Positions 1 to 40,540 of a stretch of DNA of 40,540 nucleotides are shown piece by piece. The notes below the pieces were generated by a model. The model searched no databases. It saw nothing but the letters and a program-made list of their open reading frames with translations, and was not told the DNA's origin. How positions within the stretch are numbered: position 1 is the stretch's first letter; every line of letters starts with the position of its first letter. The stretch is from IMG/VR virus record IMGVR_UViG_3300042473_000530, positions 1 through 40,540 of that record; one strand, 5' to 3'. Position numbers and translations under genes: made by a program. The stretch is from a virus.

Positions 1-651
1 GCTTTGCCGGGCTTCTTCAATTTCTGAAGCAGGCACAATCCCAGCATCCACGGTCTTAATGGTATAACTAAACCAGTTTTTCTTGCCGGGGTCTAATCCA
101 TCGCAGTAGGCTTCGTAGAACCACTTACTACCGGCGCTGACTTTAGGGGTGCCAAGGAACAAAGCATCCCCCTGCTGGTCAGCCAAGGCAGGGCGAACAA
201 TTTTAGTCCACATCACTTCAGTAATGTCGGCAGCTTCGTCAAAAATAGCAAAAGAAATCGAAAGACCTCGCAGGCGGTCTGGCACTTCGGCACCAAAGAG
301 GCGGATCATGGTGCCTGTATTCTTCAAGACAATCGACATATCGCTACGATTGATTTCAGAGATCATCTCAGGCGGAATGCTGTCCATCAACTCGCGCCAC
401 ATGATCTGCTTGGCCATCTTCAAAGTAGGCGCGATATAAACCACAAGCCCTTTTGAAACCGCATTGGCGGCACGGTATAGCTCGTGCTTGCTAAGGAATG
501 ACTTGCCACTTCGCCGCCCTGCCACTACCACGCGGTAGCGACATGGGTGGAGATAGACATGCGCCTGCCAGGGCATAAGGCCGAGGTTGCTAGTCGCCCG
601 ATCCGCTAAAACAGGATTGGGCTCCCACGTCAGTTTGTTAATCGCGTTCAT
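1..651 (-). CDS. terL: Terminase large subunit, N-terminal ATPase part (runs off the left edge)
   Basis: This is the motor ATPase that packages DNA into the prohead. Only the first 217 residues lie in the window; the frame is still open at base 1. Walker A is AGRRSGKS (residues 44-51), Walker B is FAIFDEAAD with D138 and E139, an RLRG segment lies at 126-129, and a coupling-type GTP follows the next strand. The C-terminal nuclease domain is outside the window. The ATG at 651-649 shares ATGA with the terS stop, so the two are translationally coupled in the usual terS-terL order. A degenerate paralogue of this ATPase domain lies at 6635-7330. The family call is secure; the specific packaging type cannot be told from this part. 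Confidence 0.93.
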   Translation of the reverse strand, partial: MNAINKLTWEPNPVLADRATSNLGLMPWQAHVYLHPCRYRVVVAGRRSGKSFLSKHELYRAANAVSKGLVVYIAPTLKMAKQIMWRELMDSIPPEMISEINRSDMSIVLKNTGTMIRLFGAEVPDRLRGLSISFAIFDEAADITEVMWTKIVRPALADQQGDALFLGTPKVSAGSKWFYEAYCDGLDPGKKNWFSYTIKTVDAGIVPASEIEEARQS

Positions 652-1343
652 TCGTCGCCTTCAGATACATCCTCGGAATCAAGCACGGCACGCTTCTTCA
701 CGATCATCGGCATGATTTCTTCCTTGGGCTTCATGAGACGGCGCAAGTCATGGACGTTGCGTTCTTCCTCGTTGGCCTTGGAGACGGCGGTGACAAGCTG
801 GCCAATCGACTTGGTAAGGCGGTTGAGTTCCACACGGACACTAGCAGGGTTTTCGCGAGTCTGTGCTTCCCCCTCCAAATGCTCAATTTCAGTCTCAAGC
901 AGATTGGAAATGCGGTCGATAATGCTATCAAGGCGCTTTGACCGCTTGCGCGTCGTGGTCAAACGCTCCGCAATCTGTGCGGCTGAGGACAAAATCACTT
1001 CATCTTCACGGGCTTTGTTGCCTCGCAGAAGGGATAGCGCCTCTGGTGAGGGCCTTCCGGTTTCATCCATCCCCATGACCATCATGGCGCGGGCAGCGTC
1101 GGCTACGCGAGGCTCTAAATTTCGCGTCCAATTGTAACGCCGAATACGATTAGAGATGGCTTGTGACGTGACGCCTTTGGCTTCAGGCAGGCGGGCCAAA
1201 TCGCTTAAAGCCCAGCCAATCCTATAATAATGCTCAATAACATCCCAATTTGCACCAGACTTCCACTTGCGCGCCTTTTGCTTGCGCGGCGCCTTCATAT
1301 CGGGGCGAATAGGCGTCACTTTCTCGGCCTTGTCGCTTGACAT
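648..1343 (-). CDS. terS: Terminase small subunit
   Basis: This 231-residue protein should recognise the packaging site and load the large subunit. Residues about 33-75 form a helix-turn-helix (VTSQAISNRIRRYNW as the recognition part), preceded by a very basic N-terminus. The middle (about 120-200) is a long charged helical stretch suited to ring oligomerisation, and the C-terminus is acidic. The stop overlaps the terL start by four bases. The start at 1343 has GGAAG nine bases upstream. A TTGACT/GATAAA promoter and a 15-bp palindrome lie directly upstream, so this gene probably heads its transcript. Assignment rests on the HTH and on its position before terL. Confidence 0.82.
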   Translation of the reverse strand: MSSDKAEKVTPIRPDMKAPRKQKARKWKSGANWDVIEHYYRIGWALSDLARLPEAKGVTSQAISNRIRRYNWTRNLEPRVADAARAMMVMGMDETGRPSPEALSLLRGNKAREDEVILSSAAQIAERLTTTRKRSKRLDSIIDRISNLLETEIEHLEGEAQTRENPASVRVELNRLTKSIGQLVTAVSKANEEERNVHDLRRLMKPKEEIMPMIVKKRAVLDSEDVSEGDE

Positions 1344-1362
1344 GATTAGATTCTTCCTAAAA

Positions 1363-1377
1363 AACGTTACTAACGTT
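1363..1377. promoter_or_regulatory. Perfect 15-bp palindrome, candidate operator upstream of terS
   Basis: AACGTTA-C-TAACGTT is a perfect 7+1+7 inverted repeat. It sits just downstream of the predicted minus-strand -10 box, over the expected transcription start of terS, in the divergent terS/portal intergenic region. That position suits a repressor or activator site. The binding protein is unknown. Confidence 0.5.
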
Positions 1378-1378
1378 G

Positions 1379-1408
1379 TTTATCCACTCGCTCCCATGTT
1401 AAAGTCAA
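1379..1408 (-). promoter_or_regulatory. Candidate sigma70-type promoter for terS-terL
   Basis: On the minus strand TTGACT (1408-1403, five of six matches to TTGACA) is followed after 18 bases by GATAAA (1384-1379, four of six matches to TATAAT). The predicted start falls about 30 bases before the terS ATG. The same TTGACT element recurs in other intergenic regions of the window. Confidence 0.5.
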
Positions 1409-1478
1409 GGCTGCATTGACTTCTTGCCCGCCAAAGCGTTACCCCTGCAACCTTATATTGCTTTTCAGGATTTGCATC

Positions 1479-2885
1479 ATGGCCGTCACTGACCTTGCAC
1501 CGGAATACAGCGCCAACCAAGATGACTGGCAGATGATCCGGGATGTGCTGAAGGGAGCCAAGGCTATCCGAGAAGGCGGCCAGAAGTATCTACCTCAGCT
1601 TTCAGGCATGAGTTATGGGGAGTATGAAGCGTATAAGAAGCGGGCGCAGTTCTTCAACGCTTCTGCCCGCACGTTAAACGGCCTTGTCGGTATGATCTTC
1701 CGCAAGGAACCGGAGATTATCTTGAACGGGGCTGAAGTGTTGCGCCCTCAGCTTGAAACCTGCACCGTTGATAACCAACCATTTACTGTTTTTGCTCGCG
1801 CCATTGTCCGTGAAATTCTAAGCATGGGTCGCGTAGGCGCATTGGTAGACGCGCCTACCAACGGGGGCACGCCCTACTTCACCACTTACATGGCGGAGAA
1901 TATTACCAATTGGCGCAACATGCGCGACGATAACGGGCGCCTTGTTGCTAACCAAATCGTGCTGAAAGAAGATTTCCTTGTAGATAGCCAAACTGGTTTT
2001 GGCTCTGAGGAAGTGACCGTCTACCGAGAACTCTATCTTGACGAGACGGGCATCTACCGCCAGCGTCTTTGGCTCCCGGTCAAGAGCAAGGACAACAGCA
2101 CTTCCTATCAGCCTGGAAGCGAAGTGTCTCCTATGCTGGCTGACAGTGGCTTCTTCCGAGGCGAGATGCCCTTCATCTGCTTCGGACCTATGAAGACAGG
2201 CATGAAGGTGCAGCGCCCGCCTATCTTGGATATCGCTGAGTTGAACGTCCTGCACTTCCAGCGTAGCGCGCAGTTGGCCCATGGTCAGTTCTACACTGCA
2301 ACGCCAACCTATTGGGCGATTGCGCCTAACCTTGGCGATGAATTGCCTGAATACCGGGTTGGTCCTAATACCGTTTGGCTCGTAGATCAGCCTAACTCTT
2401 GCGGTATTTTGGAATACCGTGGCGAAGGGCTTAAATATCTTGAATCTGCTTGCACGCAACTTGAATCGCAAATGGCAAGCCTAGGCGCTCGCCTCGTGGT
2501 TGACCGCAAGAACACGGCGGGAGAATCCAATCAGGTTGCAGAGATGCGGGGCAAGGGGGAGACTTCCTTGCTTTATGAGATTGTAGACAGTGCAGAGAAA
2601 GGCCTGACAGAACTTTTGAAAATCTGGGTCCGGTGGAACGGGCGTAATCCTCAAGGCGTTGAAGTCAAGTTGAACCGTGATTTCGTTGATGCGGCGCTGG
2701 AATACCGCACTTGGTTGCAGTTGGACAGGGCACATGCAGCGGGTAATATTGATGATGAGACGTATTATCGCGTGCTATTTGAAGGCGAGATGCTTCCGTC
2801 CACATATGGCCCGGCCCAGGTCAAGAAGATGATTGACATGGCGCCGCAGTTGCGGGCAGATATGGCGCAAGAAGCACCCGCATAG
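1479..2885 (+). CDS. Portal protein, DUF4055 family
   Basis: The portal forms the dodecameric ring at the capsid vertex through which DNA enters and leaves. The 468-residue sequence matches the DUF4055 portal family in my recognition: an N-terminal YxxYKKRAxFFNA helix region, a middle beta-rich part, and a conserved FICFGP...PPILDIAELNVLHFQRSAQL region (about residues 245-285). I choose the ATG at 1479 because it has a TCAGGA ribosome site; the longer reading from 1416 adds 21 residues unlike a portal N-terminus. It is transcribed away from terS, which is unusual because portal normally follows the terminase on the same strand. A DUF115 gene follows 33 bases later on the same strand. Confidence 0.85.
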   Translation: MAVTDLAPEYSANQDDWQMIRDVLKGAKAIREGGQKYLPQLSGMSYGEYEAYKKRAQFFNASARTLNGLVGMIFRKEPEIILNGAEVLRPQLETCTVDNQPFTVFARAIVREILSMGRVGALVDAPTNGGTPYFTTYMAENITNWRNMRDDNGRLVANQIVLKEDFLVDSQTGFGSEEVTVYRELYLDETGIYRQRLWLPVKSKDNSTSYQPGSEVSPMLADSGFFRGEMPFICFGPMKTGMKVQRPPILDIAELNVLHFQRSAQLAHGQFYTATPTYWAIAPNLGDELPEYRVGPNTVWLVDQPNSCGILEYRGEGLKYLESACTQLESQMASLGARLVVDRKNTAGESNQVAEMRGKGETSLLYEIVDSAEKGLTELLKIWVRWNGRNPQGVEVKLNRDFVDAALEYRTWLQLDRAHAAGNIDDETYYRVLFEGEMLPSTYGPAQVKKMIDMAPQLRADMAQEAPA

Positions 2886-2918
2886 GGCGGTGCCGTTCGC
2901 TTTTAATTTTAGGTAATC

Positions 2919-3770
2919 ATGACACAGCCCAACTTCATGAAACTGGTCAACCCTGAAGTTGGCTTTCTTCCTATGAACATCGAATATGCGGCGAGTCTTA
3001 ATCTGCCTTTTGTGCAAAAGGATGCGCTGGCCGATCTGAAAGGCGTTGTTGTCTGTGGCACAGCGCCGTCTTTGGTCAAGGCGTCTTCCCTGCGTGAGAT
3101 TAAGCGGCTACAAGGTCTAGGCTATAAGATTTTTGCGGTTAAGCAGGCGATCCGTATCCTGCCGGAATATGGTATCATCCCTGATTTCTCTGTGGCGATG
3201 GACCCCGGAGAAAAGCAAATTAAGAAGACGCCCCTTGATCCACGCGTCACATATTTTGTGGCAAGTTCATGTCATCCAAGAATGTTCGATTATCTTTTAA
3301 AGGGCGGCGCAAATGTGGTGCTTTTCCATTCTGCTTGCGGTGCTGCATCTGAAAATCTATGCGAAATGGAAATCTATGAAAAATACTTTCCAGAAAATTG
3401 TAGCTATGAGAGTGTGGCTAGTGGCGGGTTTACCGTTGTAAACCGCGCTGTTGCTGTTGCTAGTTGGATGGGTGCCAAGCGCATTTGCATTGCAGGGGCG
3501 CCTTTTGGCTGGCGTGAGGATGAGGACTACTACGCGCCTACGGTTACTGAGCCTGCGGGCAACGCCTCAGGCCCTACGCTCGATGACCAAGCCCGAGTAG
3601 ACGGCAAGCGGTGGTATTCCAAGGCAGACTTGCTACCCAGCGCCATGTCCCTTGCTCGTAAGGCTAAGGCCAGTCCAGGCAAGTTCGATTTTATCGGTGA
3701 CAGCCTCGCGGCCTCTCTGGCCGCAAAGTCAGATGCTTTCCTAGAACGTGTTATTCCAAGCGGGAGTTAA
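2919..3770 (+). CDS. DUF115 / MptE-like protein (glycosyltransferase-like)
   Basis: The 283-residue sequence resembles the DUF115 group, which includes the pterin kinase MptE and Maf-type flagellin glycosylation proteins. Supporting segments are VVVCGTAPSL (nucleotide-binding-like, residues about 42-52), the following IFAVKQAIRILPEYGIIPDF and MDPGEK, and ASGGFTVVNRAVAVASWMGAK in the C-terminal half with AGAPFGW. In bacteria such proteins transfer nonulosonic acids to surface proteins. In this phage, together with the glycosyltransferase/FkbM cassette at 28082-30314, it may help decorate virion proteins. It follows the portal with a short gap and shares TTAA with the stop of the convergent gene at 3767. 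The family call is good; the substrate is inference. Confidence 0.7.
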   Translation: MTQPNFMKLVNPEVGFLPMNIEYAASLNLPFVQKDALADLKGVVVCGTAPSLVKASSLREIKRLQGLGYKIFAVKQAIRILPEYGIIPDFSVAMDPGEKQIKKTPLDPRVTYFVASSCHPRMFDYLLKGGANVVLFHSACGAASENLCEMEIYEKYFPENCSYESVASGGFTVVNRAVAVASWMGAKRICIAGAPFGWREDEDYYAPTVTEPAGNASGPTLDDQARVDGKRWYSKADLLPSAMSLARKAKASPGKFDFIGDSLAASLAAKSDAFLERVIPSGS

Positions 3771-3931
3771 CCCCGCTTTTTGGCCCGCTGAGCCTGCGCG
3801 ATGTTATCCACCGCGTTCGGATAGGGTCGGCCTGCCTTTTCAGCACGGCGCTTGGCTGCCGCTTTGTCTTGCGGGCTAAGCGCCGTGGATCGCTTGCGGG
3901 GGTTCTTCTTTTCCCAAAGTGGCTTGTCCAT
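3767..3931 (-). CDS. Small basic protein, 54 residues
   Basis: I do not recognise this gene. It runs from ATG at 3931 to TAA at 3769-3767 and is strongly basic, with clusters KKNPRKRS near the N-terminus, AAAKRRAEKAGRPYPNAVDN in the middle and AKKRG at the end. It has a strong ribosome site (AAGGGG eight bases upstream). Its start overlaps the stop of the preceding minus-strand gene (TGATG), so the two are a coupled pair. Its stop interlocks with that of the convergent DUF115 gene in a TTAA. The charge suggests nucleic-acid contact, but that is inference only. Confidence 0.7.
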   Translation of the reverse strand: MDKPLWEKKNPRKRSTALSPQDKAAAKRRAEKAGRPYPNAVDNIAQAQRAKKRG

Positions 3932-4311
3932 CACTTCTTCCCCTTTTTATCAGCGGCTTCCATTTGCCGCACCAACTTACCAGACCATGCTTCGCCAGCA
4001 CGCCCGCCCCAAAGATTGATAGCGATTGCTCGCGCACTAGGGCCACCATCGGCTGGTTTAGCTTGCGGCGCATTGCCGTGCCGGTCAAAAAAGGCTTTCA
4101 TACGTTTAGCCGTTTCGGGCGAAATATCCTTGCCTGCGGCCAATGTGGCAGCGCGGGCCACGCCAGAGCCAATGCCCTGCTTGCCTGCTTCTGCGGTAGT
4201 CAGGCCACCACGCCCATACTTACGGCGCTGTTCGAGCCCACGCTCAGCAGCGCTCTGCACGCCTTGCGGCGGCGTAAAATCAATTTTCTCATACTTCTTC
4301 GGCGGAGCCAT
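3931..4311 (-). CDS. Conserved phage protein of unknown function
   Basis: The 126-residue product starts at the ATG at 4311, which has AGGGA seven bases upstream; an ATG 27 bases earlier lacks a good ribosome site. Visible segments are KKYEKIDFTPP, then a G/R-rich stretch (RGLEQRRKYGRGGLTTAEAGKQG cut here into RKYGRGGL and AGKQGIGSG), SPETAKRMKAFFDRH near residue 65-80, and INLWGGRAGEAWSGK near the C-terminus. I have seen this layout in phage structural regions but cannot give a function. It is the first gene of a two-gene minus-strand unit inserted between plus-strand head genes. A TTGACT promoter candidate lies upstream. Confidence 0.72.
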   Translation of the reverse strand: MAPPKKYEKIDFTPPQGVQSAAERGLEQRRKYGRGGLTTAEAGKQGIGSGVARAATLAAGKDISPETAKRMKAFFDRHGNAPQAKPADGGPSARAIAINLWGGRAGEAWSGKLVRQMEAADKKGKK

Positions 4312-4344
4312 GGCTTTTCCCTCATAAGGGTGTTGCATTTACCA

Positions 4345-4373
4345 TATACAATGATCTAGGCACTAATAGTCAA
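4345..4373 (-). promoter_or_regulatory. Candidate promoter for the two-gene minus-strand unit
   Basis: TTGACT (4373-4368) is followed after 17 bases by TGTATA, or after 19 by TATATG, on the minus strand. It lies about 35 bases upstream of the ATG at 4311. The -35 box is good and the -10 box is weak. A small GCGGC-TGA-GCCGC hairpin (4378-4390) lies just upstream, on the scaffold side. Confidence 0.35.
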
Positions 4374-4440
4374 CCGTGCGGCTGAGCCGCGCCCGTATAT
4401 CGCATCGGTTAACTGCGATCTCCTGTGGAGAATTTTCAAT

Positions 4441-5226
4441 ATGTTTATCCGGTCCCTTCAGAACCAAATGAATTATAATGCAGAAGGCGGTGGCGGTGCC
4501 CCCGATATTGCGGCTCTGATTGCCGCTGAAGTGGTAAAGGCCACCCAAGGTCTTAAGTCAAAGAACGACGAACTTCTGAACGAGGTCAAGGCCGAGCGCG
4601 AAAAGCGCAAGGCTTATGAAGTTCAGATTCAGAGCATGGGCAATCAAGAAGACAACAACAAGGCCCGCGAACTTATGGAGCGTATGCAGGCCGATGCGGA
4701 CCTTCGCATGATTGTGGAGGGCGGCAAGGCAGCGTTTGAGGACGTGCTTACTCGCCGCACTAAATCCGTGGTCGGGGCTGAACGCGCCGCCAAGGAAGCC
4801 GCAGAGCGGGCAGCGCAGGAAGCCGCCGCACGGGCAGACGCCGCGCAAAACCGTTGGCGCTCTGAGCGGCTGAACTTTGAAGTGACTTCCGCCGTCAGCA
4901 AGGCCAAGGCACTACCGGAGGCCGCCGAATATATCCGTATCAAGGCCGAGCAGATGTTCCACCTTGACGATGAAACGGGCAAGCCTGCTTTGCGAGAAGG
5001 CGTTGACGTGATCGACCGCAGTGGTAATCCTCATACGCTTGATACGTGGGTGGAGTCGCTACGCGATACCAACCCGTTCTTCTTCGGCATCCCTTCTGGC
5101 GGTGGCGCTGGCGGGGGCAATGGCCGAGGCGGCGACCGCGCTCCGGTTAGGATCAACGCCACTGACGCCAAGGCAATCAGCGGCAATCTTGAAGCGATTG
5201 CGTCTGGCAAGGCAGTGGTCGCGTAA
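4441..5226 (+). CDS. Capsid scaffolding protein (putative)
   Basis: The 261-residue product has the layout of an internal scaffold: a charged coiled-coil region (about residues 35-150, rich in E, K, A and R, with repeated EAAxRAAxEAA), a middle helical part, and a glycine-rich linker (GGGAGGGNGRGG) before the C-terminal tail. It lies directly before the coat gene on the same strand, the standard scaffold position. The GGAG ten bases before the ATG supports this start. The ATG at 4468 is an alternative. No family signature beyond composition and position is visible, so the function is inferred. Confidence 0.75.
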   Translation: MFIRSLQNQMNYNAEGGGGAPDIAALIAAEVVKATQGLKSKNDELLNEVKAEREKRKAYEVQIQSMGNQEDNNKARELMERMQADADLRMIVEGGKAAFEDVLTRRTKSVVGAERAAKEAAERAAQEAAARADAAQNRWRSERLNFEVTSAVSKAKALPEAAEYIRIKAEQMFHLDDETGKPALREGVDVIDRSGNPHTLDTWVESLRDTNPFFFGIPSGGGAGGGNGRGGDRAPVRINATDAKAISGNLEAIASGKAVVA

Positions 5227-5239
5227 GCAAAAACAGATG

Positions 5240-5264
5240 CCTACGGGGCCTAAAACCCCGTAGG
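5240..5264. terminator. Hairpin after the scaffold gene, possible weak terminator
   Basis: CCTACGGGG (5240-5248) and CCCCGTAGG (5256-5264) form a perfect 9-bp stem around a 7-base loop, extendable by a G-T and a T-A pair. It lies 13 bases after the scaffold stop. There is no T-run after it, so it may be a partial terminator or an RNA-processing or stabilising hairpin. A promoter for the coat gene begins right behind it. Confidence 0.5.
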
Positions 5265-5266
5265 TA

Positions 5267-5294
5267 TTGACTTTGTAGTTTACTTTACCATAAG
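5267..5294 (+). promoter_or_regulatory. Candidate promoter for the coat gene
   Basis: TTGACT (5267-5272) and CATAAG (5289-5294) are spaced by 16 bases. The site sits between the scaffold hairpin and the structured coat leader, which would give the coat gene its own transcript. Confidence 0.5.
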
Positions 5295-5316
5295 AAAAGA
5301 GCGTTTACATTTCTTG

Positions 5317-5398
5317 CCCTTGTGGGGTCGAAATTAATTCCCGCCTCCCTTGTGGGTTGTGCGCGGTTCGCGGAATCCTTCGGGTTTCAACGGCGGGA
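5317..5398 (+). promoter_or_regulatory. Structured mRNA leader of the coat gene
   Basis: The 200-base stretch between scaffold and coat contains several nested inverted repeats. CCCTTGTGGG, itself a CCC-TTGT-GGG hairpin, occurs at 5317-5326 and again at 5347-5356, exactly 30 bases apart. TCCCGCC (5339-5345) pairs with GGCGGGA (5392-5398). Between those arms lie CGCG-GTT-CGCG (5362-5372) and a GAATCC-TTCG-GGTTTC hairpin with a UUCG loop (5373-5388). The structure ends about 35 bases before the ATG at 5433. A regulatory or stabilising RNA element is inferred. Confidence 0.5.
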
Positions 5399-5432
5399 GT
5401 GCCGGTAAACCCTATAAGCACAGGAGATTACT

Positions 5433-6569
5433 ATGCCCAATAGTTTGTCAAACCTCATTCCCCGGCTTCTCGCTCGTGGTCTTCTTGCTCTACGCGAGCA
5501 GGCGATCATGCCGCGCCTAGTCAACCTTGATTATTCGTCTGAAGGTGCGATGCGTGGTTCCACCATCGACATTCCGATCAGCAACACCTTTACCGCCACC
5601 GACGTTGCCCCGTCCATGACCCCCGCTTCGGCTCAGGACAGCACCCCCGGCCTCGTGCAGATCGCCCTTGACCAGTGGAAGGAAGTTCCCTTCTTCATCA
5701 CTGACAAGCAGCGTATGGAAATCATGGAGAGCGAATCCTTCCTCCCCATGAACGTCTCCGAGACTGTTCGTGCCCTAGCCAACTCCATGGACGGCTATAT
5801 CCACAGCCAGTATGTGGACGTGTATGGCTACGTGGGCGTTGCTGGTCAGACCCCGTTCAGCACCATTGCTGACGTGGTGAATGCTCGTGCGGCTCTAAAC
5901 CGCCAGCTTTCCCCCATGGGCAACCGCCGCATGGTCCTGAACCCGGATGCCGAGGCTCAGCTACTTCAGATTCCTGCTATGTCCGATCTGGAAAAGACCG
6001 GCGATCAGGAAGTGAAGATCGAGGGTATGCTTGGCCGCAAGTTCGGCTTCGACTTCTTCCAGTCCACCAACGTCGTGACCCACGTCGCTGGCACCGCCGC
6101 AAGCATCACCGTGGCTTCCACCACGGCCCTTGGCGCTACCTCGCTGGATATCATCGCCTCCGTGGCAGGCACCCTGCGCCGTGGCGACGTGTTCAGCATC
6201 GCTGGCAACACCCAGACCTACGTGGTGACTTCGGCCAACGCTACCTACACCAGCACCAAGACTGCTATCTCTATCAGCCCTCCGCTGGTGGCGATTGCAT
6301 CTAGCGGTTCTGACGTGGCCAAGCGCGCTTCGCATGTGGTCAACCTAGCCTTCCAGCGCGAGGCATTCGCCTTCGTGAACCGTCCGCTGGCTGGTGTCGG
6401 TTCTGGCCCGGAACTCGGCTCCATCATCTCGCAGATGACCGACCCGGTGTCTGGCCTGACCATGCGTATGGAAGTGACCCGCCACAACAAGCAAGAGCGC
6501 TTTGCTGTGGACGTGCTATACGGCGCCAAGGCAGTCCGTCCTGCCCTCGCCGTCCGCGTCGCTGGCTAA
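5433..6569 (+). CDS. Major capsid protein, P22 coat family
   Basis: This 378-residue protein should form the icosahedral shell. The sequence resembles the P22 gp5-type coat family: N-terminal helix (LIPRLLARGLLALREQAIMPRLVN), then GSTIDIPI and WKEVPFFITDKQ in the E-loop and spine region, MVLNPDAEAQLLQIP in the P-domain, an inserted threonine- and alanine-rich beta domain at about residues 215-290 that corresponds in position to the I-domain insertion, and DVLYGAKAVRPALAVRV at the C-terminus. The AGGAG ribosome site lies six to seven bases before the ATG. Codon use looks GC-rich and uniform, as expected for a highly expressed gene. A strong terminator follows. Confidence 0.88.
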   Translation: MPNSLSNLIPRLLARGLLALREQAIMPRLVNLDYSSEGAMRGSTIDIPISNTFTATDVAPSMTPASAQDSTPGLVQIALDQWKEVPFFITDKQRMEIMESESFLPMNVSETVRALANSMDGYIHSQYVDVYGYVGVAGQTPFSTIADVVNARAALNRQLSPMGNRRMVLNPDAEAQLLQIPAMSDLEKTGDQEVKIEGMLGRKFGFDFFQSTNVVTHVAGTAASITVASTTALGATSLDIIASVAGTLRRGDVFSIAGNTQTYVVTSANATYTSTKTAISISPPLVAIASSGSDVAKRASHVVNLAFQREAFAFVNRPLAGVGSGPELGSIISQMTDPVSGLTMRMEVTRHNKQERFAVDVLYGAKAVRPALAVRVAG

Positions 6570-6590
6570 AGCCAAGCGGCCTAATACAAG

Positions 6591-6620
6591 AAAGCCGGGC
6601 AGAAATGCCCGGCTTTTTTT
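6591..6620 (+). terminator. Rho-independent terminator after the coat gene
   Basis: AAAGCCGGGC and GCCCGGC form a 7-bp GC stem (6594-6600 with 6607-6613) around AGAAAT, followed by seven T on the plus strand. On the minus strand the stem is followed by TTTC, so it may also stop transcripts arriving from the terminase paralogue, whose stop lies at 6635. Confidence 0.9.
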
Positions 6621-6634
6621 GTTGGCTGGCGCTG

Positions 6635-7330
6635 TCAGGTAGAGGGTGTTGGGTCTAGTTTTTCAGGCCAATGCGCCGTTTGAGCGGGATATTTTGCACG
6701 AAAATCTTCTAGAATTTGCACCATAGTAATCAGTCCGGCATCAAGAGTTTTAATCCGGTAACTGAACCAGTCGCGTCTATACGGATCAATTCCCGCGCAA
6801 TATGCGTCGTAAAACCAACGCCCTGGGCCTTCTGTGCCCTTCGGAGCACTCAAAAACAAAACTCGTCCTTGTCGGTTTGCTAGTGACGGGCGAATGTGGT
6901 CGCGCCAAATTTCTTCTGGCATGTGCGCCGCGTGTTCGAGCACGGCAAAATCAATATTTAACCCACAAAAATAAGAAGTTGATTCGTCACCGAACACCCG
7001 GATCGTACTCCCGGTAGGTTTCAGCACTAAAGACATATCGTGGTCGTTTACATTTTCAATTATCTCTTTTGGAATAGTGTCTAGCAACGGGTTCCACATT
7101 TTTGAGCGCGCCAGTTTTCGAGACCGCACCACGTAAATTACCATCCCGTTCTTGATAGACATAGCGGCGCGAAAAAGTTCGTGCATGGCAAGAAATGACT
7201 TGCCGGTAACAATACCCGCTGCGACTACTCGAAAGCGACTCTGGTTCGAGAACACATGTTTTTGCCACGGCAGCATTTGTGGCCCGTTCAGGGTTAGTTG
7301 AGGCGAGGTGTGTTGGGGTGTATCTGTCAC
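6635..7330 (-). CDS. Degenerate terminase large-subunit ATPase paralogue (putative pseudo-ATPase)
   Basis: This 231-residue protein aligns nearly end to end with the visible ATPase domain of the phage's own TerL: MLPWQKHVF against LMPWQAHVY, KSFLAMHELFRAA against KSFLSKHELYRAA, WFYDAYCAGIDP against WFYEAYCDGLDP. ATPase positions differ: Walker A is AGIVTGKS (residues 38-45; TerL has AGRRSGKS), Walker B reads FAVLEHAAH (E132, H133 in place of D and E), and RLRG is replaced by YFCG (120-123). There is no nuclease domain, and the frame is intact. I choose GTG at 7330 because an AAAGGGA lies eight bases upstream; the longer reading begins inside the tRNA gene. A non-hydrolysing regulator or decoy is inferred. 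A decaying duplicate is the alternative. Confidence 0.75.
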   Translation of the reverse strand: MTDTPQHTSPQLTLNGPQMLPWQKHVFSNQSRFRVVAAGIVTGKSFLAMHELFRAAMSIKNGMVIYVVRSRKLARSKMWNPLLDTIPKEIIENVNDHDMSLVLKPTGSTIRVFGDESTSYFCGLNIDFAVLEHAAHMPEEIWRDHIRPSLANRQGRVLFLSAPKGTEGPGRWFYDAYCAGIDPYRRDWFSYRIKTLDAGLITMVQILEDFRAKYPAQTAHWPEKLDPTPST

Positions 7331-7350
7331 TGATCTATTCCCTTTTTTGT

Positions 7351-7437
7351 TGGTAGAGGCGGTGGGATTTGAACCCACAATGCCGTGAGGCCATCAGATT
7401 TTGAGTCTGACGCGTATGCCAGTTCCGCCACGCCTCC
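7351..7437 (-). tRNA. tRNA-Leu (anticodon CAA)
   Basis: The 87-base gene folds into a full class II cloverleaf. The acceptor stem is GGAGGCG with CGCCTCT (first pair G-T), the T arm is GTGGG-TTCAAAT-CCCAC, and the anticodon loop CTCAAAA gives CAA, which reads UUG. A long variable arm (GGCCTCACGGC region) supports leucine. The discriminator A and the CCA end are encoded. It lies in the minus-strand operon between the methyltransferase-like gene and the terminase paralogue, so it is probably processed from their common transcript. Confidence 0.93.
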
Positions 7438-7443
7438 TTAAAA

Positions 7444-7989
7444 CTAACCCCACTGCGCTGCCATCGCCGTTGCAATACCCGTGAAAGTCTTGGATCGTTC
7501 TTTCCACCGATCAGGACTCGGGGGCATCCGATGGACGCGAGCTTCGCGCCCAGATACGATATTAGTCGGAACTAGGTTAGGCAACCCCTTCAACCACAAG
7601 CAAGTTGCTTTTGTTTCTCCGTGCCCGAATTGCCATGGTTGGATAATCTGATTTGGCTTACGAACCCTAGAAGAAATAATGCTAACCGGGTTCTCCAGAG
7701 CGATTCTAGCGATTGGAGCATCTAATAAAGCACGCACAAAGAGAAGGGCTTCTTTCTGTTCTTCTTGCTTCTCTTTGAACCATCTTGCGCCTGATACAGC
7801 TAGATGTGTGCAAGGGGGATGGGCGATCAGCAAATCCCACCCATCCTCTAGGATAGAGAGAACGTCTTGCTGAAAATGTTTTCCAGGGGTTTCAGTAGGG
7901 AGCAAATCACAAGACCACGCGTCATGCCCACGCTCTTTGAACGCGTCCCTTACAACGCCACTAAACTCACATGCTACCAAAACTCGCAT
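7444..7989 (-). CDS. Small DNA cytosine methyltransferase-like protein
   Basis: The 181-residue product carries the core marks of C5-cytosine methyltransferases: an SAM-site-like VLVACEFSGVVRDAF (residues 3-17), AHPPC with C60 as the candidate nucleophile, and ENP at 99-101. No separate target-recognition domain is visible, and the protein is about half the size of typical enzymes such as M.HhaI. Phages often carry this short form; its target, and even whether it acts on DNA, is not established by the sequence. I choose ATG 7989, with AGGA about ten bases upstream; an ATG 33 bases earlier overlaps the preceding gene. No restriction enzyme is nearby. Confidence 0.72.
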   Translation of the reverse strand: MRVLVACEFSGVVRDAFKERGHDAWSCDLLPTETPGKHFQQDVLSILEDGWDLLIAHPPCTHLAVSGARWFKEKQEEQKEALLFVRALLDAPIARIALENPVSIISSRVRKPNQIIQPWQFGHGETKATCLWLKGLPNLVPTNIVSGREARVHRMPPSPDRWKERSKTFTGIATAMAAQWG

Positions 7990-8008
7990 CGCTTTCTTTC
8001 CTTTTAAG

Positions 8009-8410
8009 TTAAAAGCATTCATATCCCGTTTCGGTGGTATAGAACACCCGCTTTATCCCGAAGTCAGCAATGCACTTAGCGCAACCTAGACAGGGTTTAG
8101 CATTGCCCAAAATAAATTGCTCTCGTTTCGTGCTAGAATATTTGACCCGGCACACATATAGGTCCGCTTTTTTCAAGCTGTCTACGTCCACAACACGCAA
8201 AGCATTGAAAATGGCGTTTGTCTCTGCGTGCCAAAAAAGAGATTCAGGATTTTTCCCAAATTTGGCTTGGAACGGATGCGTCCGCATCTGGTTAGCACCA
8301 AACGATATAATCTCTTTGCCACGCACGATGGCAGCCGTCATGCGTGAACTTTTAATCGGAGCTACGTCTTCCGCAAGCGCACCCAGCGTATAAAAAATAT
8401 TCTTGTGCAT
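8009..8410 (-). CDS. Cytidine/deoxycytidylate deaminase-like protein
   Basis: This 133-residue protein has the zinc-deaminase signature HAE (H61, E63) followed by PCLGC (C107, C110) with a further C113. H61, C107 and C110 would bind zinc and E63 would act as the proton shuttle. Phage dCMP deaminases convert dCMP to dUMP to feed thymidylate synthesis; this protein is shorter than T4 Cd and could also act on free cytidine or on another nucleotide. A good ribosome site (AAAGG seven bases upstream) supports ATG 8410. It sits with a dNMP kinase and, beyond, ribonucleotide reductase in the window, so nucleotide supply is the likely role. Confidence 0.8.
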   Translation of the reverse strand: MHKNIFYTLGALAEDVAPIKSSRMTAAIVRGKEIISFGANQMRTHPFQAKFGKNPESLFWHAETNAIFNALRVVDVDSLKKADLYVCRVKYSSTKREQFILGNAKPCLGCAKCIADFGIKRVFYTTETGYECF

Positions 8411-8427
8411 TTGTGTGCCTTTAAGTT

Positions 8428-8504
8428 TGGTATAAGCGGCAGGACTCGAACCTGCACCCAGCCTGTTATGAGCAGGCCGCTCTACCTAATTAAGCTACGC
8501 TTAC
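8428..8504 (-). tRNA. tRNA-Met (anticodon CAU)
   Basis: The 77-base gene forms a class I cloverleaf. The acceptor stem is GTAAGCG with CGCTTAT, the anticodon stem-loop is GCCTG-CTCATAA-CAGGC, the T arm is GCAGG-TTCGAGT-CCTGC, and ACCA is encoded at the end. Anticodon CAU fits elongator Met; a lysidine-modified Ile-AUA tRNA is the alternative. Its 5' end overlaps the last four bases of the upstream gene at 8501, whose TAA stop lies inside the acceptor stem. Confidence 0.92.
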
Positions 8505-8734
8505 TCTTCATCGTCTTCGTCGTCGTCTTCATGCTCGCCGTTTAACACGGCCATCTTGGCTTGTTCAAAAGCAAACACAAGCTCCATGTTGCTGATACCC
8601 CCCGCAAAGCACATACCCATGTCGCCGTCATTGTCGAAAAAGACAATGGCGGCCTTGGCAACGCCAATCTCAGCAAGGCGCTCTGCCTGCGCCATCAACT
8701 GCGACCTAGCGACTTCCTGCTTCTTGCGGGGCAT
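8501..8734 (-). CDS. Small acidic-tailed protein of unknown function
   Basis: I do not recognise this 77-residue protein. It has a basic N-terminus (PRKKQEVARSQ), a hydrophobic middle (AAIVFFDNDGDMGMCFAGG) and a tail made almost entirely of D and E. The start at 8734 has GAGG seven bases upstream. Its stop codon TAA is part of the tRNA-Met acceptor stem, so RNase P cleavage of the transcript would cut into the stop codon. It lies between dNMP kinase and the tRNA in the same operon. The fold and role are unknown. Confidence 0.7.
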   Translation of the reverse strand: MPRKKQEVARSQLMAQAERLAEIGVAKAAIVFFDNDGDMGMCFAGGISNMELVFAFEQAKMAVLNGEHEDDDEDDEE

Positions 8735-8745
8735 ATGTTATCCTC

Positions 8746-9387
8746 TCAGCGCGGCTTGTAGCCGCAGTCCCAAAGATAAGAGTCAATCTTATCCAGCGCA
8801 TTCTTGGTGAATGCCTTGGCGTCAGAAAACTCATTTACGAACGTCAAATCAAATCCCATTTTATTCAGGTTGCCTTCGCTTCGCGGCTTCTTGGCAAAGA
8901 CTTTCCTCCACCAAGGCATATTGGCCTGTGGGTCTACATCTGGCCGAGTGACCTTAACCATAAGGCCCGCCGAGAACATTTGCACCATATAATATTCGTT
9001 CTCAAACCGAATATCATCAATGACGACTGGAACGCCTGCGGCAATAGACGTGTGGATTTTGGAAGAAGCCACTTCAACCCAAAAATCTTCACCCATGCAA
9101 TCGCGCGCCCACTGCGTTCCTAGCGTCTGCATAGCGTAGCGCGGCGTGTGTCCTGAGAGCCAAGGCGAGGCTTCCCCCTTGGAAGAACCCTCGATGCGTC
9201 GGGTAATCCCTTCGTCGTCAAGGCCCTGATAAGCCAAAAGAGCCCTCAACATGGCCTTTAGGCCATCAGCCATCTTGATCCGTGTGAAGCCCCGCTCGTA
9301 GATCAGCGCCTCTGCAAGCGTGCTTTTGCCTGCTTGCACATAGGGGCTATAAAGACCGATAACCGGAACTGGCTTAAACTTTTCCAT
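8746..9387 (-). CDS. Deoxynucleoside monophosphate kinase-like P-loop protein
   Basis: The 213-residue product resembles phage dNMP kinases (T4 gene 1 type), which phosphorylate dNMPs to dNDPs. Residues 9-24 read VIGLYSPYVQAGKSTL, a P-loop with GKST but with P where the first G is usual. IKMADGLKAMLRALL, YAMQTLGTQWAR and VIDDIRFENE follow in the order seen in these kinases, with the last as the Walker B-like strand. It overlaps the upstream metallophosphoesterase gene by 14 bases. With the deaminase and NrdB it forms the nucleotide supply set. The P-loop family is certain; substrate assignment is from resemblance. Confidence 0.78.
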   Translation of the reverse strand: MEKFKPVPVIGLYSPYVQAGKSTLAEALIYERGFTRIKMADGLKAMLRALLAYQGLDDEGITRRIEGSSKGEASPWLSGHTPRYAMQTLGTQWARDCMGEDFWVEVASSKIHTSIAAGVPVVIDDIRFENEYYMVQMFSAGLMVKVTRPDVDPQANMPWWRKVFAKKPRSEGNLNKMGFDLTFVNEFSDAKAFTKNALDKIDSYLWDCGYKPR

Positions 9388-10375
9388 AGTTTGCCTTCAC
9401 CCCCACTCGTGGTTTATTTATGGCCACAGCGTCACCCCTAAACCAAGCAACGCCTGCGTCGTCTACTTCGACCAACTCGGGAGGTAATAGCACACCCCCA
9501 CGCCATGTCAACACTGCAAACCCTGGCCGCGAATAGGAAGGCGCATCTTCAGCATATTCAAAGGCAGCATGGCGCTTGTGGCTCAGGAAGCCGCATTCTA
9601 CGCCCCACCGACGCCCCCTGTAATCCTCAATGGGTGTCACTGTCAGGGCATGGGTATGCCCTGTCACCATGGTCACGCCTGCTACTACGGCGTTGTTGCG
9701 GGCAGCGCCTACGCCTTGGCGATGCTTGTGCTTGATAACCGTGTGCCCGCCAAGGATGTTTGCGTTGACGTGTAGGGACCACGACATTTTCCAATTCGGG
9801 AAATGATCGTGGAGGCGAAAGCCGCTGATACCCTTATAGTCTGAAGCCGTCAGAGCCAACTTATAATCAAATCGTCGGCAGTGGTTCCCGACCGTATAGA
9901 ACTTAGGCGTCCCTGGCAGCAAAAGCCCTTCGATAGTAGCTAGGACTTCTTGACAGGCTTCGAGTTCTGATTTCACATCAGGCTTGCGCTCCCAACCCAA
10001 AGGGGGATGGCGAGAAAGCCCGGCGCCGTCAAAGAGGTCGCCGTTCATCACAAAGAAGTCAGGCCGCAAGGTGGGCAAGAGGGCATAGAGGGCTGCTTCT
10101 GCGGCTGTCACCCCATCCCCAGGCCACTTGTGGCGGTCGCTCACAATGACTGCGGTGCCGTCTTCGATAAAGTGGTTTTCCCGCAAAGGGTATGCGGTAT
10201 CTCGTTCAGTCAAGTCATCCGTGATAGTGGGCAGCACGTAGCCTAAAGACTCAAGTCGGCTGCGCCTTGCGTGGACGTTGCGGATATGGATGCCAAGAGC
10301 TTTAGCCGTTTGGGTAGGAGAAAAACCATTTTCAACCCAAATGCGGGCGAAGTCTTCGGCTGACGTGACTTGCAC
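9374..10375 (-). CDS. HTH-metallophosphoesterase fusion protein
   Basis: This 333-residue protein joins an N-terminal helix-turn-helix (FSPTQTAKALGIHIRNVHARRSRLE, residues about 18-43, split here as SPTQTAKALGI and NVHARRSRLE) to a calcineurin-like phosphoesterase. Metal-site motifs appear in order: SDRH (D80, H82), NGDLFDG (D113), GNHC (163-166, where GNHD or GNHE is usual) and GHTH (239-242). It probably hydrolyses a phosphodiester or phosphomonoester, with the HTH directing it to DNA. The GTG start at 10375 has AGGGG seven bases upstream. It follows the endolysin gene in the operon. The GNHC variant removes the usual acidic residue after the histidine. Confidence 0.8.
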   Translation of the reverse strand: MQVTSAEDFARIWVENGFSPTQTAKALGIHIRNVHARRSRLESLGYVLPTITDDLTERDTAYPLRENHFIEDGTAVIVSDRHKWPGDGVTAAEAALYALLPTLRPDFFVMNGDLFDGAGLSRHPPLGWERKPDVKSELEACQEVLATIEGLLLPGTPKFYTVGNHCRRFDYKLALTASDYKGISGFRLHDHFPNWKMSWSLHVNANILGGHTVIKHKHRQGVGAARNNAVVAGVTMVTGHTHALTVTPIEDYRGRRWGVECGFLSHKRHAAFEYAEDAPSYSRPGFAVLTWRGGVLLPPELVEVDDAGVAWFRGDAVAINKPRVGVKANYGKV

Positions 10376-10390
10376 TCAAAAACCCCTGTT

Positions 10391-10867
10391 TTACTTCAAC
10401 ATCTCTGCCGCATCAAAAGGCAACGATGCTAATCGCTTCGCCCATCCGCGACCGTGATTAGGCCACGTAGGCATTTTGGTCATTGCGTCAACGCGCATAG
10501 CATGGAAGCGTTCTGCCACGCCACTAGAAAACGACGCGGCGATGGTTTTAGGCCCGATAACCCCATCAACTGCTACATTCGCGGCCCCTTGAAGCCACCG
10601 AGAAGCAGCACCAACCCCGTTGTTTACTGCTGCATCAAAGACAAGAAGGGCTAAATCTGGCGGCAGTGAAGAACATTTTACCTTGTCCCAATAATCAGTT
10701 TGGTAAATATCTTTAGCCTGAGCAAGCGTCAGATTAGCAATGTCGATATGCGGGTATGCCCGTTTGCTAATGCCGTACTTGGTTTCACCACCTCTGTCGG
10801 CCAAATCATTTACATATCCACCTTCGTGGCCGATCAGAATCTCAAAAGCCTTATCAAATGCTGTCAT
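10391..10867 (-). CDS. Endolysin, glycoside hydrolase 108 type muramidase
   Basis: This 158-residue protein should cleave cell-wall glycan at lysis. The N-terminal part is typical of GH108: FEILIGHEGGYVND with E15 as the catalytic acid, then DRGGETKYGIS. The C-terminal half, VNNGVGAASRWLQGA and VDGVIGPKT, matches the PG_binding_3 part common in this family. No signal peptide is visible, so it needs the holin for release. The start overlaps the stop of the upstream holin-like gene in ATGA, and the lysis genes upstream are arranged spanins, membrane protein, holin, endolysin. Confidence 0.9.
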   Translation of the reverse strand: MTAFDKAFEILIGHEGGYVNDLADRGGETKYGISKRAYPHIDIANLTLAQAKDIYQTDYWDKVKCSSLPPDLALLVFDAAVNNGVGAASRWLQGAANVAVDGVIGPKTIAASFSSGVAERFHAMRVDAMTKMPTWPNHGRGWAKRLASLPFDAAEMLK

Positions 10868-11169
10868 GTGATTTTAAGAGACTTACCCTCGTTGTAGCGC
10901 GATAGCATGATATCAATAATCCGAGGACCGGAGTAGGATACGGCGATGATGACTGCGAAATTTGGAAATCCGGTCAAAGCAAAATAGTCAGCGATGCCTT
11001 TACCAATAACGCCCATGGCAATAGCGAGGGGGACTTCCCAAAGTAGGTTCCAGCCGCTCGGCCTACGGGCCGAGGTAGCAAGGGCTAAAAGGCGGCCCAG
11101 GATACCCATGGCCCCCGCAATTGCGCCATGAGTCGCCAAATCCCTCACTCCTAGATCATCAATAGGCAT
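10864..11169 (-). CDS. Holin-like membrane protein
   Basis: The 101-residue product has three or so hydrophobic stretches: AIAGAMGILGRLLALATSA, LLWEVPLAIAMGVIG with the short following helix GIADYFALTG, and FAVIIAVSYSGPRIIDI. The C-terminus is charged. Its position directly before the endolysin, with ATGA overlap, suggests a holin. I choose ATG 11169 because AAGGAG lies nine bases upstream; a reading from 11238 adds 23 residues with no ribosome site. The family is not certain, and the 75-residue protein upstream is a second holin or antiholin candidate. Confidence 0.7.
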   Translation of the reverse strand: MPIDDLGVRDLATHGAIAGAMGILGRLLALATSARRPSGWNLLWEVPLAIAMGVIGKGIADYFALTGFPNFAVIIAVSYSGPRIIDIMLSRYNEGKSLKIT

Positions 11170-11250
11170 GACGCTGCGCTCCTTGTTTGGCGACAAGCAA
11201 GGGATGCAGGTATAACCTAAAAGCGCAAGGCCGATCAATACACGCGAGGC

Positions 11251-11478
11251 TTATTGGTTTTTTCGGGCGTTGGCGTCATCGAACACGGCTCCAAACACGT
11301 AACTACCTATGACCGCGCCTGACAATCCGATCAAGGCAAGGACTGTCTGGTGCGTCAAATTACTATCCGGGCTCCACACGGTCAACGCCGGGACGGCAAG
11401 GGCGCAATACGAAAGAGTGGCGTGGATAATCCGGCGCCTACGCTTCCATTCCCCCGGCTTGGCAATCTCATTACTCAT
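11251..11478 (-). CDS. Small two-helix membrane protein (holin or antiholin candidate)
   Basis: The 75-residue product has a basic N-terminus (GEWKRRRRIIHA), two hydrophobic helices (LSYCALAVPALTVW and TVLALIGLSGAVIGSYVFGAVF) and a short charged tail. That topology fits a class II holin or a lysis regulator. ATG 11478 has AAGGAG ten bases upstream; a TTG six bases earlier is possible. It overlaps the o-spanin stop by eight bases. Eighty-one bases separate it from the next membrane protein gene. Function is inferred from the position in the lysis cassette. Confidence 0.62.
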   Translation of the reverse strand: MSNEIAKPGEWKRRRRIIHATLSYCALAVPALTVWSPDSNLTHQTVLALIGLSGAVIGSYVFGAVFDDANARKNQ

Positions 11479-11722
11479 GAGCAAGAAGCTCCTTCACACT
11501 GGTGAGTTTATCACGGCATTCGGCAGCAACAGAGTTTAGTTCCAAAATCCAGTATGCGAGTTCGGTGTCAGACATGCGCTCAGCGGGTTTAGGGATATCA
11601 GGGCATGTGAGTAGGCTTTGGGGGATTGGCTGGCGTAGGAGAGCCTGTGGAGGCCCCGCGCAAGCCGTCAAGAGCAGCCCGCATAGCAGGAGAAGAAACA
11701 CAGGAGACGGATTGTGGCGCAC
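11471..11722 (-). CDS. o-spanin, Rz1-like lipoprotein
   Basis: The 83-residue product begins with a hydrophobic signal ending in a lipobox LTAC (C21), followed by a proline-rich start of the mature protein (AGPPQALLRQPIPQ). That is the hallmark of Rz1 o-spanins, which sit in the outer membrane and pair with the i-spanin to fuse the two membranes. Its first 125 bases overlap the 3' part of the i-spanin gene in another frame, the classic Rz/Rz1 layout. I choose GTG 11722, six bases after AAGGGG; a TTG six bases earlier has no spacing to it. It implies a Gram-negative host. Confidence 0.82.
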   Translation of the reverse strand: MRHNPSPVFLLLLCGLLLTACAGPPQALLRQPIPQSLLTCPDIPKPAERMSDTELAYWILELNSVAAECRDKLTSVKELLAHE

Positions 11723-11972
11723 GGGCAACCCCTTCTCGAATAACGGTCACAGCCTGTTGACGCTCTTGCTGGGTCTTATGATATGCTTCCAAAGTGATTT
11801 GAGATTCTTCCTGCAATCGCGCTCTTTCTTGAGCGACTTGGACAGAAAGTTCTGCGGCATACTCGCGTCGGATCGCGGGCTCATGGAGAAACTTGAGCCA
11901 AAGATACCCACCGGACACAAGACTGACCAACGCTACAGGCAGAGTTAAAAAAGAAGATACGAGACTGAGCAT
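11598..11972 (-). CDS. i-spanin, Rz-like protein
   Basis: The 124-residue product has one N-terminal membrane helix (SFLTLPVALVSLVSGGYLWL) followed by a charged coiled-coil periplasmic domain (about residues 30-85, rich in E, Q and R) and a proline-rich tail. It should span the periplasm from the inner membrane to the o-spanin. ATG 11972 overlaps the fibre stop in TGATG and has TAGG six bases upstream; an ATG 21 bases earlier lacks a ribosome site. The embedded Rz1 gene in another frame confirms the assignment. Confidence 0.8.
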   Translation of the reverse strand: MLSLVSSFLTLPVALVSLVSGGYLWLKFLHEPAIRREYAAELSVQVAQERARLQEESQITLEAYHKTQQERQQAVTVIREGVARAPQSVSCVSSPAMRAALDGLRGASTGSPTPANPPKPTHMP

Positions 11973-13165
11973 CAGATGCCTATTGCCGACCATAGAAAAG
12001 AATAAGACGAAGTAGGGGGGCTATAGGCATTAAAACTTGTTCTGCTAAAAGAGCCGATTTTTAATGCGTCTAAACTCTGCGCGGAATCTCCCCCCGTTAT
12101 AGTAAGTTGAATATTATATGCGGCGGTAGGAAAAGCGGTCGCAAATGTTATAGTTACCGCGCCGCTTGACGTTACCCCTGAGCCCCACTTCATAATAATA
12201 CCACTCGGGAGCGTCATACTTCCTGTGGTGCTTGCGTTGGTCACAAAGTCAGAGGCCTTTATAACTTCGCTACCGTTGATAGACGGGTTTACTTTGAAAT
12301 CTGCCTTGCGGGTAGAACGTGTGACTTCGAACACATCGCCTAGGGATGCACCCGCGTCACTGAATGCTCGCAAGGCAAAGTTACTACCCGCGTTTGATCC
12401 CGACTCTGCCGCGTTGGTGACTACAGCTTGGAACCGCGTGGTTGCACCAGTTGCCCAAGAGATGACCCTGTCTGTGCCCGCGCCGCCATAAACCCCAGCG
12501 GTGCCTGAAACGTACAGGGGGCCGGTCATAGTGTCGCCCGCTTTATCAACCGCACCTATGTCAGATAATGAGGCCCAAGTAGGCGCGGAAGTAGACCCGT
12601 TTGTGCGAAGAACTTGCCCGCTCGTGCCGTGGCTATTGTTAAATAGGGCGGCACCCGTTTCGTTAAATTCAAGTCGGCTAGAGCCGTTTGTGGCAAGCGC
12701 CACACGGTTCGCCCCTGGAAAGAATAGGCCGGTATCCCGATCCGTGACCGGGGACACGACCGTTGTGCTTTGAGAACCACCGCCTGCGAAAGCAACATAG
12801 GTGGAGACATACATCACACCATCGCTGTCATACATGACAAAGCGAGAAGCTGACGGGGCAAAGAACAGATACTTTGTGCCAGAGGACCAACTGACAGCCG
12901 AAGTGCCCCCCGTGTTGTTGCGGACAATAAGCGTTCGACTTACGGTTGGCGTGGCCGCAGAGGTATAAGTCCCTTCGCCAATTTCAAAAAGCGAAGGGTT
13001 CGTAAGACTGTCCACTGCTACGTAAGAAACGCGAGAGCCAGAAACCACACCCGCTAAGGCGGGCGTCAGATACCCCGAGACTGCTGCCCCTAAATCGTAA
13101 GTCCCTGTGCCCGCAGTGTTCGTTGCGACAAGAACTCGATCACCAACATTAACAGGGACGCCCAT
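11972..13165 (-). CDS. Tail fibre / receptor-binding protein
   Basis: This 397-residue protein is the last of the tail module, just before the lysis genes. The N-terminal part (VGDRVLVATNTAGTGTYDLG and following) is a repeat-poor beta-rich region common at the start of phage fibres. DKAGDTMTGPLYVSG (about residues 208-222) is a typical fibre shaft motif. The C-terminal about 85 residues (LPSGIIMKWGSG, ITFATAFPTAAYNIQLT, FLWSAIGI) match the gp53-like fibre C-terminal domain that binds receptors. The start overlaps the upstream stop in TAATG. Host range is likely set here, possibly with the other minor tail proteins. Confidence 0.82.
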   Translation of the reverse strand: MGVPVNVGDRVLVATNTAGTGTYDLGAAVSGYLTPALAGVVSGSRVSYVAVDSLTNPSLFEIGEGTYTSAATPTVSRTLIVRNNTGGTSAVSWSSGTKYLFFAPSASRFVMYDSDGVMYVSTYVAFAGGGSQSTTVVSPVTDRDTGLFFPGANRVALATNGSSRLEFNETGAALFNNSHGTSGQVLRTNGSTSAPTWASLSDIGAVDKAGDTMTGPLYVSGTAGVYGGAGTDRVISWATGATTRFQAVVTNAAESGSNAGSNFALRAFSDAGASLGDVFEVTRSTRKADFKVNPSINGSEVIKASDFVTNASTTGSMTLPSGIIMKWGSGVTSSGAVTITFATAFPTAAYNIQLTITGGDSAQSLDALKIGSFSRTSFNAYSPPTSSYSFLWSAIGI

Positions 13166-13962
13166 TAGTTATCTTCCTCAATCTGAAAATCGGTTGTCCA
13201 CAAATCTTCCAATTCTCGATTTACCACAGGCACGTCCGAAAATTGACCAAATAGCCCTTCACCAAGATAGTCTTCTTCACGAGCAAAAAAGACTTGTCCG
13301 GTTGTTCCTACTTCGCTTGAAGCTGCAATGATACTTGAGGCTTCGCTCTCAGTCAAAATGGGGAAAGCAATTCGCTCTACGCGGTAAGGCAAACCTCGCG
13401 TGGCATAACGAACGCCGGTCAGCCCTGCCCTGCTTGAAAGGCCAGGATCACGGAAAGAGCGGGCATGCCCGTAGGCGTAAGAGTCAGTAGTTACTAGGCC
13501 GTCGCCAACCCACAGTCTGCCAAGCTGCAAATAACTAATTTCTGAGGACAGAGGGGGCACGGGGCTTTCAAAAGTCAAACGCACATAGCGCGCTGTGATG
13601 CCTGTTGCAGACCGCCAACCCCACACACCCCAAGGGTTAAGCGTAAAACTAGCAGCACCAAGATTAAGGGCGTCTGTGCCGCTTTGGCTTGAAACGCTTG
13701 CTCTAATAGCAACGGTGGCGCCAGACGGGGGTAAAGCTCCGTCACGGGGCGCTGCAAACGCGATGACTTTGATCGCCCTACTGACGCCAAAATCAAGGTC
13801 GATGACGGCATCTGTAAATTGCCTCCAATCGCCACTACGCCAATAGTTCTGCACCTGTGGCGTGAGCATACCGCGCGGCCCAAGCCCTGCGGCTTCGCTG
13901 GAAACAGTCAGCGAAGCCCCACTTTGCTCCGCCCAATTTTTCCATGAGAGAACCGCGCCCAT
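13165..13962 (-). CDS. Minor tail protein (tail tip)
   Basis: The 265-residue product lies between the hub-like protein and the fibre with one-base TAATG overlaps on both sides, so it belongs to the tail tip. RYVRLTFESPV and ISYLQLGRLWVGDGL (about residues 125-160) resemble a discoidin-like jelly-roll sandwich, which in phage tails often binds carbohydrate. Two tryptophan-rich segments (NYWRSGDWRQF and NPWGVWGWRS) are notable. I choose ATG 13962 for the coupled overlap. The exact role, adhesin or structural tip, is not determined. Confidence 0.7.
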   Translation of the reverse strand: MGAVLSWKNWAEQSGASLTVSSEAAGLGPRGMLTPQVQNYWRSGDWRQFTDAVIDLDFGVSRAIKVIAFAAPRDGALPPSGATVAIRASVSSQSGTDALNLGAASFTLNPWGVWGWRSATGITARYVRLTFESPVPPLSSEISYLQLGRLWVGDGLVTTDSYAYGHARSFRDPGLSSRAGLTGVRYATRGLPYRVERIAFPILTESEASSIIAASSEVGTTGQVFFAREEDYLGEGLFGQFSDVPVVNRELEDLWTTDFQIEEDN

Positions 13963-15599
13963 TAACCCCACAACTCCAACTCAGCGTAGTCGCCTCTAGC
14001 AGAGATACCCCGCACAATAAAAGCCTTTCCGTTTGCCAACGTAGGGATGCCGGGCCACCTTAGCGTAACTGTCGTGCCTATTGGAATAGTCCACCAATTA
14101 AGGCCCCCCGCCCTAGGGCCAACACGCGCGGACCATGTGCGGCGGGGCACTTTGTATATTGCTAGCAAAGACTGCGCCAAAGTAGAGGCGGCGGTCTGGG
14201 ATTCCAAAACCCCTGGTAATTCAGGACCATCAACCGCCAAGGGATACCTGGTTCTAACCGTAATATCAGAAGCAACAGCGAAGCGGCGTTTCTTCCCATA
14301 ATACTCTTGTATGTGGGTAGAAGCTGCTGCGGCTATATCCCCGCCTTCCTGCGTCGTCTCAATTTCTTGATACGACACCTTTACCCGCCACCAAGGGGGC
14401 ATAGAACCTGATGTTTCTTCTGGTGCGCTGATTTGCATATACGGCTCGATAGCGATAGTAGAAGTGGTGGCGACAGGAGCGTAGATTATGCTGCCTTCAA
14501 ACTGACCAAGCGTATTAGCGCCCCACCATGCGGAACCAAGGCCTGCGGCCAGTTGGTTCATAGCATCTTCAACGGTGCCTTCTCGGACAATAACGCCAAC
14601 CTCCTCTTGAGGCCATGCCGTAAACGAGGAAGCAGTCGCACTCGCCACACCGCCGATCACTCGCAAGATTTGCGCGGCGACGTGGCTGGCAGTAGAGACG
14701 TAACCCCCATCCTTCTCTCCACGCACGTCCGAAGTTAAGAATACGGGGTCGGCGTGTAGTTTAATAAATCCGCCGCCTTTATATGAAGCATATTTGCCAT
14801 CTCCAGGGTTCTCCGCGACCAAGGAGGCGTATGAGCTTGCATCCGCGTGTAATATTAAATTGAGGCCGCCATCTCGCACCGCTACAATTTGTTGAACCGC
14901 TCCGTCATGTAGCTGATATATTCGATTTACGTCATCTATCAGAACGGGCTGCATATTTCGCACAAAGCCAAAAATACGCGGCTTAGCCACTCCTTCGAGG
15001 CCCGTGCTTCCTTCTGTCCCGCCTGCCCCTGTGTAAAGGGTATTGGCAGTGGTCTGTAAGTCAGCAGCAGCCGAACGCAGCGGCATACGAAGGGTGTCAG
15101 TGCCCTCAAAGGCTTCTGAGGCGCGAAGGGAGGCGACCTCTACCCAAGTGGATCGTGGGGCGTGTGTGGGGCGCCTGTGGGGTGCCCTGGTTAGCTTGAC
15201 CCGGCGCCCCGCCACCGCCCATTCGCCTGCAATGGTATCTAGCGCGCCATCCGTGTTCGAGAAACGAAGTTCGCCTGATTCGATTTGAGCGCGCCTGCCT
15301 TCTCCGGGGTAGACAGGGATGAAGCGTTCTACCGCAGGGGGTTCGAGCATACGGGGTGGATAGACGGCGACGGTGCCCGTATCGCCGGGTTCCTGCACCC
15401 AGCCACGGTCAGAGGCCACGATAGTAGGCGCTGTGGCAACTGAAGAACCTCGTGTGTCTATCGCTGCCATAGGGGCACCGGAGGGCATAAATAAAGGGGG
15501 TGGGCGAGGATCGCCAACGCCTTGCGGGTCTGGGTTAATCTCGATAAGCCAAACAGATTCTTCAATCGCGGCGCTAGCCGCCGTAATAGTTACGCTCAT
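13962..15599 (-). CDS. Tail tip hub-like protein (putative)
   Basis: The 545-residue protein directly follows the tape measure, the usual place for distal tail or hub proteins. It starts SVTITAASAAIEESVWLIEINP, and a middle segment AQIESGELRFSNTDGALD followed by GRRVKLTRAP resembles tail proteins that open with a lambda-L/M-type domain. An insert near 320-350 (VREGTVEDAMNQLAAGLGSAWWGA) and the end (TIPIGTTVTLRWPGIP, GKAFIVRGISARGDYAELELWG) are hub-like. The ATG overlaps the tape measure stop as ATGA. Family naming is by position and general resemblance, not a strong motif. Confidence 0.65.
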   Translation of the reverse strand: MSVTITAASAAIEESVWLIEINPDPQGVGDPRPPPLFMPSGAPMAAIDTRGSSVATAPTIVASDRGWVQEPGDTGTVAVYPPRMLEPPAVERFIPVYPGEGRRAQIESGELRFSNTDGALDTIAGEWAVAGRRVKLTRAPHRRPTHAPRSTWVEVASLRASEAFEGTDTLRMPLRSAAADLQTTANTLYTGAGGTEGSTGLEGVAKPRIFGFVRNMQPVLIDDVNRIYQLHDGAVQQIVAVRDGGLNLILHADASSYASLVAENPGDGKYASYKGGGFIKLHADPVFLTSDVRGEKDGGYVSTASHVAAQILRVIGGVASATASSFTAWPQEEVGVIVREGTVEDAMNQLAAGLGSAWWGANTLGQFEGSIIYAPVATTSTIAIEPYMQISAPEETSGSMPPWWRVKVSYQEIETTQEGGDIAAAASTHIQEYYGKKRRFAVASDITVRTRYPLAVDGPELPGVLESQTAASTLAQSLLAIYKVPRRTWSARVGPRAGGLNWWTIPIGTTVTLRWPGIPTLANGKAFIVRGISARGDYAELELWG

Positions 15600-18500
15600 T
15601 GCGCCCTCAGACGAGCCGTGCGGAGTTCTTCACGAAGCCCTCCTACCTGTACTCGAAGTTCGGCAATGGCTTCAACTAGCCCTGTGCTTTCTTTGCCATC
15701 CGAATCCGCCGTAGCCTCACGGAGCGAGACAATCTCATCGCGGACTGCGCGCAATTCAGAGACAACGGCTTGGTTATCAGAACCGTTGACCTCAACGCCA
15801 AGGCGTCCGTCAGGACCACGGCGCAAGGGCATAATAGCTTCGGGGCCAGCTTCGCCAAAGAGGGCCATAGGCGCAAGCGTGGGGCTATTCACGTAGTCAG
15901 GGATGCCGCCGTTGGCGTAGGCCATGATCCGTCCGTGACGGAATACACCGCCAAAAGCAAACCCGCCGCCTCCTTCTGTTGCGGGCTGGCTGTCAATACT
16001 TGGGCCTGTATTCGTGAATTGATTATTCTGTTCCACCGCAGCCTGGATCGCCTCTGCAATCGGCAGCAACTCAGCCAACTTACTATCAAACCGCTTGGTG
16101 TATTCCGCAGTTTCGGCAATCGCGGCGTTGGTGCGTAGGTTGGTCATTTCAGCGACCAAGGGCACGCTCGCCAAGTCAGGAAGGCTCTGCTGCGAGATAG
16201 GCGTTGTCGAAAGAGATTCTAGGCCCGAGACAACACGGCCACGGATGTCGTGGAAGCCGCCTGTAGAGGCGTATACTTCGCGGGCTAGATTTAGAAGCGT
16301 GTCTGCCGACTGCGTGATGCGGTTGAGCGCATCCACGTTGCCCGTTTGGGCCTCCGCCAAGTCGCGGGTAAATAATTCTTGTGCGGCGCCTAGGCGCCCC
16401 ATGGTAGTTGTGCCTGACAGCGGGCTGCTAGTGCGAAGCGAATCAAGATAATCGCGGATATTCTTATTAGAATCCTTCAGAATCTTAACTCGTTCTGCGG
16501 CCTGTGTCCTTTCAAGTTCAACAAGCAGTCGAGACTTTTCTCCCGCCGTGATCCCTAGCGCGTCAAGCGAGGCGGTGAAAGATTCAATTTCCTTCTGGGT
16601 CTTATAAGCAAGCTCAATGCGCTGCGCCTCTTGGTCCATGCCTTCCGCCATGAGACGGCGCACGTGCATCTCAAGGGCTGTATCACGGATAGTCAGGCTA
16701 CGTTGTTCTTCCAGCTTGGCGATTTGCTTATCCCGTGCAGCCAGAAGTTCTTCTTCGCCAATGCCGTATTCACGGGCTTTGGCTGTGGCTTGCGCGAAGG
16801 AGTCAATCAGCGCGTCCATCTGCTTCTTGAACTCAGGCACGGGGTCCGCAGTCAGGCCCTTAATGGTGTCTTGTAGGGCGATAAAGCCGTCTACAAACTC
16901 TTGCAGCTTTTCAGGACCGGCAAAGGAACGGGTTGAAAGCGCCTTGTTCAGTTCTTCGTTGGCCGTAGCAGCAAACTTTAGAGAGCCGAGAGCTTCGTTG
17001 AAACTTGCCGCTTCGCCATAGCCGAGGTTGCCCATGCCATATCTATTGCCGCCCACAGCGCGGACACCAGATACCGTGAGGCCACGTTGCTTTAGATAGG
17101 CGTTGATAGCAGGTATCTTAGCGTTTGCTTCTTCAAACTGAGCGCGACCTTGTTCGTTGTAGTATGTATCCGTCATGGCAAGTTGACCGTCCTGCGACCG
17201 CAGGGCGTAACTAAAGCCTTTGCTGGAAGGCTTGGGGCCGATGAGGCCGCCTAGACCGCCGCCCGCAAGACCACCGATAAGCCCTGCGGCTAATGGACCT
17301 AGAGGGCCAAGCAGACCTGCACCAGCAAGTAGAGCCCCGCCAATGGCGCCAAAGCCGCTACCTACCATGCCTCCTGTCTGGTTGCCGCCTAGCATAGAAT
17401 TTAAGAACATACCCGCGCCGATGCCTGCGCCTGCGCCGCCAAGTAATCCGCCCAAAGATAAGCCGCCAGAGGGCGCCATCAGTCCAGCGGCACCTGTTGC
17501 GATACTCGGCTCCGCGATTGCCATCATCCCTGACGGCGCAAAAATTTGAGTGCTTAACAGTCCGCCAGGGCCAGTCAACCCCAACGAACCAAAAATACCT
17601 TCCTTCGGGATAAGCGAAGATAGGCCCAACATCTGCATGATGCCGCCACCGCCACCCGCCGCAGCCCCCGCTGCCGCAGCGCCACCGCCACCCATGACTG
17701 ATAGGCCCAATCCCAAAGTCGGGAGCATGGTGCCAGAGAAGATCGAATTGATGATCGGGTTTACGACGCCAAGGCGTAGGATAGACTGGACAATGGACGA
17801 CATGACGCCACGGATGACGTTGCCAAAGTTAAGAGCGCGGATTTCGCCCTTAGCAAATGCTTCTGTGATGGCGTCGCCAACTTGCTCAAAGGCGCGAACG
17901 CCGATGTTGGCCATCTCTTTATAAGAGTTATCGAGTTGGTCAATTTCTTGACGACCACGGACGGCCTGACGGGTAAAGTTTTCAAGATTACGTAAATCTT
18001 CAGGGCTGGCACCACGATTTTGCTGCCGAACACGGAAAACTGCGAGTTCTTGCTCACGGATAGATAGAGATTCACCTAGGAGACTGCGTTCTTTTTCAAG
18101 TAAGGCGATTTCGTCCCGCATACGAGGGAGGTCTTTGGCAGCGTTGACGTTTTTCTCGCCCGCTGCTTCATCCCGCAGAAGCGGGAGGATTTGCTTTTTG
18201 AGAGCGATACGTTCCGCGTCCGTCTTGGCGCCAAGGCGAATGGCTTCAATTTCAGCCTTGAGTTGCAGTTCCGCATCTTCGCCCGCCGCCGTGCTAATGC
18301 GGTATGCGGCTGCGATCTTGCCTTGATCCGCAATTTGGGCGCGGAGGGTGGCAATGTATTTCTCAAGTGTATTTTCTGATTTGTCTCTAGCTTCTTTTAC
18401 ATTTTCTTCTGAAATCCTTACTTCGTCAAGCCTCTTTGCTACATCCGGCAAAATATCGCGGAATTTATCATTGGTTCGCAACAACTCAATGACTTTTTTG

Positions 18501-21139
18501 TTAGACATATCCGCAGTAATGCCGAACTTTTCGGTCATATCAATGTCGGACACCAGCTTCTTAGCTGCTCCCGCTATGTTGGAAGTTGATTGTGTATTTA
18601 ACATGCTCTGTAAAGCAGTTTGCTGAACGTCCGCTAGAGAGCCTGTCGTCGCACGAGCGCCACCTTCCTGTTGACGGATGATGTCGATAGTAAATTGCAC
18701 ATAAACGCCGCTAGAGAATTTATTAGCAAATTCGGTAATTGACTGATCGAGTTCAGAGACTCGCTTTCGCGCAGCTATCAGCGAATCGCTTGTAGCTTGG
18801 AATTTAGTATCAAGAGATGCCTCAACAAGGGCTATCCTTATCTCCTCTATCGCGTCTGGGATTTCTTTGCCTTTGAAAGCTGCGGTTAACTTATTAGCTG
18901 CGTCCAATGCGGAGAGGGTGCCGTTTAAGAAATCGCTTACAATAGGGTTCGCGGCGACGAACGCTTGTCGCTGCGCTTCTAATGCAGACCGCGTACCCGT
19001 CGTAATTCGGGGATTTTGTAGTTCGGTTTCAATGTTCTGTTGAGTCGTCTCCATAACCCGGATACGAGGGGTCAATCCTCGGCGCATGGACGCTGCCGCT
19101 CGCTCAGCCGCAGCTAATTCGCGTTGCGCTGCGGACCTTTCTATCTCCATTCGCTTGCGTTCTGTTTCTGCGGCAGCGGCGATGGCGTCCCCTTCGGACA
19201 AGCCTAGCCGCTTATTCGCTTCAATACGCCGTTCAATAGCGGTTGAGGAAGCATCTAGCGTTTGCTTATTACGGAAAAGCACTTCATTAAATTCAGAAAT
19301 AGAGTCGTTTACTTTTGTGCTGGCCTTGTTGATTTCATTGATTGACTTCGTAAACTGATTCGATGCACCTATTAGGCCAGAAAATTCTTGTGCAAGTTTG
19401 CTGACTACTCCCAATAGCCAGTTCAATACGTCAAGGGCACCGATGTCTTTTAGCAAACGAATAAATTCGGTTAGTCCTTTGATTACCAAAAGAATCACAT
19501 CGCCAAGGGCTGCGAATGCAGCACCGATAGCCTCAGTCGCCCCGATTTCCCGTAGGGTCTTCATCGTTTCTGCGAGGGAGTTGGCAAAAGTTATAACGGC
19601 ATTGTTAAGCCCACCTTCTCCAATAGCGTTAGAGAATAGGGTGAACTGTGTGCCCAAACGCCCAAACGACGCGGAAATGCTATTAGAAGTGCGTGAAAGA
19701 GCCTCAGAACCGCCAGACATCAAATTGATTTGGCGTATGAACTCCGTGCCGTATCGCTTTACGTCAAGCGATCCTTCTTCAAACCGCTTATTAAGGTCTG
19801 CTTGTCTGCCATCGACTTTAGTAACGGCCTTGTCAAGCGCCGCCATAGCGATAGGGAGGCGGTCGCCCAACTGCAACCGCACTTCTTCCGCCATGAACTT
19901 ACCCTTGGACATTGACTGTTCCAAGGCTCGTATGACGCCCATAGTGTCAGCGGACGAGAGGCCGAAGTTACGGGCCGCCTCAGACAACTGAGTAAACGAT
20001 GTGCGGGTTTCGTCGCCGGTAAAACCTGCCCCCTTCATAGCCAGTGAAAGGCGGGCGAAAGAGTTGCCGACTTCACCAACAGAGAATCCGATACGGTCAG
20101 CTTCGTTGGTCAAGTACTGAAGATTACGTTGGAACTCGCCGCTAGTTGCAGATACCGTCCTGAGCGTATTTGTGAATTTCTCGTATTCCATAATAGACTG
20201 GACTATTTCTCGTGTGCCGAACGCGGCACCGAGAGCCGCGATAGCGGCGCCAGTGTTGAAAAGAATACGGCTGAATCCACCCAACGAAGCGTTGGCAGCA
20301 CCGAAAGCGGCGGAGATTGTGCGCGCGTTATCGCTTATTCTAGGGAGTAGACCTCCAACTCGCGCAATATCCCCGCTCAACGCTTGCATTGCTCGGTTAA
20401 AGTCACCTGTCGCTTTAGCCGCGCCGATGGAATTTAGGCCATGGGTCCGCAGCGCGGATTGATATTGGTTTATTGCATTTGTCGCGCTAGCGCTAATACC
20501 AGAGAATTGATCTGGACTTAGTTGCCTAGATGCTCGTCCGGTGATACCAGCAACGCGGGTCTGCGCTTGCTGCATAATCCGTTCAAAAGCAAGAGCATCT
20601 TTAACTTGGCGTTGTGTATCCCGGCTAATTGCCCGAGAAGTATTTTCTTGTTCTTTAGCGCTTCTGCGAAGTGCTTCGGCTTTTTGCCGTTCTAGTCTAA
20701 CTACAGCCTCAATACCTGTCTTAGTCTGCTCAATCGCTTGATTGTAGCGGCGCGTTGCCCGGTCTATCTGGATTGTAGTCGCATTGACGTTGCTTGCCAC
20801 GCGGTTATACTGCTCAAAAGCACGATTGACGCGGTTCATAGTATCCGCGCGCATACCTTCTGACAAAGCATGTTTGTTGACTAGGCGGGTAATCTGCTCA
20901 TATTTCTTAGCGCCATCCTCAAGGCGCTTTTCCATTTTTGCAAACGCGCTCTCGCTCTTTGAAGCCCCTTTTTCAAGCGACTGCGAGGACTGAGACTGTT
21001 TTGCAGACGCCGCGCCGATATTGCTTACAGACTTCTCTACCTTAGCCGCAGTCGCAGCAAGCGCGTCAAGCGCCTTTACTGCGGCGCTGACCGACTTGGT
21101 ATCAACTTTGACTGTAAGATTAGCAACTGAATCCGACAA
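15596..21139 (-). CDS. Tail tape measure protein
   Basis: This 1847-residue protein sets tail length and is ejected with the DNA. The N-terminus (about 1-300) is coiled-coil, leading into a tape-measure N-terminal region (TNTLRTVSATSGEFQRNLQYL and FARLSLAMKGAG, residues about 320-370). A glycine-, alanine- and leucine-rich hydrophobic region lies at about 1150-1340 and would be membrane-active. The end has the common tape measure signature FGEAGPEAIMPL followed by a coiled coil. At about 0.15 nm per residue the tail would be near 275 nm. The start is TTG at 21139, five bases after GGGGG; no better ATG or GTG lies near. It follows the chaperone gene with a two-base gap. Confidence 0.93.
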   Translation of the reverse strand: MSDSVANLTVKVDTKSVSAAVKALDALAATAAKVEKSVSNIGAASAKQSQSSQSLEKGASKSESAFAKMEKRLEDGAKKYEQITRLVNKHALSEGMRADTMNRVNRAFEQYNRVASNVNATTIQIDRATRRYNQAIEQTKTGIEAVVRLERQKAEALRRSAKEQENTSRAISRDTQRQVKDALAFERIMQQAQTRVAGITGRASRQLSPDQFSGISASATNAINQYQSALRTHGLNSIGAAKATGDFNRAMQALSGDIARVGGLLPRISDNARTISAAFGAANASLGGFSRILFNTGAAIAALGAAFGTREIVQSIMEYEKFTNTLRTVSATSGEFQRNLQYLTNEADRIGFSVGEVGNSFARLSLAMKGAGFTGDETRTSFTQLSEAARNFGLSSADTMGVIRALEQSMSKGKFMAEEVRLQLGDRLPIAMAALDKAVTKVDGRQADLNKRFEEGSLDVKRYGTEFIRQINLMSGGSEALSRTSNSISASFGRLGTQFTLFSNAIGEGGLNNAVITFANSLAETMKTLREIGATEAIGAAFAALGDVILLVIKGLTEFIRLLKDIGALDVLNWLLGVVSKLAQEFSGLIGASNQFTKSINEINKASTKVNDSISEFNEVLFRNKQTLDASSTAIERRIEANKRLGLSEGDAIAAAAETERKRMEIERSAAQRELAAAERAAASMRRGLTPRIRVMETTQQNIETELQNPRITTGTRSALEAQRQAFVAANPIVSDFLNGTLSALDAANKLTAAFKGKEIPDAIEEIRIALVEASLDTKFQATSDSLIAARKRVSELDQSITEFANKFSSGVYVQFTIDIIRQQEGGARATTGSLADVQQTALQSMLNTQSTSNIAGAAKKLVSDIDMTEKFGITADMSNKKVIELLRTNDKFRDILPDVAKRLDEVRISEENVKEARDKSENTLEKYIATLRAQIADQGKIAAAYRISTAAGEDAELQLKAEIEAIRLGAKTDAERIALKKQILPLLRDEAAGEKNVNAAKDLPRMRDEIALLEKERSLLGESLSIREQELAVFRVRQQNRGASPEDLRNLENFTRQAVRGRQEIDQLDNSYKEMANIGVRAFEQVGDAITEAFAKGEIRALNFGNVIRGVMSSIVQSILRLGVVNPIINSIFSGTMLPTLGLGLSVMGGGGAAAAGAAAGGGGGIMQMLGLSSLIPKEGIFGSLGLTGPGGLLSTQIFAPSGMMAIAEPSIATGAAGLMAPSGGLSLGGLLGGAGAGIGAGMFLNSMLGGNQTGGMVGSGFGAIGGALLAGAGLLGPLGPLAAGLIGGLAGGGLGGLIGPKPSSKGFSYALRSQDGQLAMTDTYYNEQGRAQFEEANAKIPAINAYLKQRGLTVSGVRAVGGNRYGMGNLGYGEAASFNEALGSLKFAATANEELNKALSTRSFAGPEKLQEFVDGFIALQDTIKGLTADPVPEFKKQMDALIDSFAQATAKAREYGIGEEELLAARDKQIAKLEEQRSLTIRDTALEMHVRRLMAEGMDQEAQRIELAYKTQKEIESFTASLDALGITAGEKSRLLVELERTQAAERVKILKDSNKNIRDYLDSLRTSSPLSGTTTMGRLGAAQELFTRDLAEAQTGNVDALNRITQSADTLLNLAREVYASTGGFHDIRGRVVSGLESLSTTPISQQSLPDLASVPLVAEMTNLRTNAAIAETAEYTKRFDSKLAELLPIAEAIQAAVEQNNQFTNTGPSIDSQPATEGGGGFAFGGVFRHGRIMAYANGGIPDYVNSPTLAPMALFGEAGPEAIMPLRRGPDGRLGVEVNGSDNQAVVSELRAVRDEIVSLREATADSDGKESTGLVEAIAELRVQVGGLREELRTARLRAQ

Positions 21140-21141
21140 CC

Positions 21142-21633
21142 CTACCCCCGTCTAGTCGATCTCTTTGGCGCAGGCATCTGTTCAGATTTCTTTGACGCAT
21201 CTTTAGCGGCCCTGGCGGCTTTGGCGAGGTCGGCTTGGGCTTCAAGAAATGCGGTGTCAATCACTTTTATAGCGCGTATTTCATGCGGAAGCAATACGCG
21301 ACCGGATAGGCGGATATAGGCCTCTATTTCTAAATAAGTGATCGGGTTTGACGAGAACCCATTTGACCCACGGGTTGATTGTAGGTCAACAAAACTCCCC
21401 CACGCAAAAGTAAATTCTTCTGGCATAGGGGGGAGGTCTAGCCGCGCCTCAATCTCAAGCTTCTGCTGCTTTGAGGCGCTATCCGTTCTGCGACTAACCG
21501 CAGATAGGGCGCGAGTGAGGCTATCCGCCTCACTCGACCCGTCTTCTTTCTTCAGATTAAGCGCGAAATAGCGTTCCGCATGCTCTTTGAGAAAGGATAA
21601 GCTATCCTCAAAGAAACGTGGCGCGGTCGTCAA
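21142..21633 (-). CDS. Tail assembly chaperone, second frame (T-like part)
   Basis: This frame encodes up to 163 residues, with FTFAWGSFVDLQSTRG and YLEIEAYIRLSG followed by PHEIRAIKVIDTAFLEA, a pattern seen in tail chaperones, and a basic C-terminus. It lies just before the tape measure and overlaps the end of the preceding G-like frame by 26 bases, the standard G/GT arrangement. The only starts near the front are a TTG at 21633 with a poorly spaced GAGG. The first ATG lies near residue 70. Expression as a frameshift extension of the upstream frame is therefore likely; the tape measure does use TTG, so independent start is not excluded. Confidence 0.7.
   Translation of the reverse strand: MTTAPRFFEDSLSFLKEHAERYFALNLKKEDGSSEADSLTRALSAVSRRTDSASKQQKLEIEARLDLPPMPEEFTFAWGSFVDLQSTRGSNGFSSNPITYLEIEAYIRLSGRVLLPHEIRAIKVIDTAFLEAQADLAKAARAAKDASKKSEQMPAPKRSTRRG
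21608..21613 (-). other. Candidate +1 frameshift site CTT-TGA between the tail chaperone frames
   Basis: The upstream frame ends ACG TTT CTT TGA G. Slipping from CTT to TTT would let the ribosome continue at GAG in the downstream chaperone frame, which is exactly the +1 event at the prfB CTT-TGA site. No Shine-Dalgarno-like stimulator is seen immediately before it; a GCGAGG lies about 20 bases upstream. A -2 shift would reach the same frame. Confidence 0.5.
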
Positions 21634-22009
21634 GCGCCTCGCTAACCTGCTCCTTGATCCACGAGAAGCGAAGGTCCGAGTAGATCGTGCGCGCAGTCGT
21701 ATCGTTCAGCGGTGCGTCTAGTGGGCTGCCGTCAAGACCTACCAGATACCAGTCCTTCGTGGCAGCAACAAGCGCCTCAGCACGCTCAGCCTCAAGCTCG
21801 TCAGCGGTCATGGTGACGCGCCCACGCATCTTCAGACGCTTGTTGAGTGCTGCCTTCTGCACCTTTTGCACTTCGGGGCTGTCAAGGCTGACCACGGAAA
21901 TGAAGGCTTCCTTACCCGCAGCGTCGCGCAAAGGCTGGCGCGTCTTTGGGTGTAGGATGGTGATAGGGACGGCGTTGGAAACATCGACGGCGAGGGCGTC
22001 TAGTGACAT
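21608..22009 (-). CDS. Tail assembly chaperone, first frame (G-like)
   Basis: The 133-residue product is helical and charged, with FISVVSLDSPEVQKVQ and LKMRGRVTMTADELEAERAEAL, then KDWYLVGLDGSPL and YSDLRFSWIKEQVSEAL. This layout matches short tail assembly chaperones, which coat the tape measure before tube polymerisation. AGGAGG lies 11 bases before ATG 22009. A TTGACT element lies at 22082-22077. The frame ends at CTT-TGA where a frameshift into the downstream frame is possible. Position between the tail tube and tape measure supports the call. Confidence 0.75.
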   Translation of the reverse strand: MSLDALAVDVSNAVPITILHPKTRQPLRDAAGKEAFISVVSLDSPEVQKVQKAALNKRLKMRGRVTMTADELEAERAEALVAATKDWYLVGLDGSPLDAPLNDTTARTIYSDLRFSWIKEQVSEALDDRATFL

Positions 22010-22095
22010 GAGAAGCAGGACCTCCTGGGTCTTTTCAGAGTGGAACCAAAAGTGTTTTGGCTAAAGAACATCGCCAAGTCAAGCGCAAACGTATT

Positions 22096-24603
22096 TTAAG
22101 TTGTAAGGGCGCGCAATTCACTGTCAGAGTAAAAATAGTTTGAGAGGGTAGCGGAACGAGCCCAGCCAATAACGTAGTTACCTGCCCCCCAAGGAGCGCT
22201 TAATACAGCTACGTTTGTCATAGCAGCATAGCCTGCGCGTGCAAACGTAGATGCGGTAAGTGCTGCTCCGTTTATTGAATATCGGGCACCTGCATAGTTG
22301 ATTGAGGCGCCTATTTTATTGGCGGTGAAAGCGGGGCGTAGTTGAGCGGTTAGACTAACGCCTGTGTCTCCTACCCCATTTATGATGTATGTAAAATTTT
22401 CAGTAAAGTATGATGTATTGCTAAAAGAGCCGCCTGATGTCCCAGCATATACTACGCCACTACCTTGTGAATTGCTTGCAGACAGAAACTCGATTGAGTA
22501 AGCATACCCGCTAGGCGACTGAAACCAAGGCGCATTTGCACTTAGACTATAAGTTAAGCGGTCAGCAGCGCGAGTGACCGTTGCTCCTGAAGTCTTGATT
22601 GGACTGGTGATTACATTGCCTAATTCTAGTTGTGGTAGGCCAAAACGCAAAGTGAAGTCCCACGCCGTTGCTGATGGAGATACAAGAAACCGCATTTGCT
22701 CATAAGTTGTCCCCGCGTTTACGTTGGTCCTTGATACTATAGTCCGTTGTGTTCGGAGTGCAGCGCTAGTTACCGTGCTTCGTATATCTGTTGTAGTTTG
22801 AGAAACGCCAGGAAATTCGTAGATTCTCGGGCCTACTACTCCTAGACCTGTAAAAGAGCCTGCAACTAATTTTAGAAAGACAGCGCCTATCCAAACTTGT
22901 CCGTTTGCCGCAGAGGCATGAGTCCCTCCGTCTAGGACTAATTCAAATGCAGATTCTCCGCCGTTTCCCGCCCACCTTATATCAATATATTCGATACCGT
23001 CTTCTGTCCCGGTCCCCACGATTTGCCGAGTTACGCTTGAAGTTGTGCCTCCGCTCCAAGTCGTAGGTAGTGTCCCCGGCGTTCCTGCCACGGTGGCGCT
23101 AGCAATATTGTTGCGAACCCAATTTGTGCGGGACGGTTCTAGCGCTATACCACGCAGGGATAGGCTGCTTGGGTCGTAGTCAACCCTCGCAACGTCAGCA
23201 CTCGCAACAGTCAAAACGCCTGAACTATTGAAATATGTAGCGTTGCTGGCGCGGCTGTAGGTCCATCCTGAAGGCACGCCAGTTAGAAAACTAAAAGTCT
23301 GCGTCCTAGGGACTAAGTTGCTTGCTTGGATATAAATAGGCGCTGTGCCTTGTTGCGGATTTGCCGCAAGTGGTGTCAACGCCACAAAGGGGAGTGAGAC
23401 AGTAACCCCGCTATCCGAAGAAGTATCTACTTCTCCACCAGAATATTTTAGACGCGGGATGACGATGCTTATGAATTTTGTATCCGCGTCTAGGGCCTGT
23501 GTATTCTGCAATTGCAGTATAAGTTTGGATTCTGTCTCTTGGATAAACTTATCGAAAGCGGATGAACTTGAAAAAAGAACGCTAATCTGCCCTGTTACTT
23601 CTACAAATCGTCCGAAGAAGATATTGGATACAGTTTCGGAACCTACCGTCTGCGGCGCCAACATGCTGTTGTTGATCGAAATTTCAGCCGCAGTGACCAA
23701 GCCAAGGGCATTGCTGCCTTCAAAGAGCGTGCCATTTATAGCGGTGTAAGGCGTTGTTTGTTCGGTATCGGGTGGTGGATAGTTTTCGGTGATACGAAAA
23801 TCACCGCTCTCACCTACCCTTATATCCCCGCTTTCTGTAACGCGGATTCCCGCGTATATGGCGCTTGTAGAGGAAAAAGAAGAAGCGTCTCGGCCTATGA
23901 GATTAAAAGAAAGAGTAGCGAGGCCAGAAGCGGGCACAGAGAACGTGGTTTGATTAACTCGGATACCCCTGAACTGCTGGTAGAGATTGAGGTCTGAAAG
24001 CCAACGTTCAATAGTAAAGGAATGATACGCGCCTTCAAGAGATGCCTTGCGCCCTACTTCATATACGCGATTGACAGCCACACTTGAAGAAGTAGAGGTA
24101 AGGGCTCCTGGCTCCACTTTGATTGTCGAAGAAGAAACGCTGACTGCGGTAAGGTACACGCCTGTTATACCTGCCACTGGTCCGTTTGGGGAGGTAAGAT
24201 AGAAAATCTCGCCTTCTCTGAAACCATTAGATATCAGGTTATATCCCGCAGTGGCGCAAGTGATGCGGTTGTTCGTTGCATCAACACTCGCCGTAAACGC
24301 ACTCGCAATAGGGGCCGCGGTCGCCCACGTCCCCCCAATAGCTGCCTCAAGCAGATCGTCCCAAGACTGCTCTGAAATTTCGCCTAAAATGTCACCAGAT
24401 ACACTTTTATATCCGTGAAATAAATTTTGCCGCACGCGAGATGAGAGCCGTGCGTCTGGTTGCCTGATTTCCTTTTGTAGGTTGACGTTAAGATTTACAT
24501 CGCGGATACGCTTAAACGGTTGGCCTACAGGCGTAGAGCCAAAGACGCTTTCCGCGACATAACTGTATTCGGCAAGCGAGCCTGTTGCGATACTACCGCT
24601 CAT
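22096..24603 (-). CDS. Long tail tube paralogue with C-terminal adhesin-like extension
   Basis: Residues 1 to about 425 of this 835-residue protein are homologous to the 400-residue tail tube protein at 24970-26172: MSGSIATGSLAE, FKRIRDVNLNVNLQKE, GYKSVSGDILGEISEQSWDD, GLVTAAEISINN, FVALTPLAANPQQGT. An inserted short repeat (RVTESGD, RVGESGD, RITEN) sits at about 255-275. The remaining about 410 residues begin GWTYSRASNATYFNSSGVL and continue RGIALEPSRTNWVRNN, a pattern common in phage proteins that carry lectin-like sandwiches. It could be a minor tube subunit that displays a binding domain, or a termination or initiation tube protein. It uses more A+T-rich codons than the short form, which suggests lower expression. 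Confidence 0.78.
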   Translation of the reverse strand: MSGSIATGSLAEYSYVAESVFGSTPVGQPFKRIRDVNLNVNLQKEIRQPDARLSSRVRQNLFHGYKSVSGDILGEISEQSWDDLLEAAIGGTWATAAPIASAFTASVDATNNRITCATAGYNLISNGFREGEIFYLTSPNGPVAGITGVYLTAVSVSSSTIKVEPGALTSTSSSVAVNRVYEVGRKASLEGAYHSFTIERWLSDLNLYQQFRGIRVNQTTFSVPASGLATLSFNLIGRDASSFSSTSAIYAGIRVTESGDIRVGESGDFRITENYPPPDTEQTTPYTAINGTLFEGSNALGLVTAAEISINNSMLAPQTVGSETVSNIFFGRFVEVTGQISVLFSSSSAFDKFIQETESKLILQLQNTQALDADTKFISIVIPRLKYSGGEVDTSSDSGVTVSLPFVALTPLAANPQQGTAPIYIQASNLVPRTQTFSFLTGVPSGWTYSRASNATYFNSSGVLTVASADVARVDYDPSSLSLRGIALEPSRTNWVRNNIASATVAGTPGTLPTTWSGGTTSSVTRQIVGTGTEDGIEYIDIRWAGNGGESAFELVLDGGTHASAANGQVWIGAVFLKLVAGSFTGLGVVGPRIYEFPGVSQTTTDIRSTVTSAALRTQRTIVSRTNVNAGTTYEQMRFLVSPSATAWDFTLRFGLPQLELGNVITSPIKTSGATVTRAADRLTYSLSANAPWFQSPSGYAYSIEFLSASNSQGSGVVYAGTSGGSFSNTSYFTENFTYIINGVGDTGVSLTAQLRPAFTANKIGASINYAGARYSINGAALTASTFARAGYAAMTNVAVLSAPWGAGNYVIGWARSATLSNYFYSDSELRALTT

Positions 24604-24635
24604 CGCCTCGCTTTTTCACCCCATCACTGAATAAG

Positions 24636-24914
24636 TTAAAACCAAAGCCTGCGTGGATTTTGCGGGGAGACTTCCGAAGCCGCAAATACAGGGTTCATCT
24701 CGTTCTTCCAAGCCATGTTAACATGGTATCCCGGTAGAACAATAGGAAGGGCGTCTTCACTCTCTTGGTCGATTAGAGTGCCGATGTCGTCAATAGCGTC
24801 GGCTTCATTTGGGCAAGGGACGCCTTCATAGAATTGAAAACCTGCGTCGAGGCATGTTTGAAGAAAAGCATCTCTATCGTCAAAGCGATGGAAAGAGTAG
24901 ATATATTTACTCAT
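24636..24914 (-). CDS. Small protein between the two tail tube genes, unknown function
   Basis: I do not recognise this 92-residue protein. It begins KYIYSFHRFDDRDAFLQTCLDAGFQF, a regular alpha-beta pattern, is acidic in the middle (NEADAIDDIGTLIDQESED), and ends hydrophobic and basic (PQNPRRLWF). GAGG ten bases before ATG 24914 supports the start. It lies between two tail tube paralogues and just downstream of a 13-bp hairpin, so it may be a tail assembly factor, but there is no direct evidence for that. Confidence 0.65.
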   Translation of the reverse strand: MSKYIYSFHRFDDRDAFLQTCLDAGFQFYEGVPCPNEADAIDDIGTLIDQESEDALPIVLPGYHVNMAWKNEMNPVFAASEVSPQNPRRLWF

Positions 24915-24927
24915 GTGTCTAGCGCCT

Positions 24928-24957
24928 CAATGGCAAAGGGTTGCCCCTTTGCCATTG
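24928..24957. terminator. Perfect 13-bp hairpin after the short tail tube gene
   Basis: CAATGGCAAAGGG (24928-24940) pairs with CCCTTTGCCATTG (24945-24957) around a TTGC loop. It lies between the stop of the short tail tube gene (24970) and the small gene at 24914. No T-run follows on either strand, so it is a partial terminator, an mRNA 3'-end stabiliser or a processing site. It would lower expression of the long tube paralogue relative to the short one. Confidence 0.55.
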
Positions 24958-24969
24958 ACACAACCCACA

Positions 24970-26172
24970 TTAGGCGGCATTGCCGCGCTGGATAGAGATA
25001 GACGAAGTGCCCTGCACAACGTTGGCAGCAAGTGGCTTCAGCGCCACGAAAGGCATGGTCACGGTGATGCCTGTGTCGGGGCTGTCATCCACATCGCCAC
25101 CGCTATATTTGATACGGGGCAGAACGAGGGTCACAAACTCAGTTGTGCTGTCGAGCAAATCCTTATTCTGAAGCCGCAGAATAAGTGTTGATTCCGTCTC
25201 GTTCACGAACTTGTTGTGCATGTCTGCATTGGTGAACAAAACGGTGATTGTGCCGCTTACGTCAGCAAATCGACCAAAAAGAAGGTCAGGCGTCACGTTG
25301 GTGCCGACGACTTGAGGCCCCGCCATGTTGTTGTTGACGGTCAACTCAGCAGCGGTGACAAGGCCAAGAACAACGCCACCTTCATATACCTCTCCGTTGA
25401 CAGCAGCAAAAGGAGTGGTCAGCGGCGAAGCGGTATAGGTAGAGGCCGCAGAAGTAGAGGAGAACCCTGTGCCGTCTTGCCCGATAACGCTGAACGTCAC
25501 CGTTACTAGGCCAGAAGCCGGGATGGAAATGGTCATCTGGTTCATACGGACGCCACGGAACTGCTGGTATAGGTTTCGGTCGGTCAACCAACGCTCAATG
25601 GTGAAAGAACGGTAGGTGTTGCCAATGGCGATCTTGCGGCCAGCAACCGCAATAGTCGCAGAAGCAGTAACCGTAGTGCCGATAGTGCCGGGCTCAACCT
25701 CGATGGTAGACACCCCGACGCTCAGTGCGGTGAAGAAGCGATCAGTCAAACCGGCAAGTGCAGGAGTTGCGCTGACCGAAAAAACGTCGCCAACTCGAAT
25801 CCCGGCTGTCGGGAAGTTGGCAGAGCCCACCGTGATGCGGTTGGTGGCGGAGTTGGAAGCGACGCTGGTGAAAGGAGCCGAAGCGCCGGTTGCCCAAGTG
25901 CCACCCATGATAGCCTGGATGAAGTCATCCCAAGACTGCTGCGAAAGCTCACCAGTAATGTCGCCAGTGACGGAGCGATATCCGTGGCGCACGTCTTGGC
26001 GCTGACGGTCAGAGCGACGCTCCTCCGACTGATATGCTTCCTTCTGAAGGTTGACAGAAAAAGACACATCGCGGATTCGCTGAAAAGCAGAACTGACCGG
26101 GGTAGTGCCGAAAGTTACTTCAGCAATATACCCAAGTTCAGTAAGTGAACCCACTGCAATTGAACCGCTCAT
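24970..26172 (-). CDS. Major tail tube protein
   Basis: The 400-residue product should polymerise into the tail tube around the tape measure. It has the same fold pattern as the first 425 residues of the long paralogue at 22096-24603 and a C-terminal Ig-free end (FVALKPLAANVVQGTSSISIQ). It lies in the tail operon upstream of the chaperones, with its own promoter and a leader hairpin. AGGAG six bases before ATG 26172 supports the start, partly held in a small GTTCT-CAGG-AGAAC hairpin. Codon use is GC-rich and even, like the coat gene, consistent with a highly expressed structural subunit. Identity as tube is by size, position and duplication pattern. Confidence 0.8.
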   Translation of the reverse strand: MSGSIAVGSLTELGYIAEVTFGTTPVSSAFQRIRDVSFSVNLQKEAYQSEERRSDRQRQDVRHGYRSVTGDITGELSQQSWDDFIQAIMGGTWATGASAPFTSVASNSATNRITVGSANFPTAGIRVGDVFSVSATPALAGLTDRFFTALSVGVSTIEVEPGTIGTTVTASATIAVAGRKIAIGNTYRSFTIERWLTDRNLYQQFRGVRMNQMTISIPASGLVTVTFSVIGQDGTGFSSTSAASTYTASPLTTPFAAVNGEVYEGGVVLGLVTAAELTVNNNMAGPQVVGTNVTPDLLFGRFADVSGTITVLFTNADMHNKFVNETESTLILRLQNKDLLDSTTEFVTLVLPRIKYSGGDVDDSPDTGITVTMPFVALKPLAANVVQGTSSISIQRGNAA

Positions 26173-26194
26173 ATTGTTCTCCTGAGAACTTAGG

Positions 26195-26215
26195 GCGGCA
26201 AAAATGCGTTGCCGC
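26195..26215 (-). promoter_or_regulatory. 5' leader hairpin of the tail tube mRNA
   Basis: On the minus strand GCGGCAA and TTGCCGC form a 7-bp stem around a 7-base loop, just after the predicted start of transcription. A second small hairpin (26176-26189, GTTCT-CCTG-AGAAC on the plus strand) covers the AGGAG ribosome site. Stabilisation of a strongly expressed mRNA is the simplest role. Confidence 0.4.
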
Positions 26216-26236
26216 TAAAAAATATATACCTTTGCA

Positions 26237-26266
26237 CGTATAATTGAATGGTTCCTAGCAAGTCAA
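26237..26266 (-). promoter_or_regulatory. Candidate promoter for the major tail tube gene
   Basis: On the minus strand TTGACT (26266-26261) is followed after 18 bases by TATACG (26242-26237), four of six matches to TATAAT. It lies in the 101-base gap before the tail tube gene, one of the few gaps in the tail operon. Confidence 0.5.
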
Positions 26267-26273
26267 TGCGTTG

Positions 26274-26684
26274 TTAAGTCGGGACGTAGGAGAACCAAGG
26301 AACAGTCAATCGAATGCGCCAGAACGGGCCTTCTCGGTCATTCGACGCCATGCTCGGCGTGGCTTCGATGTTGACTGAAATAGAGTCGCTTGTCAGGACA
26401 AGGCCGCGATAGAAATGCGACCTGATCCTCTCCGCCAAGTCAGAAGCCGGATTGGGGCCTTGGTCTTGGGGCGCATAAACATCAACCTGATAGACGCCGC
26501 TCTCGAAATCCATGGCGCTCCTGTGGTTGGCGGCGGGGCGCGTCGGTGCTGGTAAGAAGTTCACCCGCAAATGGATTTCCGTAGTCTTGGGCGTAAAAGA
26601 TACGTTCTCCCACGCCACACTAGGAAGCGAAGAAAGGCTGTTGAGACGCGCGTTCAGGGCGTTACGGATTGACTTCAAACTCAT
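26274..26684 (-). CDS. Tail terminator / minor tail protein, DUF4128-like
   Basis: The 136-residue product starts SLKSIRNALNARLNSL and contains FTPKTTEIHLRVNFLPAPTRPA, GVYQVDVYAPQDQGP, and LAERIRSHFYRG. That pattern matches DUF4128, the tail terminator (gpU-like) group, which caps the tail and joins it to the head. The start overlaps the upstream gp10-like gene as ATGA, and it precedes the tail tube gene, in the expected order connector, gp10-like protein, terminator, tube. Confidence 0.8.
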   Translation of the reverse strand: MSLKSIRNALNARLNSLSSLPSVAWENVSFTPKTTEIHLRVNFLPAPTRPAANHRSAMDFESGVYQVDVYAPQDQGPNPASDLAERIRSHFYRGLVLTSDSISVNIEATPSMASNDREGPFWRIRLTVPWFSYVPT

Positions 26685-27184
26685 CGAACTGTCCTAGCCA
26701 CGCGGGCCGCATTGGAGACGAGAGAAGGCCACGCCTTGGCATTAACGCGCATCATGCCATAGGGGGCTTGGAAAGAAAATTTAGAAGGGAGCGTCTTGTT
26801 TCGGAAATCGTCTGGTATCTCATATCTACCAAATTCCAATGTGCCGATATAACCCACTGTGTTGACGAGGTAGAGCGTCGTGTGGACACGCGGAGAATAG
26901 AAGTCATATGTGCTCGCAGCGTTACGAGAAGTCGCATCTCCTGTGGGGTCTAGCGGCGTATTATTTGAACTAAGATTAGTATCAAACCCTGCAATCCAAC
27001 CGCCCCGCGCCCGGCCTACGCTGCTGGGGTCGTGCAGCCAAGACTTACCCTTAGGGCCATACTCTAGGTCAATCGGCGTGGCTTTGATGATGTTCGTGGC
27101 GAGTTTAGTCGCAGCGCCAGAAACCGTCTTAGCAAGTCGGCGTTCCGTCCTTTGGGCGAAATTAGCAACTTGCTGTGCGAACAT
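26681..27184 (-). CDS. HK97 gp10-like neck or head-tail joining protein
   Basis: This 167-residue protein starts with a helical region FAQRTERRLAKTVSGAATKLATNII followed by TPIDLEYGPKGKSWLHDP and later YLVNTVGYIGTLEFG with WPSLVSNAARVAR at the end. The short conserved segment NTVGYIGTLEFG is typical of HK97 gp10-family proteins. It is coupled by TAATG to the connector upstream and by ATGA to the tail terminator downstream. The family call is by this pattern and gene order. Confidence 0.72.
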   Translation of the reverse strand: MFAQQVANFAQRTERRLAKTVSGAATKLATNIIKATPIDLEYGPKGKSWLHDPSSVGRARGGWIAGFDTNLSSNNTPLDPTGDATSRNAASTYDFYSPRVHTTLYLVNTVGYIGTLEFGRYEIPDDFRNKTLPSKFSFQAPYGMMRVNAKAWPSLVSNAARVARTVR

Positions 27185-27561
27185 TATTTTTGAGCCAAAA
27201 GTCGATACATGACAACTGTGCCACTTTCCGGTATCGCCTGCACTCGTGTAATCTTATACGGCTCAGTAGTTGACACAGGGGAGCCGATTGTCATCCCTGG
27301 CTTTGGTGCAAACGCTGCGCCACTGGCAGTCAGATAAATTTCGACTTCAGAGGTTTCAGCAAACTCGGGGTCATCAAAACGACTATCACGCGAAAAAGAT
27401 TTTCCGCGTAAATCTTGTGTCGCCGTGCTTGCAGTGACCGACCCTGTTGACGGGGTGAAAACCTGATCGCCCCGTTTCGTAACCCGGAAAACGTCGCCAT
27501 ATTTCTGAAGTAGGCGAAGACCTGTTCCGTCGCGAAGCCGTTCAAAAATACTAGCGCTCAT
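27184..27561 (-). CDS. Head-tail connector / stopper protein (putative)
   Basis: The 125-residue product begins MSASIFERLRDGTGLRLLQKYG and then is beta-rich (DVFRVTKRGD, SEVEIYLTASGAAFAPKPGMTIG, EPYKITRVQAIPESGTVVMYRLLAQK), the typical layout of siphovirus stopper proteins. ATG 27561 lies in an ATGA overlap with the DnaT-like connector, so I prefer it to an upstream in-frame ATG 36 bases earlier. It lies between that adaptor and the gp10-like gene, where a stopper is expected. No strong sequence signature is visible beyond order and layout. Confidence 0.7.
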   Translation of the reverse strand: MSASIFERLRDGTGLRLLQKYGDVFRVTKRGDQVFTPSTGSVTASTATQDLRGKSFSRDSRFDDPEFAETSEVEIYLTASGAAFAPKPGMTIGSPVSTTEPYKITRVQAIPESGTVVMYRLLAQK

Positions 27562-28049
27562 GTCCTGACGATCTGTGGGAAACCAAGGGGTTGGCAAATA
27601 GGCTTTAGGATGAACTCGATGTCCCGGAATAGGGGCAAAGACCTCGCCCTAGAATCATACTTCACACGAATTGGCCCGATCTGTTCTTCGAGAACGGAAT
27701 CGCTGCGCGTCAAATCAGGGATAAGATTCTCCCCATTACGTGACCGAAGTGCTAAAGCACACACCGCATCTTTCAATTCTTTTGGAATCTCGCTTTCATC
27801 AACTGTCCAGCCATCGCGGCGAACAGCATACGCGCGGGGCCAAGAAAGGGCCTGATTTTCTGTCTTCTTGAGCCCGATCCAGCGTTCGTAATATGCGCCT
27901 TCGACGTAGCGCATAGCCTTCATAATATCCGCATCCGCTGATACCGGAGGAGCGAGGCCATAGAGACGTGCATATACTGCAACGTCCGCGCCAAGAACGT
28001 ATGTCTGAGAATTGATTTTACCCGAACCATCTTCAAGAATAAGAGCCAT
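27558..28049 (-). CDS. DnaT-like head-tail adaptor
   Basis: The 163-residue product opens ALILEDGSGKINSQTYVLGADVAVYARLYG and has AMRYVEGAYYERWIGLKK, QALSWPRAYAVRRDGW, and IPKELKDAVCALALRS, the conserved parts of the phage family annotated as 'DnaT-like ssDNA binding protein'. In phages this family is a head-tail adaptor, not a replication factor: it sits at the portal end of connector operons, as here. I choose ATG 28049. A longer form starts with GTG nine bases earlier. The family is recognised with confidence; the DnaT name should not be read as function. Confidence 0.8.
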   Translation of the reverse strand: MALILEDGSGKINSQTYVLGADVAVYARLYGLAPPVSADADIMKAMRYVEGAYYERWIGLKKTENQALSWPRAYAVRRDGWTVDESEIPKELKDAVCALALRSRNGENLIPDLTRSDSVLEEQIGPIRVKYDSRARSLPLFRDIEFILKPICQPLGFPQIVRT

Positions 28050-28081
28050 AACTTCCACCCCATCCGAAGGTTCGGGTTATA

Positions 28082-28825
28082 TCAATTTCCGCCAGACTTT
28101 ACAAAGGCATCTCGTTCGTCAAGCCAAACAGCATCCGCTTCAGGTGAAATGGTGTTGCCCATCCAAGGGCCACCTAGCGTATAGTGGGCAATCTTTGCCG
28201 TCTGGATATCGTAGCCCGGCTCACCGATAAGCGCGTTCCACTCTTGTGGTAGCGCGCCGATGTGCTTGTCTGGGTCTTTAATCCAGTCAAACCGATGTAA
28301 ATCTCGCCCAGGCACAGAATTGATATGTGCGAGGTTCAAGCAATCATTTGCAAAATGATTGCAGTTGAACGCCATGACTGAGGACCAATTCTTGAAACTG
28401 TAGCTAGTCTGGATTTGACCATCCATCTTTAGCAGGGTGGATGGGTTATACTGGTGCTTGACGCACATCACTGCATACTTGCTTTCTAGCAAGTCAAACA
28501 GTTTTGCAACGTCATCTAAGAATAGGACATCGCAATCGACAAAGACGGCCCATCCTGCATAACCATATTTTGCTCTATGCAGGATTGGAGTCAAAAACCG
28601 GCTGATCGCGAACTCTGTTGCCTGTGGGGCTTCTGAGATCACATCCCACAGTTTGCCCTCTCGCGTTTCAGTCTGACGCCAGATCATCCCTTGATCGCGC
28701 AAGTCGTTAATTTTGAGAGGGACAACGCTGACGGGCACTGAGGCCCGCCGCTTCAAACTGAACTCTGCTACTTTATACGCTTCGACTTCTCGGCTATCGA
28801 AGCCCATATAGATGGTCGGCACCAT
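28082..28825 (-). CDS. Glycosyltransferase with DxD motif
   Basis: The 247-residue product starts PTIYMGFDSREVEAYKVAEFSL, then has ISRFLTPILHRAKYGYAGWAVFVDCDVLFLDD with the DxD metal-binding pair D97 and D99. This fits a GT-A fold enzyme, near GT8-like sequences often found in phages. ATG 28825 overlaps the FkbM gene stop as TGATG. It belongs to a three-gene cassette with an FkbM methyltransferase and a second glycosyltransferase. The acceptor is not visible in sequence; a virion protein or host surface glycan is possible. Confidence 0.8.
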   Translation of the reverse strand: MVPTIYMGFDSREVEAYKVAEFSLKRRASVPVSVVPLKINDLRDQGMIWRQTETREGKLWDVISEAPQATEFAISRFLTPILHRAKYGYAGWAVFVDCDVLFLDDVAKLFDLLESKYAVMCVKHQYNPSTLLKMDGQIQTSYSFKNWSSVMAFNCNHFANDCLNLAHINSVPGRDLHRFDWIKDPDKHIGALPQEWNALIGEPGYDIQTAKIAHYTLGGPWMGNTISPEADAVWLDERDAFVKSGGN

Positions 28826-29529
28826 CAATCCCACCCAAGAATAAAATCGTCAACGACGCGCTGCTTAACCGTGGCGCCCCAAGATAAAAGTAGTTCAAGT
28901 GCCGCATACTGCTTCCACTCAAAAATATCCCACGGCTTTTGCTCGATACAAATAATAGGTTTGCACCGCCGGATCGCGCCTTCAGCACCAAGAACGATGG
29001 GATATTCATACCCCTCTACGTCCATCTTGATCGCGCTTACAAAAGGATGGTTCTCTGCATCGAGCGTAGTTAAAGGCACGGTGTAGTTGATGGACGACGC
29101 CTCTCGCTTTGCGGTATCTTCCGAGGCGACATGAGTGCCCGATGTAACTTCGGGGCGATACTCCATGACCACTTCGCCAATCGTGTTGCCTAGAGCTACA
29201 CGCCTTAGCTCGACATTAGGCGTAGGCTTCTCTGGATGCTCAATGGTATTGAGCATAAAGCACCGCTGGTTAATCTCGATAGGCTCGTAGGCCACAACGC
29301 GGTCAAAAGCACGGGCGAAGTGCATGGACCACATACCGACATTGCCACCTACGTCCAGCACTAGATTGCGCCGATTGGTGGGAGTGTGGTTGAGCATGGC
29401 GACTAAGGTATGAAGCTGGTAACTCCCTTCACCCTTGCTGTTCCGCTTAGCAGCACCTTCAAGGAAAGGAAGAAGGTGTTCCTCTGTGGCGGGAAGCCAA
29501 ATTCCCGCCACCTTCTTGATATCTGTCAT
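28825..29529 (-). CDS. FkbM-family methyltransferase
   Basis: The 234-residue product has the SAM-binding strand LVLDVGGNVGMWSMHFA (residues 56-71), VAYEP (79-83) and the family hallmark IKMDVEGYE (about 167-175), matching FkbM-type sugar methyltransferases. These O-methylate sugars in glycans. The ATG overlaps the first glycosyltransferase stop as TAATG, and the following glycosyltransferase starts inside its stop region. The product probably methylates a sugar added by the flanking enzymes. Confidence 0.88.
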   Translation of the reverse strand: MTDIKKVAGIWLPATEEHLLPFLEGAAKRNSKGEGSYQLHTLVAMLNHTPTNRRNLVLDVGGNVGMWSMHFARAFDRVVAYEPIEINQRCFMLNTIEHPEKPTPNVELRRVALGNTIGEVVMEYRPEVTSGTHVASEDTAKREASSINYTVPLTTLDAENHPFVSAIKMDVEGYEYPIVLGAEGAIRRCKPIICIEQKPWDIFEWKQYAALELLLSWGATVKQRVVDDFILGWD

Positions 29530-30314
29530 TAGGCTTGCACCACCACATCAGAACTGTATGAAGCGCCCGCCTGCTTGCGTGCGCCCTTCAAATGATCCAC
29601 ATACCCACGCCAATCAGAATTGACGATGGGGTGGCTTGTATTGAACGAAAGATCATCCCCAAGATTGACGGCGCGCACCATACCGTCCTTCACCCCGCCT
29701 GCTACGAGCGTATCGAACACGTGGCAGTCTGTCCAAGCAGGCAAGCGGAAAACTTGGTCCTCGACGTAGACCTGCCAGAAGATGCGGAGCATCGCCACAA
29801 CATTGGCGTTGTTGACGCGGAACATAAGAATGCCCGCTTCTGTGTGGTTATTGTTGCGCGGGAAATGCCCAATATGCGCCCAAGTCGGGAACTTATCAAT
29901 CAAGAACGCGTCCGTAAGAGGCTTCTTGAATACCGTGTCGCCATCAAACCAAACCAGAACTTCTGGCTGATCCCCTAAATCTAGCGCGCTGAAGACGCGA
30001 AGGGCCGCAGCAATCGCAGCGGGCTTATGAGAGAACTTCACCGCGTCAAAACGGTAGTCGTATGTGCGTCCAAATCGTCCGTGGACTACAGGAGAGTTGT
30101 GCCGCGCCTTGAACTCAGTGAGGCTCGCCGCTTCTTCGTCCAGAGCGAAGAACTTCACAAGCGGCGTATCAACCGTATCATGAAGCAGAGCGGTGTCACT
30201 GAACACCCAAAGCTCAGAATCGGTCAGTGGGTTGGCGAGGTATGACTCAATCATATTTCGCCCGTATGCCTCGTAGCCTTCCTGGCTAAAAGACGTAATC
30301 GCTAGATACTTCAT
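29529..30314 (-). CDS. Glycosyltransferase with DxD motif, second of the cassette
   Basis: The 261-residue product starts KYLAITSFSQEGYEAYGRNMIESYLANP and contains VLVWFDGDTVFKKPL, with D124 and D126 as the metal-binding DxD, then AGILMFRVN in the acceptor region. That fits a GT-A fold enzyme. It is the first gene of the cassette, with GAGG six bases before ATG 30314. It is likely to build, with the other two genes, a glycan that carries a methylated sugar. Acceptor and sugar are unknown. Confidence 0.8.
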   Translation of the reverse strand: MKYLAITSFSQEGYEAYGRNMIESYLANPLTDSELWVFSDTALLHDTVDTPLVKFFALDEEAASLTEFKARHNSPVVHGRFGRTYDYRFDAVKFSHKPAAIAAALRVFSALDLGDQPEVLVWFDGDTVFKKPLTDAFLIDKFPTWAHIGHFPRNNNHTEAGILMFRVNNANVVAMLRIFWQVYVEDQVFRLPAWTDCHVFDTLVAGGVKDGMVRAVNLGDDLSFNTSHPIVNSDWRGYVDHLKGARKQAGASYSSDVVVQA

Positions 30315-30329
30315 AGTGCGCCTCTGATT

Positions 30330-30530
30330 TTAGATCGGTTCGTCGGGTTGCGATGTGGGGATGGGGTCAATTTCAGGCTCTGGCTCAGGCTTGGGCTTCG
30401 CCTTTGACTTTGGCATTGCCTTGACGCTGGACCGCACATGCCCCACAAGGTCGCGCAAAGCCATATGCCGGGCTGCTTCTTCGCACAGCGTATTTAACGC
30501 CGTAGCGTCAACAATTACTCGATTGCTCAT
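30330..30530 (-). CDS. Small protein with K/P-repeat tail, unknown function
   Basis: I do not recognise this 66-residue protein. Residues 1-36 are helical (VDATALNTLCEEAARHMALRDLV). The tail is low complexity with alternating K and P then E and P (KSKAKPKPEPEPE). ATG 30530 overlaps the upstream gene stop in ATGA. It is the last gene of the small early-type operon ahead of the glycosylation cassette. The tail suggests an extended linker; role unknown. Confidence 0.65.
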   Translation of the reverse strand: MSNRVIVDATALNTLCEEAARHMALRDLVGHVRSSVKAMPKSKAKPKPEPEPEIDPIPTSQPDEPI

Positions 30531-30961
30531 AGAACCTCATCACTGATTGACTTCGGCTTTCGACCGGGCTTGCTTTTGACCTTTACCGTTTGGCTGCCGC
30601 CAATAACGGGCACTTCGCGCGTTTCAATTTCGGCTTCCTCCGAGGCCTCTACGGGGTCAGAGATAGCGGTTGTGAACTCGCTCTCTTTGGGGTCGTAGGT
30701 CGTAACCGCAAAACCCGAACGTGCCTCGAAGGCTCGCTGCGGGTCCGCGTATGCCGGAGACGAAGGGTTGTGCTTACGAGCCTCTTCGATACGCTCTTGC
30801 TGCCGTTCGAGCGCCACCATAGCGTCTGGGGCAGAGCCTCCTCGCATGGAGACAAGTTGCCATCCTGACCAAGCACTGAGGTTATCAGCATACTTGGTCT
30901 GATTGACAATCTTTGTTCGACCTGTCGCCTTATGGCGTAACTTCACTGTCGGCAGTTGCAT
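30527..30961 (-). CDS. Protein of unknown function with charged C-terminus
   Basis: I do not recognise this 144-residue protein. It begins QLPTVKLRHKATGRTKIVNQTKYADNLSAWSGW and ends with SKPGRKPKSISDEVL, a short AT-hook-like basic patch (PGRKPK). I start at ATG 30961 with GAGG seven bases upstream; the longer reading overlaps the previous gene. The early segment resembles small head-completion or connector-associated phage proteins (a VxNxxxYA.lSxWgW pattern), but that is weak. It is coupled to the 66-residue gene by ATGA. Confidence 0.65.
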   Translation of the reverse strand: MQLPTVKLRHKATGRTKIVNQTKYADNLSAWSGWQLVSMRGGSAPDAMVALERQQERIEEARKHNPSSPAYADPQRAFEARSGFAVTTYDPKESEFTTAISDPVEASEEAEIETREVPVIGGSQTVKVKSKPGRKPKSISDEVL

Positions 30962-30969
30962 GTCACCCT

Positions 30970-31188
30970 CTATCCATAAATCTTCTTGTCGATAGGCTTG
31001 GGAATCCAAACCTGCATCACAACCCGATTGGGTTCGTGGCGGTGCATCATGTAGATGCGATTGGCTACAGCCATATCATATGCTTGTCCAACCGTCATAG
31101 GGGACATGGGGTATGTTTTCCAGAGAAGCGGGCGCACTTCACGGCTACGCTCACCGATGTCAATCCAAGTGTTTAAGGCTAGAGTCAT
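30970..31188 (-). CDS. Small protein of unknown function
   Basis: I do not recognise this 72-residue protein. From ATG 31188, in an ATGA overlap with the upstream gene, it reads TLALNTWIDIGERSREVRPLLWKTYPMSP and then MTVGQAYDMAVANRIYMMHRHEPNRVVMQVW. It is basic with a single alpha-beta pattern. It lies between a zinc-binding HTH protein and a 144-residue protein in a coupled minus-strand operon. An upstream in-frame start overlapping that gene is less likely. Confidence 0.62.
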   Translation of the reverse strand: MTLALNTWIDIGERSREVRPLLWKTYPMSPMTVGQAYDMAVANRIYMMHRHEPNRVVMQVWIPKPIDKKIYG

Positions 31189-31496
31189 GTTCCGTATTCT
31201 CCGATAACAGATGCGCTTGTAGACTGCTTGAGCCTGCACTTATCGCAGATTCGATTGTGCGCCCCATCACTATCAAAGACTTGAGAACACGACAAGCAGT
31301 TCTTTGGGATTTTTGGTTTTATCTCCAAAGAAAAAGCGTCCATCTCCCATTTTATTTGGACGTGCGTCACGTCCCTGCCAAGCGCCTGAGCGATTTCAGA
31401 GATCGTGAAACCCGCACGTTTCCAGTCACGCGCTTGGCGTAAATCTCGCTCCGTCCAATATCCTATATCGGGAGGAGGTTTATTATGCCGCGCCAT
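31185..31496 (-). CDS. HTH protein with zinc-ribbon-like cysteines
   Basis: The 103-residue product combines a helix-turn-helix (YWTERDLRQARDWKRAGFTISEIAQALG, residues about 13-40, cut here as RDWKRAGFTISEIAQALG) with a C-terminal zinc-ribbon-like module NCLSC then ICDKC about 13 residues later. The pairing suggests a small DNA-binding regulator. It opens a coupled operon of small genes behind the phoH-like gene. No family name can be given with confidence; its target could be early or late promoters of the phage. Confidence 0.68.
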   Translation of the reverse strand: MARHNKPPPDIGYWTERDLRQARDWKRAGFTISEIAQALGRDVTHVQIKWEMDAFSLEIKPKIPKNCLSCSQVFDSDGAHNRICDKCRLKQSTSASVIGEYGT

Positions 31497-31522
31497 TACT
31501 CACTTGGCACAGCATACTGCTG

Positions 31523-32338
31523 TCAATCCGCGTCATAGGCACCATAATAGGGTAAAGGTCGCACAAAAAGCATAGCGTCGCTTCTATGCTCGCTTTGCTT
31601 TTTTATGTCAATATCAAAATTACTCTCGCTGTCAAAAGCCTCAACCCATGCTTGGCAAAGTCGGCTGCGAACAATGTCCTTACTGGTGAAGCGGCAGACC
31701 TCAGCACCGATCTGGTAGCGCTTTGCCAAATCAACTACGTAGGTTAGGCCAGAGTCGCGGATATCGCTCTGCTGTGGGTCGCCCGAGACGATAACCTTAC
31801 AATCGCCAAGGCGCGTGACAAAAAGGCGCAACTGTTCCTTGGTGCAGTTCTGCGCTTCGTCAAGCAGAACGATAGCGCCGCCGTCGAAAGTGCGGCCTCG
31901 CATGAACTGGAAAGGTGCAAACTCAATGGTCCCCTTACGGAGCCATTCTTGTGCGCGCACTTTGCCGACTAGCTTTTCAATCACATCTATAATGGGGATT
32001 GCCCATGGCGTAAACTTCATATTGAGGTCGCCAGGGAGGAAGCCAATATTCTCGCTGCGGTCAGAAGAAATCATGGGTCGAGCGACGATAAACTTCCTGC
32101 ATCGTTCTGCCAGTATCTCTTGCACGGCATAATGCGTAGCGAGATATGTCTTGCCTGCGCCTGCGGGGCCTAGTGCAAACACTTGCTGGTATTTCTGAAT
32201 TGCTGAAAGATACTTAGATTGTGCCGGGTTTTTTGGAGAAAGAGGAGCAAGACTAAACTCAGGCGTTTGGACTTTTGGGGTCTTTGTGGCTTTGCGGGTC
32301 TGGCGCTTCTGAGATTTGGTCAGACGGATTGCGGCCAC
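31523..32338 (-). CDS. phoH: PhoH-like P-loop ATPase
   Basis: The 271-residue protein has Walker A GPAGAGKT (residues 57-64), the family segment ARPMISSDRSENIGFLPGDLNMK (about 95-117, cut here as ARPMI and GFLPGDL), Walker B IVLLDEAQN, and VSGDPQQSDI in the motif-IV position. PhoH-like proteins are common in phages and are predicted RNA helicase-like or ribonuclease-associated ATPases; the phosphate-starvation role is not established for phages. The GTG start has AGGAG six bases upstream. A 140-base gap with a terminator separates it from gapR. Confidence 0.9.
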   Translation of the reverse strand: MAAIRLTKSQKRQTRKATKTPKVQTPEFSLAPLSPKNPAQSKYLSAIQKYQQVFALGPAGAGKTYLATHYAVQEILAERCRKFIVARPMISSDRSENIGFLPGDLNMKFTPWAIPIIDVIEKLVGKVRAQEWLRKGTIEFAPFQFMRGRTFDGGAIVLLDEAQNCTKEQLRLFVTRLGDCKVIVSGDPQQSDIRDSGLTYVVDLAKRYQIGAEVCRFTSKDIVRSRLCQAWVEAFDSESNFDIDIKKQSEHRSDAMLFVRPLPYYGAYDAD

Positions 32339-32441
32339 TGAAGTCTCCTATGCAAGTTTAGCCACTAAAAAGTAGAAAGGTTGGTGGCACTAAGCAATGC
32401 CTTGACTTATCTTTCTCGGTTAAACGAGTATCCTCGGCCTT

Positions 32442-32474
32442 AAAAAAAAATGCCGCCACTTTTTTGTGGCGGCA
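32442..32474 (-). terminator. Terminator after gapR
   Basis: TGCCGCCAC (32451-32459) pairs with GTGGCGGCA (32466-32474) around six T. On the minus strand nine T follow, giving a strong rho-independent terminator just after the gapR stop. On the plus strand ATATTTTT follows, so it may act in both directions. Confidence 0.88.
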
Positions 32475-32480
32475 TATTTT

Positions 32481-32732
32481 TCAGTACATCCCGAGCGCCT
32501 TTAGATAGGCGTCTCGAATTGCCTCGCGCTCCTCTCGGTCATCCCTATCTTCCGCGCGCATCTTGATAACTTCACGGATAACCTTGGGGTCAAAACCCGC
32601 CCCTTTAGCCTCCGCCATGATATCCTTGATAGCGCTTTGGATATCCTTCTTTTCTTCATTAAGGCGTTCGACACGCTCAATAATGGAGAGAAGTCGGTCG
32701 GAGGCGATAGAGTTGTGGCCTGCTTCAGACAT
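32481..32732 (-). CDS. gapR: GapR-like nucleoid protein, DUF2312 family
   Basis: The 83-residue product closely matches the DUF2312/GapR pattern: GHNSIASDRLLSIIERVERLNEEKK, DIMAEAKGAGFDPKVIREVIKMR and EEREAIRDAYLKALGM. GapR in alphaproteobacteria is a coiled-coil dimer or tetramer that binds overtwisted DNA and stimulates topoisomerases. Phage copies may act on phage DNA or compete with the host protein. It lies between the DUF7831-like gene (five-base gap) and a strong terminator, so it ends a transcript. It is the best host marker in the window. Confidence 0.9.
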   Translation of the reverse strand: MSEAGHNSIASDRLLSIIERVERLNEEKKDIQSAIKDIMAEAKGAGFDPKVIREVIKMRAEDRDDREEREAIRDAYLKALGMY

Positions 32733-32737
32733 GGTTC

Positions 32738-33154
32738 TTAGTCCTCGTGGTTGATGGTTGTTGCGTTGTTCGCCAATATGGCGATACGATTCTCAATAAA
32801 CGCAAAAATCTTTGGCGCTCGTGTCGGCAATTCAGCTAGTCCTGTGCCAAGACCATCCGTAGGCACTACTACCGTTTTCCCTATCATCATAAATGCGTAT
32901 GCGATAGTGAGTGGAAAACGGATGGCATCCTCGACAAACTCGAAATCTTCATCCTTAAAATAAGACGCTTTTTGCGTATCTGGTGCCCACTTAGTAGGCA
33001 CTCCAAAACTATTCGGGTGGCCCCGCATGGTGCTTGCTTGCCCACCATAACCTTGGCGCCGCATGTTATCGCCAAAAAGAAAAATTGTATTCGGGAATTT
33101 TTCAAGCACATCTTGCTTAGAGATGTGTTTCTTGAAGATAAGCGTTCCAGTCAT
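32738..33154 (-). CDS. DUF7831-like protein, possible macro-domain relation
   Basis: The 138-residue product contains IFLFGDNMRRQGYGGQASTMRGHPNSFGVPTKWAP (about residues 24-58, cut here as FLFGDNMRRQGYGGQAS and GHPNSFGVPTKWAP) and VVVPTDGLGTGLAELPTRAPKIF. I associate this pattern with DUF7831. The GD-N-x-G-x-GG-QA loop is reminiscent of macro-domain ADP-ribose sites, but I cannot prove a relation. Its ATG overlaps the polymerase stop as ATGA, so it is co-translated with replication genes. A role in nucleotide or ADP-ribose metabolism is speculative. Confidence 0.6.
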   Translation of the reverse strand: MTGTLIFKKHISKQDVLEKFPNTIFLFGDNMRRQGYGGQASTMRGHPNSFGVPTKWAPDTQKASYFKDEDFEFVEDAIRFPLTIAYAFMMIGKTVVVPTDGLGTGLAELPTRAPKIFAFIENRIAILANNATTINHED

Positions 33155-34746
33155 TTTCTATACCTTTTACCAGACCAGCCTTCGGCTTTGATGGGCAGCC
33201 CTGCCGCCCAATCAGGCGTGGCAGCTACCAACGCTTCATACTCTGCCACGCTTCCGTATCCCTCGTCAACCTCAGAAACCACTTCGTCATGAACTGTCAA
33301 CAACACGGGGTAGTTGTGTTCCTCAAGTCGGAACATTGCCGATATCATGAGGTCGCGGGAGACAGCCTGCACCACGTTCTCGGTAAAGGTGCCAGGGCTT
33401 ATAGTGGTGCGTTCCCATTTACGGGTAAGAGCGTTAACCGCGCTAATCTCTACGCCATTCTTCATCTCGCCCCAAGGTGTTTTTACCTTGCAGACGCGAG
33501 CCTCGGGATAGTTGAGCGCGCGGCCTGACGGTAGAAGCAGGCGCAGGTTGCCATCGCGCATCCTGAACTTCATGTTCCGCAGCGTGACCACGCTGTTTGG
33601 GTTGCTGATCGCACGCATCGCGGCGCGTTCCAAGGCGTGCCAAAGGCGCGGTATCTTAAAATAGGTTTCGCGATACAGAGTAACGACGCGCTTGTATTCC
33701 TCCTCTGGCAAGAAAATTTGGTCCTTGGCGCAAGTCAAGGCGAACTTAGAGGCGCCCATGGCGTAGCCCAGGCCGAGCACTGATGCTTTTCCTAGCTGGC
33801 GGGAGCGTGCATCGTCTTTCTTGTTAATAGGTCTACCATAAATAATACTTGCAAAGTTGCAGTAGATGTCATCGCCATTCGCAAATTGGTCAACAAGGTC
33901 TTGCTGGCCAGCGAGCCACGCCAGAACACGGGCCTCGATAGCTGCGAAGTCTGCTGCGTAAAGCACCTTCCCTTTTGCGGCCATGACGAGGCTGCGGATC
34001 ACGTCAGCGGCTACGGTCTGCACCGGGCCAAAGCACATCTCAATAAGGTCGATATCCCCTTTCTTAATATAAGGGATAGCCTCTTCAGGTTCTTTGAGAA
34101 TTTCAGGGCGGGGCAAGTTTTGCAACTGAACGCCTTTGCCCGAGAAGCGTCCTGTAGACGCCCCGTGATAGAGCAAGTTGCCGTGGATGCGGCCTTCGCT
34201 ATCAGCCATGTTGAGGATGGCTTGTAGCTTCTTTGTGGAGGACTTGGCGCCGATCTGGCGTATCTCTAGGACTTCGCGCACCTGTGGCGGCAGCGACGTA
34301 TCTTTGAGCGCGTTAACGATACCTTGCTTATCAAGACTCGTGAAGTGGCTGCCTTGCATGGCGAACCACTGGATCATCTTGTCGCGTTGGTTGATCGTCG
34401 TGACAAGGCCATTCGTGATCTTGGCAAGACGTTCGTTCAGCCTACCCCCCGCCTTCTCTACCAACTCTAGGGCCATGCGCGTGGTTTCAAGGTCTACGCT
34501 TATGCCCCTGTCATTGATGATCTGGTCAAGCAGATAGACTTGCCGCTCCGATGGTGAGAGAGGGTAAAGCCGTGTTTCGGCTAGGCGTTCAGCCTCCACG
34601 TCTGTGCGGCAATATTGATATAGTTTCTCAAGGCGCGCGAGGTATTCGATACGCTGCTTTTCGCGTGTCGCTTCTGTCTTGCCGGTGATCTCAAAGTCGT
34701 CCCACCAACGGACGTGGGCTAAGTCGTCGTCATCGTCGTCTATCAC
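33151..34746 (-). CDS. DNA polymerase I family A, polymerase part (split gene)
   Basis: The 531-residue reading from GTG 34746 carries the polymerase domain. Motif A is AADFAAIEARVLAW (D266), motif B is R316-K320-Y328 in the O-helix (RSRQLGKASVLGLGY), and motif C is VHDEV (H486, D487). The N-terminus, however, still holds the last exonuclease motif YCRTD (Y45-x-x-x-D49), separate from Exo I and II encoded upstream. GTG overlaps the upstream stop as GTGA and has GAGGAAAGGG about 11 bases before it. Alternatively a -1 shift on the A5 run (34752-34756) gives a 681-residue fusion. Fold and polymerase function are certain; how the protein is made is not. Confidence 0.9.
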   Translation of the reverse strand: MIDDDDDDLAHVRWWDDFEITGKTEATREKQRIEYLARLEKLYQYCRTDVEAERLAETRLYPLSPSERQVYLLDQIINDRGISVDLETTRMALELVEKAGGRLNERLAKITNGLVTTINQRDKMIQWFAMQGSHFTSLDKQGIVNALKDTSLPPQVREVLEIRQIGAKSSTKKLQAILNMADSEGRIHGNLLYHGASTGRFSGKGVQLQNLPRPEILKEPEEAIPYIKKGDIDLIEMCFGPVQTVAADVIRSLVMAAKGKVLYAADFAAIEARVLAWLAGQQDLVDQFANGDDIYCNFASIIYGRPINKKDDARSRQLGKASVLGLGYAMGASKFALTCAKDQIFLPEEEYKRVVTLYRETYFKIPRLWHALERAAMRAISNPNSVVTLRNMKFRMRDGNLRLLLPSGRALNYPEARVCKVKTPWGEMKNGVEISAVNALTRKWERTTISPGTFTENVVQAVSRDLMISAMFRLEEHNYPVLLTVHDEVVSEVDEGYGSVAEYEALVAATPDWAAGLPIKAEGWSGKRYRK

Positions 34747-35195
34747 GCGACTTTTTGCCCTTTCCTCGGCTTCGTCATTTTCAACATATGCCTGCTGCCT
34801 TCCATGTCCTTTTGGATCGGCAGGCTTAGTGCCTCGCCAAGCCCTTCCAATGACCGTGGAAGGGCCATGGCTGCTGCCATGGCGGCTGTGCAGAACCATT
34901 GCTCCAACGCCACAGGGGCGCAGCCATAGCGCGCTACGGCGATGTTCTTAGTAATCAGCCGTTCGAACTGCGCATTGTGCGCAAAAATCGGAAAACCCTG
35001 CCTGATATGCTTGTTCAAATCCATGGGCCACGGAAGATCAGGCGTCCATATCTGGACAGGTTCTGCGTTACGGCTATATCCCATGCACAGGATATCGGTG
35101 CTGGGGTGTTCAGCATAGCGGTAGATGCCCACCAATTTGAGATTGGCGGTGGATTTAGTTTCGTAGTCGATGTGGTAAACGGGTGTATCTTGCAT
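34743..35195 (-). CDS. 3'-5' exonuclease part of the split family A DNA polymerase
   Basis: The 150-residue frame encodes the N-terminal proofreading domain up to a stop at 34743. Exo I is HIDYET (D10, E12) and an Exo II-like site is FAHNAQFE, with the Exo III motif located on the polymerase frame downstream. The end KMTKPRKGQKVA-stop lies over a GGGCAAAAAG run preceded by GAGGAAAGGG. A -1 shift there would continue into QKSRVIDDDD of the polymerase. Either frameshifting, two chains that assemble, a real mutation, or a one-base error in the A5 run explains this arrangement. Confidence 0.85.
   Translation of the reverse strand: MQDTPVYHIDYETKSTANLKLVGIYRYAEHPSTDILCMGYSRNAEPVQIWTPDLPWPMDLNKHIRQGFPIFAHNAQFERLITKNIAVARYGCAPVALEQWFCTAAMAAAMALPRSLEGLGEALSLPIQKDMEGSRHMLKMTKPRKGQKVA
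34752..34767 (-). other. Candidate -1 frameshift site of the split DNA polymerase
   Basis: The minus strand reads GAGGAAAGGGCAAAAAG. In the exonuclease frame the codons are GGG CAA AAA; slipping back one base on AAA gives AGT and the polymerase frame. The SD-like GAGGAAAGGG lies six to fifteen bases before the A run, which is the placement that stimulates -1 shifts in dnaX. The heptamer is not a classical X-XXY-YYZ site, and the same SD also serves the GTG start at 34746. Confidence 0.5.
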
Positions 35196-35236
35196 TGGAA
35201 AAAAGAAGGGGCATTTCTGCCCCTTCTCCTCCTGCC

Positions 35237-35809
35237 TTAGAACAAGTCCTTGGCATCGCCTTCGCTGATATTGCTACCCGCAACATCATCGAAGTCGTTA
35301 TCAGCGCTGCGCCCACCGCCAGTTGCGATACGCTCGCCATCGTCAATGAACTGAACATTGTTCAGTCCAAACGACACGCCCTTGTTGCCGCTGTTGTCAT
35401 ACCCGAAAGCATTGACGCTCGCGCGCACGAAGCAGCCAGGGTAGAGGCGATCTTCGTCGGTGATGACAGGGAACTTGCCTTCGACCTTCTTGCGGTCCAC
35501 TACCTTGGGCTGCTTCTTGCTGCTTACGGTGATGAAGATGCAATCGTCGTCAAAGCCAGCGGTGCCTTCCTTGTCGGAACCAGGACGGAAAGGCGAACGC
35601 ACATTCTTTGGCGGCTTGTCACCAAACTTGGCCTTAGCGGCAGCGCCAGCTGCCTTCTTCAAATTCTGGAACTCCGCTGTCTCCTGCGCGGCCTTGTCGA
35701 ACACAAGAACACAGGAAAACTTCGGCGTGTTGCCATTGAACCCACGAGGCTCAAATAGAGCGGGGAAAGCAAGTCGGGCCTTGGGGGTAACTACGTTCGT
35801 CTCGCTCAT
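35237..35809 (-). CDS. ssDNA-binding protein, DUF2815 family
   Basis: The 190-residue product matches the DUF2815 pattern: KARLAFPALFEPRGFN at the start, KFSCVLVFDKAAQETAEF, NVRSPFRPGSDKEG, then RLYPGCFVRASVNAFGYDNSGNKGVSFGLNNVQFI and an acidic C-terminal tail ending DAKDLF. DUF2815 proteins are predicted OB-fold ssDNA-binding proteins of phages, and the acidic tail is typical for SSB-type partner binding. ATG 35809 has AAGGAG nine bases upstream; a longer reading from 35869 lies in the leader. An 11-bp inverted repeat is found in that leader. Placement between the polymerase and the nuclease agrees. Confidence 0.82.
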   Translation of the reverse strand: MSETNVVTPKARLAFPALFEPRGFNGNTPKFSCVLVFDKAAQETAEFQNLKKAAGAAAKAKFGDKPPKNVRSPFRPGSDKEGTAGFDDDCIFITVSSKKQPKVVDRKKVEGKFPVITDEDRLYPGCFVRASVNAFGYDNSGNKGVSFGLNNVQFIDDGERIATGGGRSADNDFDDVAGSNISEGDAKDLF

Positions 35810-35842
35810 CTGAGCGTTCTCCTTGGAGCCGGGTTGGCGTGC

Positions 35843-35901
35843 ATTTTGCCCCTTGTGCGCGCACACCATTGCCCAGCCACGATGTTAAAGAGGGGCAAAA
35901 T
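35843..35901 (-). promoter_or_regulatory. Inverted repeat in the leader of the ssDNA-binding protein gene
   Basis: ATTTTGCCCCT (35843-35853) pairs with AGGGGCAAAAT (35891-35901), an 11-bp stem enclosing 37 bases with a self-complementary GTGCGCGCAC (35855-35864). It lies between the DUF2800 stop and the ssDNA-binding protein start. T4 gp32 represses its own translation by binding a leader structure; a similar role here is only a suggestion. It could also be a weak terminator, but no T-run follows. Confidence 0.4.
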
Positions 35902-37127
35902 TATTCGTAGTTGCGGAAGCCGTCATGGTCCAACGCCAACGTGTCATCAAACTCTCCGCCGATCTGGACCACAACTGCGGGCCGTTTGTCGGATAGCGAT
36001 GCGATGGTGTTGCCTGAAGATACTGCCACAATGACCTCTGCCAGTCTATCCTTAATCGCCTTCTTCTTACCAAGTTTTTCCTCGGCTTGCGCGGGCGAGA
36101 TTAGCTTGCGCGTGAAGATATCGTCATCCTCAAGGCCCATGCTATTCAGGAGGTCAATGGCATCATCTTCGCTTTGCCACTTGCGCTGCGCCCGCTTGGC
36201 TACGAGCTTGTAGCCTGGGACAGCGCCGCCCTGTTCCAGCTTACGCTGCGCGTATGCTTGGACAGAGTTGATCCACCCCTTGAATACATCGGCCTTGGCG
36301 AGAATCTGGCCAATCTGTTCTTCGCTCAGGCCCTCGGGCTCAGGGGGCAAAAAACCATCGTCAAACTCTGCTTGTGCCAGTGCTACCGCCTGTTCGTGTA
36401 GGCGAGGGCACTTAGGCTGCGCCAAGCAGAAGCGGCAATGGTCGCCTGCGTTAAGGGCGGCTTCGGCCTCCTGCGTCTTGTGTGCTGCGGCGAGAAGGTC
36501 ATCCGCGAACTCGATGCGAAGTGAGTAGGCGTCCGTCTCGAAAGACCTGATATGCCCATCAGCATGGCGGTAGCGGGGCTGCACGATGACCATGCGGATA
36601 TGGCGCGGGAAGATGCCTTCCTGTGCCTCCAAAGCCAGCATGGCGCCCAAGGCATAGTAAGAAAGCTGAGGGGAGTTCTGCACCTTCACAGGCACACCAG
36701 CGCCATACTTCAGGTCCATTACGGTCAGGCGCTTCTCACGTTCATTCCAGATGACCGCATCCGCTGTGCCAAACATAGGCACAGGCGGATTAAGGGCCTC
36801 TAGCGTGAACCGTTGTTCGATGAACAGCTTGTTGCCTTTGGCTTCGGCCAGCACCGCGTCAACATAGACCTGCACCGCCTCAGCCATATCTTCCGTGACT
36901 TCGAAGCCCTCAATCTCCTGCTCTAAGAAGTCAGAAGCAGGCTTGCCTTGGCGCAAGCACATCTCCGCCAACTCGTGTGCTGCGGTGCCTTCGCGTGCAT
37001 ATTCAGAGGAGATGTTAGGCATTCCCTCAGATAGATTGACAGAACCGGGGCAGGCTATCCACCGGGAAGCCGAACTCGCGCCCAAGGAAGCATGGGCGCG
37101 ATCAGCATGGACAGGCAGGTTAGACAT
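35901..37127 (-). CDS. DUF2800 family nuclease (RecB/PD-(D/E)XK-like)
   Basis: The 408-residue protein matches the DUF2800 family: SRWIACPGSVNLSEG near the start, then GTADAVIWNEREKRLTVMDLKYGAG with D123 and D138-x-K140 as PD-(D/E)XK catalytic residues, then NSPQLSYYALGA. A cysteine set near C26 and HCRFCLAQPKC (about residues 232-242) could bind an iron-sulfur cluster as in RecB-like exonucleases. It is coupled by an 8-base overlap to the AT-hook gene upstream and lies before the ssDNA-binding protein, so DNA recombination or end processing is likely. Confidence 0.88.
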   Translation of the reverse strand: MSNLPVHADRAHASLGASSASRWIACPGSVNLSEGMPNISSEYAREGTAAHELAEMCLRQGKPASDFLEQEIEGFEVTEDMAEAVQVYVDAVLAEAKGNKLFIEQRFTLEALNPPVPMFGTADAVIWNEREKRLTVMDLKYGAGVPVKVQNSPQLSYYALGAMLALEAQEGIFPRHIRMVIVQPRYRHADGHIRSFETDAYSLRIEFADDLLAAAHKTQEAEAALNAGDHCRFCLAQPKCPRLHEQAVALAQAEFDDGFLPPEPEGLSEEQIGQILAKADVFKGWINSVQAYAQRKLEQGGAVPGYKLVAKRAQRKWQSEDDAIDLLNSMGLEDDDIFTRKLISPAQAEEKLGKKKAIKDRLAEVIVAVSSGNTIASLSDKRPAVVVQIGGEFDDTLALDHDGFRNYE

Positions 37128-37641
37128 TGATGATGGCCCGTGTGATAGCGCGATAGTATTTCATGCACGCTTGGGCGTCAAAGTCTGATACTCGCGCCAT
37201 TTGTGTGTTATCCGCAATCTCCTTACGAGTCGCGTCGGGGCCAATCTCAGATAGTCGCGCAGAAAGTAGATCGCGGCAATACTTGCGGCCTTGCTCTGCG
37301 TTTTTAACAAACCATTCGTCGGGGAACATCGGAAAATCACGTTCTTCCACATTAAACGTATCGCTGTGGTAGGCGTCCATTTCCTGACAGTCTGCCGCTT
37401 CTTCCACAATCTCGATCTGTTGCGGCTCTACAACGGCCATGGATACCACCGTAGAAGCGTCAGTCTTGCGCGGCCTGCCGCGTGGGCGCTTCTCACCTGT
37501 AGAGGCAACAGTGGTCGTATTCTCCACCGTATCCTCTTCTAGGCTCACGCCCGCAAGAAGGTGGATAGCGTCGTTAGAAATTCTGTGGATGCCTTTGATC
37601 GCCGTCTCGGCAATCAGGGCAATCGCTTCGTTGCGGTCCAT
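37120..37641 (-). CDS. AT-hook-like DNA-binding protein of unknown function
   Basis: The 173-residue product carries the basic motif KRPRGRPRKTD (about residues 51-61) in an otherwise acidic, disordered-looking N-terminal half; PRGRPRK is an AT-hook type minor-groove binder. The C-terminal half (FPDEWFVKNAEQGRKYCRDLLSARLSEIG) is helical and ordered. It sits between the helicase and the DUF2800 nuclease in the replication operon and overlaps the nuclease start by eight bases. A DNA-associated accessory role is inferred. No family is recognised. Confidence 0.65.
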   Translation of the reverse strand: MDRNEAIALIAETAIKGIHRISNDAIHLLAGVSLEEDTVENTTTVASTGEKRPRGRPRKTDASTVVSMAVVEPQQIEIVEEAADCQEMDAYHSDTFNVEERDFPMFPDEWFVKNAEQGRKYCRDLLSARLSEIGPDATRKEIADNTQMARVSDFDAQACMKYYRAITRAIINV

Positions 37642-37651
37642 CTTCTACCCC

Positions 37652-39061
37652 TTAGAGCATGATTTCGCTGATTTGCTTTGACTTGCGTATGATGACGCGG
37701 GTCAAATCTTCATCAATCGAGCCAGCCAATACCACGTATCTGGCAAGCACGCTAGAACTTTCTTGGCCGATTCGGTGAGCCCGCGCCGCTGCCTGGACGT
37801 TCTCGGCGGGGGTCCACGATGGTTCCATAATCAAAACATTATCGCTTGCCGTCAGAGTAATGGCAGAGTTAGTAGCCGTGATCTGCCCAATAAAGACACG
37901 GATATCGGGTTTGCCTTGAAAGTCATCAATCGCCTTTTGTCGAGTATTGCGTGAGGTGTCCCCTGTAATCACGACAGGGGAAAAGGCTTTGAGCTTTTCC
38001 GCTACTTGCGAAATGACTTCTCGATGATAGCAGAACAGGATAATCTTCTTCGCGCCATTCTCCAATTCTTCTTTGATGAAATCACTTGTTGGCTCTACTT
38101 TTGCAAGCCCGACAGCACGGCGCAGGGATGCAAGCGCTTGCTTATCCGCATTACGAAGAATATCGTCTGATAAGGTGCCGTCTTTGTTATGGTGGTTTGC
38201 AGCCGCTGCGGCCAAAATTGCTTTGACTTCTGAGATAGCTTGCGTTTTCTCAAGCGCCATCACTTCCTTGAGCGCGGACTTGGGCGGCTCAAGAACAATC
38301 GTGCCCCATTGGAGTGCAGGCAACTGCGTCAACACATCTTCTTTCTTACGTCTGATGAAGAAACCATCAATACGTTGGCGCAATTCGCCTGTATTTTTGT
38401 TGCCTTTAATACGCTCAACTGTCCGCATACCAAAATGCAGTATGTCCAAAACGCAAAAGTATTTTACGAATTGAGCATAGGTCATACGCCCATCTGGCGT
38501 TTGTAGCCGCTCGGAGGCTAGTGCGCGTAAGTGCGTGTAGATTTCTGAAGCGTTGTTTGGCAGTGGAGTGCCAGTCAGAATCCATGTGCGTTTGGTGGCC
38601 TCTAGGATGCCTCCTTGGCCGTTAAGTCTTTCGCCATAGACCGCCTTCGTGCGTAGGGCTGTTCGGTTCTTAAGTGCGTGCGCTTCGTCAATGACAAGAA
38701 GATCAAACTCCATATCAAGGATTTTAGCGCGTAGAGTAGGATTGGCGAGCATATCGTAGCTGACAATAACCACATCTGCTTCAAGTGGAATGCCAGACTT
38801 GATATTTTTAATCACGAAAGTTGTTCGTGGAATTATCTGCCAATTCAGCATTTCGCGCTGCCAGTTGATCCGCGCCACGGCAGGGCAAACGACTAGTATG
38901 CGGCGCAGATTAAGGGCATCCGCCGCCCTGATCGCCTGCGCCGTTTTGCCAAGCCCCATGTCGTCAAAAAGACCGGCATTGGAGTTGTCGGTCTTTTTGG
39001 CAACAAGGAAGTTGACGCCTTCAATCTGGTAGGGGAGAAGGCCATCTTGCCAGTTAGGCAT
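37652..39061 (-). CDS. SNF2-type DEAH helicase
   Basis: The 469-residue protein has the SNF2 helicase motifs in order: LLPYQIEGVNFL (Q-like), DDMGLGKT (residues 33-40, motif I), motif Ia-like LVVCPAVARINWQRE, DEAH (125-128, motif II), LTGTPLPN (about 161-168, motif III), and ARAHRIGQ (about 432-439, motif VI). SNF2 enzymes translocate on dsDNA; the short phage version resembles SMARCAL1/HARP-type annealing helicases and others, but subtype is uncertain. It overlaps the upstream methyltransferase by one base (TAATG). Confidence 0.9.
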   Translation of the reverse strand: MPNWQDGLLPYQIEGVNFLVAKKTDNSNAGLFDDMGLGKTAQAIRAADALNLRRILVVCPAVARINWQREMLNWQIIPRTTFVIKNIKSGIPLEADVVIVSYDMLANPTLRAKILDMEFDLLVIDEAHALKNRTALRTKAVYGERLNGQGGILEATKRTWILTGTPLPNNASEIYTHLRALASERLQTPDGRMTYAQFVKYFCVLDILHFGMRTVERIKGNKNTGELRQRIDGFFIRRKKEDVLTQLPALQWGTIVLEPPKSALKEVMALEKTQAISEVKAILAAAAANHHNKDGTLSDDILRNADKQALASLRRAVGLAKVEPTSDFIKEELENGAKKIILFCYHREVISQVAEKLKAFSPVVITGDTSRNTRQKAIDDFQGKPDIRVFIGQITATNSAITLTASDNVLIMEPSWTPAENVQAAARAHRIGQESSSVLARYVVLAGSIDEDLTRVIIRKSKQISEIML

Positions 39062-39630
39062 TATCGCCGCCTAAAGATGACGATGACACGAAAACGGTGG
39101 TTTGTCGATTTTACCATACCAATTACCGCTTCGACTTCCCATTCGTCTTTACGATACATCGGTAGAACTTGGTCTAGCCATACAACGTGGGTTCCTGATT
39201 GGCACCTAGCTAACGCTTTCAATACCACATTGCGCTTAATCATGCTGGTTTTATAGTGGTCGCAATCCTCGACGCTATATGGAGGATCAGCGAGTATAAT
39301 ATCATATTGCTCTAGCGGAACGTTCTCTAGTCGTTGAGCATCATCTACATACGTAGGTTGCAGATCGGGATTCAAATCCACAGTGTCGCCGGGAAAAATA
39401 GACAAGTCTACTTTCCCAGAAAACAAGTGTAGGGTCTTAGTTTTTTCCGGGAATAGCGCTTTGATGCGCTTCAAATACCCCGCTGGATATCCCCCGTAGT
39501 ATGCGCTCTTAACCCGGTAATCATTCCCCATGATCCAAGTCCCTACAACCCGTCCGTCTTCTGACTGGAATATGGATTTGGGGAACCCAGTTTGTTTAGT
39601 GTAGTTAGAGATTCGGTCAGACCAGTTCAT
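39061..39630 (-). CDS. DNA adenine methyltransferase-like protein (DPPY)
   Basis: The 189-residue product has a catalytic DPPY at residues 115-118 with the following S, preceded by YDIILA, which is the N6-adenine methyltransferase type. A motif I-like LHLFSGKVDL lies at 67-76, and an acidic strand end VDLNPDL follows. There is no target-recognition domain and the protein is small, so it may be an orphan modification enzyme that protects phage DNA or marks it. Alternatively it modifies RNA or protein. It overlaps the helicase start in TAATG. Confidence 0.75.
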   Translation of the reverse strand: MNWSDRISNYTKQTGFPKSIFQSEDGRVVGTWIMGNDYRVKSAYYGGYPAGYLKRIKALFPEKTKTLHLFSGKVDLSIFPGDTVDLNPDLQPTYVDDAQRLENVPLEQYDIILADPPYSVEDCDHYKTSMIKRNVVLKALARCQSGTHVVWLDQVLPMYRKDEWEVEAVIGMVKSTNHRFRVIVIFRRR

Positions 39631-39684
39631 TATACTGCTTCTTTCGTAGTATGTTTTTGTCTTTAGCGGGGGTCTTCTTGCCGG

Positions 39685-40167
39685 TTAGGCATTGCTCAAC
39701 CCGTAATAGGCCAGCAATGCACTCTCCGCCCTACCATCATCCTTCACGCGCTTGAACAAATCTACCTTGTCAGGGAACAACGCCATCGCCTTCAAGCGCG
39801 CTCCTCCCTTGTCAGCAGGAATGTTCATGCGCCGCTTCCACGTTGCAGGTTGGACGAGCGTAGTAGGAATTTGAAGTGCCGCCAAGACCCCTTCGATCTG
39901 TCCGAGATTGCGCCCAAAAGAGAAAGCACCAACAGCGCCTTCTCCCGGTCGAACGCCAACACTTTCAAGGAATGCCTTCTGCGGTGCCATGTTTTTTATC
40001 ATAGCCGCAAGTGCCGCAGGGGGCACGCTCCTGCGCTTCTTACCGTTAACGACGACTTCGATAGTCGGCATGTCCTCGATAGCAAGAACTTTACCGTTTT
40101 GGTCAAGCAGGGCCAAAGCCCCGCTTAGACCTGGGTCGATGCCAAGGATCAAAATACGTCGCCCCAC
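39685..40167 (-). CDS. RuvC-like Holliday junction resolvase
   Basis: The 160-residue product has the RuvC-type residues: LGIDPGLSG (D11), AFLESVG (E68), and DDGRAESALLAYY (D143, D144) near the end. That gives the acidic triad or tetrad for metal-dependent cutting of Holliday junctions, needed to resolve replication or packaging branches. The start is GTG 40167, which overlaps nrdB by 19 bases; AAGGGG lies directly before it with little spacing. It follows the methyltransferase gene by 54 bases. Confidence 0.88.
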   Translation of the reverse strand: MGRRILILGIDPGLSGALALLDQNGKVLAIEDMPTIEVVVNGKKRRSVPPAALAAMIKNMAPQKAFLESVGVRPGEGAVGAFSFGRNLGQIEGVLAALQIPTTLVQPATWKRRMNIPADKGGARLKAMALFPDKVDLFKRVKDDGRAESALLAYYGLSNA

Positions 40168-40540
40168 TCCCCCTTGGTCGCCGCCTTGCTATACTCAGTG
40201 GCGCGGTTCTCGAAGAAGTTGGTATGCTCTGGTGCGTTCAGCAACTCATCGAGCCAAGGTAGGGGGTTGTCCTTGACCTTGTAGATCGGCACCATACGCA
40301 ACTGAAGCAAGCGCCTATCTGCGATGAAGCGGATATACTGCTTGATTTCATCGGCAGTCATGCCATGCACAGGGCCTAGAGCAAATGCCAAATCAATGAA
40401 CGCATCTTCATGTTCTACGATAGTCTTGCAGATTTCGTAGATTTCAGCCTTGAGCGAGTCGTCAAAAAGACTTGGATTTTCCGCGCAATAGGTGTGGAAA
40501 AGCCGGATGATATTCTCACAGTGCAACGTCTCGTCTCGAA
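40149..40540 (-). CDS. nrdB: Ribonucleotide reductase beta subunit, C-terminal part (runs off the right edge)
   Basis: The frame is open at base 40540 and reads RDETLHCENIIRLFHTYCAEN, a typical class I R2 segment with the H and E of the second iron-site half. It continues AFALGPVHGMTADEIKQYIRFIADRRL, also typical, and ends FFENRATEYSKAATKGEWGDVF; the acidic-aromatic tail is what binds the alpha subunit. The product supplies deoxyribonucleotides. It overlaps the RuvC start by 19 bases. The N-terminal part and the alpha gene, presumably next to it, lie outside the window. Confidence 0.9.
   Translation of the reverse strand, partial: RDETLHCENIIRLFHTYCAENPSLFDDSLKAEIYEICKTIVEHEDAFIDLAFALGPVHGMTADEIKQYIRFIADRRLLQLRMVPIYKVKDNPLPWLDELLNAPEHTNFFENRATEYSKAATKGEWGDVF

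Follow-up and report, generated by a model that had tools for sequence, protein, structure and literature searches.

A TerL-derived pseudo-ATPase predicted from a single-gene accessory insert of a phage

Organization of the locus

The window analysed here has 40,540 bases and spans a virus record at its full length. Positions 6635..7330 on its minus strand carry a gene, referred to below as pseudo-TerL, for a protein of 231 aa that corresponds to the ATPase domain of the large terminase subunit TerL without the nuclease domain. The frame runs from a GTG start codon at position 7330 to a stop codon at position 6635 through 231 codons with zero internal stops or frameshifts, and a GGGA stretch lies 8 nt upstream of the GTG. 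The gene for tRNA-Leu (CAA) is found 20 bp upstream on the same strand (7351..7437). On the other side, the gene for the major capsid protein (5433..6569, plus strand), the product of which is 40% identical to annotated Vibrio phage major head/capsid proteins, converges on the pseudo-TerL gene. A terminator-like hairpin of 11 pairs (6591..6616) is located between the two, the terminator being common to both genes; the hairpin is present in 10/10 relatives, and shuffled sequences average 2.8 such sites, so that it carries little weight when taken alone. A search for promoter-like sites ahead of the pseudo-TerL gene gave none, and the counts of promoter-like and terminator-like sites were not above those of the shuffles.

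Nearly all tailed phages rely on TerL for packaging, and the protein is a known trigger of Avs immunity in bacteria. The phage represented by the window also possesses terminase genes of the ordinary kind: the small terminase gene terS (648..1343, minus strand; phrog_1206, E=3.7e-10) is followed by the N-terminal part of its own terL with the motifs intact (1..651, minus strand), the remainder being cut off by the end of the window. The full own-type TerL, as seen in the related contig L005, is a motor-nuclease of 442 aa that includes the nuclease half and adjoins terS, and, unlike pseudo-TerL, the TerLs of the genus (L005 and its relatives) have all motifs present. The pseudo-TerL gene lies on the same strand as the terS-terL pair, about 5.3 kb from terS. 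All this agrees with the preliminary description of this DNA, which had placed an intact frame of 231 residues with a ribosome site at 6635-7330, near a tRNA gene and far from terS, and had left the minus strand unmentioned.

Elsewhere in the window, two adjoining proteins encoded on the minus strand (22096-24603 and 24970-26172) appear from their translations to share a similar N-terminus (MSGSIA-GSL-E), perhaps owing to a duplicated tail protein. Furthermore, a gene for an FkbM-type methyltransferase (28825-29529, minus strand; E 3.2e-23) is found among virion-type genes, both of its neighbours being without NCBIfam matches.

Sequence relatedness and predicted structure

When compared with the window by tblastn, pseudo-TerL aligned with the phage's own TerL at 91/190 identical residues (48%) with a single 1-residue gap, in line with the stretch of about 200 residues described before. 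The best match to a PHROG TerL family had an E-value of 7.5e-15, the score against Pfam Terminase_6N was 14.8 bits, which is below the cut-off of 22 bits, and PADLOC returned a helicase match only, a marginal one with an E-value of 0.009. The APT stretch of TerL resembles helicase motif Ia.

The AlphaFold2 model built from a 45-sequence alignment had a pLDDT of 88.1 and a pTM of 0.82 and was used instead of a poor model (pLDDT 52) obtained with just 6 sequences. Its best solved match was the ATPase domain of P74-26 TerL (Z 23.7, rmsd 2.7, 202 residues), which was also the best Foldseek match (E 3e-13), followed by the TerLs of T4, D6E, HK97 and Sf6; the complex of Avs3 with a bound phage TerL (8dgc) was matched with a Z of 15.7. 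The predicted fold of pseudo-TerL is that of the N-terminal ASCE ATPase domain of TerL. The C-terminal RNase H-like nuclease domain, already reported as missing, is absent, the frame ending at the linker.

The likeness to the TerL ATPase of Thermus phage P74-26 (4zni and 4znl; 4znj for the R139A variant) extends over the fold of nearly the whole model and over the P-loop Gly, Lys and Ser. In contrast, the R139-type arginine, the catalytic glutamate, the Walker B aspartate, the P-loop arginine and the coupling threonine are changed, and pseudo-TerL has a separate gene of its own, in addition to the complete terL of the phage.

Catalytic machinery

In comparison with the phage's own TerL, AGRRSGKS is replaced by AGIVTGKS, RLRG by YFCG, FDEA by LEHA and GTP by SAP in pseudo-TerL, which confirms each of the changes first described in Walker A, RLRG, Walker B and GTP. 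Conservation was assessed against 129 TerLs, many of them mutually close and one (L107) with in-frame stops. The residues R40, R41, R122, D132, E133 and T162 occur in 129/129 of these TerLs and are all changed in pseudo-TerL; the same six columns are conserved in 44/44 of the other rows when the alignment is thinned at 93% identity. Thus, of eight catalytic columns (picked from known motifs after the finding had been seen), all invariant in the 129 TerLs, six are changed, namely both P-loop arginines, the trans-acting arginine of the P74-26 type, the Walker B aspartate and glutamate, and the coupling threonine. Retained are the P-loop residues G39, G43, K44 and S45 as well as R147, with G43, K44 and R147 found in 129/129 TerLs. 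Since the P-loop glycine, lysine and serine are kept, a point that the preliminary description had passed over, pseudo-TerL may still be able to bind a nucleotide.

In a leave-one-out control, in which each of 128 TerLs was scored against TerLs less than 60% identical to it, 0/128 departed at any of the eight catalytic columns, as against the six departures of pseudo-TerL. At near-invariant columns pseudo-TerL departs at 13/32, whereas ordinary TerLs depart at 16% on average and at 26% as a maximum. There are 48 columns conserved in at least 90% of TerLs, of which pseudo-TerL keeps 30 and loses 18. The preliminary description had called the change of the active site selective; this is only partly right because, besides the six catalytic columns, 12 of the 18 lost positions fall outside the catalytic set. 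The enrichment of losses in catalytic columns is weak, being 5/7 versus 13/41 in the 48-column frame (Fisher p=0.086) and 6/8 versus 12/40 with R41 included (p=0.04); when R147 is counted as catalytic, the values become p=0.13 and, with R41, 0.06. Judged from the aligned residues, the hydrolysis site of pseudo-TerL is gone and some structural columns are gone with it.

The residue R122 aligns with the arginine that is alanine in 4znj, an entry titled as the P74-26 R139A mutant, and it is a cysteine in pseudo-TerL. According to PMC5727402, R139 is the confirmed trans-acting arginine of P74-26 TerL, while the trans-acting arginines of D6E TerL (R158) and of phi29 belong to a different loop. The nearest candidate for the D6E R158, by its spacing from the catalytic glutamate alone, is R147, which is retained. 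The loss of the arginine finger is therefore not certain, because the D6E and phi29 arginine sits elsewhere and R147 is kept, and a trans-acting finger may survive in pseudo-TerL despite the change of R122. The same paper reports that alanine at the P-loop arginine, the catalytic glutamate or the trans-acting arginine each abolishes hydrolysis by D6E TerL and that mixtures of the mutants partly regain it. It further reports that the lone D6E ATPase domain is mostly a monomer, a small fraction forming four-to-five-fold oligomers, and that full-length TerL has a kcat about 60 times lower than this domain.

The length of pseudo-TerL matches an ATPase half, as would be expected if it cooperated with a separate nuclease half in a split TerL; the own TerL is of full length with its motifs intact (L005) and the active site of pseudo-TerL is changed, so that the chance of such an arrangement is close to nil.

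Among the other TerLs, that of L107 (1934-3256) is a frame with three in-frame stops, explained either by stop-codon recoding or by a gene that is broken, and that of L026 (10004-12656, plus strand, and 12653-14464, minus strand) is apparently interrupted after EFEA by an intein-like stretch, with two overlapping frames; the ThyX of L026, as read from its translation, apparently bears an intein as well.

Insertion at the tRNA gene

The pseudo-TerL gene is contained in an insert of 717 bp (6626..7342; 728 bp with one copy of the repeat), which is absent in 10/10 relatives that cover the site. These were L009, L010, L011, L013, L014, L015 and L017 at 83-98% DNA identity and L018, L024 and L025 at 77%, as measured over the main flanking alignment; other near-relative contigs end short of it, and no alignment of the tRNA-Leu stretch with L026 was obtained. 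The insert is bordered by two direct copies of an 11-bp repeat, TTTTTTGTTGG, the first (6615..6625) being in the T-run after the hairpin of the capsid gene and the second (7343..7353) overlapping the CCA end of tRNA-Leu. The window contains no further copy of the repeat; both copies are on the plus strand, and one copy is present at each empty site. The insert carries one gene and ends 9 bp past its stop codon. The pseudo-TerL gene is a moron-like single-gene insert, found in one lineage and with a clean empty site in close relatives; by parsimony, it would have been gained recently by this lineage. The distal end of the insert (window 6617-6650) resembles the 3' end of tRNA-Leu (GGTAGAGG), which is perhaps a recombination scar or chance.

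Across the tRNA-Leu gene there is a second presence/absence insert of 566 bp (7443..8008), absent in 9/10 relatives and present in L017, which contains the greater part of a gene resembling DNA methyltransferases (ORF 7444-8022, minus strand; phrog_757, E=5e-72).

Over 11,062 bases the contig L001 matches the window without a single difference, and L002 differs at 4/15,888 positions, none of them inside the pseudo-TerL gene; the presence of the gene in three near-identical contigs argues against an assembly artefact. Orthologues were sought in viral_contigs with the whole protein, an alignment with TerLs, three fragments and two DNA patterns of the dead motifs, the contig scans picking up sequences that share 7 or 8 consecutive residues exactly or nearly so; ordinary TerLs were returned in number, and orthologues of pseudo-TerL were found in the L001 and L002 contigs only (80 of 86 loci were examined in one of these searches, and the dead motifs were checked in TerLs of at least 300 aa). 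In genome_contigs, 6 and 65 pattern matches were obtained, none related to pseudo-TerL. Among 163 phage records with one place each, the best 60 show at most 35% identity, and the best 15 of 899 plasmid records at most 33%. In 14 whole related records, the gene was found solely in the contigs behind L001 and L002. Absence of orthologues elsewhere had been named in the preliminary description as evidence against its reading, and this is borne out in part, the gene having been found only in three near-identical contigs of one phage.

Evolutionary origin

In the evolutionary tree of 32 tips, for which the root was placed on L115, pseudo-TerL is sister to the TerLs of the phage's genus, with a support of 85 for the genus excluding pseudo-TerL. 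Its branch is 0.99 long, compared with about 0.25-0.39 for the genus TerLs, which are the closest sequence relatives found (42-51% identical). By these comparisons the divergence of pseudo-TerL is far older than its insertion, and the source of the gene is likely an unsampled relative, because pseudo-TerL split off before the known genus TerLs diverged. A recent duplication of the phage's own terL was ruled out by a protein difference of 52% against a difference of 2-3% in the flanking DNA to the nearest empty-site relatives; the idea of a duplicate of the own gene, raised earlier, did not hold for a recent event since the split predates the divergence of the genus TerLs. The GC3 of the pseudo-TerL gene is 0.47, compared with 0.60 for terL, 0.46 for the methyltransferase gene and 0.485 for a nearby dCMP-deaminase gene; the low value is no proof of foreign origin because the deaminase gene, which is common to the relatives, is equally low.

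Selective constraint

The evolution of the pseudo-TerL branch was analysed with a branch codon model based on 10 sequences and 191 codons, in which omega=1 was rejected (2ΔlnL 17.4) and the branch was not separated from the background (2.4); the value of omega itself is not measurable because synonymous changes have reached saturation and the length of the branch is at its bound. The dN/dS comparison suggested in the preliminary description thus rejects neutral evolution on this branch, with the reservation of saturated synonymous sites. Neutral simulations, continued until as many conserved columns were lost as in pseudo-TerL, left the frame without a stop in 2-5% of runs. The joint neutral chance of no stop and at least 6/8 changed catalytic columns, a threshold equal to the observed value, was at most 0.0013 (25 to 300 mutations), and no more than 0.0022 when R147 was added as a ninth column, in simulations that ignore indels. 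These statistics support constraint on at least part of the branch and speak against reading pseudo-TerL as a plain product of decay. That constraint may have acted while the protein was still a working TerL, and the branch may mix constrained and relaxed phases.

The main rival to a functional mimic is nevertheless decay, that is, that the 5' part of the TerL gene of an unsampled sister phage entered by recombination at the 11-bp repeat and is functionless and unbroken so far. It would be in keeping with a gene present in one lineage only and placed between a tRNA gene and a terminator, with the long branch, and with the loss of 18/48 conserved columns, 12 of them non-catalytic (13/32 at the strictest cut, above the range of ordinary TerLs). 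Against it stand the unbroken frame and the rejected neutral branch, the low joint probability obtained before indels are considered, though the stop test alone gives 2-5%, an insert trimmed tightly around a single complete gene and its ribosome site, and the retention of the P-loop glycine and lysine while six of eight catalytic columns changed. The marks of a decaying pseudogene (stops, frameshifts, a neutral pattern) were not seen, within the limit set by the saturated synonymous sites. Pure neutral decay is unlikely, and a fragment in decay overall is a minority prospect; selection has probably preserved pseudo-TerL for some function of its own.

Possible roles of pseudo-TerL

Almost certainly, pseudo-TerL can be described as a TerL-derived pseudo-ATPase, a hydrolysis-dead ATPase domain carried in a single-gene accessory insert. 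The pseudo-ATPase first proposed from the sequence is thus supported by a predicted fold that is kept, hydrolysis residues that are lost and a neutral branch that is rejected. No description of a free-standing dead TerL domain was found among the open-access titles, abstract openings and passages surveyed. Pseudo-TerL would be a pseudoenzyme of TerL descent on an accessory insert, so far an orphan known from a single phage.

With chances that we consider even, pseudo-TerL is a recently acquired hydrolysis-dead TerL mimic that probably occupies partners of TerL. It would fold, may bind nucleotide through the retained P-loop, and would occupy a TerL partner without turnover, be it a rival motor, the portal or an immune sensor. 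The likeliest target would be packaging by a co-infecting relative or a satellite, through entry into the motor ring or through the portal site, and the next likeliest a host sensor that recognises TerL.

As described in PMC8589836, DNA engagement, packaging success and speed are all reduced in T4 motors doped with ATPase-dead gp17 subunits, and the motors tolerate one inactive subunit. These dead subunits, which join rings and impair packaging, offer a model of how pseudo-TerL might work, with the difference that they are laboratory mutants whereas pseudo-TerL is a natural second gene. Since dead T4 subunits impair motors, a dead domain could impair the motor of a co-infecting relative, and the poisoning would be incomplete because T4 motors tolerate an inactive subunit. 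By this analogy, blocking of a competing motor by the mimic is conceivable, if on the unlikely side: ring assembly might itself suffer from the loss of these residues, the phage's own motor could equally be poisoned, and orthologues of any functional mimic were found in one phage only.

Avs1-3 are specific for TerL. Pseudo-TerL might act as an immune decoy that binds TerL-sensing STAND proteins of the Avs1-3 type without the activating geometry. A solved structure shows Avs3 in complex with a phage TerL (8dgc), an entry also matched by the model, and counter-defence cargo could well be gained in this manner, as a single gene near the methyltransferase insert. Terminase or portal is recognised by AVAST systems, as stated in PMC10286901, and a mock TerL domain could bind such a sensor. 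The same source describes a phage protein, DSAD1, that competitively blocks DSR2, a sensor of a virion protein; the likeness is one of principle, since pseudo-TerL is a TerL homologue whereas no homology of DSAD1 to its competitor is claimed in the passages on it. The PADLOC match to a helicase was marginal, and the altered active site together with the missing nuclease half leaves Avs binding questionable, so that we consider a decoy doubtful. When TerL homologues were tested on Avs5, the effects were weak and only twofold, according to PMC12931631.

Alternatively, pseudo-TerL might regulate the phage's own motor by capping or slowing its TerL ring. Its nearest relatives are indeed the genus's own TerLs and its strand is that of TerS-TerL, but ten relatives are without the gene at the site and have no other copy in their (possibly fragmentary) records, and a protein just 48% identical to the own TerL would be reducing the phage's own packaging; such a regulator is very improbable.

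Taken further, the mimic would be a transferable natural pseudo-terminase, passing between phages as an insert of one gene at a tRNA 3' end and under selection as a weapon or a shield, which either poisons the motors of rival phages and satellites or blinds TerL-sensing immunity; we consider this a serious candidate, though one that falls somewhat short of an even chance. The motif losses predict zero ATPase activity, possible nucleotide binding and possible mixing with TerL rings. If decay alone is at work, the locus would offer an exceptionally clear picture of a gene fragment after its capture. As a natural dead copy of the motor domain, pseudo-TerL would be a convenient tool for asking whether phages employ mock motor subunits against rivals or immune sensors.
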